A stretch of DNA of 64,000 nucleotides from Ruminococcus sp. Lineage in GTDB: Bacteria; Bacillota; Clostridia; Oscillospirales; Ruminococcaceae. Positions 1 through 64,000 of this stretch are shown here, in pieces; position 1 is the stretch's first letter, and every line of letters begins with the position of its first letter. Below the pieces are notes generated by a model. The model saw nothing but the letters and a program-made list of their open reading frames with translations. It searched no databases and was not told the DNA's origin. A program made the translations under genes and the position numbers. Location: the NCBI GenBank assembly GCA_017525915.1, contig JAFXSC010000018.1:62001-126000 (forward strand), given 5' to 3'.

Positions 1-22
1 TGCAATACAAAGAGGTGAAAAT

Positions 23-523
23 ATGAAAAAGCAGTATCTTGAAGCCGGAAAGATAGTCACTACTCACGGCATACGCGGTGAGGTGAAGGTCATGCCGTAC
101 ACCGACACTCCGGAGCTCCTCTGCGAGTTCGACAGGCTGTTCATAGGCAAAAACCACGAGGAGATAGGCGTGGAACGCTCACGCGTGTTCAAGTCCACGG
201 TCATCATGAAGCTTGAGGGTATCGACACTCCCGAGGCTGCGGAAAAGCTCCGCAACAAGCTGCTCTATATGCACCGCGACGACCTTGAGCTTGACGAGGA
301 CACCTACTTCATTCAGGACCTCATCGGTCTGGAGGTGCGTGATGCCGATACCGACGCGGTCTACGGCAAAATAACCGATGTCATGCAGACCGGTGCGAAT
401 GATGTTTATGTCATTACCGGCGAGAGGGAGTACCTTGTGCCGGCTATTGCCGATGTTGTGGTATCGACGGACGTTGACGGCGGCGTTATGACCATACGTC
501 CGCTCGAAGGACTATTTGATTGA
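23..523 (+). CDS. rimM: Ribosome maturation factor RimM
   Basis: RimM assists assembly of the 30S subunit head by binding ribosomal protein S19. The 166-residue protein has the family's normal length. It starts with the typical beta-barrel entry GKIVTTHGIRGEVKV (about residues 9-23) and ends with the PRC-barrel signature, including LIGLEV near residue 100 and YLVPAI near 137. An AGAGGTGAAA ribosome binding site precedes the ATG. It is followed 84 bp later by trmD, the classical rimM-trmD order of the 16S processing/rpsP operon, so it is probably co-transcribed from genes left of the window. Confidence 0.96.
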   Translation: MKKQYLEAGKIVTTHGIRGEVKVMPYTDTPELLCEFDRLFIGKNHEEIGVERSRVFKSTVIMKLEGIDTPEAAEKLRNKLLYMHRDDLELDEDTYFIQDLIGLEVRDADTDAVYGKITDVMQTGANDVYVITGEREYLVPAIADVVVSTDVDGGVMTIRPLEGLFD

Positions 524-544
524 GTTTGAGCAATCAGACGTTAT

Positions 545-585
545 CTTATAACTTGCCGGGGGGCGCCGGGACGGCGTCCCCTGCA
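545..585 (+). other. GC-rich hairpin between rimM and trmD
   Basis: A strong inverted repeat (GGGGCGCC-type arm against GGCGTCCCC, about 558-581) lies in the rimM-trmD gap. No T-run follows it, so it looks like an mRNA-stabilising or processing hairpin within the operon and not a terminator. Confidence 0.4.
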
Positions 586-607
586 TTTTACTGAAAAGGA
601 GGAAACT

Positions 608-1324
608 ATGCACATAGAGATAGCAACACTGTTCCCGGAGATGTGCGAGACCGTGCTCAGCGAGAGCATAGTCGGCAGAGCCAGAAAAGCTGGAAAAATA
701 GACGTTCACTGCCGCCAGATACGCGAATATACGCAGGACAAGCACCGCCGCGTGGACGATACTCCCTACGGCGGCGGTATGGGTATGGTGATGCAGTGCG
801 AGCCGATATACAACTGCTACAAGGCGGTCTGTGACGAGATGGGCTGCAAGCCGCATACAATATATATGTCCCCGAAGGGCAGGGTACTCACGCAGCAGAG
901 GGCTGTTGAGCTCTCGGAAATGGAAAGTATCCTCATTATCTGCGGTCACTACGAGGGCGTTGACCAGCGCGTGCTCGACAAGATAGTCGATGAGGAGATA
1001 TCCATTGGTGATTATGTCCTGACGGGCGGCGAGCTGCCTGCGTGTGTGCTTGTGGACGCCGTTGCGAGGATGTGTCCGGGTGTGCTTTCTGACGAAGTCT
1101 GCTTCACCGATGAGAGCATTTACAGCGGACTTCTCGAATATCCGCAGTATACCCGTCCCGAGGTCTGGGAAGGCGAAGCTGTACCGGCGGTACTTTTGTC
1201 CGGACATCATAAGAACATAGAGAACTGGCGACTTGAACAAAGCATAGCCGTCACGGAGGAGCGCAGACCCGACCTTTTGGCTGTATACCGTGAAAAACAG
1301 GGTATGGACAAGGGACGTGAATGA
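608..1324 (+). CDS. trmD: tRNA (guanine-37-N1)-methyltransferase TrmD
   Basis: TrmD methylates G37 next to the anticodon using S-adenosylmethionine and prevents +1 frameshifting. The 238-residue length is typical. Visible SPOUT-family signatures are TLFPEM near the start, [17 protein letters not shown] (about residues 50-66), the knotted SAM-binding segment with [12 protein letters not shown] (about 116-127) and [14 protein letters not shown] (about 137-150). A strong AAAAGGAGG site precedes the ATG. It lies directly after rimM. The final residues are hydrophilic and the gene is intact. Confidence 0.97.
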
Positions 1325-1690
1325 ATTGTTACCAATATTTGTGCTTTTTATATATATTAATTTTATACCCCGATATATACCCCGAATACAGCCTGTATAT
1401 AGCAAAAACTAAATTACCATTAGAAGATTTACATATATATCCACGTTGAATACTGTGCATTTTGACGAAGCAAAAAACCTATTTTTTTGTAGTGATTATA
1501 AACAAGCAAAACGAGGTTTTGACTCTCACATTTTATCTAAATGTAGAATTTAGGCGGAAGTCGTTACATATATACAAAAATCCGTTGACTATGCAAAAAA
1601 ATAAAGGTATAATGATTACAGCAACTGAAAAAATTGCAACCTTACGGCTCACATATAGAGAGCCCATTACAGAGAATAGGAGAGTTGTAT
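1325..1690 (+). promoter_or_regulatory. trmD-HPr intergenic region with HPr promoter
   Basis: This 366-bp gap has no credible gene. It is AT-rich and contains a promoter TTGACT (1585-1590), 17-bp spacer, TATAAT (1608-1613), which would give a leader of about 70 nt for the HPr-like gene. A GGAGAG ribosome binding site lies at 1678-1684. Confidence 0.7.
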
Positions 1691-1963
1691 ATGTTTGTCA
1701 GAGAAGTTATGGTAAAGAATCAGGTTGGACTCCATGCAAGACCCGCTACATTCTTCATTCAGAAGGCTAATGAGTTCAAGTCTTCTATCTGGATAGAGAA
1801 GGAAGAGCGCAGAGTCAATGCAAAGAGCCTTCTGGGTATCCTTTCTCTCGGTATCGTAGGCGGCACAAATGTAAAGGTGATCGCTGACGGCGCTGATGAG
1901 AAGGCTGCTGTTGACGCACTTGTTGAACTTGTAGACAGCGGCTTCAGCGAGGAGAACAGATAA
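1691..1963 (+). CDS. HPr family phosphocarrier protein
   Basis: HPr proteins relay phosphate from enzyme I to sugar-specific EII proteins of the PTS; paralogues (Crh-like) are purely regulatory. The 90-residue product carries the active-site signature NQVGLHARPATFFI, with His in the GLHARPA motif (about residue 15), and the regulatory-serine region KSLLGILSLGI (about residues 45-55). In-frame ATGs further upstream were rejected because the AGGAGAG site fits only the ATG at 1691. It is monocistronic, with its own promoter and terminator, and no PTS genes lie nearby. It may therefore be regulatory; this is inference. Confidence 0.92.
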   Translation: MFVREVMVKNQVGLHARPATFFIQKANEFKSSIWIEKEERRVNAKSLLGILSLGIVGGTNVKVIADGADEKAAVDALVELVDSGFSEENR

Positions 1964-1976
1964 TTATCTATGTATG

Positions 1977-2008
1977 GGGCGTTACAGCGGTAACGCCCGT
2001 TTTATTTT
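1977..2008 (+). terminator. Terminator of the HPr gene
   Basis: Perfect 9-bp stem GGGCGTTAC / GTAACGCCC (1977-1985, 1990-1998) followed by GTTTTATTTT. It overlaps the end of the convergent SpoIVB-like gene. Confidence 0.85.
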
Positions 2009-3215
2009 AACTGTCCCGTCCGGCTGCCATTGTCTCGGCAAATACCGCATATCCGCGTGTGGGGTCGGCTACAAACACATGGGTGACTGCGCCGACGAGC
2101 TTTCCCTCCTGTATGAGAGGACTGCCGCTCATGCCCTGAACTATGCCGCCTGAGGCTGAAATGAGCCTGCTGTCGGTTATGCGTATCACCATATTTTTGG
2201 TGCTGTCGGAGCTGTTGTAGTCGATGCGCTCTATCTCAACGGAATAGTGCTCGGGAGTATCACCGGAAACGGTCGATATTATCTCTGCACTGCCGGTCTT
2301 TATATCCTGACGGTAGCCGAGAGGGTATTCCTCACAGCCGGAGAGCAGCTCTTCAGCTGCGCCTCCGCAAAGACTTCCGTATATCCCGCAGTCCGTGTTA
2401 CTGTCAAGAGTACCGTAAGCGTTCCCGCGCAGGAACAGTCCGTGGAGCTCACCGGGAACGCCCTTCTCGCCGCGCTTTGCGCCGGATATCTCAACGGGTA
2501 CGGCTTCACCGCTGCTGACCGGGACGAGTTCGCCTGTGTCACTGTCGCATATCGGATGACCGAGGCCGCAGAACCTTCCGGTGGACTTGTCGATGAACGT
2601 GAGAGTACCAATGCCTGCGATGCTGTCGCGCACCCACATACCGCCCTGCCAGCTTTTGCTTTCCGGGGAGTACACCGGACTGAGTACCGTATCGAATTCC
2701 ATGCCGCCGCGGCTTACCCTGATGTCTATATCCCTGCCGCCGCTTTCCGAGATGATACGGCGGAGCTGACCGTTTGAGCCTGTTTCCACGCCGTCTGCGA
2801 GGCATATGATGTCACCGGGGACAATACCGGCTTTTTCTGCCGGACATATCTCATTGCCGCTGCTGTCGGTGACAGGGGCGGTCTTTGTGACCATAACACC
2901 CTTCATGAGGAGCTTTATGCCGAAGGGGATACCTCCTGCGGCGAGCATCGGAGCTTCTGCTTCGCTGACGTTAACGCTTTTAACGGGTATCGCACCAAAG
3001 AGCGAGAGAGTTACCCTGTTGCTGCTTCCGCCGGGGAAGGGGTCTCCGCAGCAGGTTATTTCGGGATATTGTGCTATCCTGAGCGGACTTCCGGCTTCCG
3101 CGGTAAGGTGTTCCGGCAGTCTTCCCGAGTAGTAACCTGCTGTACCGAAAGCGCCTATGAGCGCCGCGGAGAGGAATGCTGCCGTGAACCTTGATAATTT
3201 TTTGCTGAGCCGCAT
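2007..3215 (-). CDS. spoIVB: SpoIVB-type serine peptidase (S55)
   Basis: SpoIVB is the signalling protease that the forespore secretes to trigger pro-sigma-K processing in endospore formers. The 402-residue product has an N-terminal membrane anchor (about residues 8-30), a PDZ domain (about 95-180, with AGIVPGDIICLADG) and the S55 peptidase domain. Catalytic elements are visible: the His in GLGHPICDSDTGE and the Ser in GIVQGMSGSPLIQ, followed by KLVGAVTHVFVADPTRGYA. The ATG at 3215 follows an AAAGGAGG site; an in-frame ATG at 3251 lacks one. Its presence suggests the lineage keeps part of a sporulation programme or has reused the protease. Confidence 0.92.
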   Translation of the reverse strand: MRLSKKLSRFTAAFLSAALIGAFGTAGYYSGRLPEHLTAEAGSPLRIAQYPEITCCGDPFPGGSSNRVTLSLFGAIPVKSVNVSEAEAPMLAAGGIPFGIKLLMKGVMVTKTAPVTDSSGNEICPAEKAGIVPGDIICLADGVETGSNGQLRRIISESGGRDIDIRVSRGGMEFDTVLSPVYSPESKSWQGGMWVRDSIAGIGTLTFIDKSTGRFCGLGHPICDSDTGELVPVSSGEAVPVEISGAKRGEKGVPGELHGLFLRGNAYGTLDSNTDCGIYGSLCGGAAEELLSGCEEYPLGYRQDIKTGSAEIISTVSGDTPEHYSVEIERIDYNSSDSTKNMVIRITDSRLISASGGIVQGMSGSPLIQEGKLVGAVTHVFVADPTRGYAVFAETMAAGRDS

Positions 3216-3381
3216 AATTACCTCCTTTCGCTGCTGCAATGTGCAGCGCATTTATTATTCCCCGGAACAGCCGGATAATGCGCCGCAAGAAATCACTAAG
3301 CACTAAGATGAAATCTTGAATTCTTGAAATCTTGAAACCGTTCTCAATTTCAGGCTGCCTGCTGCTGACAGAGGTACATAT

Positions 3382-3930
3382 ATGAATAAAAAAAACAGAA
3401 CCGGACAGCGGCTTCCGCGCAGGAAGCACCCGTATCTCAATACGGCTAAGGCTGTCATGATAGTCCTGACCCTGATATACCCCATGTTTATGGTTATGAT
3501 GACCGGTGCAGGGATAATACTGCACAGGGACGTTCACGGCGCAGCCTTCGGAAGGTGCGGCGTGTGGCTGATAGTTTCCGGCGTTATGATGACGGCAGGA
3601 ACGGTGCTCTGTATGTTCAGAAAGAGCATTACCAACCTGATATCGCCGTTTTTGTCCGGCGGCGGCTTTCTGCTGTGTATGTATATTCTCACTAAGCTCG
3701 TGAAGCGTGCGGACGCAAACGGCTGGAGGGGCCCCGGAATATATGAAGGGGTAACTATGAGCTACCTGTTCAAGTCGCGGCTGATACCGTGTATACTGCC
3801 GGTCGCGCTGGCTGTGACTGTTGCTTTGTGTCAGTATTTTTCGTACGACCTCGGTGAACAGCGGCGCGAACGCAAACGTGAGAAGCTCGCAAGGGAGAAT
3901 GCTCCTGCCCCGAAAATACTTGATGATTAG
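3382..3930 (+). CDS. Hypothetical multi-pass membrane protein
   Basis: I do not recognise a family. The 182-residue protein begins with a basic N-terminus and has about four hydrophobic segments (about residues 23-47, 60-79, 90-108 and 133-151). It ends in a strongly charged cytoplasmic tail rich in Arg, Lys and Glu (about residues 158-182). It starts 167 bp from, and divergently to, the SpoIVB-like gene, with a GAGGTA site before the ATG. No partner gene suggests a role. Confidence 0.65.
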   Translation: MNKKNRTGQRLPRRKHPYLNTAKAVMIVLTLIYPMFMVMMTGAGIILHRDVHGAAFGRCGVWLIVSGVMMTAGTVLCMFRKSITNLISPFLSGGGFLLCMYILTKLVKRADANGWRGPGIYEGVTMSYLFKSRLIPCILPVALAVTVALCQYFSYDLGEQRRERKREKLARENAPAPKILDD

Positions 3931-4037
3931 CTGGAAATTGAGAATGATTTCAAGAATTCATCTTAGTTCTTATTATATATCATCAGAAGTAAAAAATACG
4001 TCGAACAAAGGAAGTGGTCGCTACGACTGAGAATAAC

Positions 4038-4976
4038 ATGAAGAAATACATTTGCTTTGCCGATTTTGAGTTCACCTGCGGCAAATATGCCGAAAGACAC
4101 GGCTCTGAGGTGCTTTCTGCCGGTATAGTGATATGCGATGAGAACTTCGTATTTGCTGAAAGCTATTACAGCACAGCGCGTCCGGTAATGTGTCCGGTGC
4201 TTGCAAAGCGCTGCATCGAGATAACAGGGCTTACACAGGAGGAGATCGACGCTTCACCCGACAGCGAGAAGGTCTTCAGTGAAATAAAGGCGCTCCTTGC
4301 GAAATACTCTGTTGACAGCGTGTATGTCTGGGGAAACTTCGACTCTGCCGGCATCAGGGACGATATACTCATGCACTGCCGTGCCGGAAAGCCCTGCGCC
4401 AGCATAAGGGCGGTCGGAGGTATGATATGCGATATTCAGAACGAAACGATCTCATATATGGGACTTCCGCAGGCGGTCAATATCTCTGAACTCTCCACCG
4501 CAGTTGGCTATATTCCCGAAAACGGAAGCTTCCACAACGCCCTTACTGACGCATCTGCGCTCTTTGAGATACACAAGGCGGCTTACACCACCGACCTCAG
4601 CAAGAACGAGAAATTCTGCCTTCTCAGGCAGGAACGCTTTGACAAGATAGCGGCGATAAAGACCCAGCTCGATGAAAAACGCCGTGAGGAGGCACTTGTG
4701 CTGCCGCTCGTACCCGAGGAGGAGAAGTATCTTTCCGGACTTCCGGAGGACGGTGAGCGGAGGTTTTTCAGACTTCGGCACAAGTTCGTGACTGCCCTGA
4801 CGCGAAGCAGCGGTGATACTGATTTCGTGTTCATGGTCTTCCGCGAGACCGGCAAGGTCAAGGTAGTTCCGAAGCGGAAGTTTTCCCCCGGCTATCTCGG
4901 TACGGTCGGACACTATGTGCATTTTAAGCGGAAGGACTGGCAGTATGTCTTTCTTGACGAGCTGAAAAAGCTGTGA
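4038..4976 (+). CDS. DEDDh-type 3'-5' exonuclease domain protein
   Basis: This 312-residue protein has an N-terminal RNase T/DnaQ-like exonuclease fold. The first acidic motif is FADFEF (residues 6-11, Asp and Glu metal ligands). VWGNFDSAGIRDD supplies the ExoII Asp, and FHNALTDASAL supplies the ExoIII His and Asp of the DEDDh class. Members degrade RNA or DNA 3' ends; the sporulation inhibitor KapD is a distant relative. About 110 C-terminal residues are not recognised. The start is uncertain: a GTG at 4014 overlaps AAAGGAAG, while the ATG at 4038 gives the usual N-terminus but has only a weak binding site. Confidence 0.8.
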   Translation: MKKYICFADFEFTCGKYAERHGSEVLSAGIVICDENFVFAESYYSTARPVMCPVLAKRCIEITGLTQEEIDASPDSEKVFSEIKALLAKYSVDSVYVWGNFDSAGIRDDILMHCRAGKPCASIRAVGGMICDIQNETISYMGLPQAVNISELSTAVGYIPENGSFHNALTDASALFEIHKAAYTTDLSKNEKFCLLRQERFDKIAAIKTQLDEKRREEALVLPLVPEEEKYLSGLPEDGERRFFRLRHKFVTALTRSSGDTDFVFMVFRETGKVKVVPKRKFSPGYLGTVGHYVHFKRKDWQYVFLDELKKL

Positions 4977-4986
4977 ATAAACAGAA

Positions 4987-5011
4987 CAGGGACGCCCTAT
5001 GGACGTCCCTG
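4987..5011 (+). terminator. Terminator after the exonuclease gene
   Basis: Inverted repeat CAGGGACG (4987-4994) / CGTCCCTG (5004-5011) followed by AAAGTTTTC. The same GGGACG...CGTCC design recurs after murA at 53120. Confidence 0.65.
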
Positions 5012-5039
5012 AAAGTTTTCAGGTGAAAAAAGGCAAAAA

Positions 5040-5320
5040 ATAACAGTCTTCACTGACACCCTCTCAAAAGCCAGTGAAGACCGCTATTCTTCCGCAGAAA
5101 CGCACCCTCTATACGTTTCTGCTCTCGGCGGCGCAAATTTCCGAAGCGCCGATAACTCATGTGCTGTAATGCGACCGTTATTGCGGAGTTTTTAATGTGT
5201 AAAGGCTGTTTTAGGCGATCAAACATATTATAGGCATTAATGTTCAATAACAGCCTGCTGCACAGAAGTTTGCTGCGACGGTTGAATGGTCATATCCGGC
5301 GGAGTTTGAACCGGATCAGC
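5040..5320. other. Noncoding block with five inverted repeats
   Basis: No convincing gene is present. Successive inverted repeats are GTCTTCACTG/CAGTGAAGAC (5046-5055/5072-5081), GCAGAAACG/CGTTTCTGC (5094-5102/5114-5122), TCGGCG/CGCCGA (5125-5130/5147-5152), AGGCTGTT/AACAGCCT (5203-5210/5249-5256) and ATCCGG/CCGGAT (5294-5299/5311-5316). This density suggests a structured RNA or the remains of a repeat element. A minus-strand frame at 5050-5247 (65 codons) lacks a ribosome binding site and follows these repeats. Confidence 0.45.
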
Positions 5321-5795
5321 ATTGGTGAGCTATCTGCCGATCAACAGGACACAAAAAATGTATCTGAAAGTTCTTGGAGCGAAAGCTTTGCTATCGTTCC
5401 AACACTTGTATTATAAAGGATTGTACAATAATATTCAATTGAGAATATTGCTCATTTTTAGGACTATATTGCTATTTATTGTATTATCATTTATGTTAAC
5501 GCTTTGTGAACACTGTTCTGAATTTAATCAATTGCAACGGTGTCATTTGTATCCCGTGGGACTGTCGCGCGTTTTCCGTGTTGCTCCGGAAAACCACGCT
5601 GCAAAGCCGCGTTCGTGGTTTTTGTGCTTGCCCGCGTTCCCTCGTGCATTGAATTTCACGGAGCGTGAGTGCCGGATAAGTTTTACGATAAGTGAATAAT
5701 ATTAAAGAATTACCGAAAAGTCGGCGGCGCGATTTTTGCCGGAAACGGAAATTTTTTGAAGGATTTTTGTGATATTACTTTTGTGCTGCACTTTT
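5321..5795. other. Intergenic region without recognisable gene
   Basis: This stretch holds an AT-rich part (5400-5530) and a GC-rich part with a small inverted repeat GTTTTCCG/CGGAAAAC (about 5571-5594). The open frame at 5322-5699 has a composition unlike the neighbouring genes and no ribosome binding site. I see no gene. Confidence 0.4.
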
Positions 5796-5841
5796 ATGCT
5801 GCCTCCGGGAGGGCATAAAAAAGGAGCCCCGGAGGGCTCCT
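5795..5841 (-). terminator. Terminator of the 5848-6558 gene
   Basis: On the minus strand, AGGAGCCC (5841-5834) / GGGCTCCT (5829-5822) forms an 8-bp stem followed by six Ts (5822-5817). A second dyad, TATGC..CCTCCGGGAGG..GCATA, lies immediately beyond. Confidence 0.85.
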
Positions 5842-5847
5842 GAGAAG

Positions 5848-6558
5848 TTAAAGTATACCCTGAGATGCTTCCTCGATGCGCTGTTCGTAGTAGCTCTTGC
5901 TCCACGGGAACTCATACTCGCTGAACAGTTTCAGGCAGCTGTGGGTGTTTGTAACGGCGTCGCTGAGACCGTCCTGATCGCCCGAACGGGCACAGATATA
6001 GACGCCCGTAATAAGTATCTCGAGCAGTGTCGTATCGTTCCTTCCGGTCGGCTTATAGCCGAATCTGAGCAGTTTGAACGCTTCGTTAAAGTGCTTTCCT
6101 GCTGCATCGACGAGTGCGAGAGCCATATACATCTCCGCTACCTGCTGGCTGCTGCGCTTCTTGCTCTGGTTCTGGAGAAAATTGATATTCTCTGTGCGGA
6201 AGTCCTCTGCATTGCGGAAATGTCCGAGCTTGCTCTCGGTCTTGAGCATTTCTATGCAGTATGCGAATCTTTCATCGCCGCTGAGCTTCCTGTCCTGCAA
6301 GGTATCGAGGTAATAGGCAGCGTCGGAATTCGCATGGATACGGTCGTACATAGCCGCGAGCTGGACGATGTCCTCGGGCGCCGGTTTTTTTATGTCATTG
6401 ATAAATGCGTCGGCGTAGCGCTCACAGAGTTCTTTTGAGTAGCCGTTCGCGGCGAAATCGGCATATATCTCCTCATATTTTTTCATCTCTGCGCCGAAAG
6501 CAGGCATAAGAGTTTTAGCGAAGCCGCTGTATTTTTTGCGTATTGCTGGCGAAAGCAT
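5848..6558 (-). CDS. Hypothetical helical (TPR-like) protein
   Basis: No family is recognised. The 236-residue protein has no signal peptide or membrane segment and reads as all-helical. Alternating segments such as VAEMYMALALVDAAGKHFNEAF and LEILITGVYICARSGDQD suggest tetratricopeptide-like hairpins, often used in protein-protein contacts. The ATG at 6558 is preceded by GGGAGGGAT; an in-frame ATG at 6573 lies within that binding site and is unlikely. It is monocistronic, with a strong terminator. Confidence 0.65.
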   Translation of the reverse strand: MLSPAIRKKYSGFAKTLMPAFGAEMKKYEEIYADFAANGYSKELCERYADAFINDIKKPAPEDIVQLAAMYDRIHANSDAAYYLDTLQDRKLSGDERFAYCIEMLKTESKLGHFRNAEDFRTENINFLQNQSKKRSSQQVAEMYMALALVDAAGKHFNEAFKLLRFGYKPTGRNDTTLLEILITGVYICARSGDQDGLSDAVTNTHSCLKLFSEYEFPWSKSYYEQRIEEASQGIL

Positions 6559-6909
6559 ACCGATCCCTCCCATTGATATAATGATTGCTTCAGGATTATT
6601 CTAACACAAATCGCACACTTAGTCAATATTTGTTCAGACTAAACGGAGAAAACTGTTGGAATGCACAAAAAAAGCCTGCGAAATTTTCTTAATCAAAACA
6701 ATTGACAATCCGCACTCGTGCTATAACTAAGCCGGTTATCGAAGCTTACAGTTTTTTCGCCGGCGTTTTGTCTATATCGCCAAAAATCTTCGCACGACCG
6801 GTTTTTTTGTGATTTTTTAAGCCTATTTCAATATTTGATGTTATAATAGATGTAGAATGAGCGTTACTATGGACGCTCAGGCGTACTGAAATGAAAGGGT
6901 GGAAATACT
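6559..6909 (+). promoter_or_regulatory. Leader/promoter region of the two-component operon
   Basis: This gap separates divergent genes. It holds an extended -10 TGTTATAAT (6839-6847), then a hairpin TGAGCGT/ACGCTCA (6858-6864/6873-6879) in the predicted 5' untranslated leader of the response regulator, whose ribosome binding site is AAAGGGTGG. No small gene is evident. Confidence 0.5.
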
Positions 6910-7578
6910 ATGAGACTGCTTGTTGTTGAGGACGAGACTCAGCTCGCCGATGCACTTTCTGAGATACTGAAACGCAACCGCTATAACGTTGATACGGTCT
7001 ACAATGGCATCGACGGGCTCGACAATGCCCTTACCGGTGTTTATGACTGCATCGTGCTCGATATCATGCTCCCCGGCATGAACGGCATTGAGGTGCTCCG
7101 GAGCCTCCGCAGTGAAAAGGTGAATACCCCTGTTATCCTCCTGACCGCAAAAAGTGAGGTCGAGGACAAGATAAACGGTCTCGACTGCGGCGCTGATGAC
7201 TACCTCACCAAGCCCTTCGTCACCGGCGAGCTCCTCGCAAGGGTACGCGCTCTCACAAGGCGCAAGGGCGAGATAATCGACGAGAACAACCTTGATTACA
7301 ACGGTCTCTCGCTCAACAAGAATACCTGCTCGGTGCTCTGGCAGGGGAGCGATGTCAAGCTCAGCCTCAAGGAATATCAGATAATGGAGCTCCTCATCTC
7401 CAATCCGCGGCAGATACTTCCCAAGGAACGCATAATCGAGAAGATATGGGGCTATGAGAGCGATGTGGAGTATAACAACATCGAGGTGTACATATCCTTC
7501 CTCAGAAAGAAGCTCGCCTCGATATCGGCACCCGTCCAGATAAAGACCGCACGCGGTATAGGCTATTCGCTTGAATAG
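6910..7578 (+). CDS. OmpR-family response regulator
   Basis: This 222-residue two-domain regulator has an N-terminal receiver: acidic pair ED at about residues 7-8, phospho-acceptor Asp in IVLDIMLPGMNG (about 51), conserved Thr/Ala in LLTAKSE (about 79) and Lys in LTKPF (about 101). The C-terminal winged helix includes LSLKEYQIMELL, RIIEKIWGYESDVEYNNIEVYISFLRKK in two overlapping parts, and a final TARGIGYSLE. It is followed 12 bp later by its cognate sensor kinase. Nearby genes do not reveal the target. Confidence 0.95.
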   Translation: MRLLVVEDETQLADALSEILKRNRYNVDTVYNGIDGLDNALTGVYDCIVLDIMLPGMNGIEVLRSLRSEKVNTPVILLTAKSEVEDKINGLDCGADDYLTKPFVTGELLARVRALTRRKGEIIDENNLDYNGLSLNKNTCSVLWQGSDVKLSLKEYQIMELLISNPRQILPKERIIEKIWGYESDVEYNNIEVYISFLRKKLASISAPVQIKTARGIGYSLE

Positions 7579-7590
7579 GAGGTATGAACT

Positions 7591-9480
7591 ATGTTCAGAA
7601 AGGCACAGTTCAGGCTTTTTGCGATAATCACAGGCATACTCCTTGCGGTGTTCATTGCCGTCCTCGGCTCGCTCAATATCATCATGCAGTCGGTCATGCA
7701 GAGACAGTCCAAGGACGTGCTGAAAAAGATAGCCGCAGGTGTTGAGTATGACGACAATACTTCTTCCTTCAGGATAACCCGTCCCGAGGATTTTGGTCAG
7801 AAGCCGGTTGATGAGCCGCCATTCAAGCCGGGCGGTCAGCCGGGCTCGGATTTCGTCCCGCCTTCGACAGAGCCTGAAACTGTAAGCGATACAACAGGGG
7901 AGGATACCACTGCCGCTACGACCGAGCAGGACAAAGTGACTGACCCTTCGCAGACTTCGCCTCCGCAGACTGTATTGCAGACACAGGCGGTCACAACTAC
8001 ATCTGCCGTAACTACTGCACCGGCAGAAACATCCGATATCCCGACCGTCAGCAGCACGGCAACCGCGCCTCCGCAGCCCCCCAGTGACGACCACGAAAGG
8101 GACAAGGACAAGGATAAAGGCAGGGAAAAAGAAACGGAAAATGAGACTCAGGCGCAGGGCTGGCCTCCCGGAGGCTGGTGGGGACAGGATCAGCCGCCTT
8201 TCTATCCGCCGTGGTTCGGCGGCGGCTATGGTCAGGAACCGTTCCAGCCGCATTTCTGGAACCCGTGGGATCAGGGCGGTCAGCAGCCTTCGAGCGAGAA
8301 GACTTCCCAGGAAAATCCCTGCTGGAAGGGAACGGCTTCAACTCCGGAGGAATTCTACGGCGCTCCCACAGCTCTCGGGCTTTCCGGCGGAGTACTCAGC
8401 GATGACGGAGACAGCATGAACGACCGCCAGAGCGGCGGAAACAATAACGCCCCTCAGAGAAGGGACGAACAGATACCAAAGTCGCTCGGTTCGATAGACT
8501 TCTTCATAGTCATGGCTGACAAGGACGGCAGCTACCTCGCAAAGCTCAACGACGAAGACCTCACTTCCGACGAGGCTCAGAGCTACATCACTGCTATCCT
8601 CAAGGAGGACGTCAGCAGCGGCATGATCGACAAGAAGTACCAGTTCTATCAAATGGAAAAGAACAACGGTACTATCATAGTTTTCACCGACAAGAGCGCG
8701 GAGATAAATGTTCTCAACAAGCTCTTCCGCACTACGATAATCATTGGCGTCATCAGTCTTATCGTTCTCGCAGCGGCAGCGTTCTTCCTCAGCCGTCAGG
8801 TTATGAAGCCGCTCCGGTCGGCGTTTGAGAAGCAGAAGCAGTTCATATCCGACGCGAGCCATGAGCTCAAAACTCCGCTCACGGTCATTTCTGCGAATGC
8901 GGATGTGCTTTCGGGCGAGATAGGCGACAACAAGTGGCTGACCTATATCAAATCACAGGCGGAGAGAATGAACGTCCTCGTGAACGACCTCCTCAATCTG
9001 ACCAGACTTGAAAACAATACCAGCGATTTCATCAGAACGGATTTTGACATAAGCAAGGCGATAGTCAATACTGCCCTGCCGTTTGAATGTCAGGCGTTCG
9101 AGAGCAATAAGAAGTTCGATGTTGACGTTGACGAGGGGCTTACTGTGAACGGCAGCGAGCGCCATATCAAGCAGATGGCTGCCATATTCATCGACAATGC
9201 ACTGAAATACTCCGGCGAGGGCGGTACTGTAAAGGTGTCGCTGAAGCGTCAGGGCGAGCGCAAGGTGCTCACAGTGTTCAACACCGGAAACGGCGTCAAG
9301 GAGGGCGAGGAGGAGAAGATCTTCGAGCGCTTCTACCGCAGCGATGAATCAAGAAACCGTTCCACAGGCGGCTACGGTCTAGGACTTGCAATAGCCAAGT
9401 CAATTATAGACAAGCATAAGTTCAAGGTACACGTCGATAACCACGAGGGAAAAAGTATCGCCTTCGTTATTACTATGTGA
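7591..9480 (+). CDS. Sensor histidine kinase with Pro/Trp-rich ectodomain
   Basis: The 629-residue kinase has a first membrane helix at about residues 9-31 and a second at about 380-400. The catalytic part carries the phosphorylated His in SDASHELKTPL (about residue 423), the N box FIDNALKYSG and the G box GGYGLGLAIAKS. The roughly 345-residue extracellular part is unusual: a Thr/Glu/Pro linker (about 85-170), a run of charged residues, then a Trp/Pro/Gly/Gln-rich stretch (about 188-235; for example PPGGWWGQDQPP, YPPWFGGGYGQ). A small folded region of about 110 residues precedes the second helix. No known sensor domain is recognised. Confidence 0.93.
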   Translation: MFRKAQFRLFAIITGILLAVFIAVLGSLNIIMQSVMQRQSKDVLKKIAAGVEYDDNTSSFRITRPEDFGQKPVDEPPFKPGGQPGSDFVPPSTEPETVSDTTGEDTTAATTEQDKVTDPSQTSPPQTVLQTQAVTTTSAVTTAPAETSDIPTVSSTATAPPQPPSDDHERDKDKDKGREKETENETQAQGWPPGGWWGQDQPPFYPPWFGGGYGQEPFQPHFWNPWDQGGQQPSSEKTSQENPCWKGTASTPEEFYGAPTALGLSGGVLSDDGDSMNDRQSGGNNNAPQRRDEQIPKSLGSIDFFIVMADKDGSYLAKLNDEDLTSDEAQSYITAILKEDVSSGMIDKKYQFYQMEKNNGTIIVFTDKSAEINVLNKLFRTTIIIGVISLIVLAAAAFFLSRQVMKPLRSAFEKQKQFISDASHELKTPLTVISANADVLSGEIGDNKWLTYIKSQAERMNVLVNDLLNLTRLENNTSDFIRTDFDISKAIVNTALPFECQAFESNKKFDVDVDEGLTVNGSERHIKQMAAIFIDNALKYSGEGGTVKVSLKRQGERKVLTVFNTGNGVKEGEEEKIFERFYRSDESRNRSTGGYGLGLAIAKSIIDKHKFKVHVDNHEGKSIAFVITM

Positions 9481-9493
9481 GCGTGAATACGAA

Positions 9494-9520
9494 GGGGGGC
9501 GGTTTATCCGCCCCCCCTGT
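9494..9520 (+). terminator. Terminator of the two-component operon
   Basis: Perfect GGGGGGCGG (9494-9502) / CCGCCCCCC (9508-9516) stem followed by CTGTTTCG. Confidence 0.8.
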
Positions 9521-9528
9521 TTCGCATA

Positions 9529-9566
9529 AAGAAGAAAGAGCAGTCATAAGACTGCTCTTTCTTCTT
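9529..9566. terminator. Bidirectional 17-bp stem-loop
   Basis: Perfect 17-bp inverted repeat with an ATAA loop: arms 9529-9545 and 9550-9566 (AAGAAGAAAGAGCAGTC and its complement). The arms are A-rich and T-rich at their outer ends, so it can terminate transcription from both sides, between the kinase gene and the convergent heptad-repeat protein gene. Confidence 0.8.
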
Positions 9567-9749
9567 AAAGGATGGAATTGAAAAAATCATTATAAAAAGA
9601 CAAGTGTCCAAGTTCTGACCGACTGGCTCTTGTTCCTTCATTGATTATATTATATCACGCATACAGGGAAAATGCAAATATATAATATTAATCGCTATAT
9701 AATAATCATATACCGTTTTGGTGCTGTTTACGGTCGTTTAACGCAGCGA

Positions 9750-11696
9750 TCACTTGCTGAACGATGTTCCGTCAAACATATACACGAACTTTACGGCACC
9801 GTCCATATCGTCGGATATACCGGAGTAGCTCTTGTATTCCTTTGAAGCCTCATGTACAGCCTTGAAGTTCTCGATGATAGTGGGAAGCTTTTCGTCTATC
9901 GCTGCTGATATCCTTGATACGCCCTCGTCGTTGAACTTGGCCATGCCGTTCTTGATGTCGGAAGCACCGCTCCTGAGCTTTGCAACAGCTTCCGTGTAGG
10001 TTTTGACACCGGAATAGAGTGCAGTTGCGCCGTCGCTGAGAGTTGCCGCACCTTCCGATACTGTTGCCGCGCCCTTGCTGAGGTCAACGGACGACTGGTA
10101 TATCTTGAGAGCACCCTCTGAGAGCTTTGTGCTGCCGGTGAGGAGGTCGCCGAGACCGGAATCAAGTGCACTTGCGCCTGTTTTTATGTCGCCGAGGCCC
10201 TTGTTTATTTCAACTGCGCCTGCGGAGAGCTGTGAAGCGCCCTGCTGGAGAGCTGCCGCTCCCGAATTGAGAGTACCGCCGCTGCTGAGAGCTGCTGCGA
10301 CTTGTTTCTGACCTGCTATGGTCTGTTTCATTGTCTCGATAGCCTTTGCAAGCTCCGGTGAAGGAGACTGTGTATAGAGGGCTTCCATAGCGGCAAGCAC
10401 CTGTTCATTTGCTGCGATAGTTGTATTGAGGCTGCTGCCGGCTGTATCCATACCGGCAACGAGCTCCTGTGAGCCCTTACTGAGATTTTCCGCGCCTGTC
10501 TGAAGTGAGGCAGAACCGGAAGCGAGCTTTTCCGAACCGGCAGCTATCTTCTTTGAGCCGTCCTTTGCGGACTGCAAGCCGGTCTTGAATGCGCCTGTTG
10601 AATCCGACAGTGTCTTTGCGCCTTCGCTGAGAGCTGCTGCACCGCCGCTGAGTTTTGCCGAGCCTTCCTTTAGTGAGAGTGCGCCGTCAGCGAGCTTCTT
10701 TGCACCTGATGTGAGGTCGCCGGACTTTTCTGCGAGTGAGTCGAGACCGCCGCTGAGAGCCGCTGTACCCTCCATGAGTGATGTAGCTCCGTTTATGAGC
10801 TCGTCAATCTGCTCCTTTACATTGCCGAAGCTGAAATCAGCCTTGCCGTCAAGCCTTGAGAATATCTCGTTGCTTACTGCGGCAACTGAGAGACCTGTCT
10901 CGAAATCGGTAACGTCTGCCGAGAATTCAACATACTCCGGAAGCTGGAGGTCGATGTTTTCAACCTGGTCAAGTCCGAGGCTTTCGGTGAGACCCGGGAG
11001 CGCCACGCCGACAACGATGAGACGGTTGCCGTCCGAGAGGACCTTTCCGCTCGATATCTGGGCGTTCACGAACTTCTCGCTGTTGAAGACCGCCGCGCTC
11101 GCACAGAGGAAGGGAACGTACACGTCCTTCTTCCTGCCGTTGATATCCTTTGTGACCTTGACGTTGTTGGTGAATTCCCAGCGTATAACGAGGTGTCCGC
11201 TCTTGCCGATGATGTCGGCAGGGGAAGACTCAACGCCGTCGAGATAGTATTTCATCTTTACGGTAACGGGAAGCTCCTTGCTGGAATTGCCGCGGTAGTA
11301 GATATCGTTGCCGTTTGCCTTCCATGTGATACCGCCCTCTGAGAGTTCATAGGTCTCATCGCCCTTGACATTCTGGATATCGGTAAGTATGGTGGAATCC
11401 TTTATTGATGAGAGTGCCGGAGCGTTCTTTATCCAGTCGCTCACGATGATGTGCTTTATGGAAGAATCGCTGTCGCATACGACGTACACAGTCTCGTCCT
11501 TGAATGCAGGAGACTCGAGGGCTGTACGTTCTGTATCCGCTGTTCCGGACTCGTCTGCTGTACCGGCAGCGGGAGCGCCTGCTGTAACGGTATCGTCGTT
11601 GTCACTGCCGTTCTTTGCGAATGCTATTGAAGTGGTCGCGCCTGCAGAAAGAGCTATTGCAAGAGCGCCGGCTATTATCTTAGAATACTTTTTCAT
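9750..11696 (-). CDS. Secreted heptad-repeat (YhgE-like) exporter partner
   Basis: The 648-residue protein has a Sec signal (about residues 1-28 ending in SIAFAKN). A beta-rich N-terminal half follows, then a long run of X-X-X-Leu-X-X-Gly heptads (about residues 300-590) such as LTSGAKKLADGALSLKEGSA and KLSGGAAALSEGAKTLSDST. Such repeats are known in YhgE/Pip-type proteins and accompany MMPL/RND exporters. Unlike YhgE, no C-terminal membrane helices are present, so it is probably a periplasm-like or wall-associated accessory protein. It lies 31 bp after the MMPL gene in the same direction, within the TetR-controlled unit. Confidence 0.85.
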   Translation of the reverse strand: MKKYSKIIAGALAIALSAGATTSIAFAKNGSDNDDTVTAGAPAAGTADESGTADTERTALESPAFKDETVYVVCDSDSSIKHIIVSDWIKNAPALSSIKDSTILTDIQNVKGDETYELSEGGITWKANGNDIYYRGNSSKELPVTVKMKYYLDGVESSPADIIGKSGHLVIRWEFTNNVKVTKDINGRKKDVYVPFLCASAAVFNSEKFVNAQISSGKVLSDGNRLIVVGVALPGLTESLGLDQVENIDLQLPEYVEFSADVTDFETGLSVAAVSNEIFSRLDGKADFSFGNVKEQIDELINGATSLMEGTAALSGGLDSLAEKSGDLTSGAKKLADGALSLKEGSAKLSGGAAALSEGAKTLSDSTGAFKTGLQSAKDGSKKIAAGSEKLASGSASLQTGAENLSKGSQELVAGMDTAGSSLNTTIAANEQVLAAMEALYTQSPSPELAKAIETMKQTIAGQKQVAAALSSGGTLNSGAAALQQGASQLSAGAVEINKGLGDIKTGASALDSGLGDLLTGSTKLSEGALKIYQSSVDLSKGAATVSEGAATLSDGATALYSGVKTYTEAVAKLRSGASDIKNGMAKFNDEGVSRISAAIDEKLPTIIENFKAVHEASKEYKSYSGISDDMDGAVKFVYMFDGTSFSK

Positions 11697-11727
11697 AATG
11701 ATTACTCCTTTCAGAACTATCGGTCCG

Positions 11728-13821
11728 TTATGACTTTGCGGCGGACTTCTTCTTCTCCTTCGGTCTGAAGCCCCTGCTTGTGCGGATTATGACACTGTCA
11801 AACAGCATGAACATTGAGGGGAGAACTGTTACAACGACTGCCATTGATATGATAGCTCCTCTTGCAAGAAGCATACAGAGTGACGATATCATTCCGATAT
11901 CGGAATAGAGCGCAACGCCTATGGTAGCGGCAAAGAAGCCGAGACCCGAGGTCACTACCGAGCGGATAGAAGATGAAAGAGCTGTCTGGATAGCTGTCTT
12001 CTTGTCGCTTCCGTTGTACCTTTCGGCACGGTATCTTGTGGTAATGAGTATCGCGTAGTCAACGGTCGCGCCGAGCTGAATGGTGCCGATAACGACCGAT
12101 GCGATGAAGGGCAGCTCTGTTCCCATATAGTAGGCAAGGCTGAGGTTTATCGTGATAGCGAGCTCTATAACGGAAACGAGTATGATAGGCAGCGATACTG
12201 AATTGAAGGTCATTGCGATTATCAGGAAGATAACTGCGATCGAGAGTATGCTTACTACCTTGAAGTCCTTGTCGGTTATCTTTACGAGGTCTCTTGTTGC
12301 AGGGGCTTCACCGATGAGCATTGCCTTGCTGTCATACTTCTTTACGATGTCGTTGATATCATCGACCTGCTGGTTGACTTCCTTTGAAGCAACTCCGTAT
12401 TCCGAGCCGATGAGTATGAGCTGGTAGTTGTCGCCCTTGAGCTTATGGCGGATATTCTCGGGGATTATCTCCTCCGGGATAGCCGGACCTGATATCGTAT
12501 TATAGCCGAGTGTGAAATGCACGCCGTCAACACTCTCTATCTCCTTCATCATATTTGTAGCGGTCCTTGCATCGAGGTTTGTATCGGCGAGGAGGATATG
12601 AGTGCTGTTCATATTGAAGTCCTTCTCAAGCTTCTCGTTGCCCTGAACGCTTCCGAGGTAGTCGGGAAGGGTGCTGTCGAGCTTGTAGTAAACATCATAG
12701 CGGCTGTTGCCGTAAACTGCCGGGATAAGGAGGCAGATGCCGAGTATGAGGAATACCCATGAATGACTTGTTATGAAGTTTGCGGTCTTTTTGAATGCCG
12801 GCATGAAGCTCTTGTGGGAGGTTTTTGTGATAGCTTTCTCGAAAATGAGTATCATAGCCGGGAGGACGGTAACGCAGGCGATAACGCCGCAGATAACGCC
12901 CTTTGCCATTACAACGCCGAGGTCGAAGCCGAGCGTGAAGCTCATGAAGCACATTGCGAGGAAGCCTGCAACTGTTGTGAACGAGCTGCTGACGACCGCA
13001 ACGATAGTGTTTGCGATAGCGTGAGCCATAGCTTCGTTCTTGTTATCGGGATATACCTCAAGCTGCTCCTTGTAGCTGTGCCAGAGAAATATCGAATAGT
13101 CCATGGTAACGCCGAGCTGGAGGACAAGTGCGAGCGCCTGTGTTATGAAGGATATCTCGCCGAATATGAAGTTCGAGCCGAGGTTCCAGACTATCGCAAA
13201 GCCTATGCTGAGCATGAAGAATACCGGGATAAGGAAGGAATCCATAGCGATTATGAGTATGATGCTGGTGAGTATTACTGCTATTACAGCATAGATAACG
13301 GATTCACTCTTCGATAGGTTCTTCATATCGAGGATTATGGCTGACATACCGCTGATGAAGCACTGTTTGTCGGTGACATCTCTCATTTCCTCGATAGCCT
13401 TCAGCGTACCGCTGTCGGAGGTGCCTTCGTCGAAGAATACCGCCATCATGGTAGTATCCTCATTGTTGAAGAAGTGGTAATACTTCTCGGGGATAAGTTC
13501 AACGGGAATACGGCAGTCGGTGAGCGACTGGTAGCAGATGACATTGGAAACGTGGTCTATCTTTTTGAACTTCTCTGCGGTGGCGGCGACGTCCTTGTCG
13601 CTCATGCCCTCCACCATGACGAGCGAGAAGCCGCCCTGTCCGAATTCGTCCTGAAGGATATCCTGTCCCTTCATGGTGTCGATATCCTTGGGGAGATAAG
13701 AGAGGATATCGTAGTTGATGCGGGTGTTGATATAGCCGATCGCAGCGGGGACCATCATAACTATACCTATGACAAGTATAATGATCCGGTGCTTGGCGAT
13801 CCACTCGCCGAGTTTTAGCAT
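11728..13821 (-). CDS. MMPL/RND-family exporter
   Basis: This 697-residue transporter has the RND-type duplicated layout: one membrane helix (about residues 12-30), an extracytoplasmic loop, five helices, then the same pattern repeated. Each half has the family's charged motif, LGVTMDYSIFLWHSYKEQ in the first half and LGATVDYAILITTRYRAE in the second. Members export lipids, hydrophobic compounds or drugs using the proton gradient. The ATG at 13821 fits the AAAGGATGG site; in-frame ATGs upstream (13830, 13965) do not. Its promoter carries a TetR-type operator, and the divergent tetR gene is probably its repressor. Confidence 0.92.
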   Translation of the reverse strand: MLKLGEWIAKHRIIILVIGIVMMVPAAIGYINTRINYDILSYLPKDIDTMKGQDILQDEFGQGGFSLVMVEGMSDKDVAATAEKFKKIDHVSNVICYQSLTDCRIPVELIPEKYYHFFNNEDTTMMAVFFDEGTSDSGTLKAIEEMRDVTDKQCFISGMSAIILDMKNLSKSESVIYAVIAVILTSIILIIAMDSFLIPVFFMLSIGFAIVWNLGSNFIFGEISFITQALALVLQLGVTMDYSIFLWHSYKEQLEVYPDNKNEAMAHAIANTIVAVVSSSFTTVAGFLAMCFMSFTLGFDLGVVMAKGVICGVIACVTVLPAMILIFEKAITKTSHKSFMPAFKKTANFITSHSWVFLILGICLLIPAVYGNSRYDVYYKLDSTLPDYLGSVQGNEKLEKDFNMNSTHILLADTNLDARTATNMMKEIESVDGVHFTLGYNTISGPAIPEEIIPENIRHKLKGDNYQLILIGSEYGVASKEVNQQVDDINDIVKKYDSKAMLIGEAPATRDLVKITDKDFKVVSILSIAVIFLIIAMTFNSVSLPIILVSVIELAITINLSLAYYMGTELPFIASVVIGTIQLGATVDYAILITTRYRAERYNGSDKKTAIQTALSSSIRSVVTSGLGFFAATIGVALYSDIGMISSLCMLLARGAIISMAVVVTVLPSMFMLFDSVIIRTSRGFRPKEKKKSAAKS

Positions 13822-13885
13822 AGTACCCATCCTTTCACTGTGTATTTGAGAGCCGTCTGCGAACGGCTGTGTCTTTATGTATAAT

Positions 13886-13914
13886 AGTATATAACAAAAA
13901 TGACCGACAGTCAA
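13886..13914 (-). promoter_or_regulatory. Promoter of the MMPL operon
   Basis: Minus-strand TTGACT (13914-13909), 17-bp spacer, TATACT (13891-13886). Operator 1 overlaps the -35 box, which implies repression by TetR-family binding. Confidence 0.8.
13901..13913. promoter_or_regulatory. TetR operator 1
   Basis: TGACCGACAGTCA, a 13-bp interrupted palindrome overlapping the -35 box of the MMPL promoter. It is one of three related copies in this divergent region. Confidence 0.7.
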
Positions 13915-13932
13915 CCTCTTTTTGAAGACAAA

Positions 13933-13945
13933 TGACTTTCGGTCA
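13933..13945. promoter_or_regulatory. TetR operator 2
   Basis: TGACTTTCGGTCA; its reverse complement TGACCGAAAGTCA differs from operator 1 at one base. It lies 32 bp from operator 1, about three helical turns. Confidence 0.7.
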
Positions 13946-13987
13946 GTAATTTCGTTTAATTGCACAAATACGCCCCGAAAAAAATTG

Positions 13988-14000
13988 TGACCGTTGGTCA
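13988..14000. promoter_or_regulatory. TetR operator 3
   Basis: TGACCGTTGGTCA, with perfect TGACC/GGTCA arms, lies 10 bp upstream of the tetR -35 box (TTGACA 14011-14016). Confidence 0.7.
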
Positions 14001-14010
14001 GTTTCGGGCA

Positions 14011-14039
14011 TTGACAGACGGCTTTCTGTGATTTATAAT
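14011..14039 (+). promoter_or_regulatory. Promoter of the tetR gene
   Basis: TTGACA (14011-14016), 17-bp spacer, TATAAT (14034-14039), 31 bp before the start codon. Confidence 0.8.
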
Positions 14040-14070
14040 ATAATCAAAGATGTCAGAAAGGTGTGCGCTA

Positions 14071-14694
14071 ATGGGAAAAGTTGATAAAAACAAACAGCAG
14101 AAGGAAAACTCCCTGCTGAAAACTGCATTCGAGTTCTTCACTACCAAGGGCTTCAGCAAGACCTCAATATCCGATATCGTCAGCAAGGCGGGCGTAGCTA
14201 AGGGGACATTCTATCTCTACTTCAAGGATAAGTATGACATCCGCAATAAGCTCATATCACATAAATCCAGCCAGATATTCAACAATGCCGTTGCAAGTCT
14301 CGGCGATACCATTGATAGTCTTTCGTTCGAGGACAAGCTCATCGCTATCATTGACCGCATGGTCAATCAGCTCAACGAGAACCAGTCGCTGCTGACCTTC
14401 ATTTCCAAGAACCTGAGCTGGGGGATCTTCAAATCCGCGATAAGTTCGCCTTCCTCGGAGAAAGATATCAACTTTACGGAGGTATACTACGATATGCTCC
14501 GCGAGGCGCCGTATGAATTCAGAGACCCCGAGGTCATGATATTTATGATAACAGAGCTCGTCTCATCGACCTGCTATTCGGCGATACTCTACAAGGAACC
14601 ATGCTCGCTCGAGGAGCTCAAGCCCTATCTCTATCAGTCCATAAGGACGATGATAGCACAGCATATCGTCAGCGGAGACGGGAAGCAGAATTGA
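14071..14694 (+). CDS. TetR/AcrR-family transcriptional regulator
   Basis: This 207-residue regulator has the TetR DNA-binding domain at residues 10-60: LLKTAFEFFTTKGFSKTSIS, then DIVSKAGVAKGTFYLYFKDK with the typical recognition-helix end TFYLYFKDKYDI. The C-terminal ligand domain is not specific enough to name an inducer. The ATG at 14071 fits AGAAAGGTG; an in-frame ATG at 14050 does not. It is divergent from the MMPL exporter and its partner, with three TGACCGN3GTCA-like palindromes in between. It probably represses the exporter and itself until a toxic or lipid-like ligand binds. Confidence 0.93.
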   Translation: MGKVDKNKQQKENSLLKTAFEFFTTKGFSKTSISDIVSKAGVAKGTFYLYFKDKYDIRNKLISHKSSQIFNNAVASLGDTIDSLSFEDKLIAIIDRMVNQLNENQSLLTFISKNLSWGIFKSAISSPSSEKDINFTEVYYDMLREAPYEFRDPEVMIFMITELVSSTCYSAILYKEPCSLEELKPYLYQSIRTMIAQHIVSGDGKQN

Positions 14695-14706
14695 TACTGA
14701 TATGAA

Positions 14707-14742
14707 AACAGACCCGGAGAGCTCCGGGTCTGTTGTTTTTTT
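14707..14742. terminator. Bidirectional terminator, tetR / lipoprotein
   Basis: Perfect 13-bp stem AACAGACCCGGAG (14707-14719) / CTCCGGGTCTGTT (14722-14734) followed by GTTTTTTT; it separates convergent genes. Confidence 0.9.
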
Positions 14743-14747
14743 ACGGA

Positions 14748-15284
14748 TCATTCGCCGAATGAGTCTGCAAGACCGCCAAGAATGCTTGAAACGTCATAGG
14801 TAGCCCATTCAGATGTTCTCTTGAATCTTACCTGATAATCCTTGCCTTCTTCGGGATCGGTTCCCTTCATAACGAGCATATCGTCAACGAGGTCGAGCTC
14901 AACGCCGTCCTCAAGGAAGTCGCCAGCCATGCTGTCTGCTACTGTGGAAGCATCGGGGTGGATCTTGATAGTATCGTCGTCTACCTTCTCCCATGTGCCC
15001 TTTGTAGGAGCATCTTCATCATCGCTTGTGCCGCCGACTACACCGGAAGAAGCCTCAAGTGTGCCGTCATCGTTTATCTCAACGTGGATAAAAGCATCGA
15101 GCGGAATATTGACAATATACATATTGAATGAAGTCATAGTCTGTCCGTCAACGGTCATGTCATAGCCAGCCCACTTGCCGGAAAATCCGCCGCTGCTGCT
15201 CTTGCTGTCGGAATCCTTTCCGCAGGCTGTGAAAGCTGAAACTGCAAGCATTGAAGCTGCTGCAAAACTGATAAGTTTTTTCAT
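14748..15284 (-). CDS. Small acidic lipoprotein
   Basis: The 178-residue product starts with a lipoprotein signal (residues 1-20, SAFTACG lipobox; the Cys would be lipidated). A Ser-rich spacer is followed by an acidic beta-rich domain resembling other clostridial secreted lipoproteins of about 150-200 residues that start with GKWxGYDMTVDG-type repeats. No enzymatic motif is visible. The ATG at 15284 follows AAGGAGATGG; the in-frame ATG at 15326 lies upstream without a site. A promoter, TTTACA (15357-15352) and TATAAT (15334-15329) with a 17-bp spacer, supports this start. Function unknown. Confidence 0.75.
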   Translation of the reverse strand: MKKLISFAAASMLAVSAFTACGKDSDSKSSSGGFSGKWAGYDMTVDGQTMTSFNMYIVNIPLDAFIHVEINDDGTLEASSGVVGGTSDDEDAPTKGTWEKVDDDTIKIHPDASTVADSMAGDFLEDGVELDLVDDMLVMKGTDPEEGKDYQVRFKRTSEWATYDVSSILGGLADSFGE

Positions 15285-15328
15285 AATTACCATCTCCTTC
15301 ATTATTACCGGAAAAGTCCGGCACACCC

Positions 15329-15357
15329 ATTATACCACACAATAACGGTTTTGTAAA
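15329..15357 (-). promoter_or_regulatory. Promoter of the 14748-15284 lipoprotein gene
   Basis: Minus-strand TTTACA (15357-15352), 17-bp spacer, TATAAT (15334-15329). Confidence 0.75.
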
Positions 15358-15460
15358 GGGGAAACGCGAATTATCCGGCTTTTTCGGGACATTTTTGCTC
15401 CGGCACAGGGCTGAACTGTGAAAAGTCCACCAAAAGAGGTGATTATCTGCATTTTTTTGG

Positions 15461-15490
15461 TTGACATCGCACACAAGGGAGTGCTATAAT
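15461..15490 (+). promoter_or_regulatory. Promoter of the GH95-type enzyme gene
   Basis: TTGACA (15461-15466), 18-bp spacer, TATAAT (15485-15490), which leaves a leader of about 100 nt before the start codon. Confidence 0.75.
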
Positions 15491-15595
15491 ATCCTAAAAG
15501 AAAGATGCGGGCGGACAGCTTTTCAGCCTGATAGACAGGTGAATGCACCGGAATTGACGCTGTACCTCCCGGAAACATAACAGGAGGGAATGATA

Positions 15596-18500
15596 ATGCA
15601 AAAACTCAGAAAAGCCGCTGCCGTTGTATGCGCTGCGGCTATGCTTCTCGTACCGGCAAGAGCTGTGCCGTGTATCGTGACTGACAGCGACTATGCTGCC
15701 GCAGCGGAAGCGGTGACATATGACCCGGACCTCGTGCTGCGATATGATTCGCAGGCAGGTACTTACAGCAAGGACAACGCCTTCGACAATGCCGAGTCCT
15801 TCTACCGTGCGCTCCCTCTCGGAAACGGACGCATCGGCGCTATGGTGTACGGAAACTGTCCGACCGAGTGGATAGACCTCAACGAGTGTACCGTGTGGAG
15901 CGCAGGTCCGGGCTCGAACGACCGTGAGGGCGCGGCAGACTACCTCAAAGAGGTGCAGCAGCTGCTTTCGCAGGGGAAATACAAGGAAGCCAACGAGATA
16001 ATCGGCTCGAAGATGATAGGCGGCGGTCAGGCAAAGTACCAGAAGGTCGGCATGATTAAAATTGCTACCGGTCATGAGAACGTAACCGGCTATTCCCGGA
16101 AGCTCGATATGAACACAGGGCTTGCGACTACCGAATATGTGTGCGGCGGAAAGAAATACATCCGCGAGAGCTTCGTGAGCTATCCCGATCAGGTAATGGT
16201 GACGAGGATATCCTGTGCAGACTCCGGCTCGGTCTCGTTCACAGCCGGATATGACGGACTTCTCAACGGTGATGTTGCCGTGGACGGTGACACTCTCATC
16301 GCAACAGGTCACGGCGATGACGACTGCTGGACAAGGGGAGCGGTCTACTACTGTGCAAGGACAAAGGTCGTTCCCGACGGTGGAAGACTTTCCTCCGGAA
16401 GCGGAAAAATAAGCGTGGAAGGCGCTGATTCGGTAACTCTGGTGACTGCGATAAGGACGAATTTCATAGACGCCCAGACCTGCAACGGCGATGAAAAGGG
16501 CGACTGTGCAAAGGATATGGAGCGCGTGAAGGGCATGGGCTACGATGAGCTCTATGAGCGCCACGCGGAGGATTTCAGCGGAATGATACACCGCGTGGAC
16601 CTCGACCTCGGCGGTGACAGCAGCGTTTCCAACGCAAAAACCACCGAACAGCTTATCGCCGACTTCTCCAAGACCAACGACCCGAAAATGGTCAAGCTGC
16701 TCTACCAGTACGGCAGATACCTCATGATAAGCGGTTCGCGCGGCGCTCAGGCAATGAATCTGCAGGGCATCTGGAACAAATACTCCAGTCCGGCATGGGG
16801 CAGCAAGTCAACCACCAATATAAACTACGAAATGAACTACTGGCCGGCGCTCACGACGAACCTCTCCGAGTGCTTCGAGCCATTCGTTGAAAAGGCGAAG
16901 GCTCTCACGGTCAGCGGCGCAAAGACCGCGAAAACTCAGTACGGCATCGACGAGGGCTGGGTACTCCACCACAACACCGATATCTGGAACAGAACAGGTC
17001 CTATCGACGGCACATGGGGCTTGTGGCCGACCGGCGGCGCATGGATAAGCAATATGCTCTACGATGCCTACCGCTTCAATCAGGACGAGACCTACCTTGC
17101 GGACGTTTATCCCGTGATAAAGGGAAGTACAGCCTTCCTCAACAAGCTCATGGTGCCGCAGGAGATAAACGGTCAGATCTATATGGTCATCAGTCCGAGC
17201 TGCTCCCCGGAGCTGGGACTTCCGGGCTATGCGTGGGACGACAACGTTTACTGCTCATATAGCGTGACTATGGACAACGCTATCTGCCGTGAGCTTTTCC
17301 AGGCGACGGCGCAGGCGTCCGCCGAGCTGGGCGTGGACGAGGACTTCCGCAAAGATGTCGAGAATACCGTTACGATGATACGCCCTCCGCAGACCGGCAA
17401 ATACGGTCAGCTCACCGAGTGGGCTTACGACTGGGACAATCCTAACGAGACGCACAGGCATATCTCCCATATCTACGGACTTTTCCCCGGCAACGAATAC
17501 TCGCCCGCCACCAACAGCGAGATATCGGAAGCGGCAGCCGTTGCACTCGAACACCGCGGCGATGCCGGCACAGGCTGGTCTGAGGCGTGGAAGCTCAACT
17601 GCTGGGCAAGGCTTGAGGACGGCGAGCACGCCTACAACCTTGTGAAGCTGCTCATTTCTCCCGTCAACGGCACCGAGAGCGGAAGGCTCTACGCCAATCT
17701 CTGGGACGCTCATCCGCCCTTCCAGATAGACGGAAACTTCGGCTTCACATCGGGCGTTACCGAGATGCTACTCCAGAGCCAGAATGACGAGATATCGCTT
17801 CTTCCGGCACTTCCCTCCGCGTGGCCGAGTGGTCATGTGAACGGTCTTTGTGCAAGGGGCAACTTCGAGATAAGCGAGATGAGCTGGGACGGCGGCAGGC
17901 TCACAAATGCCGCGATCCTTTCAAAGTCCGGCGGCGTCTGCACTGTGCGCTATGGCAATAAGCGCGTCAGCTTCATGACCGAAAAAGGAAAGATCTACCA
18001 CCTCAACGGCAAGCTCAAAATAACTGAAAAAGTCCAGTTTATAGGCAATATCGCGCCGAACGGCACCTCATCCGAGACGGAAGCTATTGACGGCTCGACT
18101 GCGACCGTATGGGCGCCTGAAAAGGGTGCGAACAGCTATGTCTTGACTGTTGATCTCGGCGAAGATACTGATATATATAAGTGGGGCGTGCGCTTCGGCG
18201 GCGGAAACTACAACGCAAGGGATATGCGGCTGATCTACAGTTCCGACGGTGAAAACTGGAAGCAGGCTGACGAGCTGTACGGCAATACCAAGACTTATTT
18301 CCACCGAACTGTTGCTCCGGTAAAGGCAAGGTACTTTGCTCTTGCACTGAGAACGCCCACTCAGGACATCGACGGTGCTCCGAAGGTCTGCGAATTTGAG
18401 CTCTACGGCAAGGCAGAGGCAGTTGACTCGGGTATTTCTCCCTATTCCGCACCTATCGAGGCTGAGGACAGCGACGTACTTCTCGGCGGCATTAAGGTCG

Positions 18501-19021
18501 AGAAGAACGAGGGTTACAGCGATATAGGCTACATCCAGAACAACTGCGTATTTGCGGTTTGCGACCTCGATTTCTACCTCGGCGCTTCTCAGTTCAGCAT
18601 TAAGGCTTCAAGTGCCGGTGACGGCGGTACTGCTGAGATACACCTCGGCAGCGCTTCGGGGCCTCTGGTCGGAAAGTGCGATATTTCGCCCACGGACGAC
18701 TGGTCGGATTACAAAGAATTCACCTGCAGGATAGGAAAATTCAGCGGTTTGCAGGATATCTATATCGTGTGCAAGGGCGAGGACGGCTATCTGTTCAACG
18801 TTGACAGCTTCCGCTTCACACCGCGGTACGGCGACGTGAACGACGATGGAGAGTTCGGCGTGGCAGATGTGGTCAAGCTCCAGAAATGGCTTGTAAGCGG
18901 CAGCAAAACGACTGTTGAGAACTGGGCTGCCGGAGATATCACCGATAATGAGAAACTCGATGTCTTCGATCTTATCCTTCTCAGACGCGCTCTTCTCAGG
19001 GCGAAGCTCGTCAAGGCATAA
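15596..19021 (+). CDS. Cellulosomal GH95-type fucosidase with dockerin
   Basis: This 1141-residue secreted enzyme begins with a signal peptide (about residues 1-38). The catalytic part (about 40-800) matches GH95 (alpha-L-fucosidase/galactosidase): LPLGNGRIGAMVYG, NLQGIWN (about 388), TNINYEMNYWPA (about 408) and FQIDGNFGFTSG (about 708, bearing the expected catalytic Asp). It is followed by an F5/8-type (discoidin, CBM32-like) domain (about 819-938), a CBM6-like domain (about 951-1076) and a C-terminal type I dockerin (about 1078-1138) with two Ca-binding repeats, GDVNDDGEFGVADVVKLQKW and GDITDNEKLDVFDLILLRRA. It likely trims fucose from xyloglucan or other hemicelluloses while docked on a scaffoldin. 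The second ATG is preferred because AGGAGGG sits too close to the first. Confidence 0.92.
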   Translation: MQKLRKAAAVVCAAAMLLVPARAVPCIVTDSDYAAAAEAVTYDPDLVLRYDSQAGTYSKDNAFDNAESFYRALPLGNGRIGAMVYGNCPTEWIDLNECTVWSAGPGSNDREGAADYLKEVQQLLSQGKYKEANEIIGSKMIGGGQAKYQKVGMIKIATGHENVTGYSRKLDMNTGLATTEYVCGGKKYIRESFVSYPDQVMVTRISCADSGSVSFTAGYDGLLNGDVAVDGDTLIATGHGDDDCWTRGAVYYCARTKVVPDGGRLSSGSGKISVEGADSVTLVTAIRTNFIDAQTCNGDEKGDCAKDMERVKGMGYDELYERHAEDFSGMIHRVDLDLGGDSSVSNAKTTEQLIADFSKTNDPKMVKLLYQYGRYLMISGSRGAQAMNLQGIWNKYSSPAWGSKSTTNINYEMNYWPALTTNLSECFEPFVEKAKALTVSGAKTAKTQYGIDEGWVLHHNTDIWNRTGPIDGTWGLWPTGGAWISNMLYDAYRFNQDETYLADVYPVIKGSTAFLNKLMVPQEINGQIYMVISPSCSPELGLPGYAWDDNVYCSYSVTMDNAICRELFQATAQASAELGVDEDFRKDVENTVTMIRPPQTGKYGQLTEWAYDWDNPNETHRHISHIYGLFPGNEYSPATNSEISEAAAVALEHRGDAGTGWSEAWKLNCWARLEDGEHAYNLVKLLISPVNGTESGRLYANLWDAHPPFQIDGNFGFTSGVTEMLLQSQNDEISLLPALPSAWPSGHVNGLCARGNFEISEMSWDGGRLTNAAILSKSGGVCTVRYGNKRVSFMTEKGKIYHLNGKLKITEKVQFIGNIAPNGTSSETEAIDGSTATVWAPEKGANSYVLTVDLGEDTDIYKWGVRFGGGNYNARDMRLIYSSDGENWKQADELYGNTKTYFHRTVAPVKARYFALALRTPTQDIDGAPKVCEFELYGKAEAVDSGISPYSAPIEAEDSDVLLGGIKVEKNEGYSDIGYIQNNCVFAVCDLDFYLGASQFSIKASSAGDGGTAEIHLGSASGPLVGKCDISPTDDWSDYKEFTCRIGKFSGLQDIYIVCKGEDGYLFNVDSFRFTPRYGDVNDDGEFGVADVVKLQKWLVSGSKTTVENWAAGDITDNEKLDVFDLILLRRALLRAKLVKA

Positions 19022-19037
19022 AATATGATATAAAATA

Positions 19038-19063
19038 GGGGAGCACTCAGGGTGCTCCCTTTT
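19038..19063 (+). terminator. Terminator after the GH95-type gene
   Basis: GGGAGCAC (19039-19046) / GTGCTCCC (19052-19059) followed by TTTTC. Confidence 0.85.
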
Positions 19064-19081
19064 CTTGTACGCAAAGCAAGG

Positions 19082-19103
19082 CCCTCCGGGGGAAGCCGGA
19101 GGG
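19082..19103 (-). terminator. Hairpin after the CE1-type gene
   Basis: CCCTCCGG (19082-19089) / CCGGAGGG (19096-19103). No clear T-run follows on the minus strand, so terminator function is only likely from position. Confidence 0.5.
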
Positions 19104-19119
19104 TCTGAGGAGTGATATA

Positions 19120-20850
19120 TCAAGCTTTGAAGATATATCGGAGGAAATTGTACATATGCGGATCAACGGTCGCATTGCCGTGGTCGCCGCTCGGGATAAC
19201 GTTCCAGATGTGTTCAACGCCGTTTGTCTGGAGAGCCTTGTGGTAGGACTCAGGGTAGTCGCCAACAACATCGTCACGCTGTGCAGCGGATATGAGTATG
19301 ACCTCGGGCATTACAGAAGGCTTGAATTCGCCTGTCTGCTTGAGTGAACCCTCGTGTGTCATGAATTTATCCGTTGTCGGGAAGATTCCGGGAGCTGCAC
19401 ACGCGCCGCCGACATAGCCGTAATACTGCGAATGTGTGATACCGCAGTAGAGAGCCTCACGTCCGCCGAGCGAGAAGCCTGTGATAGCTGTGTTCTCGCG
19501 TCCGGTCTTGATAGAATAGTGCTCCTCCATGTAGGGCATGATGCTGTTCTCGATATCCTCACGGATAAGGTCGTACTTACGCATCGTCTCCTGATCGAAG
19601 CCGAAGCCGTTGCCTTGACCTGTGAGCATCGACGGGCATACGATTATCATTTTTTCAGCCTTGCCGTCAGCGATGAGGTTGCCGAGCATAGTTCCGACAC
19701 CCATTCCGGGCATTGAGGAGTTGTCTCCGCCTATGCCGTGGAGGCAGTAGAGAACGGGGTACTTCTCGTTCGTATTGTAGCCGGGAGGAAGGATAACTGT
19801 CATCTTCTTCTGGCAGTTGCCGTCCTTGGACTGGTAGGTAACTACTTCCTCCTTGCCGTAGTCAACTCCGCCGCGCTTCTGGTTGAAGCCGCTGGGAGAG
19901 CTGTTCACCATATCTCCTGCCATCTGCTGCATGAGGTTGCCGTTTCCGCCGCCGCCGCTCGTTGTGATCGTTGTGGTGGTCGTGGAGGTGGTTGTTGTGG
20001 TGGTCGTTGTGATCGGATCCGGGAACTTTGTCTCCTTATGGAGGAGGAACTTCTGGAGGAGAATGATATCCGCGATCTCGAACTCGCCGTTTCCGTCAAC
20101 GTCCGATATCCTGATATCCGTCGGATGTGAGTCTCCTGCGAACCTGTTTACGATCTTGCGTCTGCCGATAATGAGGTCGAATACTGAGAGAACACCGTCT
20201 CCGCTGAAATCGCCTCTGATGAAAGTCCCGGGGTTGTCCGGACCGGAGCTTCCCGAGCCGTTTACTACTCCTTTTCCTGTAACGATAGCGGAAGGAGTGC
20301 CTGCGTCCGCAACGGTGAAGCTGTCAACGCAGAAGTCGATGAGACTGTCCGGAGCTTCAAAGTAAAGCGTAGCGTTTCCGGCGTCTTCGGGGATAGTGTA
20401 GTTGATGTTGGATATATCTGTCCATTTTCCGCTCTCAACGGTAACGAGTGCTACCTCGGAATAGCTGTTCTGGAAGCCGCTTCCGTATTCGAGAGTCATC
20501 TTGATGTCCGCAGCCGAGCCGCTCGTCTGGAGGACGGCAGCACTGAAGCTGTAAGAGCTTCCTGCACTAAGACTTGTTCCGGCAAGAGAAAGTGCTGCAC
20601 CGTTCCATTTGTCGGTGCGGCCCGTAACGGAGAGTGAACCTGTACCCGAGTAGTAGCTTGATGTTTCAACAGCTAGCTTGGCAGCTCCTCTTGCCGACCA
20701 GCCGTCGGTACCGGTATCGAAACCGGCTGTGATGATGTCTGCGGCATCGGCTTCAAACGAGCCGGAAATGCCGTATACTGCTCCTGATGATCCTGCTATG
20801 ACCGCAGAAGCAGCGAGTGCTGTGAGTTTTTTGAACATTCCCTTCTTCAT
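19120..20850 (-). CDS. Cellulosomal CBM22-dockerin-CE1 esterase
   Basis: The 576-residue secreted esterase has a signal peptide (about 1-35), a CBM22-like xylan-binding module (about 37-185; GFDTGTDGWSARG at its start and CVDSFTV at its end), an internal dockerin (about 210-272; GDFSGDGVLSVFDLIIGRRK and SDVDGNGEFEIADIILLQKF), a poly-Thr linker (about 275-297) and a CE1/esterase-D catalytic domain (about 320-576). The latter shows YCLHGIGGD and the nucleophile Ser in ITGFSLGGREA (about 458), and a likely catalytic His in SGDHGNATVD. Family members release ferulic or acetic acid from xylan. The dockerin lies in the middle of the protein. It is convergent with the GH95-type gene. Confidence 0.92.
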   Translation of the reverse strand: MKKGMFKKLTALAASAVIAGSSGAVYGISGSFEADAADIITAGFDTGTDGWSARGAAKLAVETSSYYSGTGSLSVTGRTDKWNGAALSLAGTSLSAGSSYSFSAAVLQTSGSAADIKMTLEYGSGFQNSYSEVALVTVESGKWTDISNINYTIPEDAGNATLYFEAPDSLIDFCVDSFTVADAGTPSAIVTGKGVVNGSGSSGPDNPGTFIRGDFSGDGVLSVFDLIIGRRKIVNRFAGDSHPTDIRISDVDGNGEFEIADIILLQKFLLHKETKFPDPITTTTTTTTSTTTTTITTSGGGGNGNLMQQMAGDMVNSSPSGFNQKRGGVDYGKEEVVTYQSKDGNCQKKMTVILPPGYNTNEKYPVLYCLHGIGGDNSSMPGMGVGTMLGNLIADGKAEKMIIVCPSMLTGQGNGFGFDQETMRKYDLIREDIENSIMPYMEEHYSIKTGRENTAITGFSLGGREALYCGITHSQYYGYVGGACAAPGIFPTTDKFMTHEGSLKQTGEFKPSVMPEVILISAAQRDDVVGDYPESYHKALQTNGVEHIWNVIPSGDHGNATVDPHMYNFLRYIFKA

Positions 20851-20961
20851 GATATCATGTCCCTTCAAAAAAATATGAGGCTGTGAGCCTGTCATATCTG
20901 CTTGCCCCAAGAGCAGAAACTTTACAGTCGATAAAAACGGACAACACAATAATACATTATC

Positions 20962-20990
20962 ATTTTACGCCTTAAACAGCCAGTTGTCAA
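20962..20990 (-). promoter_or_regulatory. Promoter of the CE1-type gene
   Basis: Minus-strand TTGACA (20990-20985), 17-bp spacer, TAAAAT (20967-20962). Confidence 0.7.
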
Positions 20991-21061
20991 GTCATATATT
21001 GCTGATGCAGCACAATACTGGTCATCGCTTGCGCTGCCGTTCTGATGTCTCAGACCACCAT

Positions 21062-21091
21062 TTGACAAACAGCAGTGAAAAGTGGTATAAT
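21062..21091 (+). promoter_or_regulatory. Promoter of the COG0523 operon
   Basis: TTGACA (21062-21067), 18-bp spacer, TATAAT (21086-21091). I see no Zur-type palindrome around it. Confidence 0.75.
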
Positions 21092-21139
21092 AAAAGTTGA
21101 TGTGTAAACACCTATATTTTTAAGAAAGAAGTGCTTGAT

Positions 21140-22234
21140 ATGACAAAGATCACCATATTCTCCGGTTTCCTCGGTGCGGGCAAGACCACCCTCATCAAGA
21201 AGCTCATCGCTGACGGCTACAAGGGCGAAAAGCTCGTCCTCATCGAGAACGAATTCGGACAGATAGGCATTGACGGCGGTTTCTTGCAGGATGCCGGCGT
21301 TGAGATAACCGAGATGAATTCCGGCTGCATCTGCTGCTCACTGGTAGGCGATTTCGGAAAGGCTCTCGAGAAGGTACTCGAGGATTTCGCTCCCGACCGT
21401 ATCCTCATCGAACCTTCCGGTGTCGGCAAGCTCAGCGACGTTATCCGTGCAGTTCAGAACATCAACGCGCATGACGTTGAGCTCGACGGTTTCACGACTA
21501 TCGTTGACGCCAAGAAGTGCAAAATGTATCACAAGAACTTTGGCGAGTTCTTCAACAACCAGATAACCTATGCGAGCTGCGTTATCCTCAGCCATACTGC
21601 TGGTCTCTCCGAGGAGAAGATAGGCGAGGCTGTTGCTATCGTGAAGGAGCTGAATGCCTCCGCACCTGTTGTTACTACCGAGTGGGACCAGCTCTCCGGC
21701 AAGCAGCTCGTTGACGCAATGACGCAGAAAAATACACTTGATGACGAGCTGAAGGAGCTTCTCGAGGAGGCTGAGCATCATCATCACCACCACGACGACG
21801 ATGATGATGAGCATGAGCATCACCACCACGACCATGACGAGCACGAGCACCACCACCATGACCATGATGAGCATGAGCATCATCACCATGACCACGGTCC
21901 GGACTGCACCTGCGGCTGTCACGACCATGACCACGAACATCACCACCACCACGCTGACGAGGTGTTCACAAGCTGGGGCAAAGAGACTCCCAACGCCTAC
22001 ACTCAGGACGAGATCACCGCTATACTCGGTGCTCTCGGCGACGAGGAGAAGTACGGCATAATTCTCCGTGCGAAGGGGATAGTTCCCGGTCAGGACGGTC
22101 AGTGGATACACTTCGACTACGTTCCCGGCGTTCCGGACGTCCGCACCGGCAGCGCAGGCACTATTGGCAGACTGTGCGTTATCGGCTCGAAGATAAACGA
22201 GGAGGCTATCGCACACCTCTTCCGCGCTGAATGA
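21140..22234 (+). CDS. COG0523 GTPase (metal chaperone) with His-rich insert
   Basis: This 364-residue G3E-family P-loop GTPase has Walker A GFLGAGKTTLIKK (about residues 8-20), the signature metal motif NSGCICCSLV (CxCC, about 58-67) and an IEPSGVG switch motif. A remarkable metal-binding tract follows (about residues 213-273): runs of His with Asp/Glu, for example EAEHHHHHH and the HDHDEHEHHHH units, plus a CTCGCH segment. The C-terminal CobW_C-like domain ends in RLCVIGSK. The family allocates zinc, cobalt or nickel to client proteins; the His tract suggests zinc or nickel buffering. It overlaps the next gene at its stop codon, so translation is probably coupled. The ATG at 21140 is preferred over a GTG at 21131. 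Confidence 0.9.
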   Translation: MTKITIFSGFLGAGKTTLIKKLIADGYKGEKLVLIENEFGQIGIDGGFLQDAGVEITEMNSGCICCSLVGDFGKALEKVLEDFAPDRILIEPSGVGKLSDVIRAVQNINAHDVELDGFTTIVDAKKCKMYHKNFGEFFNNQITYASCVILSHTAGLSEEKIGEAVAIVKELNASAPVVTTEWDQLSGKQLVDAMTQKNTLDDELKELLEEAEHHHHHHDDDDDEHEHHHHDHDEHEHHHHDHDEHEHHHHDHGPDCTCGCHDHDHEHHHHHADEVFTSWGKETPNAYTQDEITAILGALGDEEKYGIILRAKGIVPGQDGQWIHFDYVPGVPDVRTGSAGTIGRLCVIGSKINEEAIAHLFRAE

Positions 22235-22248
22235 CCGGAGGTATCATC

Positions 22249-23205
22249 ATGCCGCAGAATAATAATGAGATTCCGGTATATCTTTTCTTAGGCTTCCTTG
22301 AATCCGGCAAGACCAAGTTCATTCAGGAGACCCTCGAGGACAAGCGCTTCAACAACGGCGAGCGCACCCTTGTCCTCGTCTGTGAGGAGGGCGTTGAGGA
22401 ATACGACCTCTCTAAATATCCTTCCAAAAACGTTGTTGTACGCACTGTTGAGGACAAGTCCGAGCTCACCGAGGAAAGCCTTGCCGCTATGGTCGCAGCA
22501 AGCCATGCAGAGCGTGTTGTCATCGAGTATAACGGTATGTGGCTCGTGAACGACCTCCTCAGCAATATGCCCGAGAGCTGGGCAGTCTATCAGGTCATGC
22601 TGTTCGTTGACGCTTCGACCTTCATCAATTACAACAGCAATATGCGGAGCCTTGTCGTTGATAAGCTCAATCTCACCGAGCTGACCGTTTTCAATCGCTT
22701 CGAGCGCAGCATGGATCCCAACGAGTTCCACAAGATCGTCCGCGGTGTCAGCCGCCGCAGCGAGATAGCCTACGAATATACCGACGGCACTGTTGCGTAT
22801 GATGATATCGAGGATCCGCTGCCCTTTGACGTTGAGGCGGACGATATCACCATAAACGACGAGGACTACGCGCTTTTCTACCGCGATATCATGGAAGAAC
22901 CGGCAAAGTATGACGGCAAGATCATAACCTTCAAGGGCATGGCAGCAAGAAATCCCAAGTTCCCGGACGATGTTTTCGCTATCGGAAGAAATATCATGAC
23001 CTGCTGCGTTGAGGATATACAGTTCTGCTGGTTCGTCAGCGAATCCGCGGACGCCTCCGGGCTGAAAGAGCACGGCTGGTACATCATGAGAGCAGGGATA
23101 AAGGTGCAGAAGCACAAGTTCTACCGCGGAAAGGGGCCTGTTATGCGCGTTCTGGAGATAACTCCCGCCGCTCCGCCCGAGAAGGAAGTAGCTACATTCT
23201 ATTGA
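22249..23205 (+). CDS. P-loop (CobW-like) protein with TIGR03943-like C-terminus
   Basis: This 318-residue protein has a CobW-like N-terminus whose P-loop is altered to LGFLESGKTKF (about residues 13-23), and lacks the CxCC metal motif of its neighbour. Residues about 220-310 (KYDGKIITFKG, FAIGRNIMTCCVEDIQFCW) resemble the YcgQ/TIGR03943 domain that pairs with COG0523 proteins and YcgR-type permeases. A partner role in zinc or other metal handling is inferred. GGAGG lies 8 bp before the ATG at 22249; the overlapping ATG at 22231 is less likely. Confidence 0.82.
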   Translation: MPQNNNEIPVYLFLGFLESGKTKFIQETLEDKRFNNGERTLVLVCEEGVEEYDLSKYPSKNVVVRTVEDKSELTEESLAAMVAASHAERVVIEYNGMWLVNDLLSNMPESWAVYQVMLFVDASTFINYNSNMRSLVVDKLNLTELTVFNRFERSMDPNEFHKIVRGVSRRSEIAYEYTDGTVAYDDIEDPLPFDVEADDITINDEDYALFYRDIMEEPAKYDGKIITFKGMAARNPKFPDDVFAIGRNIMTCCVEDIQFCWFVSESADASGLKEHGWYIMRAGIKVQKHKFYRGKGPVMRVLEITPAAPPEKEVATFY

Positions 23206-23230
23206 TAATGTCAACAGTCAAGGTGATACC

Positions 23231-23710
23231 ATGCTGAAAAAGATACTAAGTCCCGGAAGCTGTGCGGAATGCAGGCTTTGCTGCGTTTTCGACCGCTATG
23301 ACGTCTGGGAGACGCCGGTCTTCACAGAGGAGACCATGCTCCGCATAAAGGAAGCTGTTCCCGGAGCAGGATTTGTCCGCAAGGGCGAGGGATATATCTC
23401 AACGGTCGGAGAACTAAATGACGAGCAGCTTTTCTCGTGTCCGGCGCTTACCCCGAAGGGCTGTATGCTCGGCGATGACAAGCCGTTTGACTGCCGGATA
23501 TGGCCTTACCGCATAATGGAGGTCGGAGGCAGGAGGTCGATAACTATCGCTTCGATATGTCCGGAGCTCTATTCACGTCCGCTCTCACAGCTTGTTGAAA
23601 TGCTGAAGGAAGGGCTTGCGGAGACGATATTCCGCTATGCAGACAGCCACCCGGAGATAGTCAAGCCCTACTACGAGGGCTATCCTGTGCTGATGTTCGG
23701 GAAAGAATAA
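23231..23710 (+). CDS. YkgJ-type cysteine-cluster protein
   Basis: The 159-residue protein carries the N-terminal cluster CAECRLCCVFD (about residues 11-21, C-x2-C-x2-CC) and further Cys residues in CPALTPKGCML (about 75-85), FDCRIWPYR (about 92-100) and SICPELYS. These form the putative zinc- or iron-chelating fold of the YkgJ family. It lies 25 bp after the P-loop protein, making a probable three-gene metal-homeostasis operon. AAGGTGATACC precedes the ATG. The biochemical role of the family is not settled. Confidence 0.85.
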   Translation: MLKKILSPGSCAECRLCCVFDRYDVWETPVFTEETMLRIKEAVPGAGFVRKGEGYISTVGELNDEQLFSCPALTPKGCMLGDDKPFDCRIWPYRIMEVGGRRSITIASICPELYSRPLSQLVEMLKEGLAETIFRYADSHPEIVKPYYEGYPVLMFGKE

Positions 23711-23726
23711 CGGTATAAACAAAAAA

Positions 23727-23746
23727 GCTATGCGGAAAGGCATAGC
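23727..23746 (+). terminator. Hairpin after the metal-homeostasis operon
   Basis: GCTATGC (23727-23733) / GCATAGC (23740-23746), flanked by six As on the left. Weak as a plus-strand terminator. Confidence 0.4.
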
Positions 23747-23835
23747 AAATTGAATAGAAATAAATATAGAAGGGAATTGGGGGGATCACTTGATCCTGTT
23801 AATATAATACCCGCGTTCTCTTAAAATAATCTTAA

Positions 23836-23864
23836 AATCCGGAGTTTCTTCCGGATTTTTTTAT
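23836..23864. terminator. Bidirectional terminator, DUF4097 operon
   Basis: AATCCGG (23836-23842) / CCGGATT (23851-23857) with seven Ts on the plus side and an A/T-rich tail on the minus side. It separates convergent units. Confidence 0.7.
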
Positions 23865-23888
23865 GAAATGAACACTATTGGTGTGCGG

Positions 23889-24824
23889 TCATTCCGAAAG
23901 TATCTTGATATCGCCGGAAGTCGTTTCGATATCGAGTGTGTTCGAGCCGGTTCCGGAGGTATACTTGCTGCCGGACTTGCTGAGAGCGATATTGGAGTCG
24001 AAGTCGCCCGAGGTCGTGTCTATGTCGGCAGTGAAGTCCGCGCCTTCCGGTACACACACCTTGATATTGCCGGAGGTGGCATCAACATCTGTATCTGCAG
24101 GCATTTTTCCGAAGCGGAGGACAATGTTTCCGCTCGTAGTTTCAGCATCAACGCTCTTCGCCTCCTGTGCGGCAAGCTCGATATGTCCTGAGGTAGCCTC
24201 CATTTCGACCTCTGCAGCCTTTTCGGCGGAGATCTCGATATCGCCCGAGGTCGCTTCTGCGCTTATGGACTCTGCTTCGCCCTTCTGCTCGATTGTAATA
24301 TCTCCGGAGGAAGTCTCGGCCTCAAACTTCTTCGCAGAGCAGCCGATAATTCTGGTATCGCCCGATGATACGTCAACGCTGATAGTTTCCGCGGTTATCT
24401 CCTCGAACAGCGAATCGCCCGAAGAACCGTCGTAGCTGAGCGTGTAGAGCTCCATATCCTGCGGTATCTGTATCTCAAGATTTTTCTCAATGCTCCGGAA
24501 GCCTATGAAGGTCTCGCCGGACTTGCAGTAGTGTACGCGGAGGGTGTCGCCGTCGAGCCATGTGTGTACCTTCTGGCTGTCCTTGAGGTCTTCCTTGCTG
24601 GTTTCGGTAACTGTGACGGTATCTGAATCGTGCCTTGTAACGGTCACGTCTCCCGAACTCCAGTCAATATATATGGAATGTACATCGCTGCCATTGAAAT
24701 TAGCATTTCCTGCCGAATACTTATCTGCATCAGCATATTTTTCGCTGACGGATACACAGCCGGTAAGGCAGACTGCCGCTGCCGCTGTTATGATCGCTGT
24801 CACTAAAGCTATTGATCTTTTCAT
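23889..24824 (-). CDS. DUF4097-type beta-helix lipoprotein
   Basis: The 311-residue product has a lipoprotein signal (AAAAVCLTGC, Cys at about residue 22). It then consists of tandem short beta repeats of the form (A/V)-x-T-(S/T)-G-x-I-x-(I/L), for example SIDAETTSGNIVLR-like units, as in DUF4097/adhesin-type solenoids. Such proteins often end ECF sigma/anti-sigma operons and may sense or buffer envelope stress; this role is inferred from position. Its start overlaps the anti-sigma stop codon by one base, indicating translational coupling. Confidence 0.85.
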   Translation of the reverse strand: MKRSIALVTAIITAAAAVCLTGCVSVSEKYADADKYSAGNANFNGSDVHSIYIDWSSGDVTVTRHDSDTVTVTETSKEDLKDSQKVHTWLDGDTLRVHYCKSGETFIGFRSIEKNLEIQIPQDMELYTLSYDGSSGDSLFEEITAETISVDVSSGDTRIIGCSAKKFEAETSSGDITIEQKGEAESISAEATSGDIEISAEKAAEVEMEATSGHIELAAQEAKSVDAETTSGNIVLRFGKMPADTDVDATSGNIKVCVPEGADFTADIDTTSGDFDSNIALSKSGSKYTSGTGSNTLDIETTSGDIKILSE

Positions 24825-25825
24825 TACTTATTCTCCTTTTTATTCTTTTTTAAGCCGGAAACCAGTGTGCCTGCAAGTGCGAAGAACGATGCAATGACCG
24901 CTCCGCCTATGAGGACTGACCAGCATAATGTGTCGTTTGCCTTTTCCTGTGTGCTGAATGAGAAGCCGGGTGCTGGGATATGGACTGTGCCGTTGTAGAT
25001 GAGGAGGACTATCGCATCATTGAAGAAGAACAGGAGCGCTCCGGCAAGTATGCAGGCGGCAGTCTTGATAAGTCCGTTCCACTTTGTAAGGCAGATTATC
25101 ATGAACATTGTCCACAGGAATATGAGCGGCGGCAGTGAATATGCGGCTGCCATGCGGAAGAAGCCGTCCGAGCCGTGCCGAATGCCTATACATATCATCA
25201 TGAGCAGGAATGACAGGGTGTATTCCCCAACGAGGAGCAGTCCCTTTTTCTTTCCGATGCGCTTTGCAACGGGCCTGGAATTGACTACTATCGGCATGAA
25301 CGGTATCGAGAGCCCGAACAGTACCGCCGATGCCGCCGTGAAGAACCAGCTTCCGCCGGAATAGATGCAGCATACAGCGAGAAGGAGTATTATGCTTCCC
25401 GTGAACGAGACTACCGTGCGGAGGAGCCTGTTTTCCGCTGACATAAGGGGAACTACGATAAGTGAAGCGGGTATGAACATTGCTGTGAGCACGATGAAGA
25501 ACCATGTAAGTCCTGCACCTGTTGCAAGGTTGACAATGAGACAGATAAGTATCGGTATTGCGAATATCGCTCCGATTATGCTTCCGGCTATCGCGCTGCG
25601 CCTTTTGAAGAATTTCGCCTGCTTTTCGAGGACCTTGTCGCGTTCCTCGGCGATGCCCCGGTCGATGTCGGAATCGCAGCTCCGCATATCCTCGCACAGC
25701 TTGCGACAGGGCTGGCATTCGCTGAGGTGCTCCTCAACGGCCTGCCTGCTTGAAGGACTGCAAACATCGTCGATATAGAGCGGAAGAAGGTCTGCTATCA
25801 TATCACAGTTATATTTCATTTTCAT
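24824..25825 (-). CDS. Zinc-finger anti-sigma factor, multi-pass
   Basis: The 333-residue protein opens with an anti-sigma zinc finger (zf-HC2): YNCDMIADLLPLYIDD, then HLSECQPCRKLC (His-x3-Cys-x2-Cys, about residues 33-40). After a charged linker come about eight hydrophobic helices (about residues 75-330). It would hold the adjacent ECF sigma factor at the membrane until a signal releases it. The ATG sits inside the sigma gene's 3' end (17-bp overlap) with AAGGAAAGG just upstream. Confidence 0.9.
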   Translation of the reverse strand: MKMKYNCDMIADLLPLYIDDVCSPSSRQAVEEHLSECQPCRKLCEDMRSCDSDIDRGIAEERDKVLEKQAKFFKRRSAIAGSIIGAIFAIPILICLIVNLATGAGLTWFFIVLTAMFIPASLIVVPLMSAENRLLRTVVSFTGSIILLLAVCCIYSGGSWFFTAASAVLFGLSIPFMPIVVNSRPVAKRIGKKKGLLLVGEYTLSFLLMMICIGIRHGSDGFFRMAAAYSLPPLIFLWTMFMIICLTKWNGLIKTAACILAGALLFFFNDAIVLLIYNGTVHIPAPGFSFSTQEKANDTLCWSVLIGGAVIASFFALAGTLVSGLKKNKKENK

Positions 25826-26297
25826 TCATCCTTTCCTTGAGCTTCAGTCTGGCGCGGTGAAAGGTCACTCGCGCCCAGTTTTCGGTCTTGCTGAATATTT
25901 TCCCTATCTGAGCGAACGAGAGTTCGCCGAATACTCTCAGTTCAAATACCTCTTTGTACGGGTCTTCCATTTCGTGCAGGAGCATATGTATCCTGAATGA
26001 TGTGTCCGCATCGGTCATGCTCTGTTCGATATCGGTGCCGGTGTCTGCGATCGTCTCGTCAGGCTCGTCCTGATACCGTGATGACTTCCTTGTATTGTCG
26101 ATGAACAGATTCTTTGCTATTGCACAAAGCCATGAGTAACATTCGGATTCTCCACGGAAGTTCGAGGTCATCGCCTTGAAAAAGGTCTCCTGGGTTATCT
26201 CCTGAGCCTTGTGCTGATCTTTCGCAAGAGTCATCACATAGGAATAGACCTGCATATAAAAGGTATCATAAAGCTTTTCGGCAGTTTTTTTGTCCAA
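25809..26297 (-). CDS. ECF-type RNA polymerase sigma factor
   Basis: This 162-residue sigma-70 family protein has region 2 with DTFYMQVYSYVMTLAKD and the core-binding ITQETFFKAM (about residues 36-45), and region 4 (about 105-155) with ELRVFGELSFAQIGKIF and TENWARVTFHRARLKLKE for -35 recognition. No region 1 or 3 is present. It heads the operon sigma / anti-sigma / DUF4097. An ECF-like promoter (TGTAAC N16 CGTC) lies upstream, consistent with autoregulation. Confidence 0.93.
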   Translation of the reverse strand: MDKKTAEKLYDTFYMQVYSYVMTLAKDQHKAQEITQETFFKAMTSNFRGESECYSWLCAIAKNLFIDNTRKSSRYQDEPDETIADTGTDIEQSMTDADTSFRIHMLLHEMEDPYKEVFELRVFGELSFAQIGKIFSKTENWARVTFHRARLKLKERMNENEI

Positions 26298-26331
26298 TCA
26301 TCGCACCTCCTTTCCTTGCTCCTGTCAATAA

Positions 26332-26357
26332 GACGTTTGAAATACAAAAACGTTACA
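26332..26357 (-). promoter_or_regulatory. ECF-type promoter of the sigma operon
   Basis: Minus-strand TGTAAC (26357-26352), 16-bp spacer, CGTC (26335-26332). It matches the layout of SigW/ECF promoters (TGAAAC N16 CGTA) and lies about 35 bp before the sigma start codon. Probably used by the operon's own sigma factor. Confidence 0.65.
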
Positions 26358-26480
26358 GGAAATTTCATAAATTTTCAGAAAAATTTTTCTGCGGCAAAAA
26401 TACAGTACAATTATACCATGACATTCAGCAAAAAACAATACATTTGATAATGTAAGGCAAATGCTTTTTCCCATGCAAAA

Positions 26481-26498
26481 GCGCTCCCGAAGGAGCGC
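26481..26498 (-). terminator. Terminator of the XRE gene
   Basis: GCGCTCC (26481-26487) / GGAGCGC (26492-26498), with TTTTGC on the minus-strand side. Confidence 0.65.
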
Positions 26499-26509
26499 CC
26501 TGTCTGTTG

Positions 26510-26905
26510 TTATTGGGGTAAGCCGTTTATGGCAACGTATACCGCAAACGATATCACGTCCACCGTTAGAAATACCCCTAAGACGATAAGTGCTATCTTT
26601 GCACCTTTTTTCATCTTTTTCCTGTTGCCGTCAGTCAATACCTTTTCCTTAATGTCGGTGTAAAGACTGTCCTTTGCAGGTGCTTCACGTTCAGGTGCAG
26701 GCTCGGGCTTTTTGTCCAGCACCAGTTCATCGAGCGATATCCCGAAAAGCTCACTGATAGCTGCCAGCTTCTCCATATCGGGGGTGGAGTCACCGACCTC
26801 CCACTTTGAAACGGTCTGCCTTGAGACGTTCAGACGGTTCGCAAGTTCCTCCTGAGACAGTCCCTTTTGCTTGCGGAGCTCATAAAGCTTATTGTTGAAT
26901 TCCAT
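26510..26905 (-). CDS. XRE-family regulator with membrane anchor
   Basis: The 131-residue protein has an HTH_3 domain at residues 3-62 (LYELRKQKGLSQEELANRLN, then VSRQTVSKWEVGDSTPDMEK), a charged, proline-rich linker and one membrane helix near the C-terminus (about residues 105-128). Membrane-bound XRE regulators of this type are common in Firmicutes, often beside two-component or sigma genes. A perfect 7-bp inverted repeat in the leader suggests self-regulation. Confidence 0.92.
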   Translation of the reverse strand: MEFNNKLYELRKQKGLSQEELANRLNVSRQTVSKWEVGDSTPDMEKLAAISELFGISLDELVLDKKPEPAPEREAPAKDSLYTDIKEKVLTDGNRKKMKKGAKIALIVLGVFLTVDVISFAVYVAINGLPQ

Positions 26906-26921
26906 AATTATTCCTCCTGTT

Positions 26922-26938
26922 CTATCGTCTTACGATAG
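26922..26938. promoter_or_regulatory. Candidate XRE operator
   Basis: Perfect inverted repeat CTATCGT-ctt-ACGATAG, 17-33 bp before the XRE start codon and just upstream of its AGGAGG site, as expected for autorepression. Confidence 0.6.
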
Positions 26939-27142
26939 GTTTTCCTTATGAATCTATAATACCATTTCTGTTCGCGGAAGTCTACCAACTGCGCCTGGAA
27001 ATCTGTCAACGGGTGCTGACAATCGTGTTAAGATTCGTTGCATTGACGGCTTATAGCCGGATTCCCGGCTTCACTCTTGAAGTGATCCTGATTACATTCG
27101 AGATGACCATATTATTAAAGATCTTAGAAAACTAACGGAACG

Positions 27143-27172
27143 GGCACTTCCGACATCACTCCCGGAAGTGCC
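27143..27172 (-). terminator. Stem-loop left of the tRNA-His fragment
   Basis: Perfect 10-bp stem GGCACTTCCG (27143-27152) / CGGAAGTGCC (27163-27172). A diverged but still pairing version occurs at the same relative place near 36885-36910 beyond the complete tRNA operon (GGCAC..TTCG/CGAA..GTGCC). Confidence 0.55.
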
Positions 27173-27216
27173 GTATATTTTTTCTCGTTCCGCTTTGTAC
27201 GAAGTAATGTCCGAGA

Positions 27217-27318
27217 ACGAAAAATCGCGGTCCAGTAAGACTGAACCGCGATAAGCGTACGCCCGCTCGGCGCTGGGGTGGGAGATGGGATTCGCCCCCA
27301 CGGTCTTCGGGACCACAA
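27217..27318. repeat. 102-bp direct repeat, copy A (with tRNA-His fragment)
   Basis: 99 of 102 positions match 36956-37057. The copy comprises a stem-loop terminator (arms 27224-27235, 27241-27252) and the 3' part of tRNA-His on the minus strand. It could be one end (attachment-site copy) of an integrated element or an old duplication. Confidence 0.9.
27274..27318 (-). pseudogene. Truncated tRNA-His (3' part only)
   Basis: Matches the 3' portion of the intact tRNA-His at 37013-37057, including CCA. Matching ends in the anticodon loop. Two changes alter the T-loop region (CGCCCCC instead of CGAACCC), so it could not fold as a working tRNA. DNA beyond 27318 is unrelated to the rest of the tRNA. 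Confidence 0.85.
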
Positions 27319-27817
27319 GCCGTAAAACGATAGTTTTAGCGGTTATTGGCTCAAACCAGAAGTATTGATTTTTGTCGAAATACAGGCAATGGTATTTCCA
27401 ACGCATTATTACGCTTGGCACTTAGAAATTGAGGTTGTATTAGAAAAATATTAGAAAATTACTGATCCGGAGTTTGCCTTCGAGGTCACATGGATCAGCA
27501 GGTTCTGCTGGAAGCAGATGCAGCAGATATCTCAGGAAGAGATGCTCTGGATATTCGCTGCCGAAATAAAATCGCTTATCAGCTCTCTTCTTGCACGCTG
27601 CTCTTCTGTTTCATTTCTTCGTCTTCTGCTCAAAATTATAACTTCCGAAGTAGTATTATACACTGCTTCAGAGGTTTACACAAATTCTTGGATAGACTCC
27701 CTGAAAATCTTCTGAATTACATATTTGTCAACAAGTCAGAGTCAGATACTTTTCAACACCCATACCGTTAGCCTGTGCTGTTGAAATTACCGCATACAAA
27801 AGAGCACTGAATTTATG
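27319..27817. other. Intergenic DNA right of the repeat
   Basis: About 500 bp without a supported gene. Open frames at 27490-27771 and 27518-27715 lack ribosome binding sites and recognisable motifs. Confidence 0.4.
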
Positions 27818-29704
27818 TTATCTAACCTCGCATCCGCCCCATTCAACGACTGTGAAGCCGTTTCTCTCGAATGTATCGAGCTGCTGCGGTTCGATGTCCA
27901 CAGATTCTTCAAGTGGAATGTATGCCATAAATATGCGGAGAAGTCCGTCTGGTGACGGAGTGATGTTCAGCTTTGCGGAATTTGTGTAGGCATTGCCTTG
28001 GAACGAAATGAGGTTGTACTTGTTATGCTCCATTCTTGGCAGCCAGTACACGATGAACTCGTTCATTTCCTGCTCGGTCAGCCCCATACAGGTGAGCTTT
28101 TCTCGGAGAAAAGCCTCAGTATCACCGCCTGCAACGCAGAATCCCTTTGTGAAGTCAAATCTCGTGCGGCAGTTTACAGCGTCCCAGAAAAGGTATTTGT
28201 GATGAGTGCCGTCAGCCTTGTTCAGAAGTGTACCGTCCGGAAATGCCGTAACGTCCCAGCCATTATTGTACTTGGGATAGGTAGTGGAAAGATCGGCTTC
28301 TGTAAGCTCAAGCTCAACGTGAACGTCGGTCTCCTGTTCGGGATAGAGGTAGATGACAGGCTTGTCTGCGACCAGTTCGTAATAAACGGTATAGGTCATA
28401 TCATCATCCTGTATTATCCTTATCCAGCCGAACTGACCGTTATACTCTGTAAATATCCACCTGTGATTATCATTCTGATATCCGTATTCCCTGAGCCGTG
28501 TCGATTTGGGAAGTGATGCTACAAACGGATAGCTTTCATCAGGTCCGAGATACAGTTTCAGTCCGTCTTCAATAACACGCAGCGGTTCGCCGTATACAGT
28601 GCGAACATCAGGTTCAACATAGCCTGTGACTCTATTTGCGAAAAGCGCCCTTTTCATCAGGCACATATCAAATACGTTCAGCTTGCCGTCTTTGCTGAAA
28701 TCAGCAGTTTCCCAGTTGGCAAGCTCAACGTCCTGTTTACCGAGCAGCCAGTTCTGAAGGGAAACAACATCAGCAATGTTGAAGGCTTTATCACCGTTTA
28801 CATCGCCGGAAAACAGAACCTTTTTCGCATTATCAAGTATCACGCAGTTGGCAATCAGTGTTTTTTCAGCAGGCTTATCTGACTCACCTATCAGATCCCT
28901 GTATTCAAGACCGATAGTCACATAGCCGTCATTGGTCGCCTTAAAGACCTTCATAAGATGAATTGTGCCGCCGTCCAGAGGGATTTCGGTTTCCTTGCTG
29001 CAATCATAATACTCATACAGATCAGCGTGGTCGCCGAAACCGGTAGACATCTGCTGCCAGGTGTAAGGCGTACCGGCAGCGGAATCAAGGCAGAATATGA
29101 TGAGATCATCTTTAACGGAAACTTCACCGTTTTTCTTCACATAGTCCTGATATTCCGTAATGCAGTCAGGCATCCAGCTGAAACGGTCCGTCTCAGTAAT
29201 GTTTTTGTTTTTGTCAACAGAGAAAGTGTGATGCGTAAGATAATGCACATATCCCAATTCCGGTTCAAGGGTTGATGATTTCACCCAGTTGTCAATGAGC
29301 GATATTTCAAAATTTCCAGCTTCAAGCGGCTTGAATACTACGACCTCATAGTCGGAGCTGCTGTTTTCAGTTCCGTATGTGTCATCTTTTAACTTTTCCA
29401 TTGCGCCGTCCGAGGCACTGATACGATAATGGGGTTCATCTTTGGTTTTTCCCTTGCGTTCGCATTCGCGCTCCTCGTTGAATACAAGGCACAAAAGTCC
29501 GTCCTGTATGTGCGTTGTACCGTAGGTGTTCCGGAATTTTAACGCTGATTCAAAATCAGTCGGCACCCAGTCCGGATACTTTGCAGCGTTACCTGTCTCC
29601 TCAGCAAAAACGATCGTGGGAGCAAGTGAATGAGCGCTCATTGAAAGCGGAGTGATCGCGGTAACAGCTGCAAGTATTGCAGCGGCAAGCTTTTTTTGTC
29701 TCAT
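27818..29704 (-). CDS. Secreted dockerin protein of unknown function (paralogue 1)
   Basis: This 628-residue secreted protein has a signal peptide (about 1-35) and an N-terminal part (about 40-290) starting YPDWVPTDFESALKFRNTYG. A dockerin (about 295-360; FSGDVNGDKAFNIADVVSLQ and SKDGKLNVFDMCLMKRAL), an SH3-like segment (about 370-440; YLGPDESYPFVASLPKSTRL) and a C-terminal domain (about 445-628) follow. The last contains KPVIYLYPEQETDVHVEL, FIVYWLPRMEHNKYNLISF and VEWGGCEVR. The C-terminal domain is nearly identical to that at 39251-41497; it is a recurrent but uncharacterised clostridial domain as far as I can tell. The ATG at 29704 follows GGAAGGTG. Confidence 0.85.
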   Translation of the reverse strand: MRQKKLAAAILAAVTAITPLSMSAHSLAPTIVFAEETGNAAKYPDWVPTDFESALKFRNTYGTTHIQDGLLCLVFNEERECERKGKTKDEPHYRISASDGAMEKLKDDTYGTENSSSDYEVVVFKPLEAGNFEISLIDNWVKSSTLEPELGYVHYLTHHTFSVDKNKNITETDRFSWMPDCITEYQDYVKKNGEVSVKDDLIIFCLDSAAGTPYTWQQMSTGFGDHADLYEYYDCSKETEIPLDGGTIHLMKVFKATNDGYVTIGLEYRDLIGESDKPAEKTLIANCVILDNAKKVLFSGDVNGDKAFNIADVVSLQNWLLGKQDVELANWETADFSKDGKLNVFDMCLMKRALFANRVTGYVEPDVRTVYGEPLRVIEDGLKLYLGPDESYPFVASLPKSTRLREYGYQNDNHRWIFTEYNGQFGWIRIIQDDDMTYTVYYELVADKPVIYLYPEQETDVHVELELTEADLSTTYPKYNNGWDVTAFPDGTLLNKADGTHHKYLFWDAVNCRTRFDFTKGFCVAGGDTEAFLREKLTCMGLTEQEMNEFIVYWLPRMEHNKYNLISFQGNAYTNSAKLNITPSPDGLLRIFMAYIPLEESVDIEPQQLDTFERNGFTVVEWGGCEVR

Positions 29705-29901
29705 AGTTTTCACCTTCCATTCCTTAATTGATTTATTGGTTGATGTCATTATATCACAGATCGCCGTTAAATGCAAGAAAAATCTCTGAGTATTGGCATT
29801 TGTGTCCTTATAGCCATATGCTGACAGTTTATTACAAATATCAATACAAACTTATATTTCACAAAACAGCAGTAAATACTCTTATATTTGATACAAAAGC
29901 T

Positions 29902-29930
29902 GAGGACCGCATAAGCGGTCCTCTCAGTTT
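29902..29930. terminator. Stem-loop after the small gene remnant
   Basis: GAGGACCGC (29902-29910), ATAA loop, GCGGTCCTC (29915-29923), then TCAGTTTTTATTT on the plus strand. No complete gene ends here. Confidence 0.6.
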
Positions 29931-29937
29931 TTATTTC

Positions 29938-30048
29938 TTTCGCGACGCAATGAAGTCTTCAAGCTTCAGATCAGGATTAGCTGTAAGATCAGCACAGTAT
30001 GAAAGTATCAGTAAAGCAAATGAAGCACATAAGTAAAACTGTGTTTAA
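29938..30048 (-). pseudogene. Possible C-terminal gene fragment
   Basis: A minus-strand frame reads about 36 codons after an in-frame stop and ends with ANPDLKLEDFIASRKK followed by TAA. No start codon or ribosome binding site is seen, and a stem-loop follows. It looks like the tail of a deleted gene; family unknown. Confidence 0.35.
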
Positions 30049-30104
30049 AGCATAAGAGGAGAACCTTTGGCTATCCTCTTTCTTTGCTGTGCAGAAAAAG
30101 CTGC

Positions 30105-31193
30105 TCATCTCATAGTATATCCGCCGTTTTCAATTTCGCTTATAATATCCGAAGCTGTTCTGAACTCCACGGTCTCGCCATCAAACTTATAGTTTGTCAG
30201 CTTATATGAATAGGTCTTGTTTCCATCGCTGTCGCACTCATCATAGGAAAGTATCATACCTGTTGCAGCGTCAACTTCTTCGGTATAAGGAAGCTCACGG
30301 TAAACGCCCTCATAATTGTTATCGCCTTTTCGGACACCGCTTATTGATACTATCTTTCTGCCGTTTTCAGTTCTTTCGCCTGTAATTTCCCAGTTTTCGG
30401 GAGCATTAACGTCCATATCCATACTTCTGCCCCAGGGTGAGAGAAATACCTTATCTGAATTATTGTCTTTGACATAATAGTATTTGTCCGGAGTTTCAAG
30501 GAATTTATACCCGCCGTTTGTGAAATCTGTTTCTGCCAATGTTTCTTCAGCATTGTAGTACATATAGTCTTTTATTGCTATCAGAGATTTGCTGATGCAC
30601 TTCTCATTGACATTTCGCTCAACTGTTGCTGAAGCCGTCATTCCGACCTCATCAAGATATACTTTACCTGTAAGAGTTTCAGGCTCTGTATGGTTTTCAC
30701 GCTGCTCGTTTATGAGGACAGTATAATCTGCCGAAAACTTATCAAAATAATTCACGCAGTTATTATCCTTAGCCTTTTCGATGAGGTCTTCCTTGGTTAC
30801 GCTGAGCTCATTGTTCTGCTCGGATGTTGTCTGTTCTGTGGTAGTAGTATATGTGGTTGCAGCAGTTGTGGTCGCTGGTTCAGTAACGCTTGCCAAGGTT
30901 TCAGACTCAGTATTCTTAAGAGTCCTGTTATTCATCAGATATGCTCCTCCACCTATAAATCCTGTCACAAGTACAACTGATGCAGCTAAGCTTATTATTC
31001 TTGTCATATTAATTCTCCTCTCATACTTTTCAACGCCGCTTACACTGTATGTGTATTCGGACTGCTCGATATTTGCTCTGTGCTGTGCCTTTGCAAATAT
31101 CTCATTCTTCTTTGCTTCCTCAGCCATTAATTTCTCCACAGAAGCCTTGTCTGCGCTGCGGAGGGTGTTGATTATTTTCTTCTTATTATTCAT
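30105..31193 (-). CDS. Putative anti-sigma factor with extracellular domain
   Basis: The 362-residue protein has a charged cytoplasmic N-terminus (about 1-62), one membrane helix (about 65-87, IISLAASVVLVTGFIGGGAY), a Thr-rich spacer (about 100-125) and an extracellular domain of about 230 residues (LSVTKEDLIEKAKDNNCVNYF onward, read in parts) that may fold like LolA/outer-membrane lipoprotein sensors. It lies 15 bp after the adjacent sigma gene, with GGAGGATAAAT at its start, so the anti-sigma role is inferred from position and topology. Confidence 0.72.
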   Translation of the reverse strand: MNNKKKIINTLRSADKASVEKLMAEEAKKNEIFAKAQHRANIEQSEYTYSVSGVEKYERRINMTRIISLAASVVLVTGFIGGGAYLMNNRTLKNTESETLASVTEPATTTAATTYTTTTEQTTSEQNNELSVTKEDLIEKAKDNNCVNYFDKFSADYTVLINEQRENHTEPETLTGKVYLDEVGMTASATVERNVNEKCISKSLIAIKDYMYYNAEETLAETDFTNGGYKFLETPDKYYYVKDNNSDKVFLSPWGRSMDMDVNAPENWEITGERTENGRKIVSISGVRKGDNNYEGVYRELPYTEEVDAATGMILSYDECDSDGNKTYSYKLTNYKFDGETVEFRTASDIISEIENGGYTMR

Positions 31194-31208
31194 ATTTATC
31201 CTCCTTCT

Positions 31209-31769
31209 TTATAGAGTTATACCGTCAGCTTCAAGGAGTTTTTTCAGCCGCTTCATTGCTCTTCCGCAGCGCATTCTGACTGCTGTCGCGTTAAGTCCGA
31301 CCATTTGGGCTATGTCCTTTGAGCTTTTGTCGTAGTAGTATTTCTGAATAATAATGATAGAATCAGGAGGTCCGAGCTCAGAAACCTTTTTCAGCAGGAT
31401 CTCAGATGTTTCGGATCTGTCGGAGTTTCTTTCGATATCCTCTTCATCTGCGATTTCTGCCATATTCTCATCATCCGCAGATATGTTTCTGCCCGTTCTG
31501 ATCGCAAGTGAGCGGCTCATACTTATTGCAGCATTTCTCGCTATCGTACCAACATATGACTTCAATGAGCAGTCATCATCGGGAACAAGCTTCATCATGA
31601 CCGATGCAAACACATCTATGACACATTCCTCAGTATCGTCAGGACTTCCAGATCCGCTCAATATCCTGTTCACTATTGAATATACATAGCTGTAGTATTT
31701 GTCAAAAAGAGCGCGTTGTCCCTCCGGCGGTCTCTCCCGCATCAGAATCAGTATTTCATTATCAGTCAT
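31209..31769 (-). CDS. ECF-like RNA polymerase sigma factor
   Basis: The 186-residue sigma-70 family protein has region 2 (about residues 10-90; ALFDKYYSYVYSIVNRIL, ECVIDVFASVMMKL) and region 4 (about 125-180; PPDSIIIIQKYYYDKSSKDI and AVRMRCGRAMKRLKKLL). An acidic linker (DDENMAEIADEEDIE) joins them. It is followed by a single-span putative anti-sigma factor. A possible ECF-type promoter, TGTTAC N17 CGTT, lies near 31820-31850 on the minus strand; this is weaker than that of the 26.3-kb operon. Confidence 0.9.
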   Translation of the reverse strand: MTDNEILILMRERPPEGQRALFDKYYSYVYSIVNRILSGSGSPDDTEECVIDVFASVMMKLVPDDDCSLKSYVGTIARNAAISMSRSLAIRTGRNISADDENMAEIADEEDIERNSDRSETSEILLKKVSELGPPDSIIIIQKYYYDKSSKDIAQMVGLNATAVRMRCGRAMKRLKKLLEADGITL

Positions 31770-32230
31770 ACGCTTCCTCCTGTTTGCTTTTTTGAGTTTC
31801 AGATCTGTCCTTCACCTATATAAACGCACAGTAACGTTCAGATGTAACACTTTTTTGAATATTTTTTCACACTTTTTTTGCGTTCAATCCGCTTTGCTCA
31901 TTAATCTGGTGTGATCCGGCTGATTTGATATTTCAGATACTGTTATCGAATGTATAATGTCCCATGAATAAGCTCTCTCACGCATTTGTTTGTATCAATT
32001 ATTCTATCAGGGAACGTCTGTTCTGTCAATGAGCTGAAGGCATTTTTCTATAAAATCGTCACTGTATACAAATCACTCAGACATATTTTCTACAAGATAA
32101 CCAAACACGGATTGAATGAGATAAATAAAACACATCAAATATTTATAATAACCGGCTTCGATTTATTGATTTTTCGTTGAAATATGCTATAATTAACTAA
32201 ATATAGTATCTTGCGAAGGGTGGTATAGTT
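31770..32230. other. AT-rich intergenic DNA
   Basis: No gene is supported. It contains the upstream region of the minus-strand sigma operon and AT-rich DNA leading to restriction-gene remnants. Confidence 0.4.
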
Positions 32231-32490
32231 ATGCTCCCGGAAGAAAAAGCTCGCGTTAAAATTGATGATAAACATTATAGAACCGGATGGTATGTCGTTG
32301 ACAGGGACGAATACGTCCCACAGACTACCTCTGCTATCAGAGAAGCAATGGCTCATGGTGGTAATCAACCAAATCAAAATTTGCAAAAGATAAAAGATGC
32401 ACTCATTCCACACCCCTCGCCGAGCAGAAACGCATAGCTGAGACGCTGGAGAAGGTGATGGGAGGCGCTGAACTGAACCGACAATTATAA
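32231..32490 (+). pseudogene. Type I restriction scar: hsdR start joined to hsdS end
   Basis: The reading frame from ATG 32231 begins with LPEEKARVKIDD, AGW-like TGWYVVDRDEYVP and SAIREAMAHGGN, which is the N-terminal pattern of type I restriction subunit HsdR (about 45 residues). It then changes to NLQKIKDALIP and, after a frameshift at about 32411, to PLAEQKRIAETLEKVMGG and a stop at 32490, the usual C-terminal pattern of the specificity subunit HsdS. The gene parts between are missing. This is best read as a deletion scar of an hsdR...hsdS locus. Confidence 0.75.
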
Positions 32491-32589
32491 CCTGATACGA
32501 AAGCCCCCCTTATATTGCAGAGGGCGTTTTTCATTGCATGAAACACAGAAAAAGAAGTATCGTCACGAAGGTCGTTTGCACCAGTATAG

Positions 32590-32730
32590 CCATACCTTCG
32601 CAAGTTCACGGATAAAGCCAGTCTGATCACAGCAATTGAAGAATACATCAGATACTACAATACAGGTCGATACCAGATTAAGTTGAACTGTATGACGCTA
32701 ATGGAGTACCACGAAGCGTATGCTGCGTAA
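32590..32730 (+). mobile_element. IS3-family transposase remnant (C-terminal)
   Basis: After an in-frame stop at 32587 the frame reads KFTDKASLITAIEEYIRYYN and YQIKLNCMTLMEYHEAYAA before TAA (32728-32730). This is the C-terminal pattern of IS3/IS150 OrfB transposases (IxxYNxxRxQxKLxxMTPxEYR). The remainder of the gene is absent. Confidence 0.8.
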
Positions 32731-32815
32731 CCGGTCGGGTGCCGCGGCAAGCACCTTTCTCCGTTCGTCGCTCCCTCCTCACTACAAAAGGTCCTTGCCA
32801 ATTACTGCTAACAAC

Positions 32816-32852
32816 AAAGCAGCCTGCACAAATTGCACAGACTGCTTTTGGT
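32816..32852. repeat. Inverted repeat downstream of the IS remnant
   Basis: AAAGCAG...CTGCTTT with an interior CTG.CAC pairing (about 32816-32852). It could be the end structure of the degraded IS or a terminator. Confidence 0.45.
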
Positions 32853-32946
32853 TACTACATAGATTATTTTTGTTTTTTGCACTGTCTTCTTGACAGGCGG
32901 CAAATCTGTTATATCGCTGTATTCAGGATTTCTCCGTTCAGAAATA

Positions 32947-34176
32947 TCAACTGCACTTTATACAGAAAGCTATACCAATACCGGTACGTTTAACTGTCAA
33001 TTTCCAATTATGAAGTCCGATGATCTCTTTTGCTATTGAAAGACCAATGCCTGTATTTCCGTCTCTTCCCGTGTAAAAGCGGTCGAAGATGTGAGCAAGC
33101 TCTTCGTTGTTCAACTGCTCACAGTCATTTTCGATTATCACGGTACCGTCACCGCAGGATATGCGTATCTGAGTTTGCGCGTATTTCAGCGCATTTGTGA
33201 GAAGATTAGATATCGCGTGATCGAGCTTGTCAGGGTCAGCCATAACAGCCATTTCACTGAGTTCAAGTTCAACATTCAGCTTCCGGGCAAGCACTGTTCC
33301 CTCGAATGGCATGAGACAGTCCTGCAAGAATACAGACATCTCGAGCTGTTCCTTTTCAAGCTTTACCGAGCCGCTCTCGAGCTTTGCCATACAGAGTATT
33401 TCCTCAATGAGTCCGCTCATTTTCCCGACCTGTCTGGATATTGAATTACAGGCTCCGATATGGTCGGTAATGATGCCTTTTTCTATTCCCTCGGCGTATC
33501 CGCGGATAGAAGTGAGCGGCGTTTTCAGTTCGTGAGAGGTATTCTCGAAGAACTTCTTCTGTGCGAGCTGGCTGCGTTCAAGCTTAAGGCCGATGAAATA
33601 TCCGGCAGTGCTGCCGAAAACACCGATCACAAGTGCAGCAATGATGAACACAATGTCGATCTTCCTTATCATGTCAAGCTCACCGGTTATATCAATATAA
33701 ATAATGATATACTCGATATTTCCGGGACCGCCGCTCAGCTGACCGGAAAGGTCGGGCATACTTTCAATATCGCTTTCATTGCCGGAGAAGTCCATACCGT
33801 ACCAGCTTATTATCAGCCCCTCCAGATGCTCCTCGTCAACACTCATCAGATAGTAGCTGCTGCCGTCCGTGTCGGCTCTGCAAATCTTATCGGAATCGTT
33901 CTTCTCGCACCACTCAATGATAGACATTTCTTTCTGAGTGTACAAGACCTTGCTGTCACCGTTTGCGGACGGAGTATCGTTATCATAAACCGCGATCATT
34001 TCGGGAGAGTAAAGCGTGGACTCCTTGGCTTTCACAAGGGTGTTGTTAATGGAAATTTCTGCATTTTTCCTGATTTTTGACTGTATTATTATGTTGAAGC
34101 CAACCATTATCATCAGCAGCAGGAGCAGTACTGAACCGCCTACAAGTGCGGTTATGCGAAATCGTATTTTTTTCAT
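32947..34176 (-). CDS. Sensor histidine kinase
   Basis: The 409-residue kinase has two membrane helices (about residues 6-30 and 170-195), an extracellular part of about 140 residues between, HisKA with FFENTSHELKTPLTSI (about 215-230) and HATPase_c with DHAISNLLTNALKYA and GRDGNTGIGLSIAKEII. The ATG overlaps the stop codon of its response regulator (ATGA), so the two are translationally coupled. Compared with the 7.6-kb kinase it lacks the Pro/Trp-rich ectodomain. Confidence 0.93.
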   Translation of the reverse strand: MKKIRFRITALVGGSVLLLLLMIMVGFNIIIQSKIRKNAEISINNTLVKAKESTLYSPEMIAVYDNDTPSANGDSKVLYTQKEMSIIEWCEKNDSDKICRADTDGSSYYLMSVDEEHLEGLIISWYGMDFSGNESDIESMPDLSGQLSGGPGNIEYIIIYIDITGELDMIRKIDIVFIIAALVIGVFGSTAGYFIGLKLERSQLAQKKFFENTSHELKTPLTSIRGYAEGIEKGIITDHIGACNSISRQVGKMSGLIEEILCMAKLESGSVKLEKEQLEMSVFLQDCLMPFEGTVLARKLNVELELSEMAVMADPDKLDHAISNLLTNALKYAQTQIRISCGDGTVIIENDCEQLNNEELAHIFDRFYTGRDGNTGIGLSIAKEIIGLHNWKLTVKRTGIGIAFCIKCS

Positions 34177-34880
34177 TTTCTTTTGTTCTCTCCGATTCCG
34201 CCGGCTTCGAGCCGGTATCCGTATCCCCACACTGCTGCTATCTTTACGCTGCTGCCTGCTGACCGCAGCTTCTGGCGTATGCGCCGCACCGTCTCGTCGG
34301 TAACGCGGGTTTCGATGTCCTCACTGTCGATGCCCCATACACGGTCAAGCAGCTCGCTTCGTGATACTGCCTTTCCGGGATTTTCGATAAGGCAGCCGAT
34401 AAGCGAAAATTCTGTCATTGACAGTCCGAGCTCCGTGCCGCGGCAGAATACGGTATGTTCTTTTTCGGAATATACAAGGTCGCCAAAACTGAGACTTTTT
34501 GCCGCTGTATCCGCTGCATCAGTGCGCCGCAGAAGTGCCTTTATCCTCAGCACCAGCAGCGTAGGAGAAAACGGCTTTATCAGATATTCGTCACCGCCGA
34601 GTATGAAGCCGCGCATATGGTCAGTCTCGCTCTCTTTTGCGGTAAGTATTATGATAGGCACATCGGATATTTCGCGGAGCTTTTTGCATATCCCGAGGCC
34701 GTCTGTTCCGGGCATCATTATGTCAAGCACCACAAGATCGCACGGCTCTTTTGCAAATGCGCCAAACAGTGCATCTCCCGTTGAGAAGGTGCGGACTTCA
34801 AAGCCGGCGTTCTGCAAAAATTCATGCAGAACATCAAGGATATCAAGGTCATCGTCTGCAATGTATATCGTCTTTTCCAT
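34173..34880 (-). CDS. OmpR-family response regulator
   Basis: The 235-residue regulator has a receiver domain (DDD at about residues 9-11, phospho-acceptor Asp in LVVLDIMMPGTDG, about 54; Lys in LIKPFSP) and a winged-helix domain (LSMTEFSLIGCLIENPGK; DETVRRIRQKL; AAVWGYGYRLE). The helix-4 region reads GGDEYL where most members have GADDYL. It is followed by its kinase. Confidence 0.93.
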   Translation of the reverse strand: MEKTIYIADDDLDILDVLHEFLQNAGFEVRTFSTGDALFGAFAKEPCDLVVLDIMMPGTDGLGICKKLREISDVPIIILTAKESETDHMRGFILGGDEYLIKPFSPTLLVLRIKALLRRTDAADTAAKSLSFGDLVYSEKEHTVFCRGTELGLSMTEFSLIGCLIENPGKAVSRSELLDRVWGIDSEDIETRVTDETVRRIRQKLRSAGSSVKIAAVWGYGYRLEAGGIGENKRK

Positions 34881-34932
34881 AAAACCTCCGTGTGCGGTGC
34901 AGCTGCGTAAAATTACGTCACATACCTGCTTT

Positions 34933-36486
34933 TCAGACAGGATATTTTTCTTTCAGAAACTCTGTCAGCATTTCCGGGATGAACTGATAATGGTGGGAAT
35001 CATAAAGCTTGTAGGTCATATCCGCACCGTGGGCTTCGAGCCGTTCTTTAAGCTTTGCCACGCCTTCGAGCGTTGTGTCGTGACCATTGTAGCTGTCCTT
35101 ATAGTCGGGATCTTCAAGATCACCGGCGCAGAGAAATACGCTTTTATCAAGCTTTTCATTCCTGTCAAAATAGCCGTAATCATTCAGGACGTCATCCGAG
35201 CTTATGCCGGATTTATCGTTATAGTTGTACAGTCCCCAGAGCGCAGGACTTCCGATAATGTAATTCCCGAAGGGCTGATTGTCGTAAAGGTCGGACTTGA
35301 ACAGCGCGTTGTGAGCGAATACTCCGCCGTCGGAATGTCCGTACAGTGTCGAGTTTGAATAGTCGATGCTGTAATTCTCTCCGAGATACGGCATAAGGTT
35401 GTCGGTAACGAAATCCAGCAGTTTGTCACGGTTAACAACAAGGTCAAAGTAACGCATATTTCCGTCAGGATCACTGACCTTATAATTGTAATAAAGGCTG
35501 ACAAGTATCACGGGAGCGGCTTCTCCGTTCTCCATGATCTTCCTGAGCTTGGGATGATCCCCGAAACGCCAGATACCGTCAGTCAGGAAAAATACCGGAT
35601 AGCTCCTGTTCTTGTCGTAATCCGGAGGCAGCGTAACATGAACGACAAATTCTCTGTCAAGCTCCTCGTCGTAAATATTTATTTCATCTATACTGTCCTT
35701 TATCGCAGAAACTGCATCGAGGTCATATTCCCAGTCAGCCCTGTGATCTGCATTTTCACCAGCATTCCAGATATAAAGCGACCGCTCCGATGCATCTACC
35801 GAACCTTCCGGCAAGGTCTCATAATTACCAGTCAAAAGCGCTTCGTTGGCTGCTTTTATCAGAATTATTCCCTGCTCGGTCTCTGCTTCGGAAAAACCTT
35901 CTTCAGCTTTGGTTTTTCTTATCCAGTCTATGTACTCCTCGAATGAACCGAAATCGTATTCGTTTTCACTAATCTTTCCGTTTTTATCAGCTGTGCAGAT
36001 AGTGAATGTGATCCTGCCGCCGTCGTATGATGAGTCAGAAGCAGGAACATGGTCCGGCACGATATATCCGTCAACAAGAATAATGTAAGGGTAAGAATAG
36101 CTTTCGCTGTTTCTGATATACTCCATTGCCTCCTCATATTCCGCTTCTGTCATCTTGTCACGGCTTTTTTCGAGGCTCTCAAGCATTTCTTCCGCGGAAA
36201 CAGTGTGGAATACCACACTCACCTTGTGCTCCTCCGTTGTATCCTTTTCCGGAACTTCGGGTTCGTCAAGAAGCGTGAGCGCGTGCCTATCAACTCTTGA
36301 CCGCTCCGTTTCAGTCATTTTGTTTGTCAGCTTTATCGGGCTGACTGTTGAAGCGACAGCTGTGCTCTCAGATGTATTCTGAGCAAGGCTCTCAGAGCTG
36401 TTTGTGGTGCTATTGCAGGCAGTGACAGATAACGCTGTGACGAAAGCTAAAATAGCAGCTATTATTTTCTTGTATCCTGTATTCAT
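34933..36486 (-). CDS. Esterase-type lipoprotein (CE1/esterase D fold)
   Basis: The 517-residue protein has a lipoprotein signal (AFVTALSVTACNS, Cys at about residue 24), a Ser-rich spacer, an unrecognised N-terminal region (about 50-250) and an alpha/beta-hydrolase domain of the esterase-D/enterochelin-esterase type (about 260-517). The latter shows VTLPPDYDKNRSYPVFFLTDG and the nucleophile Ser in LYGHSDGGVFAH, and a likely catalytic His in YDSHHYQFIPEM near the C-terminus. It probably hydrolyses ester substituents at the cell surface. TACAGGAGGATTTATC precedes the ATG at 36486. No dockerin is present. Confidence 0.85.
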   Translation of the reverse strand: MNTGYKKIIAAILAFVTALSVTACNSTTNSSESLAQNTSESTAVASTVSPIKLTNKMTETERSRVDRHALTLLDEPEVPEKDTTEEHKVSVVFHTVSAEEMLESLEKSRDKMTEAEYEEAMEYIRNSESYSYPYIILVDGYIVPDHVPASDSSYDGGRITFTICTADKNGKISENEYDFGSFEEYIDWIRKTKAEEGFSEAETEQGIILIKAANEALLTGNYETLPEGSVDASERSLYIWNAGENADHRADWEYDLDAVSAIKDSIDEINIYDEELDREFVVHVTLPPDYDKNRSYPVFFLTDGIWRFGDHPKLRKIMENGEAAPVILVSLYYNYKVSDPDGNMRYFDLVVNRDKLLDFVTDNLMPYLGENYSIDYSNSTLYGHSDGGVFAHNALFKSDLYDNQPFGNYIIGSPALWGLYNYNDKSGISSDDVLNDYGYFDRNEKLDKSVFLCAGDLEDPDYKDSYNGHDTTLEGVAKLKERLEAHGADMTYKLYDSHHYQFIPEMLTEFLKEKYPV

Positions 36487-36955
36487 GATAAATCCTCCTG
36501 TATTGTACATTAACGGTCATATCTATTCCGTTCTGTACTAATAATAACACATCATAATCAGGAATTCACCGAAAAAGAGTAATGGAAATGCCACAGAATT
36601 GTCACAGCACTTTTTATAAGTTGTATCACTTCCATTCAAATGTATAATTATGTCATTCTTTTTCGGTTTGCTGCAGGCAACGAAATATGCAGTGCTTTGT
36701 TGCTTCCGGTATATTCGCATATCACTCATTCATTATTATAACAAGCTATAAAATATTAGTCAAGACGCTTTAACAGAAGGACTGTTAGCTCGAAGGACGA
36801 AAGAACTATTTTGCTGATTTTTTATCGCCTTTATTCGTCCCTGATTTTGCAAGTATCGCAAAAAGTGTAGGAAATCAACGAAAAAGGCACCTTCGATCTC
36901 TCGAAAGTGCCATAAAATTCATTCCGTTCCGCTTTGGATAAAGTTGCGTTCGTGG
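36487..36955. other. Intergenic DNA, right end of bracketed segment
   Basis: No gene is seen. The region at about 36865-36955 resembles 27120-27216, including a matching stem-loop, at lower identity than the adjoining 102-bp repeat. Confidence 0.4.
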
Positions 36956-37057
36956 ACGAAAAATCGCGGTCCAGTAAGACTGAACCGCGATAAGCGTGCG
37001 CCCGCTCGGCGCTGGGGTGGGAGATGGGATTCGAACCCACGGTCTTCGGGACCACAA
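36956..37057. repeat. 102-bp direct repeat, copy B
   Basis: 99/102 match to 27217-27318. Here the repeat is continuous with an intact tRNA-His. See the finding on the bracketed segment. Confidence 0.9.
36959..36991 (-). terminator. Terminator of the tRNA operon
   Basis: 12-bp stem ATCGCGGTTCAG / CTGGACCGCGAT (36991-36980, 36974-36963; one G-T wobble) followed by TTTTT on the minus strand. Confidence 0.9.
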
Positions 37058-37090
37058 TCCGACGCTTTAACCAGCTAAGCTACACCCACC
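37013..37090 (-). tRNA. tRNA-His (GTG)
   Basis: The minus-strand sequence gives a 78-nt cloverleaf with an extra 5' G (G-1) opposite C73, the His identity element. Anticodon loop TTGTGGT carries GTG. The T arm reads GTGGGTTCGAATCCCAT and CCA is encoded. A T-T mismatch in the acceptor stem and an A-C mismatch in the anticodon stem are visible. It is the last gene of a Gly-Arg-His operon, and its 3' part is the one duplicated at 27274-27318. Confidence 0.93.
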
Positions 37091-37154
37091 ATAAGCAATA
37101 AATAAAAACGAAGCTCCCCATTAAATGGGTCACACATAACGGAGAGTTTCGGAA

Positions 37155-37231
37155 TGGCGCGCCTTGCTGGATTCGAACCAGCGGCTTACTGCTTAGAAGG
37201 CAGTTACTCTATCCAGCTGAGTTAAAGGCGC
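37155..37231 (-). tRNA. tRNA-Arg (TCT)
   Basis: 77-nt cloverleaf with acceptor GCGCCTT/AAGGCGC, anticodon loop CTTCTAA (anticodon TCT, codons AGA/AGG), T arm GCTGGTTCGAATCCAGC and encoded CCA. Confidence 0.95.
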
Positions 37232-37233
37232 AT

Positions 37234-37307
37234 TGGAGCGGGTGATGGGAATCGAACCCACGTGTTCAGCTTGGAAGGCTGACATTCTACCATTGAACTA
37301 CACCCGC
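37234..37307 (-). tRNA. tRNA-Gly (TCC)
   Basis: 74-nt cloverleaf with acceptor GCGGGTG/CACCCGC, anticodon loop CTTCCAA (TCC, codons GGA/GGG), T arm GTGGGTTCGATTCCCAT and encoded CCA. First gene of the operon. Confidence 0.95.
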
Positions 37308-37327
37308 ACGGCGTTTCAACAGATGAT

Positions 37328-37356
37328 ATTATACCACAGCATTACGCGAATGTCAA
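37328..37356 (-). promoter_or_regulatory. Promoter of the tRNA operon
   Basis: Minus-strand TTGACA (37356-37351), 17-bp spacer, TATAAT (37333-37328); both boxes are perfect consensus, as expected for stable RNA genes. Confidence 0.9.
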
Positions 37357-37374
37357 TACTCAGCTTCAAAAACA

Positions 37375-37510
37375 GTCGGAATGCACAAAAGCATTCCGGC
37401 AATTCATCGGGCAGAGGTCAAAATGACGGAGAGACGCGTGCCTTCTGCCCGGAGCACTCTCTGTCCACCACCCGCGTACAAGCGTATTCACCAAAAATAC
37501 AATTCCGAGC
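37375..37510. other. Hairpin-rich DNA between tRNA promoter and lysC promoter
   Basis: Contains CGGAATGC/GCATTCCG (about 37378-37399) and GGGCAGA/TCTGCCC (about 37409-37452). It lies upstream of both flanking promoters, so it does not belong to either leader. It could be a separate structured RNA or a terminator relic; no gene is seen. Confidence 0.35.
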
Positions 37511-37536
37511 CGCGCTTTTTTCTGTTTTTTCATCTA

Positions 37537-37565
37537 TTGATTTTGGCGGAGTTTTCGTATATAAT
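37537..37565 (+). promoter_or_regulatory. Promoter of the aspartate kinase gene
   Basis: TTGATT (37537-37542), 17-bp spacer, TATAAT (37560-37565). Confidence 0.75.
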
Positions 37566-37629
37566 TGTAATTGTCAAACAAATATCAGGCTGTATGAACG
37601 TTTACAGCATTAATAAAGGAATGATCGCA

Positions 37630-38964
37630 ATGGCAAACAAAGTCGTAAAATTCGGCGGAAGCTCCCTCGCTGACGCAGACCAGTTCAGGAAGGTCGCTGA
37701 CATAATCAAAAGCGACGACAAAAGAAGATATGTAGTGCCCTCCGCACCCGGAAAGCGCTTTTCAGCGGACGTGAAGGTCACTGATATGCTCTATAAGTGC
37801 TGTGAGCTTGCAGGCAGCGGTGTTGATTTCTCCGCAGACCTCCAGCTCATCAAGGACCGCTACAACGGTATTATCGAGGGACTCGGCATGGATATGTCGC
37901 TCGATGAAGAATTCGACACTATCGCCAAGGAACTCAAAGCACGTCCTGCCAGGGACTATGCCGCAAGCCGCGGAGAATTCCTCAACGGCAAGCTCCTCGC
38001 ACGCTACCTCGGCTTCAACTTCGTTGACGCCGCAGACGTTATCATCTTCGATACCAAGGGTTCACTCCTTCTTGAGGACACGGTCAAGACTATGCGCGAG
38101 AAGCTCAGAGGGCTTGACAACGCAGTTATCCCCGGCTTCTACGGAAGGACCACAGAGGGCTATATCAAGACCTTTTCACGCGGTGGCTCTGACGTTACAG
38201 GCTCAATTGTTGCCAATGCTGTAAGAGCTGACATCTATGAGAACTGGACCGACGTTTCCGGCTTCCTTGTTGCCGACCCGAGAATAGTCGAGAACCCCGA
38301 CGTTATCGGCACCATCACATACCGTGAGCTCCGCGAGCTTGCATATATGGGCGCTTCCGTGCTCCATGAGGATGCTATCTTCCCGGTACGCTCCGCAGGT
38401 ATACCTATTAATATACGCAACACCAACCGTCCGCAGGATGCCGGTACCATGATAGTCTCCAACGACTATGATTTCAGCAAGGAGAGCCTCAGTCACACAA
38501 TAACCGGTATTGCCGGCAAGAAGGGCTTCAGCACTATCAACATCGAAAAGGCTATGATGAACAACGAGACCGGCTTCGGCATGAAGGTGCTGAAGGTGCT
38601 CTATGACAACGGTCTTTCCTTCGAGCATATGCCTTCCGGTATCGACACAATGAGCATCACGCTCAGCACCGATAAGCTCGAGCCTGTTCGTGACAAGGTC
38701 ATCTCAGAGCTCCGCAAGGCTGTTGAGCCCGACCATATCGAGATCGAGGACGGTATCGCAATGCTTGCAGTTGTGGGACGCCGCATGAAGAATACAAGAG
38801 GTACAGTTGCCCGTATCTTCGCCTCCCTTGCACATGCAAGAATAAACGTAAAGCTCATAGATCAGGGCTCAAGCGAGCTCAACGTAATCGTCGGTGTCAG
38901 CGAGAACGACCTTCCCGAAGCAATCAGACGCATCTACGATATGTTCATCAATTCCGAAAAGTAA
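37630..38964 (+). CDS. Aspartate kinase
   Basis: Aspartate kinase phosphorylates aspartate as the first step toward lysine, threonine and methionine. The 444-residue protein has the N-terminal KVVKFGGSSLADADQ (residues 4-18), the aspartate-binding and catalytic regions including FYGRTTEGYIKTFSRGGSD, and two C-terminal ACT-like segments (about 310-440; SINIEKAMM-like and INVKLIDQGSSELNVIVGV). The ATG at 37630 follows AAAGGA at proper spacing; an extended upstream frame has no ribosome binding site. No lysine riboswitch signature is apparent. Confidence 0.93.
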   Translation: MANKVVKFGGSSLADADQFRKVADIIKSDDKRRYVVPSAPGKRFSADVKVTDMLYKCCELAGSGVDFSADLQLIKDRYNGIIEGLGMDMSLDEEFDTIAKELKARPARDYAASRGEFLNGKLLARYLGFNFVDAADVIIFDTKGSLLLEDTVKTMREKLRGLDNAVIPGFYGRTTEGYIKTFSRGGSDVTGSIVANAVRADIYENWTDVSGFLVADPRIVENPDVIGTITYRELRELAYMGASVLHEDAIFPVRSAGIPINIRNTNRPQDAGTMIVSNDYDFSKESLSHTITGIAGKKGFSTINIEKAMMNNETGFGMKVLKVLYDNGLSFEHMPSGIDTMSITLSTDKLEPVRDKVISELRKAVEPDHIEIEDGIAMLAVVGRRMKNTRGTVARIFASLAHARINVKLIDQGSSELNVIVGVSENDLPEAIRRIYDMFINSEK

Positions 38965-39052
38965 TGTGAGGACTGCCGTATGCAGCAATAAGCGGAAGCA
39001 GGGGACTGTATCACACTCCCGTTTCAGATGAACAGACTTTTCCGGTAAAATG

Positions 39053-39080
39053 AAGGCACACGGTAACGTGTGCCTTTTTT
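39053..39080 (+). terminator. Terminator of the aspartate kinase gene
   Basis: 10-bp stem AAGGCACACG (39053-39062) / CGTGTGCCTT (39067-39076) followed by TTTT. Confidence 0.9.
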
Positions 39081-39250
39081 GCTGATATAGCTTGATTCCG
39101 GAGACTTGTTCGTGGGTTTGCAAATTGTTCACAAAAAATTCACAATTTTTTCTGCACATCACGGCGCACCCGTCCGTTAATATTAGTAAAAGGCACAGAT
39201 GCCGGAATACAGCCGTGTGCTGTGATTATGATGAAGTGAAGGTGAATACT

Positions 39251-41497
39251 ATGAAATTTATGAGGCTTAACGCTGCAATGACAGCGGCAGTTACCGCGCT
39301 CGCGCCCATGTCGTTGAATGCTTCCGTGCTCGTACCCGCTGTTGCATCTGCCGTTGGTGTCGATGCGATCGCCGAGCTGCCCGAGTGGATACCGGACGAC
39401 TACGAGTCAGCTCTGGAATTCCGCAATACCTATGGTGCTACGCATATCGGGAACGGACTTATCTGCGTGGTTTACCCGGAGACTGTCGAAAGGGGAGGAG
39501 CTTCCGACGGTGGAAGCAGTCTGTGGATAGACGTTACCGCAAACATGGGACAGCCGCTCAGTCAGGAGCGCTATCTCCCGGACAGAAGCGATACAGCCTT
39601 CAATGTGTATGTATATCAGCCTTTGAAGGCGGGAAATATTGATATCAGCATAACCGATCCGAACCTTGCGCCTGTTCCGTACGGCGGCTACGGAAGTCCT
39701 GCAAAGGACAGCCAGCTCTATGCGTACAGCTTCGCGGTCGATGAGCAGCTTGACGTGACCGAAACGGATATTTACAGCTGGCTGCCCGATTCAGACACAG
39801 AATACCGTGAATTTGTCAGGAATAACCGCACTCAGCCTGCCTATGTGAAGGACAACTATCTCCTGTTCTTCCTTTCCTCAAATTCCGGAACTCCCTACGG
39901 CTGGACAAATACCGAGGGCGGCAATAAATGCCTTACTCTGCAAACGGTGAGCGACTGCACTCCTTATTCGGCTATCCCCCTCGAAGGCGGAGCGGAAAAC
40001 ACGATATATGTCTACAAGGCGTGGAAGGACGGCAGGGAAAAGGTCACCTATGAGTTTTTACCGATGTATAGCGGCGCGAGCGCGGAGGCGACAAGAACTG
40101 CCGACTGCGTTGTGTATAACAATGCAAAGAATATACTCCTTTCCGGTCAGATGAAGGTAACGCTCACGGACTATGATACCGGTGAGCTGCTGAGCTGGGA
40201 CGCGGAAAAGGCGCCCTCGATATCAACGGATATAAGGTTCTATGAGCCGGAAGGCACAATGTCAACAGGTCCTATCCTCATGCTTGAAGAAAATCCTTCT
40301 GTCCATGAAAACATCGGCGGAATGTTCGGTGCAGACTATTTTGCGTTCTACCTTGACAAGGGCAGGCTGCCGGAGGGCTATGTCTTCCCCGGAAACGTTC
40401 AGGAAATGGGCTATCTTAACGGAAAAGCAGCGCCCGAGGACGGTGTGACCTTACAGAGATTTGAAAACGGCTCTGCCGATGTTGTTTTCAGGCTCAGAAA
40501 GAACGTTGATGGCGACGTGAACGGCGACGGTGCGTTCGATATATCCGATGTCGTGGTTCTGCAGAAGTGGCTGCAAGGAAGCGACGGTGCGGAGCTTGCG
40601 AACTGGAGTGCCGCTGACTTCACAAAGGACGGCAAGCTCAATGTATTCGACCTCTGTCTGATGCGCCGGAAGCTCATCAGCAAGAATAACGACGGAGTTG
40701 TTGAGCCTGATGTAAAGACGGAATGGGGGACTTTGCTGACAGTCGTTGTTCCCGACCTGAAGGTCCATATCGCTCCTGACGAAAACAGCAGAACGGTCGC
40801 TCTGATCCCGAATAATACAGATATCAAGGAATGGGGATATCAGAATGACAACAATGACTGGCTGTACACGGAATATAACGGTAAGTACGGCTGGATAAAG
40901 GTCTTTGATGAAAACGGCGATCCGACTATCCGCTATCTGATGGTCGCAAAAAAGCCTGTTATCTACCTGTATCCCGAGCAGGAGACTGACGTTCACGTTG
41001 AACTTGAGCTCACTGATGCAGAGCTCTCCACTACCTATCCCAAGTATAACAACGGCTGGGACGTTACAGCTTATCCGGACGGTACTCTCATCAACAAGGC
41101 TGACGGCACTCACCACAAGTACCTGTTCTGGGACGCTGTGAACTGCCGTACAAGATACGACTTCTCGAAGGGCTTCTGTGTTGCCGGAAGCGATACCGAG
41201 AGCTTCCTCCGCGAAAAGCTCACGTATCTCGGACTCACCGAGCAGGAGATGAACGAGTTTATCGTATACTGGCTGCCTGTTATGGAGCATAACAAGTATA
41301 ACCTCATAACCTTCCAGGGCGAGGCTTATACTGACGCTGCAAAGCTGGATATCTCGCCGGTACCCGACAGCCTCCTCCGCGTATTCATGGTATTTGTTCC
41401 GCTTGAAGAAGCGGTTGACATTGAGCCTCAGCAGCTCAGCACCTTTGAAAGGAACGGCTTCACGGCTGTTGAATGGGGCGGCAGCGAGGTAAGGTAG
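39251..41497 (+). CDS. Secreted dockerin protein of unknown function (paralogue 2)
   Basis: This 748-residue protein is a longer paralogue of 27818-29704. It has a signal peptide (about 1-30), an N-terminal region with LPEWIPDDYESALEFRNTYG, an additional inserted beta-rich segment (about 290-410), a dockerin (about 415-480; GDVNGDGAFDISDVVVLQKW and TKDGKLNVFDLCLMRRKL), an SH3-like segment, and the shared C-terminal domain (KPVIYLYPEQETDVHVEL, GWDVTAYPDGTL, FIVYWLPVMEHNKYNLITF, VEWGGSEVR). No catalytic motif is recognised. GAAGGTGAATACT precedes the ATG. The two paralogues stand on opposite strands on either side of the tRNA cluster. Confidence 0.87.
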   Translation: MKFMRLNAAMTAAVTALAPMSLNASVLVPAVASAVGVDAIAELPEWIPDDYESALEFRNTYGATHIGNGLICVVYPETVERGGASDGGSSLWIDVTANMGQPLSQERYLPDRSDTAFNVYVYQPLKAGNIDISITDPNLAPVPYGGYGSPAKDSQLYAYSFAVDEQLDVTETDIYSWLPDSDTEYREFVRNNRTQPAYVKDNYLLFFLSSNSGTPYGWTNTEGGNKCLTLQTVSDCTPYSAIPLEGGAENTIYVYKAWKDGREKVTYEFLPMYSGASAEATRTADCVVYNNAKNILLSGQMKVTLTDYDTGELLSWDAEKAPSISTDIRFYEPEGTMSTGPILMLEENPSVHENIGGMFGADYFAFYLDKGRLPEGYVFPGNVQEMGYLNGKAAPEDGVTLQRFENGSADVVFRLRKNVDGDVNGDGAFDISDVVVLQKWLQGSDGAELANWSAADFTKDGKLNVFDLCLMRRKLISKNNDGVVEPDVKTEWGTLLTVVVPDLKVHIAPDENSRTVALIPNNTDIKEWGYQNDNNDWLYTEYNGKYGWIKVFDENGDPTIRYLMVAKKPVIYLYPEQETDVHVELELTDAELSTTYPKYNNGWDVTAYPDGTLINKADGTHHKYLFWDAVNCRTRYDFSKGFCVAGSDTESFLREKLTYLGLTEQEMNEFIVYWLPVMEHNKYNLITFQGEAYTDAAKLDISPVPDSLLRVFMVFVPLEEAVDIEPQQLSTFERNGFTAVEWGGSEVR

Positions 41498-41539
41498 GAA
41501 TAATCAGCTTACCAGTATCCTTGGGGACAAACATATATA

Positions 41540-41572
41540 AGCCGGCACTTCCCGAAAACGGAGGTGCCGGCT
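41540..41572. terminator. Bidirectional terminator, dockerin protein / mcrC
   Basis: AGCCGGCACTTCC (41540-41552) / GGAGGTGCCGGCT (41560-41572), 12 of 13 pairs, between convergent genes. Confidence 0.8.
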
Positions 41573-41586
41573 GCTTGTTGTATGCT

Positions 41587-42405
41587 TCAGTTCTTTGCGT
41601 TCCGGCGCATCCGGTAAAACTGGGCGCACTGGACGTATCTTCCGGAGAAGGCTGTTTCCTCGCTGCGGTCGAACAGCATCCTGCAAATACTGAGGACTGT
41701 GCTGTATTTCTTCGCGTTGCGGGTGTTTATACATCTGCTGAATTCCGCCCTTATATCGTGCGGAGCGGGAACTTCATCAAGGAAGGATACTGCTTCTTTC
41801 AGAAGGTGGGTGCTGTGAGGGTCGGCAGTGAGCTTCATGAGCATTGCGGAAGCCGCTTTTATGATGCGGTTTTCCGCGCGATCCGGCGTGAATACATCGT
41901 GCCGCACATAGACACGTTCGCGGTGGACGAGATTGCGCCGGATATTCTCCGGGAACAGGATGGTCCCGTGGACCGCGGTCATGTTCTCCTCACGGCTCTT
42001 ATAGGCTGAGAGAACGCCGCTCTTGATTATCTTCATCGTCTCGCCTGCAAAAATGGAAATAAAGTATTCCATGAAGTTCATGCCGGGACGCAGACCGGAT
42101 TCGCTGAATTTATATCCGCAGCGCTTGCAGAACTCGGCGCACAGCACCTTTCTTGCAAAATCGGTGTCCTTTCCGGCAGGCGGCAGCACCTCTATCAGAG
42201 TACCGTCAGTGAGCAGGGCAAATCCGCAGTATGCCCCTGCGTTGAAGCAGCTTACCCCGTGCCTGCGTCCGACGGTTATAGCTTTTCTGCCCTCAGCCGC
42301 ACAGACTTCCGCGAACTCGCCGAGCATTTCGGAAAGCCGCTGGTTCTCGGGGGAGCATTCAAGTATCATTTCATGTGCTGAGACACAAATATGTCTGGTG
42401 TACAT
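41587..42405 (-). CDS. mcrC: McrC-like restriction component, truncated
   Basis: The 272-residue protein resembles McrC, the partner that supplies the nuclease of McrBC methyl-dependent restriction. Visible family elements are VGRRHGVSCFNAGAYCGFALL, read in parts, LPPAGKDTDFARKVLCAEF, and the domain around TAVHGTILFPENIRRNL. It stops soon after KKYSTVLSICRMLF, just where other McrC proteins enter the PD-(D/E)xK nuclease; no Asp...Asp-x-Lys motif is visible. E. coli McrC is 348 residues with catalytic residues at about 244-259. Only 40 bp separate the stop from a terminator, so the tail is not present in another frame. It follows mcrB by 15 bp with GGAGAATAAA upstream. Confidence 0.82.
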   Translation of the reverse strand: MYTRHICVSAHEMILECSPENQRLSEMLGEFAEVCAAEGRKAITVGRRHGVSCFNAGAYCGFALLTDGTLIEVLPPAGKDTDFARKVLCAEFCKRCGYKFSESGLRPGMNFMEYFISIFAGETMKIIKSGVLSAYKSREENMTAVHGTILFPENIRRNLVHRERVYVRHDVFTPDRAENRIIKAASAMLMKLTADPHSTHLLKEAVSFLDEVPAPHDIRAEFSRCINTRNAKKYSTVLSICRMLFDRSEETAFSGRYVQCAQFYRMRRNAKN

Positions 42406-42420
42406 TTTATTCTCCGTTCA

Positions 42421-44178
42421 TCATGGATTGTCCTTGTAGATGTTTATGAAGTGCTCCTTGTTCCAGTTCATCGGATTGCCGAGGCGGTAGAGCTTGTGTC
42501 CCGAGTCGAACTGCCTGATATATTTCGGCGTGATGCACTCGATGAAGGTGTTCTTGTCGTTGAGTACGAGCCTTATCCTTTCGTAGTCGTCGAAGAAGTA
42601 TTCCTGCAAGAGAGGGATTATCTTTGTGGAGAATACAGACCTGAGCTCCAGAAGGGTGGTGATGCAGCCGCGGTTGTTGATGAAATATGCGTGACCAATG
42701 GCGTGCTCACGGTCGTAGTAATACTCTATGCGCTCGTTCAGCGCGGTGAGGAGCTGGCAGAGGTCAACGCCTTCGCAGTTTCCGAGCAGGGAAGGCTGCG
42801 GCATCATCTCGATGAAGTCGAATCTTCGCCTCAGAGCTGTGTCGAGCATGGCGATGGAGCGGTCGGCGGTATTCATCGTGCCGAGAATATAGAGATTGGG
42901 CGGAACGGAGAATTCGGTCTGCGAATAGGGGAGAATGACCGATGTTCCGCGCTTTGACTCCTCGATAAGGGTTATCAGCTCACCGAATATCCTTGATATG
43001 TTTCCGCGGTTTATCTCGTCGATGATAGCAACAAAGCTCATGTTCGGGCTCTTTGAAGCCTTCTCGCAGAGGGTCTTGAAAATACCGTTGAAGGCACGGT
43101 AAATTACCGTAGTATCGGCGTGTGCGGTGTTTGTGTCGTTACCGTATTTGTCAACGATGACGGGACGGATACCCTCGACGAATTCCTCATAGTTGAGCGA
43201 CTGGTGGAAGGTCGTGAACTTTATTCTTCCGGTGGAGGTATACTGCGCGAATCTTGCCTTTATTGCCGAATACGGCTCCTCGGGCGGAGTTTTTTTGCCT
43301 TCGATGAGCTCAACGGCATATTTCACGACATTGTAGGTCTTGCCGGTGCCGGGAGGGCCGTAGAGTATTGTATTCAGCGCAGGCTTGAGGTTGCTGAGCT
43401 GGTGCTCGGCGAGAGTATCGGTCGGCTGGAGGACATCGGTCTCCTCTTTGAGCATTTCCCACGACATATCGTCAAACACTTTCATGCTCTTGAACTTGAA
43501 GTGAGAATCACGGTAGGACAATATCTTCTTGCTGTTGGAGATATACTTTGTGATATCGTCCGCTGATTCAAGCTCTATGCCGAGTTCACGGAAGACAAGC
43601 TGATCCGTAACTTCGTCGCCGAGTATCGGGAAGGTGAACGGCTTCATGCAGTGAAGTATCCTCGACAGCGCAAATACCGGCAGACCGGAGTCCTTAAGCT
43701 GGGAACTGAGCATTTTCTTTGCGGTATCAAGCAGTTCTTCGTCATTTTCAAGCTCTGCGATATTTATGCACATCTTGAAAAAGAACTGTATCATCTCAGG
43801 TCTTTTGGCAATGGGATAATCCCTGAAAGTTACCGGCGTTGTGAGAAATTCCATTTCCTTGTCATGGACGATATGGGTATAGAGCGTCCGTGAGCCCTTG
43901 CTCCATATTTTTTCGAGCCTTCTGTCGAGCAGGAGCTTGTCGTTGTGGAGCAGGTGGGACTTCTGTATCTGCTGCTTGCGCTCGCTTTTTTCGGTTTTCC
44001 ACAGACCGAGTGAGAGACCGTAGAGGAGGTCGAGGTCATTGAAGTCGATTATCCCGGTCTTACGCAGGTTTGAATAGCATTCTACTGCCGCGCGTACGGA
44101 GCGGTAGGTTCCGTCATATTCATTAGGCAGGATCTCATTTTTGTGCTTTAGTTCGTCGATTATAGTGGTTTTATCCAT
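42421..44178 (-). CDS. mcrB: McrB-type AAA+ GTPase
   Basis: The 585-residue protein has the McrB GTPase core in its C-terminal half: Walker A LYGPPGTGKTYNVV (about residues 268-281), Walker B FVAIIDEINRGNISRIFGEL (about 378-397) and the McrB signature LGTMNTADRSIAMLDTALRR (about 429-448). The N-terminal half (about 1-260) is not the E. coli McrB DNA-binding domain and is not recognised; it probably supplies a different target specificity. It is the first gene of the pair, with a good promoter (44214-44242) and an AAAGG site. Confidence 0.9.
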   Translation of the reverse strand: MDKTTIIDELKHKNEILPNEYDGTYRSVRAAVECYSNLRKTGIIDFNDLDLLYGLSLGLWKTEKSERKQQIQKSHLLHNDKLLLDRRLEKIWSKGSRTLYTHIVHDKEMEFLTTPVTFRDYPIAKRPEMIQFFFKMCINIAELENDEELLDTAKKMLSSQLKDSGLPVFALSRILHCMKPFTFPILGDEVTDQLVFRELGIELESADDITKYISNSKKILSYRDSHFKFKSMKVFDDMSWEMLKEETDVLQPTDTLAEHQLSNLKPALNTILYGPPGTGKTYNVVKYAVELIEGKKTPPEEPYSAIKARFAQYTSTGRIKFTTFHQSLNYEEFVEGIRPVIVDKYGNDTNTAHADTTVIYRAFNGIFKTLCEKASKSPNMSFVAIIDEINRGNISRIFGELITLIEESKRGTSVILPYSQTEFSVPPNLYILGTMNTADRSIAMLDTALRRRFDFIEMMPQPSLLGNCEGVDLCQLLTALNERIEYYYDREHAIGHAYFINNRGCITTLLELRSVFSTKIIPLLQEYFFDDYERIRLVLNDKNTFIECITPKYIRQFDSGHKLYRLGNPMNWNKEHFINIYKDNP

Positions 44179-44213
44179 ATTCAGCAGCTGCCTTTCATAA
44201 TTTTTCTATGTTA

Positions 44214-44242
44214 ATTGTATCACATTTACAAACGTAAGTCAA
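44214..44242 (-). promoter_or_regulatory. Promoter of the mcrBC pair
   Basis: Minus-strand TTGACT (44242-44237), 17-bp spacer, TACAAT (44219-44214). Confidence 0.75.
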
Positions 44243-44331
44243 CAACAATAAAAAGTTTTACACATCATTAACAAAGAAATGCACATACTGTGGCTTGGTA
44301 AAATACTTTATCTTTATATCGGGAGCGCGGA

Positions 44332-45126
44332 CTATTCCGCGTCGGCAGCCTTTTTCGTGAAAAGCTTGGAGGGACGGTGTCCTGCACCGCCTTCTATACC
44401 GCCGGTCTCCTCGACATATGGTGCGATCTTCCGCCTGAAATTAGCCATAAGCAGCTTCCTGTCAAGTATAGCCTCATATATCTGCTGGAGCTCCGTGAGC
44501 GTGAATTTCTCCGGCAGAAGCCTGAAAGCGGCATAGGGCTTTTCGAGACTGCTCCTCAGCTTCAGCATGGCGTTGACGATGATCTCGGCATGGTCGAACG
44601 CAAGGCTGTTTTTCGGGATATCTGCCTTTGCCGACTGGTTGTAGAGCTCGTTGGTGTTGTTCAGCCTTACTTCGGAGACATACTCGCTGCCGTCGTCACC
44701 GGTCAGCACGAGAGTGTGTCTGTCGTCGGCAGAACTGAGCGATACCTCGTACCAGCCGGCGTTCTTTCCGATCGCTGCCTTGGTGTAGTCGATGACGGTC
44801 CAGTAGCAGCAGGAAATAATCCAGCCCCTCGGATCCCTGCCGCAGCGCGAGAGGTTGCACAGCAGCGAGAGCGGAGGGGAGTCCACACCCGTTTTCTCCT
44901 TCAGCTTGCGGAAAGCGGTCTCCTCGATAGTTTCCTCGCGGCAGCAGAACCCCCCCGGGAGCGCGGGCATATTTATGAAGGGCTCCTCTGTGCGCTTTAC
45001 GAGAAGCACCGAAAGTACGGGCTTTGAGAGGTGACGGTAGCTTTCGCCGGTGCTTTTGCGGACGGTAAAAACAACGATATCGGCAGCAACGGACGGGCGG
45101 TCGTATTTAGTAATATCGTAATCCAT
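44332..45126 (-). CDS. NrtR-like Nudix transcriptional regulator
   Basis: The 264-residue protein has an N-terminal Nudix domain (about residues 8-165) whose box reads GGFCCREETIEETAFRKLKE; the usual REUxEE is partly changed (RKLKEK), as is common in NrtR regulators that bind ADP-ribose without hydrolysing it well. The C-terminal part (about 170-250; FTLTELQQIYEAIL and KLLMANFRRKIA) matches the winged helix of NrtR. Other NrtR proteins control NAD metabolism genes. It is divergent from the J-domain/vWA/PurA-like operon, with four repeats of a 24-bp motif between them. AGGAGGTACCT precedes the ATG. Confidence 0.87.
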   Translation of the reverse strand: MDYDITKYDRPSVAADIVVFTVRKSTGESYRHLSKPVLSVLLVKRTEEPFINMPALPGGFCCREETIEETAFRKLKEKTGVDSPPLSLLCNLSRCGRDPRGWIISCCYWTVIDYTKAAIGKNAGWYEVSLSSADDRHTLVLTGDDGSEYVSEVRLNNTNELYNQSAKADIPKNSLAFDHAEIIVNAMLKLRSSLEKPYAAFRLLPEKFTLTELQQIYEAILDRKLLMANFRRKIAPYVEETGGIEGGAGHRPSKLFTKKAADAE

Positions 45127-45139
45127 AGGTACCTCCTTT

Positions 45140-45163
45140 GATAGTATCTGAATAATAATAACA
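45140..45163. promoter_or_regulatory. 24-bp motif copy A
   Basis: GATAGTATCTGA followed by ATAATAATAACA. It overlaps the -10 box of the minus-strand promoter of the NrtR-like gene (TTGACA 45184-45179, 18-bp spacer, TATTAT 45160-45155). Confidence 0.6.
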
Positions 45164-45184
45164 CAAATCGGCTGCCGGTGTCAA
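45155..45184 (-). promoter_or_regulatory. Promoter of the NrtR-like gene
   Basis: Minus-strand TTGACA (45184-45179), 18-bp spacer, TATTAT (45160-45155). It gives a short leader of about 25-30 nt. Confidence 0.75.
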
Positions 45185-45246
45185 TAGTTTTGTTTTAGTG
45201 AGAAGTAAGCAGGGGACGCCGCAATTTCTTGTGAAATTTATATATA

Positions 45247-45270
45247 GATAATATCAAAATAATAATAACA
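45247..45270. promoter_or_regulatory. 24-bp motif copy B
   Basis: GATAATATCAAA followed by ATAATAATAACA; differs from copy A at three of 24 positions. Confidence 0.6.
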
Positions 45271-45304
45271 AGCTGTGCAAAACGAAGAAACTGTTCCCGG
45301 ACTA

Positions 45305-45333
45305 TTGACAAATTCGATTGATAGTGCTATTAT
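45305..45333 (+). promoter_or_regulatory. Promoter of the J-domain/vWA/PurA-like operon
   Basis: TTGACA (45305-45310), 17-bp spacer, TATTAT (45328-45333), overlapped by motif copy C. Confidence 0.8.
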
Positions 45334-45343
45334 GATAATAACA
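45320..45343. promoter_or_regulatory. 24-bp motif copy C
   Basis: GATAGTGCTATT followed by ATGATAATAACA; covers the -10 box of the plus-strand promoter. Confidence 0.55.
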
Positions 45344-45381
45344 AAAGGATATTAACTGAGCGGTTTTAATTTTCGTCCTTT

Positions 45382-45405
45382 GATAATATCATTTTGTTTT
45401 TAACG
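45382..45405. promoter_or_regulatory. 24-bp motif copy D
   Basis: GATAATATCATT followed by TTGTTTTTAACG; a more diverged copy in the leader, containing the perfect palindrome TGATAATATCA (45381-45391). Confidence 0.45.
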
Positions 45406-45420
45406 CAAGGAGGGGGTAAG

Positions 45421-46392
45421 ATGGACATATCCGATATCCTGAAATGCAAGTGCTGCTGCGATATCTTTCCGGAGGACGCAAACCTCGCTCAGCCGCTTTA
45501 CATGGCGCTGATGCTGAAATACCACCCGGACAGGTGCAGCGACCCGAGAGCGCCCGAGGCTTCGGCGGTCATAAACGAGCTCTACGGCAAGCTGAAAAGG
45601 CAGACCGCTTTTCAGGAAAAGCTGTTTCACTCCGGAAGCAGGGCTGTTGAGATAAAATATCTCATGGAGCTCACGCAGGAATACGGCGCAGAATACGTCG
45701 GCGACAGGAACGTTTTTCTGCTCATAGACAGCGGTTCAGCTGACTGCTTCACCGCTTCGGAGGCGCGTTCTGACCTGTTTTTCAGGGAGTACCTTCCTCA
45801 GCACATACTGGCGCAGGCGGAGGTATTCCTCCCGGTCGTCTCACAGGTATTCGATACCGATGAAGGGCTTCTCGCCGTGACCTGCAAGCGTGCCGGAGAA
45901 CTGCCGCTGACAAAGGTGCTGGATTTTTACGGTGGAAAACTCGACAGCCGCCACGCCGCGTGGATCATCTCCCGTCTGCTCGGAATGTGCTGCTACGCGG
46001 AGACGAGAGGGATAGTCTGGAACTGTCTCGCGGAGGAAAATCTGCTCATCGATCCGGCTGAGCATACCGTAAGAGCTGCCGGCGGCTGGTGGTTTGCCGC
46101 GGCTGAGGGGAACAAGATGACCGGCGTGCAGTCAAGCGTATACGATTCGCTTCCGGCGCAGACAAAGACTGACGGTACTGCACGGCACATCGGCGACCTC
46201 GAATGTGTCAAGGCTCTGGCGAGGAGGATACTTCCCGATGATGCGCCGGAAGCCGTCAGAGACTATGCGGAGAGCGTGAGCAGCAGCTCTGCATACGAGG
46301 AGATGGAAAAATGGGAGGAAGCCATAATACGCGGCTTCGGCGGAAGAAGATTCACACAGATGAACGTCAGACTGCCTGATATTGCAGGCTGA
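45421..46392 (+). CDS. J-domain / pseudokinase-like protein
   Basis: The 323-residue protein has an N-terminal J-domain-like segment with the diagnostic HPD (residues 35-37, in LMLKYHPDRCSD) flanked by helices. The C-terminal part (about 85-300) resembles a protein-kinase fold; the segment matching the catalytic loop reads RGIVWNCLAEENLLIDPAEH and that matching the DFG region reads RAAGGWWFAA. The catalytic Asp residues are missing, so it is probably a pseudokinase. Similar J-domain/pseudokinase proteins occur next to vWA genes in some mobile elements, as far as I recall. AAGGAGGGGG precedes the ATG at 45421. First gene of the operon. Confidence 0.75.
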   Translation: MDISDILKCKCCCDIFPEDANLAQPLYMALMLKYHPDRCSDPRAPEASAVINELYGKLKRQTAFQEKLFHSGSRAVEIKYLMELTQEYGAEYVGDRNVFLLIDSGSADCFTASEARSDLFFREYLPQHILAQAEVFLPVVSQVFDTDEGLLAVTCKRAGELPLTKVLDFYGGKLDSRHAAWIISRLLGMCCYAETRGIVWNCLAEENLLIDPAEHTVRAAGGWWFAAAEGNKMTGVQSSVYDSLPAQTKTDGTARHIGDLECVKALARRILPDDAPEAVRDYAESVSSSSAYEEMEKWEEAIIRGFGGRRFTQMNVRLPDIAG

Positions 46393-46417
46393 GAATAACT
46401 TTACAGGAGGTATTTTT

Positions 46418-47326
46418 ATGGGATACGGTGCATGGAGCTCAGCAGACTGGAAAAAGTATTCGTCTGCGAAAATAAGCGGAAAAAAGGTAAACGACATTTA
46501 CAGCGCAACTAAGCTCGACCCGAAGTATGACCCGAAAATGATAAAGGTCAGGGAAAGCTTCGATTCGGCTGACCACCCTGTAACAACTCCTATCATTATC
46601 GGGCTTGACGTTACAGGTTCGATGAGCGACCTTCTCGACGTTACAGCGAAGAAGCTCGGTGAAATGGTAAAGGACATTCTCGAACGCCAGCCCGTTGAGG
46701 GACCGCAGATAATGTTCTGCGCCGTGGGCGATTCACGCTGCGACCGTTCACCCTTGCAGGCTACACAGTTCGAGTCGGACATACGCATCGCAAGCCAGCT
46801 CACAGACCTGTGGTTCGAGAAGGGCGGCGGCGGCAACCGGTTCGAGAGCTATCCGCTGGTGTGGTATTTCGCGGCAAACAAAACAAATACCGACGCATGG
46901 AACAAGCGCAGGAAGAAGGGCATCATCTTCACTCTCGGCGATGACGGCTTCCCTGAAAAGCTCCTTAAAATGGAGATAGAAAAGGTCTTCGGCGATAATG
47001 TCAGGGAGGATATCGACACAGAAGCCCTTCTTGCTCAGGTGAACAGAAAATACGACGTCTTTCACCTTATGGTGATGGACGGACGCAGTGAAGAAGTGGT
47101 CAAGCTTCCGGAATGGCGCAGGCTCATGGGCGAAAGGGCAATCGCGGTCACTGACGTGGACGCTATTCCCGAGATAATCGTTTCGCTTCTTGAAAGCGTT
47201 GCCGGAAGGGACACAGAGGACATTATCAATTCATGGGACGGAGATACACGGCTTGCCGTAAGGAACGCTATCGGAGGACTTCCGGCGCGGAAAAGGAGTG
47301 CGGTGAGCGGCATTGTAAGATTCTGA
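46418..47326 (+). CDS. vWA (MIDAS) domain protein
   Basis: The 302-residue protein has a von Willebrand factor A fold in residues about 45-270, with the metal-ion site motif IIGLDVTGSMSDLLD (DxTGS/DxSxS type), a further acidic/GGGGNR segment and a late GDDGFPE loop. No signal peptide is present, so it acts in the cytoplasm, probably as an assembly or scaffold protein. It starts 25 bp after the J-domain gene (AGGAGGTATTTTT at the start) and is followed 9 bp later by the PurA-like gene. Confidence 0.85.
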   Translation: MGYGAWSSADWKKYSSAKISGKKVNDIYSATKLDPKYDPKMIKVRESFDSADHPVTTPIIIGLDVTGSMSDLLDVTAKKLGEMVKDILERQPVEGPQIMFCAVGDSRCDRSPLQATQFESDIRIASQLTDLWFEKGGGGNRFESYPLVWYFAANKTNTDAWNKRRKKGIIFTLGDDGFPEKLLKMEIEKVFGDNVREDIDTEALLAQVNRKYDVFHLMVMDGRSEEVVKLPEWRRLMGERAIAVTDVDAIPEIIVSLLESVAGRDTEDIINSWDGDTRLAVRNAIGGLPARKRSAVSGIVRF

Positions 47327-47335
47327 GGTGATATT

Positions 47336-48538
47336 ATGAAAAAGGCATACGCGGTGATAGGTGCAAATTTCGGCGATGAGGGCAAAGGTCTGATGACCGA
47401 TATGTTCTGCCGGTCCGATGATAACGTCATAAATATCCGCAGCAACGGCGGCGCTCAGGCAGGTCATACCGTCTGCACATCTGACGGCAGAAGACACGTT
47501 TTCTCCCACATAGGCGCCGGCAGCTTCGCAGGTGCGGATACCTTCCTTTCGGAGTATTTTATCCTTAACCCCATGCTTTTTTCAAGGGAAGTGAACGCTC
47601 TCGGGAACGATGCCGGAAACATCTTCATCGACCGCAGGTGCGCGGTCACGCTCCCGTGCGATATGCTGCTCAATCAGGCTGTTGAGAAAATGCGCGGAAA
47701 GAGCCGTCACGGGAGCTGCGGTGTCGGCATATTCGAGACTATCGTGCGGAACCGCGACAGCAGATATGCCCTGAAATATGAGGATATGCTGAGGTCGGAC
47801 AGGAAATCGCTTGCCGCGCTGATAGGCAGGATGAACCGGGAGTGTTGTCCGGCGAGAGCAGATGAGCTCGGCATTACAGGCATTGCAAGGGAGGAGCTTC
47901 TTGATATCCTTGGAAGCGCGGAGCTGACGGAGGACTGGCTCGACAGCTTTTACTCAATGGTGGCACTTTGCAGTGAGGCGGACGAGCAGCTTATCGAGGA
48001 GTACGATACAGCTGTGTTCGAAGGCGCACAGGGGCTTATGCTCGATCAGGACAGAAACGATTATTTCCCCAATCTTACGCCTTCCAGCACAGGCATGAAG
48101 AATATACGCGCGATACTTGACAGGCTTGAAAAGCGCGATACAGAGATCTGCTATGTCACACGCTCCTTCTTCACGCGCCACGGTGCAGGACGGTTTGATA
48201 CGGAATCAAAGGACATTGCGGAGATGTACGGTCTTTACGACAGGACGAACGCTCCCAACGAGTTTCAGGGTAATTTCCGGTACGGCTGGTTCGACCTTCC
48301 CGAGTTCATGGCTTCGCTCACCCTCGACAGGAGGTACATCGCGGAGGGCGAAAAGCTAGCGGTATCGGTAACACATCTCGATATGACTGGGGGAATGGTG
48401 CTCTGTCCGACCGGCAGGCTCATGCCGGAGGATATCGCTTATATGGCGATAGCTGACAGGCTGTACAAGGTAAGCGGCGAGACTGCGGACGATGTTGTAT
48501 GTCAGGAGGTAATGACAAAGCCTCTGGCAAGGAGGTAA
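47336..48538 (+). CDS. Adenylosuccinate synthetase (PurA) paralogue
   Basis: The 400-residue protein keeps main PurA signatures: GANFGDEGKGLMTDMF at the N-terminus (Asp of GDEGKG, unlike viral PurZ, where it is Ser), NGGAQAGHTV, FSHIGAGSFAG in place of the HLIPSG loop, and FEGAQGLMLDQDRNDYFPN. The C-terminal region has TRSFFTRHGAGRFDTE. PurA joins IMP and aspartate with GTP. The sequence differs clearly from housekeeping PurA, and no other purine gene is nearby, so it may act on another nucleotide substrate. It shares an operon with the J-domain and vWA genes. Confidence 0.85.
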   Translation: MKKAYAVIGANFGDEGKGLMTDMFCRSDDNVINIRSNGGAQAGHTVCTSDGRRHVFSHIGAGSFAGADTFLSEYFILNPMLFSREVNALGNDAGNIFIDRRCAVTLPCDMLLNQAVEKMRGKSRHGSCGVGIFETIVRNRDSRYALKYEDMLRSDRKSLAALIGRMNRECCPARADELGITGIAREELLDILGSAELTEDWLDSFYSMVALCSEADEQLIEEYDTAVFEGAQGLMLDQDRNDYFPNLTPSSTGMKNIRAILDRLEKRDTEICYVTRSFFTRHGAGRFDTESKDIAEMYGLYDRTNAPNEFQGNFRYGWFDLPEFMASLTLDRRYIAEGEKLAVSVTHLDMTGGMVLCPTGRLMPEDIAYMAIADRLYKVSGETADDVVCQEVMTKPLARR

Positions 48539-48546
48539 GTGTTAAG

Positions 48547-48576
48547 GTGCAGGGGGGAGTCCTCCCTGCACTTTTT
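48547..48576 (+). terminator. Terminator of the J-domain/vWA/PurA-like operon
   Basis: GTGCAGGG (48547-48554) / CCCTGCAC (48564-48571) followed by TTTTT. Confidence 0.9.
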
Positions 48577-48660
48577 GCCGTGTGAGTGTACCGGGTTTGT
48601 TTATCCGCGTCTTTGCACGAAAAAACAAACGGGAGCAAAGGCGGTTCTTTCCGGCTGTTA

Positions 48661-48690
48661 TTGACTTTGCCGGAAGATTTTTGGTATAAT
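48661..48690 (+). promoter_or_regulatory. Promoter of the CPBP gene
   Basis: TTGACT (48661-48666), 18-bp spacer, TATAAT (48685-48690); leaves only about 15-20 nt of leader. Confidence 0.75.
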
Positions 48691-48711
48691 AGAGAAAAAG
48701 GAGGTGTCGGA

Positions 48712-49611
48712 GTGTCAAAGGTCGTAAAGTATCTCGTTTTTACGTTTGCTTCTGCTTGCGTGATAGAATTCATCGGCGCCCATGACTTTAATACCGGCAC
48801 AGCTGCCGGTAAGATGAGCTTCGGCCATGCGCTTATATGGGCAATGCTCATGCCGATGTTCGGAGCTCTTTTCGCAGGGGCGCGTATCCGCGATATGGGC
48901 TGGAAGCCTGAACTCAGGGAGAACAGGAAGAACAGGCGGCTTCTTGCGTTCGCATGGCTTTCACCGACTGTCTTTCAGATCCTGGGGGCGGCGCTCTATT
49001 TTATGGTGTTTCAGGACGATTTCGAGATATCCGGTGATTTCCTGAGAGATATCGATTGCGATGCTTTTGAGGAGTGTCGGGAGAACGGCAGCTCCTACTG
49101 GGGGTATGTCTGGCGCGAGATATTCTACTCGGTCACTTCGTTCTATACGTTCCTTTCAGTAATACCCGCGCTCGGCGAGGAGATAGGCTGGAGGGGCTTC
49201 CTCTACCCGGAGCTGAAAAAACGCTTCGGCAGGACAAGAGGCGTCCTGCTCGGCGGAGTGATACACGGCGCATGGCACTTTCCGCTCATGCTGCTCGTTG
49301 GCTATGAGTACGGCAGGGATTACATCGGTGCACCGCTGCTCGGACTTTTTGCGTTCTGCGTGTTCACGGTCTCGACGGGCATCATCTCTGACCGCCTTTA
49401 CGAAAGCTCGGGAAGCATATGGCTGCCGGCTGTCTTTCACGGAACAGTGAATGCACAGTTCAATCCGTGTATGGTCAGGGGAGGCGAGCACCTTGAACGC
49501 TCTGTGTTCGGTCCCAACACTGTCGGGCTCATCGCGGTCATACCGACAGCGCTTTTTGCCGCAGGCATCATATATCTTGAATACAGGAAGGAAGCGGAGG
49601 AGCAGCCCTGA
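48712..49611 (+). CDS. CPBP-family intramembrane metalloprotease
   Basis: The 299-residue membrane protein belongs to the CAAX-protease/bacteriocin-processing family. Conserved motif 1 is GEEIGWRGFLYP (EExxxR) and motif 2 is VIHGAWHFPL; a third His lies in PAVFHGTVNAQF. Six to eight hydrophobic segments span the protein. It starts with GTG 48712 after AAGGAGGTG; the promoter upstream supports this start. Substrate unknown; no peptide gene is seen nearby. Confidence 0.87.
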   Translation: MSKVVKYLVFTFASACVIEFIGAHDFNTGTAAGKMSFGHALIWAMLMPMFGALFAGARIRDMGWKPELRENRKNRRLLAFAWLSPTVFQILGAALYFMVFQDDFEISGDFLRDIDCDAFEECRENGSSYWGYVWREIFYSVTSFYTFLSVIPALGEEIGWRGFLYPELKKRFGRTRGVLLGGVIHGAWHFPLMLLVGYEYGRDYIGAPLLGLFAFCVFTVSTGIISDRLYESSGSIWLPAVFHGTVNAQFNPCMVRGGEHLERSVFGPNTVGLIAVIPTALFAAGIIYLEYRKEAEEQP

Positions 49612-49677
49612 AAAGCTGCTCCTTTGTCCGCAGAACGCTTTTTGCGCTGAAAATGGCAAAAACTGTCAGATTAAGTA

Positions 49678-49706
49678 TTGACAAACAGCTCCGGGTATTA
49701 TATAAT
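49678..49706 (+). promoter_or_regulatory. Promoter of cyclophilin gene 1
   Basis: TTGACA (49678-49683), 17-bp spacer, TATAAT (49701-49706). Confidence 0.8.
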
Positions 49707-49784
49707 ATGTATATATGTCGGATTTCAAGCAAATGATATATATGCGGCTGAAATAAAAAAGCCGGCGGAAAAAAGGAAATACAG

Positions 49785-50600
49785 ATGACCCGTAACAACC
49801 ATTTGATAAGGAATATCATTCTAATAGCGCTGATAATGTGCGGACTTTCGCTGTCGCTCATGCTCCTGACCAAGACAAGAGAATACAATAACAGGAAAAT
49901 GACGATAGATGTCGATACAATGAAGCTCGTCCAGCTCGATCCGCCGCAGGAAGGCGACCCTGTTGCCATTGTGGATACGACGATCGGCGAGGTGAGATTC
50001 AGGCTCTATCCGGAATACTCCCCCGAAGCTGTCAGGAATTTCGTTGAGCTTGCAGAAAGCGGCTACTACGACGGCACTTATGTCTTTGATGCAATGAACG
50101 GGGCTTACGCGAGCATGGGTGCTCCCAACAAGGACGGCTCCCTCAATGTCAGTTCGTCAAGCAGTCAGGAACGCATAAAGCGCGAACTCAATCAGGATCT
50201 CTGGCCGTTCCGCGGCACGGTCTGCCTTTTCAACAATACCTTCAAAAGGACGTTCAAGCAGTATATTTTCGGCGGCGGTACCTACTACTGCGGAAGCCGT
50301 TTCACTATGCTCAACTCCGTCCTGTTCAACGATGAGTTCAAGCAGGAGATAAGAGAGAGCTCCGTAAGCAGTGAGCTTGCGGAAGCCTTTATTGAAAAGG
50401 GCGGTATCCCGAATTATTCCCAGCAGTTCACTATTATCGGTCAGACCTATCAGGGACTTGACGTTGTCGATGCTCTTGCATCGCTCCCTTCACGCAATGA
50501 CGGCGAACACCATGTGCCGCTTGAAGAAGTGAAGATCAACTCCGTAAAGATAGATACCTATCATGCAGCAGATGCAGAAAACGGCACGGAACAAAAATAG
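49785..50600 (+). CDS. Membrane-anchored degenerate cyclophilin
   Basis: The 271-residue protein has an N-terminal anchor (about residues 8-28) and a cyclophilin-like domain (about 60-260): VAIVDTTIGEVRFRLYPEYS, VRNFVELAESGYYDG and a late FTIIGQTYQGLDVVDALASL. The catalytic FHR/QGGD region is replaced by VFDAMNGAYASMGAP, so peptidyl-prolyl isomerase activity is doubtful; a chaperone or binding role is more likely. It precedes a canonical cyclophilin lipoprotein with its own promoter. Confidence 0.82.
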   Translation: MTRNNHLIRNIILIALIMCGLSLSLMLLTKTREYNNRKMTIDVDTMKLVQLDPPQEGDPVAIVDTTIGEVRFRLYPEYSPEAVRNFVELAESGYYDGTYVFDAMNGAYASMGAPNKDGSLNVSSSSSQERIKRELNQDLWPFRGTVCLFNNTFKRTFKQYIFGGGTYYCGSRFTMLNSVLFNDEFKQEIRESSVSSELAEAFIEKGGIPNYSQQFTIIGQTYQGLDVVDALASLPSRNDGEHHVPLEEVKINSVKIDTYHAADAENGTEQK

Positions 50601-50670
50601 TGCATTTCAATAAATATTGCCCGGAAGGTAAGCGGCTTTGCCCGTTTGTTACAAAAATCCGGCGCAGCTA

Positions 50671-50699
50671 TTTACAAATCAAGGTTTTTGCTGTATAAT
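50671..50699 (+). promoter_or_regulatory. Promoter of cyclophilin gene 2
   Basis: TTTACA (50671-50676), 17-bp spacer, TATAAT (50694-50699). Confidence 0.75.
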
Positions 50700-50766
50700 G
50701 TTTAGGCTAGAAAGATTTGGGTAAATTACTTGATTTCACTATTATTATTCAGGGAGTGAAATTTTA

Positions 50767-51735
50767 ATGCTTAAAGCACGAATGGCAGCCGTTCTTTGCT
50801 GCCTGCTTGCCGCATCTGCACTCGTTTCCTGCGGCGAAAAGAACATAAGCGTTTCAGACGTCACCACTACCGAGGCTGCCACACAGGCTGCAACCAATGA
50901 GCCTGTTGCTATCGGTTCGGATGTCAGGAACTTCACCGCTCCCCAGGACGGTGAGGAGGTCGTTGTACTTACGGTCAAGGGCTACGGCGATATCAGGATA
51001 AAGCTCTTCCCGGAATATGCCGAAAAAGGCGTTGAGAACTTCAAGACCCTCGCTGAACAGGGCTACTACAACGGTATTATTTTCCACAGAATAATCAATA
51101 AATTCATGATACAGGGCGGCGACCCCACCGGTACAGGCAGGGGCGGCAGTTCCATTTGGGGCAGCAAGTTCGAGGGCGGCACAGACCCCCACCTCGTTCA
51201 CGTTGCCGGTGCTGTTGCATACGCAAACAGCGGCGCTACTTCCACGAATGGCAGCCAGTTCTATATCGTGACCGGCCAGACCTTCACGGAAGATCAGTTC
51301 GCGCCTACTTACCCCGAGTCTGCAAAGGAAGCTTATCTCAAGGCAGGCGGTTATCCGTGGCTTGACGGCGGTTACACGGTATTCGGTCAGGTCTATGACG
51401 GACTTGATGTTGTGTTCAAGCTCCAGCAGGTGCAGACCGATTCAAGCGATAAGCCCCTCACAGACGTCGTTATCGAATCCATGAGAGTCGAGAAGTACGA
51501 CGGCAGGGCGATGAAGTGGTATGCGACCGACTATCCGGGATTAAGGTCCGCTGAGACGACTACCGAGGCTTCTTCTGTGGCTTCCTCGGAGACGACAGGC
51601 GAAGCTTCGTCCGAAGCCGCTTCCACTACCGCAGAGTCTGAACAGCAGACTACTACAACAGAGACAACGACCGCGGAGCTCCAGACCTCCACGGAAACAA
51701 CCACTACCGGGGCTTCCCCGGCTGATGCCCAGTGA
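50767..51735 (+). CDS. Cyclophilin-type peptidyl-prolyl isomerase lipoprotein
   Basis: The 322-residue protein has a lipoprotein signal (LLAASALVSCGE, Cys at about residue 19) and an intact cyclophilin domain (about 60-235): VENFKTLAEQGYYNGIIFHR, MIQGGDPTGTGRGG with the catalytic FHR and QGGD, NSGATSTNGSQFYI and YTVFGQVYDGLDVV. A Thr/Ser/Glu-rich low-complexity tail (about 265-322) may extend into the wall. It assists folding of exported proteins. Followed by murA. Confidence 0.93.
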   Translation: MLKARMAAVLCCLLAASALVSCGEKNISVSDVTTTEAATQAATNEPVAIGSDVRNFTAPQDGEEVVVLTVKGYGDIRIKLFPEYAEKGVENFKTLAEQGYYNGIIFHRIINKFMIQGGDPTGTGRGGSSIWGSKFEGGTDPHLVHVAGAVAYANSGATSTNGSQFYIVTGQTFTEDQFAPTYPESAKEAYLKAGGYPWLDGGYTVFGQVYDGLDVVFKLQQVQTDSSDKPLTDVVIESMRVEKYDGRAMKWYATDYPGLRSAETTTEASSVASSETTGEASSEAASTTAESEQQTTTTETTTAELQTSTETTTTGASPADAQ

Positions 51736-51813
51736 TTACGGGCAAAATGAGAGACAAAAGAAAGAAATTCAGGAGCAGATAAATATATCCTGAAAACTAA
51801 GGAGAGAAAAATA

Positions 51814-53112
51814 TTGGATAAATTTGTTATCAAGGGCGGAAGAAGACTCACCGGCGAGGTCACCATAAGCGGTGCCAAGAACGCCGCAGTTGCTATACTT
51901 CCGGCAGTAATACTGTCAGACGAGCCGTGTATCATCGAGAATGTTCCTTCCATAAGCGATGTGAACATAAGCCTCCGTATCCTCAGGGAAATGGGTGCGA
52001 AAGTCGATGAGGCCGGCAAGGACACCTACCGCATCGACCCGACCGGTATCGACAAATGCTGCGTACCCTATGAAACGGCAAGAAAAATGCGCGCCTCATA
52101 CTACTTCCTCGGTGCTCTGCTCGGAAAGTTCAATAAGGCGAGAGTTTCTATGCCCGGCGGCTGCCCTCTCGGCGACCGTCCGATAGATCAGCATCTCAAG
52201 GCTTTCTCTGCTCTCGGCGCTGAGTATTCTCTCAGTCAGGGCATGATAGACCTCAGAGCAGACAAGCTCAGAGGCAGCCAGATATTCTTCGACGTTGTTA
52301 CCGTCGGAGCTACTATGAATGCTATGCTCGCCGCTGTCAAGGCGGAAGGGCTTACTGTTATCGAAAATGCCGCTAAGGAGCCTCATATCGTTGATCTTGC
52401 AAACTTCCTCAACTCTATGGGCGCAAACATCATGGGCGCAGGTACGGACGTTATCAAGATCAGAGGCGTTGAGCACCTCCACGGTACAAGCTATGCCGTT
52501 ATCCCCGACCAGATCGAGGCTGGCACCTTCATGATCGCGGCAGCAGCTACAAAGGGCGATGTTCTTATCAAGAACGTTATCCCCAAGCACCTCGAATCCA
52601 TAACCAAAAAGCTTGAGAAGATCGGCGTGAACATCGAGCAGTTCGATGACAGCGTGAGAGTATGGGCTGACGGCAAGCTTACCAAGGCTAACGTCAAGAC
52701 CACTCCGCACCCTGGTTTCCCGACGGATATGCAGCCCCAGATCGCCACTCTCCTCACTCTTGCAGAGGGTACGAGCATCGTTACCGAGGGCGTATGGGAG
52801 CAGCGTTTCCGCTATGTGGACGAGCTCCGCAGAATGGGCGCTGATATCACCGTGAACGGCAAAGTCGCTCTCATCGAGGGCACCGGCAAGCTCATGGGCG
52901 CTCCCGTGAAGGCTTGCGACCTCAGAGCAGGCGCAGCGCTTATCATTGCAGGTCTCGCAGCTCAGGGCATCACCGAGATAGAGGATATCTTCCATATCGA
53001 GCGCGGTTACGACTGTATGGAGGGCAAACTCCGTCAGCTCGGCGCGGATATCGAGAAGGTCAGCGTTCCGGATAAAGCCGCTGCCAAGACCGATAAGAAA
53101 GAAGCAGTATAA
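51814..53112 (+). CDS. murA: UDP-N-acetylglucosamine 1-carboxyvinyltransferase
   Basis: MurA transfers enolpyruvate from PEP to UDP-GlcNAc in the first committed step of peptidoglycan synthesis. The 432-residue protein contains GAKNAAVAILPAVIL near the N-terminus, RVSMPGGCPLGDRPIDQHLK with the active-site Cys (fosfomycin target), EAGTFMIAAAATKGDV and DLRAGAALIIAGLAA. It starts with TTG 51814 after AAGGAGAG. A Lys-rich extension closes the protein. Confidence 0.95.
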   Translation: MDKFVIKGGRRLTGEVTISGAKNAAVAILPAVILSDEPCIIENVPSISDVNISLRILREMGAKVDEAGKDTYRIDPTGIDKCCVPYETARKMRASYYFLGALLGKFNKARVSMPGGCPLGDRPIDQHLKAFSALGAEYSLSQGMIDLRADKLRGSQIFFDVVTVGATMNAMLAAVKAEGLTVIENAAKEPHIVDLANFLNSMGANIMGAGTDVIKIRGVEHLHGTSYAVIPDQIEAGTFMIAAAATKGDVLIKNVIPKHLESITKKLEKIGVNIEQFDDSVRVWADGKLTKANVKTTPHPGFPTDMQPQIATLLTLAEGTSIVTEGVWEQRFRYVDELRRMGADITVNGKVALIEGTGKLMGAPVKACDLRAGAALIIAGLAAQGITEIEDIFHIERGYDCMEGKLRQLGADIEKVSVPDKAAAKTDKKEAV

Positions 53113-53118
53113 TAAATC

Positions 53119-53146
53119 GGGACGTCCGTATGGACGTCCTTTTTTA
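53119..53146 (+). terminator. Terminator of murA
   Basis: GGACGTCC (53120-53127) / GGACGTCC (53132-53139) followed by TTTTTT. Confidence 0.9.
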
Positions 53147-53171
53147 TGAATAACGACTTTTTGACAAAATG

Positions 53172-53197
53172 AAACGGCGGACTAATGTCCGCCGTTT
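53172..53197 (-). terminator. Stem-loop after the YfhO-type gene
   Basis: Perfect 11-bp stem AAACGGCGGAC (53172-53182) / GTCCGCCGTTT (53187-53197) with a TAAT loop, on the far side of the YfhO stop codon. Confidence 0.7.
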
Positions 53198-53200
53198 GGT

Positions 53201-56200
53201 TTATTTCTTCTTTTTCTTCTTTTTGCCGTTGTTATGGTTCTTCGGCTTTGAGGGCTGTGCTGCCGGCTTTTTGGGCTCGGCTGTCGTTCCGGAAACCGTT
53301 TCCTTTGCAGTTTCTGCGGTGCTTTCAGCTTCAGCAGCAGCTTCGCTGACTGCTTCCTCAGTTTCTTCTGCGACCTCTGAAGCGTTATCGTTGAAGTTCT
53401 TTATGAGCTCATCGGTCTTCTGCTGGAGCTCCTTTGCTTCTTCTTCAGCCTTTTCATCGGCCTTGCGTGCCTTTTCTTCAACGTTTCCGGCGACTTCACC
53501 CTTTGACTTGATTATCTGGACGCCGTTCTTCGATTTCTTCATGTCTGCGTTCGCATTCTTGATTATCGAGGGCTTTTCGTCCTTCTTCTTGGTCTTTTCA
53601 CTGCCGTCGGACTTTTCGTCCTTATCGCTGTCGTTTGAGGACTTCTGTTCGTCAGCTTCGGGAGTTTCCTCGGTCAGACCGAGCTTTTTGCGCTCCTTTT
53701 CCTCGCGGCGTGCCTTGAGGACGGGATTGTAGCGCTTGTCGTAGATAACGAACATGATGATTATGATTATGCCGAGTATCAGCGTGAATACGCCTATCTT
53801 GAATCCGGGCGGCGTATAGGTCATGCTGATCGTGTGCTCACCGTCGGAGATATCGTCCATTCTGATACCGATGAACGCATCAAGGAGAGCGACCTGCCCC
53901 TCAGACTTGTCCTTGTTTACGAGACGCTGGATACCGTCTTCGTCCTTCTGGACCATAACGATGTTCTTGATCTTCTTGCCGTCGATCTTGATCTCCCAGC
54001 CGGGCTCGTAGGGGATAGATGTTACGAATACCTGACCCTGCTTTACGTTGACAGTACCTTCAAGGTGACGCTCGGTGGACTTGCTCATGTCGATGTTCCA
54101 CTGACCTTCCCTGAGGGAGTTGATGTCCTTTGCGAACTCCTCCTCATCGAGGTAGCAGAAGTGGAAGCCGTCGTCCTTCTTGACCATGAGGTACTCATTT
54201 GCGCCGGTATACTGGCCCTTGTCGCCGGCAGCCTGTATCGTGAAGCGGACCTCGACCTCCTGACCCTTAGTGAACGGGCCGAGCCTTACGATAGGCGAGG
54301 AGTTGGTCTCGAAGTATGTACCGTATCCGTCATACTGTGATGAGGAGGTACCGGCATATGTGCCGTCTTCCTTCTTCATGCCGACCCATACGTTGCACGC
54401 CTTCTTGACCTTGGAGTTGAGGTGCATATAGATATTGCCGTCAACGGGGCTTGTGAAGCGGACGTTTACAACAGCATCGGTAGAAGTGCTGTATGACTCA
54501 TAGCAGTCGTGAACTGTCTGAATCTTTGTCTTTATGTCGGTGTGGATATAGTCGTGGAGACGTACCTGATTCTCGTCGTAGAGCACCTCGCTCTTTACGG
54601 ACTTGTAGTATTCCTTGCCGGAGTTGCCGGTCATGGAAGCGAGCATAGTGTTGAGGTTATTGAACGGATTGTTCTCGTCGAGATAGGGGATATCGAGGAT
54701 AGACCTGTCAGCCATCCAGCCTATCGAGAGAGCGTTGGGGTTGTTGTAGATATCGACGTAATCCGTGATGACCTTGAGATTGGGCTCGTCATAGCGCTTG
54801 TAAGCGATGCCTGTGAGCTCCGGCACCTTTACATATGAAGCGTCGAGGAGCTTCTTGCTGCCGTAGCTGCGGTTGGGCGCGTCAATGACGTATTTTATGC
54901 CGAGGAGCGAATCTGCAACAGGGTTGCTTCCCTCATACTTTGACTCAAAGCTCTGTGTGAAATAGCCGAGGTACTCGATGACCTTGATGGCTCTTGCGTT
55001 CATTACCGAGCTGGAGTGCGATATACCGCGGAGACCGTAAGCCATATCGTCATTGCCCATACGGCTGTAAGTTTTTTCTGCACGGTAGAAGCTTCCGTCA
55101 TAGTCCTCGAGCTTTGAGACGATATCCTCCGGTGCGCTTGTTATCTCAGCGTAGGATTCGTGGCAGCTGTTGCCGACTTCCTTGTATATCTTGCGGAAGG
55201 AGTCGTAGCAGTTGTAGCCGCCCTCGAAGCATACGAGGCAGGCGGTCGCCGTAAGAAGAACAGCCTTGGCGTTCTTGTTCTTTACGGTGCTGTAAGTGAA
55301 TATCAGTACGATATATACTGCCGCAAGGAGAAGTCCGAAGCCGAGAGTTCCCAGCCATATCTCCTGCCAGCGGTCAGCGCCGTAGTTCATTTCAGCCTTG
55401 TAGTAGAGTCCCTTTGCAACGTACTTGTACTTTGATTCGTTGTAGTTGTAGCTCTTCATCTTCGACTCGAAGAATACCACGAACAGGGCTATTCCTATGA
55501 AAGAGCTGAGACCGTAGGTCATGGGCGCGGCGTGCTTGCCCATAATGTCGTAGAGCATACTCCGCGGATTTATCCGCAGACCGTCAAGGTGTACGAATAC
55601 TTCCGCTGCCATTGATACGAGTATAAACGATACCAGGAACGAGTAGCGGTAGGGGAGCCAGTTCGGGTCCTGACCGCCGTGCCAGTACATATTGAGCGGC
55701 TTGATGTACATACTCATCACCATAACGATGAGCAGGAAGCCTGCGCCGAGCTTTTTGTTGCGCTTTATGTCCTTGTTGAAGAAATAGAGCGGGAAGAGGA
55801 CTACTGTGAGCACACCGCAGTATATCTCCGGTCTGCCGTAGAATCCTGTTCCCTCGTCAACGTTTACGGAGTAATACTGGTTCGGCAGGAGCGTAGGAAC
55901 GAGCTCCGGCAGCTTGAACAGGTGCTTGTGCCAGTCGTATACCGGCTCGGAGAAGTCGAACTTACCGAGCGCAAGTGCGTTGTAGACGGGTAGTATCATG
56001 AACATACTGCAAAGCAGGACGACTATGGTCGAAACACCCATGATACCGCAGGTCTTTGCGTACTCCTTGAAGGTCTTGAACTTCCTCTGCGTTCCGAAGA
56101 ACAGGTAGTAGACGAAGTATATTGCCACGAATATTGCGACCATGAAGCCGATATAGAAGTTCGCAACGAACATGATGGCTGTGGGGATGATGTAGTTCAC

Positions 56201-56893
56201 CTTTCTGCCGTCGTCGATGAGATATTCAACACCGAGGATTATCAGCGGCAGGAATATAGGACCGTCTATCCACATGGGGTTTATGAGCTGGATAACGACA
56301 TATGCCATCATCGCGTACATCGTTGAGAATATCACAGACGGCCATGCGGCGAGCTTTTTCGATCTCTGTGCGTATATGCAGAATGTCGCGCCGCACGCGC
56401 CTACCTTGCATATCTGCATTATCATTATCGCTTCGAGGATATACTTTCTCGGCATGAGTATCGGTATCAGCGTGAAGGGGCTTGCGAGATAGTAGCCGAT
56501 GACACCCATGAATCCGCCGGAGAGGTTTCTGCTCCAGTTGTAGAAGAAGCTTCCGTCTCCCCAGAAGGCATCGCGTATGCCCTCAAAGTAGTAGATGTAC
56601 TGACCGTTGAGGTCAAGAGTGAGGACCGAGCGGTGCTTTCCTTCACCGAGGGGATAGATATCGAAGTTGTAGTATGCTATGAGCGTGAGAAGCATGGGTA
56701 TGATGAATGCGACGATGCACACCCACGGGTTGAATTTCGGGCCTCTCAGCGCGGTAATGAAATCAGCGGGAGCGTTCTGTGCGGCAGGCCGCTTTCCCTG
56801 ATTCCGGGGCTTGTAGTTGGTATACTTCTTTTTTCCGCCCGGGCTCGTCGTCTGACGGCTTTTCTGGGCGGCAGAAGTGCCTGATTTAGCCAA
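53201..56893 (-). CDS. YfhO-family membrane protein with long charged tails
   Basis: The 1230-residue protein has a basic N-terminal tail (about 1-55), about twelve membrane helices (about 58-580) typical of YfhO/GT-C type glycosyltransferases, a large extracytoplasmic domain (about 590-1010) and a last helix (about 1030-1050; IGVFTLILGIIIIIMFVIYD). An exceptional cytoplasmic tail (about 1055-1230) of Lys/Glu/Ala-rich coiled-coil-like sequence ends in PKNHNNGKKKKKKK. YfhO proteins are proposed to transfer sugars to lipoteichoic acid or other envelope polymers. It starts with TTG after AGGAGG. Confidence 0.9.
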   Translation of the reverse strand: MAKSGTSAAQKSRQTTSPGGKKKYTNYKPRNQGKRPAAQNAPADFITALRGPKFNPWVCIVAFIIPMLLTLIAYYNFDIYPLGEGKHRSVLTLDLNGQYIYYFEGIRDAFWGDGSFFYNWSRNLSGGFMGVIGYYLASPFTLIPILMPRKYILEAIMIMQICKVGACGATFCIYAQRSKKLAAWPSVIFSTMYAMMAYVVIQLINPMWIDGPIFLPLIILGVEYLIDDGRKVNYIIPTAIMFVANFYIGFMVAIFVAIYFVYYLFFGTQRKFKTFKEYAKTCGIMGVSTIVVLLCSMFMILPVYNALALGKFDFSEPVYDWHKHLFKLPELVPTLLPNQYYSVNVDEGTGFYGRPEIYCGVLTVVLFPLYFFNKDIKRNKKLGAGFLLIVMVMSMYIKPLNMYWHGGQDPNWLPYRYSFLVSFILVSMAAEVFVHLDGLRINPRSMLYDIMGKHAAPMTYGLSSFIGIALFVVFFESKMKSYNYNESKYKYVAKGLYYKAEMNYGADRWQEIWLGTLGFGLLLAAVYIVLIFTYSTVKNKNAKAVLLTATACLVCFEGGYNCYDSFRKIYKEVGNSCHESYAEITSAPEDIVSKLEDYDGSFYRAEKTYSRMGNDDMAYGLRGISHSSSVMNARAIKVIEYLGYFTQSFESKYEGSNPVADSLLGIKYVIDAPNRSYGSKKLLDASYVKVPELTGIAYKRYDEPNLKVITDYVDIYNNPNALSIGWMADRSILDIPYLDENNPFNNLNTMLASMTGNSGKEYYKSVKSEVLYDENQVRLHDYIHTDIKTKIQTVHDCYESYSTSTDAVVNVRFTSPVDGNIYMHLNSKVKKACNVWVGMKKEDGTYAGTSSSQYDGYGTYFETNSSPIVRLGPFTKGQEVEVRFTIQAAGDKGQYTGANEYLMVKKDDGFHFCYLDEEEFAKDINSLREGQWNIDMSKSTERHLEGTVNVKQGQVFVTSIPYEPGWEIKIDGKKIKNIVMVQKDEDGIQRLVNKDKSEGQVALLDAFIGIRMDDISDGEHTISMTYTPPGFKIGVFTLILGIIIIIMFVIYDKRYNPVLKARREEKERKKLGLTEETPEADEQKSSNDSDKDEKSDGSEKTKKKDEKPSIIKNANADMKKSKNGVQIIKSKGEVAGNVEEKARKADEKAEEEAKELQQKTDELIKNFNDNASEVAEETEEAVSEAAAEAESTAETAKETVSGTTAEPKKPAAQPSKPKNHNNGKKKKKKK

Positions 56894-56970
56894 TTTTGTT
56901 CCTCCTAACCATGTTATTCGGGAGCGTTTGGCTGTTGTAACGCCATACTCCCCTATTATAATACTATGCT

Positions 56971-56999
56971 ATTATATCACATCTGTTTTGCTTTTGCAA
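56971..56999 (-). promoter_or_regulatory. Promoter of the YfhO-type gene
   Basis: Minus-strand TTGCAA (56999-56994), 17-bp spacer, TATAAT (56976-56971). Confidence 0.7.
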
Positions 57000-57027
57000 G
57001 GGATTTTCCGTAATTTCTCCGCGAAAA

Positions 57028-57369
57028 TCAGCCGTATCTTGCTTCAATGAGCGGCTTGTCCCAGAATATGATGCCGCCCAGCTGTTCTGCGAGCTGGTCC
57101 GCGCTTTCGCGAATGCCCTCCATGAACACAGCCTCACGTTTTTTTGAACGCCTGCCCTTTGCTTCATACAGTGTTTCCGCAGCAATTGCGTCATAGCTTA
57201 CGGCAAAGTCCTCCGGGTCGTCGTGGGGGAAAAAGCTCACGCTGACCTCATAGCGGATAATGCCTTCTGAGGACGATGCTGTGAGAAGCACCTGCGCGGC
57301 ATGGCGCTGTCTGCCGTTATAATTGCAGTCAGCCGCGAAATACTGCTTGTAAACGCTTATATCGTCCAT
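57028..57369 (-). CDS. Small hypothetical protein
   Basis: I do not recognise a family. The 113-residue soluble protein has beta-rich first half (DCNYNGRQRHAAQVLLTASS, IIRYEVSVSFFPHDDPED) and a helical second half (DAIAAETLYEAKGRRSKKRE). AAAGGAGGATATC precedes the ATG. It lies between the acyltransferase and YfhO genes on the same strand, so it may be an envelope-related accessory, but this is only positional. Confidence 0.7.
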   Translation of the reverse strand: MDDISVYKQYFAADCNYNGRQRHAAQVLLTASSSEGIIRYEVSVSFFPHDDPEDFAVSYDAIAAETLYEAKGRRSKKREAVFMEGIRESADQLAEQLGGIIFWDKPLIEARYG

Positions 57370-57394
57370 GATATCCTCCTTTCAATAAACCGAA

Positions 57395-57413
57395 GGGCGG
57401 ATATTATCCGCCC
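57395..57413 (-). terminator. Stem-loop after the acyltransferase gene
   Basis: GGGCGGATA (57395-57403) / TATCCGCCC (57405-57413); no clear T-run follows on the minus strand. Confidence 0.5.
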
Positions 57414-57424
57414 CGTTAGTAAAA

Positions 57425-58684
57425 TCATTTCTTCTTTTTGCCTGCCGGTTCGGGCTCAGCGTTCAACGCTCTAATATAGTCCACACCCTTTGAGCAGAGT
57501 GAAGCTATTATCTTGTATGCGTAGGTTATCACCATGCCCCAGAACAGCGCGTGCAGGAATACATAAAGCCACGGCTGCCATACATGAGTCCAGCGGTCGT
57601 AGTTCCATGAACCGTCGGGATTCGGCGGATACTTCGCACCGTACAGACCGTAGACCTTCCTGTCGAATATGTAGGATATTAGGTAGGTCGCAAAGGTCGC
57701 GCCCGAAAGCTGCTGGAGGACGAACTTGACCTTGCTGTTGGTGGTCGTGATATCGAAAAGCAGAAGGAATATGCAGACTGCGATGATGAATATGGGATAG
57801 GTGCTGTAATCGTTGAAATGCCACGATGTGAAGTGGTAGTAGTTGTCCTTGTTGGTGTCTGCGATCGTGTGCTTGTAGGAACTCGATGTGATGAAGGCAA
57901 CTGCGGAGGCGAGCACCACGAGAACGAGGAACTTGTTGCGGAAGCAGCGCTTCGGCGGATATTCGCGGATATAAGCACCGGCGTAGTAGTAGGCGAGCGG
58001 CCACATACCGTTGAGGTAATCCGGGAAGAGCTTCGACTGGTTCTGGTACTCGAAGCCGATGAACATACTTCTTGCGAATACGGTGAATGCGGTTATGGTT
58101 ATCAGGAGTATGAGCTTCTGATTTTTAGTCTCAAGACCGTTGAATGCGAGGTTCAGGAAGGGTATCATGCAGAACAGCGCGATGTAGTAGTTGACGTACC
58201 AGCCGTAGTCAGCGGCGTTGAATTCGAGGTACTTCTTCAGCACGTTCCATGTTGTGTTCTCGGCGCCGAAGACCGTGTGATCGACCTTCAGACAGAGGAT
58301 ACCGATGAATATGTATATGGCGATTATCCTTATCAGACCTTTATAATAGGAGGGACTGAACTTCTTGTTTTTCATCAGGTAGCCTGTTGCTATCATGAAA
58401 AGCGGAACGCAGGTATATACTATCCAGCGGACTGCTATGGGGACGAGGTATTTTGTTTCACCTTCATGTATCTCGGCGTAGTAGAAGCCGTTGTAAAGGA
58501 AAGTGTGTATGCCGACTACGAAAAACGCAGCGAGTATCTTGATTATGTCGATACCGGCAAAATATGGCTTTTGCGGTGCGGACGGGGCTTTGGCAGGCTT
58601 CGGTGATGCGGACGCAGCTTTTTCCGGCTGCTCGGCGGGAGCGTTCTGAGCGGCAGCCTTCCGCTGTGTTGATTTCTTGCTCAT
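57425..58684 (-). CDS. Acyltransferase-3-type membrane protein
   Basis: The 419-residue protein has a charged Ala/Pro/Lys-rich cytoplasmic N-terminus (about 1-40) and ten or so membrane helices (about 42-400). The family signature lies in the first helix region: FAGIDIIKILAAFFVVGIHT, containing the conserved His, followed by VRWIVYTCVPLFMIATGYLM. Family members O-acetylate sugars of cell-surface polysaccharides or LTA. Both N- and C-terminal tails resemble those of the YfhO-type protein in Lys and Ala richness. Confidence 0.87.
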   Translation of the reverse strand: MSKKSTQRKAAAQNAPAEQPEKAASASPKPAKAPSAPQKPYFAGIDIIKILAAFFVVGIHTFLYNGFYYAEIHEGETKYLVPIAVRWIVYTCVPLFMIATGYLMKNKKFSPSYYKGLIRIIAIYIFIGILCLKVDHTVFGAENTTWNVLKKYLEFNAADYGWYVNYYIALFCMIPFLNLAFNGLETKNQKLILLITITAFTVFARSMFIGFEYQNQSKLFPDYLNGMWPLAYYYAGAYIREYPPKRCFRNKFLVLVVLASAVAFITSSSYKHTIADTNKDNYYHFTSWHFNDYSTYPIFIIAVCIFLLLFDITTTNSKVKFVLQQLSGATFATYLISYIFDRKVYGLYGAKYPPNPDGSWNYDRWTHVWQPWLYVFLHALFWGMVITYAYKIIASLCSKGVDYIRALNAEPEPAGKKKK

Positions 58685-58731
58685 GTCTGTGACCTTTCTT
58701 TGTTTATTTCCGGAATTGACCGAACACTATG

Positions 58732-58760
58732 ATTATATAATATTTTGCCGGCAATGTCAA
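58732..58760 (-). promoter_or_regulatory. Promoter of the acyltransferase gene
   Basis: Minus-strand TTGACA (58760-58755), 17-bp spacer, TATAAT (58737-58732). Confidence 0.8.
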
Positions 58761-58964
58761 GCGGAAATAAGCCTTTTACTATTAGTCGCATGAAAAACCG
58801 AAAACTCTCACTTATTTTTCAGGAGCGAGCACATTTACTTCCGTGAGCGAATGTACGGAAATACTTGACAAACCGCGGATATAGTTGTAATATATAATTG
58901 AAGAATGAAACGCCGGAGTGCTGCCCGGCGGAACGGACGTATTGAACAGGATAGGAGTGATATC

Positions 58965-59663
58965 ATGAAAAAAATAGCATTTATAACGGCAATAGCCGTG
59001 CTTTCGGCTTTTTCGGCAGTATCGTGCTCGGGCGACAGCGGCAGCTCCTCCGAAACTGCTGCGACTGAGCCGGAAATACAGGTAATCACCAGTGACGTTA
59101 ACCTCTCTGATTACCCTATGGGAGGCGTTATCCCTCCTGAGCAGTACAGAACGAGTATGCTTGAGGGCAATGACAATAATATCGGCTATGAGCAGTTCAT
59201 TGATGACGATATGTTCAAGGGCATGATGATGAGCTTCACCATGGAGAGCAATCCGCTCCAGCTTGCGTCCGGCACCGACAAAAACGCCCATATTTCGCAG
59301 GTATTCAAGATCGCTGTCACCGATGACGAAAAAATGCTCGGTCTGTCAAATATCTGGAATTACCTTGTCTCGGCAGACGACCGCGCTCTCGGTGTCATCA
59401 AGGTGGACTGCCGGAAGGGTATGCCGCAGGCTCATAATTATTATTCCGCGCAGGGCATAGCCCGCAAGCTCAATGAGGTGCAGGAGGGCGAGCGCCTTGC
59501 TGTATTCAGCGACGGCAATGAGCTTGATATTTACGGCATCTTCGAGGACGGCAGGGTCATCAACCTCATGGGCTCTGACCGGTATACCGGAAGCCTGACG
59601 TACAGCGATATCGCAGCCGGCGATAACGTTATAACCGTTGGAAAATACGGCGATAAGCTTTGA
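58965..59663 (+). CDS. Hypothetical lipoprotein
   Basis: The 232-residue protein has a lipoprotein signal (FSAVSCSGD; Cys at about residue 19), a Ser-rich spacer and an acidic domain of about 190 residues. This shows no recognised family; it includes a stretch of hydrophobic beta strands (SQVFKIAVTDDEKMLGLSN) and DELDIYGIF-like repeats. GGAGTGATATC precedes the ATG at 58965; the longer frame from 58905 has no ribosome binding site and would bury the signal peptide. Confidence 0.72.
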   Translation: MKKIAFITAIAVLSAFSAVSCSGDSGSSSETAATEPEIQVITSDVNLSDYPMGGVIPPEQYRTSMLEGNDNNIGYEQFIDDDMFKGMMMSFTMESNPLQLASGTDKNAHISQVFKIAVTDDEKMLGLSNIWNYLVSADDRALGVIKVDCRKGMPQAHNYYSAQGIARKLNEVQEGERLAVFSDGNELDIYGIFEDGRVINLMGSDRYTGSLTYSDIAAGDNVITVGKYGDKL

Positions 59664-59674
59664 GTACTCAGATG

Positions 59675-59698
59675 GGGCGGACGTTAAGTCCGCCCTTT
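59675..59698 (+). terminator. Terminator of the 58965-59663 lipoprotein gene
   Basis: GGGCGGAC (59675-59682) / GTCCGCCC (59688-59695) followed by TTTGT. Confidence 0.75.
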
Positions 59699-59757
59699 GT
59701 GCTGAATGCGCCGCCTGCATTGTCAACTATTTAACAGGTCAAAGTGCGAAAAAACTC

Positions 59758-59786
59758 TTGAAATCCGTATAATTATGTGGTATAAT
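59758..59786 (+). promoter_or_regulatory. Promoter of the NfnAB-like pair
   Basis: TTGAAA (59758-59763), 17-bp spacer, TATAAT (59781-59786); leader of about 90 nt. Confidence 0.7.
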
Positions 59787-59883
59787 GTATTTTATCCCCT
59801 GCAATGTTTGTACCGGACTGAGGTCAACGGCGACTGTTCCGGAAGTCCCTGCATTGCAAATACTCGTTAGGAAGGTAAAGACA

Positions 59884-60723
59884 ATGTACGAAATACTCGA
59901 AAAAAGAAGTCTCAATCCGACCGTTACCCTTATGAAAATAGCTGCACCCAAGGTCGCAAAAAAGGCTGAGCCCGGTCAGTTCATCATTCTCAGAACTGAT
60001 GAGAACGGCGAGCGTATACCGCTTACCATAGCCGATTTCGACCGTAGCGAGGGTACTGTCACTATAATTTTCCAGATAGTCGGCGCTACGACTGAAAAGC
60101 TCAACCACATGAACGAGGGCGACTGCCTCCACGATTTCGTCGGCCCTCTCGGACGCGCTACCGAGACTGAGGGACTGAAAAAGGTCGCTGTTGTCGGCGG
60201 CGGCGTGGGCTGCGCTATCGCTTACCCCGTTGCAAAGAAGCTCCACGACCTCGGCGTTGAGGTACACTCCATAGTCGGCTTCAGAAACAAGGATCTCGTT
60301 ATCCTTGAGGACGAGTTCAGAGCTTCAAGCTCAAAGTTCGTGCTCATGTCCGATGACGGCACTGCCGGCGAAAAGGGTCTCGTTACCGATGCCCTCAAAA
60401 AGCTCATCGAGAGCGGCGAGAAGTACGACCGCGTTATCACTATCGGTCCTCTCATTATGATGAAGTTCGTCTGTCAGCTCACTAAGCAGTATGAGATACC
60501 CACAGTCGCTTCCATGAACCCCATTATGATCGACGGCACAGGTATGTGCGGCGGCTGCCGTCTTACCGTCGGCGGTCAGACCAAGTTCGCCTGTGTTGAC
60601 GGTCCCGAGTTCGACGGTCACCTCATAGACTTTGACGAGGCTATGGCAAGAGGCGCGATGTATAAGCCTTTTGAGCGCAAGGCTCATGAGGATACCTGCA
60701 ATCTGTTCAAGGGGGTACAGTGA
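59884..60723 (+). CDS. NfnA/SudB-like FAD and [2Fe-2S] subunit
   Basis: The 279-residue protein belongs to the ferredoxin-NADP+ reductase-like family shared by PyrK, SudB and NfnA. FAD-binding features include KAEPGQFIILR and ERIPLTIADFD. The NAD(P) part contains VAVVGGGVGCAIAYPVAKKL. The C-terminal [2Fe-2S] cluster reads GTGMCGGCRLTVGGQTKFAC. With the following subunit it likely forms NfnAB, which couples NADH and reduced ferredoxin oxidation to NADP+ reduction by electron bifurcation. AAGGTAAAGACA precedes the ATG; longer frames lack a site. Confidence 0.92.
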   Translation: MYEILEKRSLNPTVTLMKIAAPKVAKKAEPGQFIILRTDENGERIPLTIADFDRSEGTVTIIFQIVGATTEKLNHMNEGDCLHDFVGPLGRATETEGLKKVAVVGGGVGCAIAYPVAKKLHDLGVEVHSIVGFRNKDLVILEDEFRASSSKFVLMSDDGTAGEKGLVTDALKKLIESGEKYDRVITIGPLIMMKFVCQLTKQYEIPTVASMNPIMIDGTGMCGGCRLTVGGQTKFACVDGPEFDGHLIDFDEAMARGAMYKPFERKAHEDTCNLFKGVQ

Positions 60724-60724
60724 A

Positions 60725-62110
60725 ATGCCTAATATGAGACCTACAAGAAACGAAATGCCCGTTCAGGAGCCTGACGTAAGAAACAAGAACTTCAAGGAGG
60801 TCGCTCTCGGCTATACCGAGGAGCAGGCTATCGACGAAGCTCAGCGCTGCCTGAACTGCAAGAACAAGCCCTGTGTTACGGGCTGTCCCGTTCAAATAGA
60901 CATTCCTGCGTTCATCGCAGAGGTGGCAAAGGGAGACTTTGCTGCCGCTTATAAGATAATCACAAAGTCCAGCTCTCTCCCGGCTGTTTGCGGCAGAGTA
61001 TGTCCGCAGGAGAACCAGTGCGAGGGCAAGTGCGTCCGTGGCTTGAAGGGTCAGCCTGTTGCTATCGGTCGTCTTGAAAGATTTGTTGCAGACTGGCACA
61101 ACGCCCAGCCCCAGACCGCTGTTGAGAAGCCTGTTCCCAACGGTCACAAGGCTGCTGTCATCGGTTCAGGGCCTTCGGGTCTTGCCTGTGCAGGCGATCT
61201 TATCAAGAAGGGCTATGATGTAACTGTATTCGAGGCTCTCCACGTTGCCGGCGGTGTTCTCTCCTACGGTATCCCGGAATTTCGTCTCCCCAAGGCTATC
61301 GTTCAGAAGGAGATAGACGGTCTTAAAGCTCTCGGCGTTAAGGTCGAGACAAATACAGTTGTCGGACGTACTGTTTCTATTGACGAGCTCATGCAGGAGG
61401 AAGGCTTCGAGGCTGTATTCATCGGCTCGGGCGCAGGTCTTCCCAGATTTATGAATATTCCCGGCGAGAACCTCAGCGGCGTTTATTCCGCTAACGAGTT
61501 CCTCACCCGTATCAACCTCATGAAGGCTTACAAGGAGGACAGCTCAACTCCCGTTCAGCACGGCAAAAAGGCTGTTATCGTCGGCGGCGGCAACGTTGCT
61601 ATGGACGCTGCAAGATGTGCCAAGAGACTTGGCGCTGACGTTACTATCGTTTACAGACGTACCGAGACCGAGCTCCCTGCAAGAGCAGAGGAGGTCGAGC
61701 ACGCCAAGGAGGAGGGAATCGTATTCAGATTCCTCACCAATCCTGTTGAGATAAAGTCCAACGGTCAGGGCTGGGTACAGAGCGTCGTATGTCAGGAAAT
61801 GGAACTCTCCGAACCTGATGCTTCCGGACGCGCCAAGCCTGTTCCGAAGGAGGGCGCATTCGTCGAGATCGAGGCTGACTGCGTTATCATGTCTATCGGT
61901 ACATCGCCCAATCCGCTCATCAAGGCTACTACAGAGGGCCTTGACACCCAGAAGTGGGGCGGTATCATCGCTGATGAGGACGGTCTTACCTCCAAGACAG
62001 GCGTATATGCCGGCGGAGATGCCGTTACCGGTGCGGCAACAGTTATCCTTGCAATGGGCGCAGGCAAGAAGGCTGCGGCTGCAATGGATGAATATATGCA
62101 GAATAAGTGA
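60725..62110 (+). CDS. NfnB / glutamate synthase small-subunit-like protein
   Basis: The 461-residue flavoprotein has an N-terminal domain with two [4Fe-4S] cluster motifs (CLNCKNKPCVTGCPVQIDIP and CGRVCPQENQCEGKCVRG), an FAD Rossmann motif VIGSGPSGLACAG (about 142-154) and an NADPH motif VIVGGGNVAMDAARCAKRLG. It is often annotated as GltA/glutamate synthase small chain, but its position next to the NfnA-like gene makes NfnB the better call. It starts one base after the NfnA stop codon. Confidence 0.93.
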   Translation: MPNMRPTRNEMPVQEPDVRNKNFKEVALGYTEEQAIDEAQRCLNCKNKPCVTGCPVQIDIPAFIAEVAKGDFAAAYKIITKSSSLPAVCGRVCPQENQCEGKCVRGLKGQPVAIGRLERFVADWHNAQPQTAVEKPVPNGHKAAVIGSGPSGLACAGDLIKKGYDVTVFEALHVAGGVLSYGIPEFRLPKAIVQKEIDGLKALGVKVETNTVVGRTVSIDELMQEEGFEAVFIGSGAGLPRFMNIPGENLSGVYSANEFLTRINLMKAYKEDSSTPVQHGKKAVIVGGGNVAMDAARCAKRLGADVTIVYRRTETELPARAEEVEHAKEEGIVFRFLTNPVEIKSNGQGWVQSVVCQEMELSEPDASGRAKPVPKEGAFVEIEADCVIMSIGTSPNPLIKATTEGLDTQKWGGIIADEDGLTSKTGVYAGGDAVTGAATVILAMGAGKKAAAAMDEYMQNK

Positions 62111-62136
62111 TCAGTGTTTAGTGAATAACAGAATTA

Positions 62137-62163
62137 AAGGGAACGCTTAAGCGTTCCCTTTTA
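62137..62163. terminator. Bidirectional terminator, NfnB / pheA
   Basis: Perfect 24-bp palindrome with arms AAGGGAACGCTT (62137-62148) and AAGCGTTCCCTT (62149-62160), flanked by As on the left and Ts on the right. Confidence 0.85.
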
Positions 62164-62168
62164 ATTTA

Positions 62169-63287
62169 TCAGCTCTTGAAAGTACCGAGCAGGCGGAAGT
62201 ATTCGAGGTTTTCGCTGAGGTCGCGGAGGGTAGCGGCAACGGACGGGTCGGTGAGCTTTCCGCTGAAATCGAGATAAAATCTTACATCGAAGCTGCCGTC
62301 TCTGATGGGACGGTTCTCGATCTTCAGGAGGTTCATTCCGTTGACGTAGAATTTGGTCAGAAGGCGGTAAAGACTACCTTCGGTATGCGGTATCGTAAGC
62401 ATGACGCTTATCGCATCTGACTGCGGATCGACCTGCAATTCGCGTGATATGCACACAAACAGTGTTCTGTTCACGGAGCAGTCGGCAATATTCTCGGCGA
62501 TTATGTCCAGCCCGAGCCTGTTTGCACATTCGGGGGAGCATATCGCGGCAAATCTGTCCTCATCGGCGCTTGCGGCGACCATTTCGGCGGCAAGGGCTGT
62601 ATTTGTATATTCAGAATTGCGGAAGCTGTTTACGGTCAGGAAGTCGCTGCACTGTGCAAGGGCCTGAGGGTGCGAGAATACGCAGCTCACTTCGCTGAGT
62701 TTTGTGCCTTTTTTTGCGGCAAGGCAGTGGTTTATCTCGACGCAGACCTCGCTGACTGTGAATATATCATACTTTGCAAGGAGATCGTATGTGCTGTCAA
62801 CTGAACCGGCAGTCGAATTGTGTACCGGCAGTACGCCGTAGTCTATATCGCCGGACTGCACCGCCTTGAATACGTCCTCGAAGGTGCGGTAGAAAATAAG
62901 GTCACGGTCGCCGAAGATCATTCTTGCGGCTGTCTCGGAGTTTGCCCCCGATGTACCCTGACAGCCGATGCGCTTTGCACCGGCAAAATCCGGGGCAGGG
63001 AATACCTTCGGCTGACCGTCAAGTATCGAGCGGTTCTGGAGTATCTTGCTTATGTCCATGATGGTCGTGAAAAGCGCTGCTGTGCCATTTTCAAGCTCTG
63101 TATCGGCAGTGAGCGCCTTTATTCTGTCGATGATCTGCTGTTCTCTGCCGCTCTGGAATACGGGCATCTCGTGCTGCTTCTTGTATTCTGCAACATCCTT
63201 GCAGAGTTCCATTCTGTTCCTGAAAAGCTGTAATATCTTCTCGTCCGTAACGTCTATCTCGTTGCGGAGTTCCTGTAAATCCTTCAT
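62169..63287 (-). CDS. pheA: Bifunctional chorismate mutase / prephenate dehydratase
   Basis: The 372-residue P-protein makes phenylpyruvate from chorismate for phenylalanine synthesis. It has a chorismate mutase domain (about 1-85; LQELRNEIDVTDEKILQLF), prephenate dehydratase (about 105-280; GTSGANSETAARMIFGD and the NSTAGSVDSTYDLL motif) and a C-terminal ACT domain (about 290-372) with the Phe-binding ENRPIRDGSFDVRFYLDF in place of the usual ESRP. The ATG at 63287 fits GGAGGATAAA; longer in-frame ATGs lack a site. Confidence 0.93.
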   Translation of the reverse strand: MKDLQELRNEIDVTDEKILQLFRNRMELCKDVAEYKKQHEMPVFQSGREQQIIDRIKALTADTELENGTAALFTTIMDISKILQNRSILDGQPKVFPAPDFAGAKRIGCQGTSGANSETAARMIFGDRDLIFYRTFEDVFKAVQSGDIDYGVLPVHNSTAGSVDSTYDLLAKYDIFTVSEVCVEINHCLAAKKGTKLSEVSCVFSHPQALAQCSDFLTVNSFRNSEYTNTALAAEMVAASADEDRFAAICSPECANRLGLDIIAENIADCSVNRTLFVCISRELQVDPQSDAISVMLTIPHTEGSLYRLLTKFYVNGMNLLKIENRPIRDGSFDVRFYLDFSGKLTDPSVAATLRDLSENLEYFRLLGTFKS

Positions 63288-63351
63288 TTTATCCTCCATC
63301 GGGGTAGTTATCTGCGGCAGGGAAAGGCCTTCCGTCTGACCGCTTATACAT

Positions 63352-63380
63352 ATTATAGCAGATTTTTTTGTAAAAATCAA
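63352..63380 (-). promoter_or_regulatory. Promoter of pheA
   Basis: Minus-strand TTGATT (63380-63375), 17-bp spacer, TATAAT (63357-63352). Confidence 0.75.
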
Positions 63381-63399
63381 TAAAATAGCAATAAATATA

Positions 63400-63429
63400 T
63401 TGCAAACATGGTATAGTTTGTGTTATAAT
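63400..63429 (+). promoter_or_regulatory. Candidate promoter of ruvC
   Basis: TTGCAA (63400-63405), 18-bp spacer, TATAAT (63424-63429), about 110 bp before the ruvC start codon. Confidence 0.6.
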
Positions 63430-63537
63430 AATAAAGTGTGTAGGTATGTACTCTGCCGGAATGCGCGTGCAGAGCGTCTGCGGCGGGCATCTGCGGCAGA
63501 CTGTCCGGGAAGCATGAGATGAGGCGGTGCGGCAGAA

Positions 63538-64000
63538 ATGAAAAATATACGGATACTCGGCGTAGACCCCGGATATGCGATAGTAGGCTTCGGGGTGCTC
63601 GACTACGACGGGGCAAGATTTACGCCGATAGAATACGGCGCTGTCCTCACGGATGCGGGAACACCCTTTCCGGAGCGACTTAAAGCTATCTACGAAGATA
63701 TTGAATTTATATTTGACAAATTCAAGCCCGACTGCATGGCGATAGAACGACTGTACTTCACCACGAACCAGAAAACTGCCATTGACGTTGCACAGGCGAG
63801 GGGAGTGACGGTGCTGTCTGCGGCGCGCAGAAAGGTTCCGGTCTCGGAATATACCCCCTTGCAGGTGAAGCAGTCAGTTACCGGTTACGGAAAAGCAGAG
63901 AAAAAGCAGGTCATGGAGATGACCCGGCAGCTGCTCGGACTTGCACAGATACCGAAGCCCGATGACGCAGCCGATGCCCTTGCTATTGCGATATGCCACG
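63538..64000 (+). CDS. ruvC: Crossover junction endonuclease RuvC (cut by window end)
   Basis: RuvC resolves Holliday junctions after RuvAB branch migration. The first 154 residues are present and the gene runs off the window. It starts with ILGVDPGYAIVGFGVLD (catalytic Asp at residue 10) and continues with AIERLYF (catalytic Glu at residue 70), TAIDVAQARGV and VKQSVTGYGKAEKKQV. The last part, IPKPDDAADALAIAICH, carries the remaining acidic residues. The start codon at 63538 has only a weak purine-rich upstream site. Confidence 0.93.
   Translation, partial: MKNIRILGVDPGYAIVGFGVLDYDGARFTPIEYGAVLTDAGTPFPERLKAIYEDIEFIFDKFKPDCMAIERLYFTTNQKTAIDVAQARGVTVLSAARRKVPVSEYTPLQVKQSVTGYGKAEKKQVMEMTRQLLGLAQIPKPDDAADALAIAICH

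What the first reader, a model, noticed from the sequence alone, without database searches (positions are those of the whole stretch)
44332..48576. NrtR-like Nudix regulator divergent from a J-pseudokinase / vWA / PurA-paralogue operon
An NrtR-like regulator (Nudix box with changed REUxEE plus winged helix) faces an operon of three genes that do not look like ordinary metabolism. These are a J-domain with HPD joined to a kinase fold lacking catalytic Asp residues, a cytoplasmic vWA protein with an intact DVTGSMS metal site, and a PurA paralogue that keeps GDEGKG but has a changed HLIPSG and TRSFFTRHGAG region. NrtR proteins sense ADP-ribose, so one hypothesis is a system that makes or modifies a nucleotide in response to NAD or ADP-ribose levels, perhaps in defence or stress, given the mcrBC pair next to it. 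The gene order and operators are seen; the function is inference.
Basis: partly seen in the sequence, partly recalled or inferred. Interest (0 to 1): 0.82.

Follow-up and report, generated by a model that had tools for sequence, protein, structure and literature searches.

The report
Phage-linked vWA and PurA-like module
A rumen bacterium carries, under what looks like an ADP-ribose-sensing switch, its own copy of a gene set that also occurs in phages and plasmids: an unusual relative of a purine-synthesis enzyme that almost always travels with one partner protein, and whose job is not yet known.

Summary
The divergent NrtR-type regulator and the J-domain/pseudokinase, vWA-like and PurA-like (PurAL) genes recur together in the Ruminococcus flavefaciens group and in plasmids; in phages the set occurs without NrtR. 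Of 80 viral contigs chosen only for the vWA gene, 78 carry PurAL on the same strand. PurAL forms a clade apart from housekeeping PurA and PurZ; it keeps PurA's D13, K16, H41 and Q224 but lacks R303 and other contacts. The gene upstream of vWA is exchanged between lineages. Five operator-like palindromes fill the divergent promoter. McrBC is an incidental neighbour. In phages a NAMPT gene lies within 8 kb of vWA in 7 of 14 contigs that have one (1.4 expected; post hoc test). Best reading: an undescribed, mobile, NAD/ADP-ribose-linked module in which a PurA-derived enzyme, with a vWA partner and an exchangeable adaptor, modifies a 6-oxopurine other than free IMP. Module identity is well supported; substrate and role are inference.

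The parts
44332..45126 (-). NrtR-type regulator: degenerate Nudix domain plus NrtR winged helix
   Evidence: Pfam NUDIX and NrtR_WHD over cut-off; below the NCBIfam NtrR equivalog cut-off, 116 against 400 bits
45140..45404 (.). five operator-like palindromes: 45140-45162, 45247-45269, 45320-45342, 45334-45356, 45382-45404
   Evidence: arrangement conserved in 12 aligned intergenic regions
45305..45333 (+). operon promoter-like TTGACA-N17-TATTAT; the -10 box lies inside the 45320-45342 palindrome
   Evidence: TTGACA kept in 12 of 12 aligned regions
45421..46392 (+). J domain (HPD) joined to a kinase-like domain lacking both catalytic Asp
46418..47326 (+). vWA-like protein with invariant LDVTGSM motif (core gene 1)
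   Evidence: fold not confirmed
47336..48538 (+). PurAL, a distinct branch of the adenylosuccinate synthetase superfamily (core gene 2)
48547..48576 (+). terminator-like hairpin followed by a T run
   Evidence: read by eye

Best explanation
The locus is one bacterial version of a widespread, horizontally moving module whose core is a gene pair: a vWA-like protein and PurAL, a distinct branch of the adenylosuccinate synthetase superfamily. The gene upstream of the pair is exchangeable: J-pseudokinase here, Zn-ribbon pseudokinase or a Met-rich family elsewhere. In several bacteria the module is placed under an NrtR-type repressor. Proposed working: (1) NrtR binds the palindromes, one of which covers the -10 box, and keeps operon and regulator low (sites shown, binding inferred). 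(2) ADP-ribose, raised when NAD+ is broken down, binds the degenerate Nudix domain and releases NrtR (inferred from the NrtR family). (3) PurAL uses a nucleoside triphosphate to phosphorylate the 6-oxo group of a purine and swaps it for an amine, as PurA does: the P-loop Lys and PurA D13, H41, Q224 and T239 are kept. The substrate is probably not free IMP, because N38 is Gln, T300/T301 are replaced and R303 is missing. D13, which is Ser in PurZ, suggests hypoxanthine rather than guanine as the base (inferred). (4) The vWA protein and the adaptor present the substrate or a client, with Hsp70 recruited by the J domain where there is one (inferred). The likely setting is recovery from, or counter-measure to, NAD+ or nucleotide damage in phage-host conflict (inferred).
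For: vWA and PurAL together in 16 of 16 R. flavefaciens-group loci L003-L018 and in 78 of 80 viral contigs, all 78 on the same strand, 72 with PurAL starting within 1 kb after vWA; 19 of the 20 listed vWA plasmids have a listed PurAL match beside it. PurAL clade of 104 rows apart from 25 canonical PurA and 2 PurZ rows. Kept and lost residues in 21 of 21 or 20 of 21 rows. Partner exchange: 8 label changes needed on a 61-row PurAL tree. Operators over the promoter; sites with at most one mismatch only here in the whole genome. NAMPT within 8 kb in 7 of 14 contigs, 1.4 expected, P 0.0002. Different chromosomal settings.
Against: No biochemical or structural data; structure prediction unavailable. 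vWA fold unconfirmed. The NAMPT test is post hoc (chosen because it recurred most), the contigs are not independent, and the 5-kb radius gives P 0.01. RlaP, an RNA-repair gene, is not closer than chance. The nearby phage genes are mixed. NrtR was not found beside the module in the 80 viral loci, nor in 3 of 14 evaluable R. flavefaciens-group loci, nor in the Zn-ribbon type. PurZ also lacks R303 and has Cys or Ser at 129 yet uses IMP-like dGMP and aspartate, so these losses alone do not exclude an ordinary nucleotide substrate. The Allorhizobium copy has HTD instead of HPD.
Confidence: 0.45

Rival explanations
1. PurAL makes a soluble modified nucleotide, a messenger or protected nucleotide, with vWA and the adaptor as regulators: the first reader's idea, parallel to PurZ making a dZMP precursor.
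For: Superfamily chemistry; D13, H41, Q224 kept; PurZ precedent (PMC8342488, passages).
Against: No Z-genome genes were looked for or seen beside it; no effector or receiver gene recurs in the loci; the obligate vWA and chaperone-like partners fit a larger substrate better.
Confidence: 0.25
2. It is a phage-derived RNA-repair or translation-rescue module: PurAL acts on a purine in damaged RNA, with RNA-binding partners, and bacteria have domesticated it.
For: RlaP, Thg1, TROVE, DUF2828/DUF7788 and Band 7 genes recur around phage copies.
Against: RlaP is not closer to vWA than chance in 9 records tested; the other families were not tested; none is seen in the Ruminococcus loci opened, judged by cluster membership only.
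Confidence: 0.15
3. It is an anti-phage defence operon allied with mcrBC.
For: Adjacency in this window; patchy, mobile distribution.
Against: McrBC not conserved beside it; no PADLOC match; carried by phages themselves.
Confidence: 0.08
4. It is a spare copy of ordinary PurA.
For: PF00709 over the gathering cut-off.
Against: Below the PurA equivalog cut-offs, outside the housekeeping clade, R303 missing, and paired with vWA in nearly all loci seen.
Confidence: 0.03

Closest known systems
ARG-centred Nudix/WYL-regulated systems predicted by Iyer et al. 2022 (PMC9503650, section 3.8 read)
   Same: Nudix-sensor repressor of the NrtR kind, vWA partner read as a chaperone, exchangeable parts, ADP-ribose theme
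   Different: The defining ADP-ribosyl glycohydrolase (and usual phosphatase) is absent from the operon; a PurA-derived enzyme takes the place; the section does not mention PurA, and one search found no PurA or adenylosuccinate in the paper
PurZ, 2-amino-adenylosuccinate synthase of Z-genome phages (PMC8342488, passages)
   Same: Phage-borne branch of the PurA superfamily; R303 missing; H41 and Q224 kept
   Different: PurZ has Ser at D13 and lies on a separate long branch; PurAL has Gln at N38 and Gln at T301, and comes with vWA
Housekeeping PurA
   Same: Superfamily fold by sequence, P-loop, D13, H41, Q224, T239
   Different: Separate clade; Asp- and IMP-contact positions changed; linked to vWA
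TerY-P triad (vWA, PP2C, kinase; definition recalled)
   Same: vWA beside a kinase-like protein, with a Zn ribbon in the type II loci
   Different: No PP2C seen in the operon; the kinase-like domain lacks catalytic Asp; PurAL present
NARP1 phage NAD+ reconstitution (PMC12774641, search listing only)
   Same: Phage-borne, tied to NAD+ depletion
   Different: Different enzymes (Adps, Namat); any link is thematic

Membership tests
NrtR regulators | Nudix domain joined to the NrtR winged helix | tested here: met
   Both Pfam models over cut-off
NrtR regulators | Operators at its own and the operon's promoter | tested here: met
   (sites only, no binding)
NrtR regulators | Binds ADP-ribose | not testable with these tools
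   Needs an assay; equivalog cut-off not reached, 116 against 400 bits
Adenylosuccinate synthetase (PurA) | PurA equivalog score | tested here: not met
   112.8 against 402, 95.1 against 395.6
Adenylosuccinate synthetase (PurA) | R303 contact for Asp and IMP O2' | tested here: not met
   Gap in 21 of 21
Adenylosuccinate synthetase (PurA) | Groups with housekeeping PurA | tested here: not met
PurZ | PurZ model score and Ser at D13 | tested here: not met
   40.6 against 300 bits; D in 21 of 21
ARG-centred ADP-ribose systems | ADP-ribosyl glycohydrolase in the operon | tested here: not met
   No such Pfam match in the four proteins
ARG-centred ADP-ribose systems | Nudix or WYL regulator | tested here: met
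J-domain proteins | HPD motif in a J domain | tested here: met
   HPD in 30 of 30 rows of A4; profile hits DnaJ structures; Pfam below cut-off for the window protein
Active protein kinases | HRD and DFG Asp | tested here: not met
   Window: Cys and Gly; relatives: 6 of 30 and 0 of 30
vWA domain | vWA fold with MIDAS | tested here: inconclusive
   Motif invariant 32 of 32, weak Pfam hits, no PDB hit, hhalign only on the motif at 4-6% probability
TerY-P triad | PP2C phosphatase gene | tested here: not met
   No PP2C Pfam match in the four proteins; definition recalled
Known anti-phage defence systems | Match to a PADLOC model | tested here: not met
   No family up to E 1 for any of the four

The most novel reading that the evidence does not exclude
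PurAL with vWA re-aminates hypoxanthine in something larger than IMP (deaminated NAD or ADP-ribose, or inosine in nucleic acid). Phages use it, and cells switch it on through an ADP-ribose sensor, to undo nucleotide or cofactor damage inflicted in phage-host conflict: a purine-repair route built from a purine-synthesis enzyme.
Probability: 0.12. Interest if true: 0.92.

Novelty: categorically new. Interest (0 to 1): 0.74.

Why it matters
It joins three phage protein families that are filed separately (PHROG 1211, 2971, 3043) into one system shared by phages, plasmids and gut bacteria. It suggests that the label '2-aminooxy adenylosuccinate synthetase' on many phage genes is wrong, and offers a further branch of the adenylosuccinate synthetase superfamily whose substrate could be found with standard assays. 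The NrtR switch gives a testable link to NAD+ depletion, a main weapon in phage-bacterium conflict.

Tried and rejected
Housekeeping PurA, PurZ, mcrBC-allied defence and active-kinase readings were tested and rejected. RNA-repair linkage: such genes recur as neighbours, but RlaP closeness is no better than chance. That test used 9 of the 10 records over the cut-off; phage I3 was left out because its RlaP and vWA lie at opposite ends of a record noted as circularly permuted (about 4 kb apart if joined), and three sub-cut-off records were left out. A wider NrtR regulon: outside this locus the pattern has 40 strand-matches with 2-3 mismatches against 24 for the reversed control in the whole genome, a modest excess; six site-bearing regions were read by eye without a family search, and no NAD-biosynthesis gene was recognised, so further targets are not excluded. 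Confirming the vWA fold by PDB profile and hhalign failed. A phylum-wide search found no carrier besides the own genome in the same 398 genomes, by single sequence or by profile at E 1e-20. L019 (91 PurAL residues) was dropped from counts. For the trees, rows outside 330-500 residues (the intein-bearing PurAL of L062, cut-off ends) were dropped; 16 near-duplicates were named for removal before (61 rows used).

Papers. PMC9503650: abstract, outline, section 3.8 and passages. Passages only: PMC7159879, PMC7824862, PMC8342488, PMC12884076. Search listing only: PMC12774641, PMC11090510. Burroughs and Aravind 2016 (PMC5062991) is not held and de Souza and Aravind 2012 was not looked up, so an earlier mention there is not excluded. 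'Not found in print' rests on searches.
Full report
What is there. The window lies in a genome of the Ruminococcus flavefaciens group (best named relatives of PurAL 74-79% identical). An NrtR-type regulator (44332-45126, minus strand) faces an operon of J-pseudokinase, vWA-like protein and PurA-like enzyme (PurAL), which ends in a terminator-like hairpin. The genome has its own housekeeping PurA on another contig, 26-30% identical to PurAL.

The control region. Five copies of a palindrome (full form GATAATATC-N5-GATATTATC in relatives such as L008) lie in 45140-45404: 10 of the window's 12 strand-matches, against 0.25 expected for the whole window (the pattern was written from these regions). 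The operon promoter reads TTGACA-N17-TATTAT at 45305-45333 and its -10 box lies inside one palindrome. TTGACA and the sites are kept in 12 aligned intergenic regions. In the own genome, sites with at most one mismatch occur only here, so the regulator looks local, though weaker sites elsewhere are not excluded. Three loci without an adjacent regulator gene (L004, L016, L018) show similar sites by eye.

Co-occurrence. In the R. flavefaciens group, vWA and PurAL are together in 16 of 16 loci (L003-L018); the J-pseudokinase is missing in L017 and cut off in L015; NrtR is divergent in 11 of the 14 loci with enough upstream DNA. A genome of another genus in the family has NrtR, a Met-rich protein (F4), vWA and PurAL in one direction. 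Plasmid copies from Acetobacter, Allorhizobium and Rhodococcus have J-pseudokinase, vWA and PurAL in a row. Allorhizobium has NrtR divergent as in the window; Rhodococcus has a NUDIX gene with a sub-cut-off NrtR_WHD match after PurAL; Acetobacter has NrtR-like pieces in two frames. Of the 20 listed vWA plasmids 19 have a listed PurAL match beside it (the twentieth, Rhodovulum, is not among the 45 PurAL rows listed of 80). In the phage collection, vWA relatives occur in 207 and PurAL relatives in 224 of 50,697 records (the latter may include ordinary PurA). Of 80 viral contigs kept for vWA alone (the best 80 of 324) 78 carry PurAL, all on the same strand, 72 with PurAL starting within 1 kb after vWA. 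Of the two without, L092 ends 0.4 kb after vWA, and L041 has 3.3 kb more without it. No NrtR was seen in these 80 loci; five weak hits are 345-377-residue frames, and the one tested is a NadM-Nudix enzyme.

Three architectures in one genus. 33 of 120 genus genomes carry the vWA. Twenty loci were opened (at least 10 are contigs already seen, by length): 11 of the window's type, 1 with NrtR, vWA and PurAL but no J, 4 with tandem vWA genes (in one, L196, the J-like gene and one vWA were not called as open frames), and 4 of type NrtR-F4-vWA-PurAL. NrtR is adjacent in 9 of the first 12. Two further loci (L157, L158) are of the tandem-vWA type, whose first gene has a Zn-ribbon-like start before the pseudokinase part and no NrtR beside it. 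In 398 genomes of the phylum only the own genome matched; in 148 of the family, 3 including the own. The sites differ: the window's neighbours were not found beside the module in the other loci, and in the relative with the most similar flanking gene (G609) the interval holds other genes while its module lies on another contig. This fits a mobile module.

The exchangeable gene. In the 80 viral loci a J-pseudokinase is found in 33, an F3 protein in 14, F4 in 10 and none of these in 23; no locus has two. F3 and F4 are related (hhalign 95.6%). On a 61-row PurAL tree the label needs 8 changes (shuffled mean 23.2; well-supported branches alone force at least 3 for J), so the partner is inherited but exchanged repeatedly. 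HPD is invariant in 30 of 30 aligned rows but reads HTD in the Allorhizobium copy. The DFG Asp column has no Asp in 30 rows; the HRD Asp column has Asp in 6, so loss of the first Asp is not universal.

The enzyme. PurAL forms a clade of 104 rows apart from 25 canonical PurA and 2 PurZ rows (quick method, SH-aLRT 96-99, midpoint root). Against E. coli numbering, 21 of 21 aligned rows keep D13, K16, H41, Q224 and T239; N38 is Gln in 20 of 21; T129 is Cys in 20 of 21; T301 is Gln and R303 is absent in 21 of 21; T300 and K331 are replaced in all; D333 is Asp in 16. PurZ too lacks R303 and has Cys or Ser at 129, so these two are not peculiar to PurAL; Gln at 38 and 301 and retained D13 are. New motifs are RHGSCG, TRHGAG and N-x-x-QG. 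PMC8342488 (passages) says that R303 contacts aspartate and O2' of IMP and that a Ser in PurZ sits next to the 2-amino group of dGMP. Roles of the other numbered residues are recalled. That the base is hypoxanthine and the substrate not free IMP is my inference. One phage PurAL (L062) has an intein-like insertion right after the catalytic His.

The NAD link. In cells it is the regulator. In phages, of 50 long records (all 47 of the 80 contigs of at least 60 kb, plus three phage genomes) 14 have a NAPRTase/NAMPT-family gene, 7 of them within 8 kb of vWA against 1.4 expected (P 0.0002; P 0.01 at 5 kb, 0.0005 at 10 kb). NAMPT was picked because it recurred most, and the contigs are related, so the P value is optimistic. 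RlaP, tested the same way, is not enriched nearby. NADAR and TROVE genes are annotated near a Vibrio phage copy.

Other readings. McrBC is an accident of this genome. None of the four proteins matches PADLOC. The nearest described logic is the ARG-centred Nudix/vWA systems of PMC9503650, whose defining hydrolase is absent here.

Shown and inferred. Shown: gene order, operator-like sites, co-occurrence, separate PurAL clade, residue changes, partner exchange, NAMPT proximity (post hoc). Inferred: repression and ADP-ribose release, vWA fold, Hsp70 recruitment, chemistry and substrate, role in conflict. The novelty grade is for the system; each domain belongs to a known superfamily, and two likely papers could not be or were not read.

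Noticed in passing
L062:3403-5925: A phage PurAL gene is interrupted by an intein-like insertion directly after the catalytic His of the QAGH motif.
   Followed up: partly
L157:4430-8453; L158:6415-10406: Variant operon in the same genus: Zn-ribbon-like start plus pseudokinase part, two tandem vWA genes, then a divergent PurAL; no NrtR beside it.
   Followed up: partly
L024, L025, L026 (phage records): PurAL genes of phages carry labels such as '2-aminooxy adenylosuccinate synthetase', a PurZ-like name; the aligned rows keep D13 and do not look like PurZ.
   Followed up: partly
window 41587-44178: McrB-like and McrC-like genes stand next to the module in this genome only, among loci examined.
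   Followed up: yes
L027:6124-6836: The NrtR-like gene beside the Acetobacter plasmid copy is split over two reading frames.
   Followed up: no
L101:372-956; L025:5717-6544 and relatives: Uncharacterised family (F3/F4) with a Met-rich C-terminal part, directly or closely upstream of vWA where no J-pseudokinase is found; no Pfam match for the two tested.
   Followed up: partly
window 49785-51735: Two tandem genes about 29% identical to each other (cyclophilin-like by eye, no family search) lie just downstream; matches to the first occur in 60 of 60 genus genomes searched.
   Followed up: no
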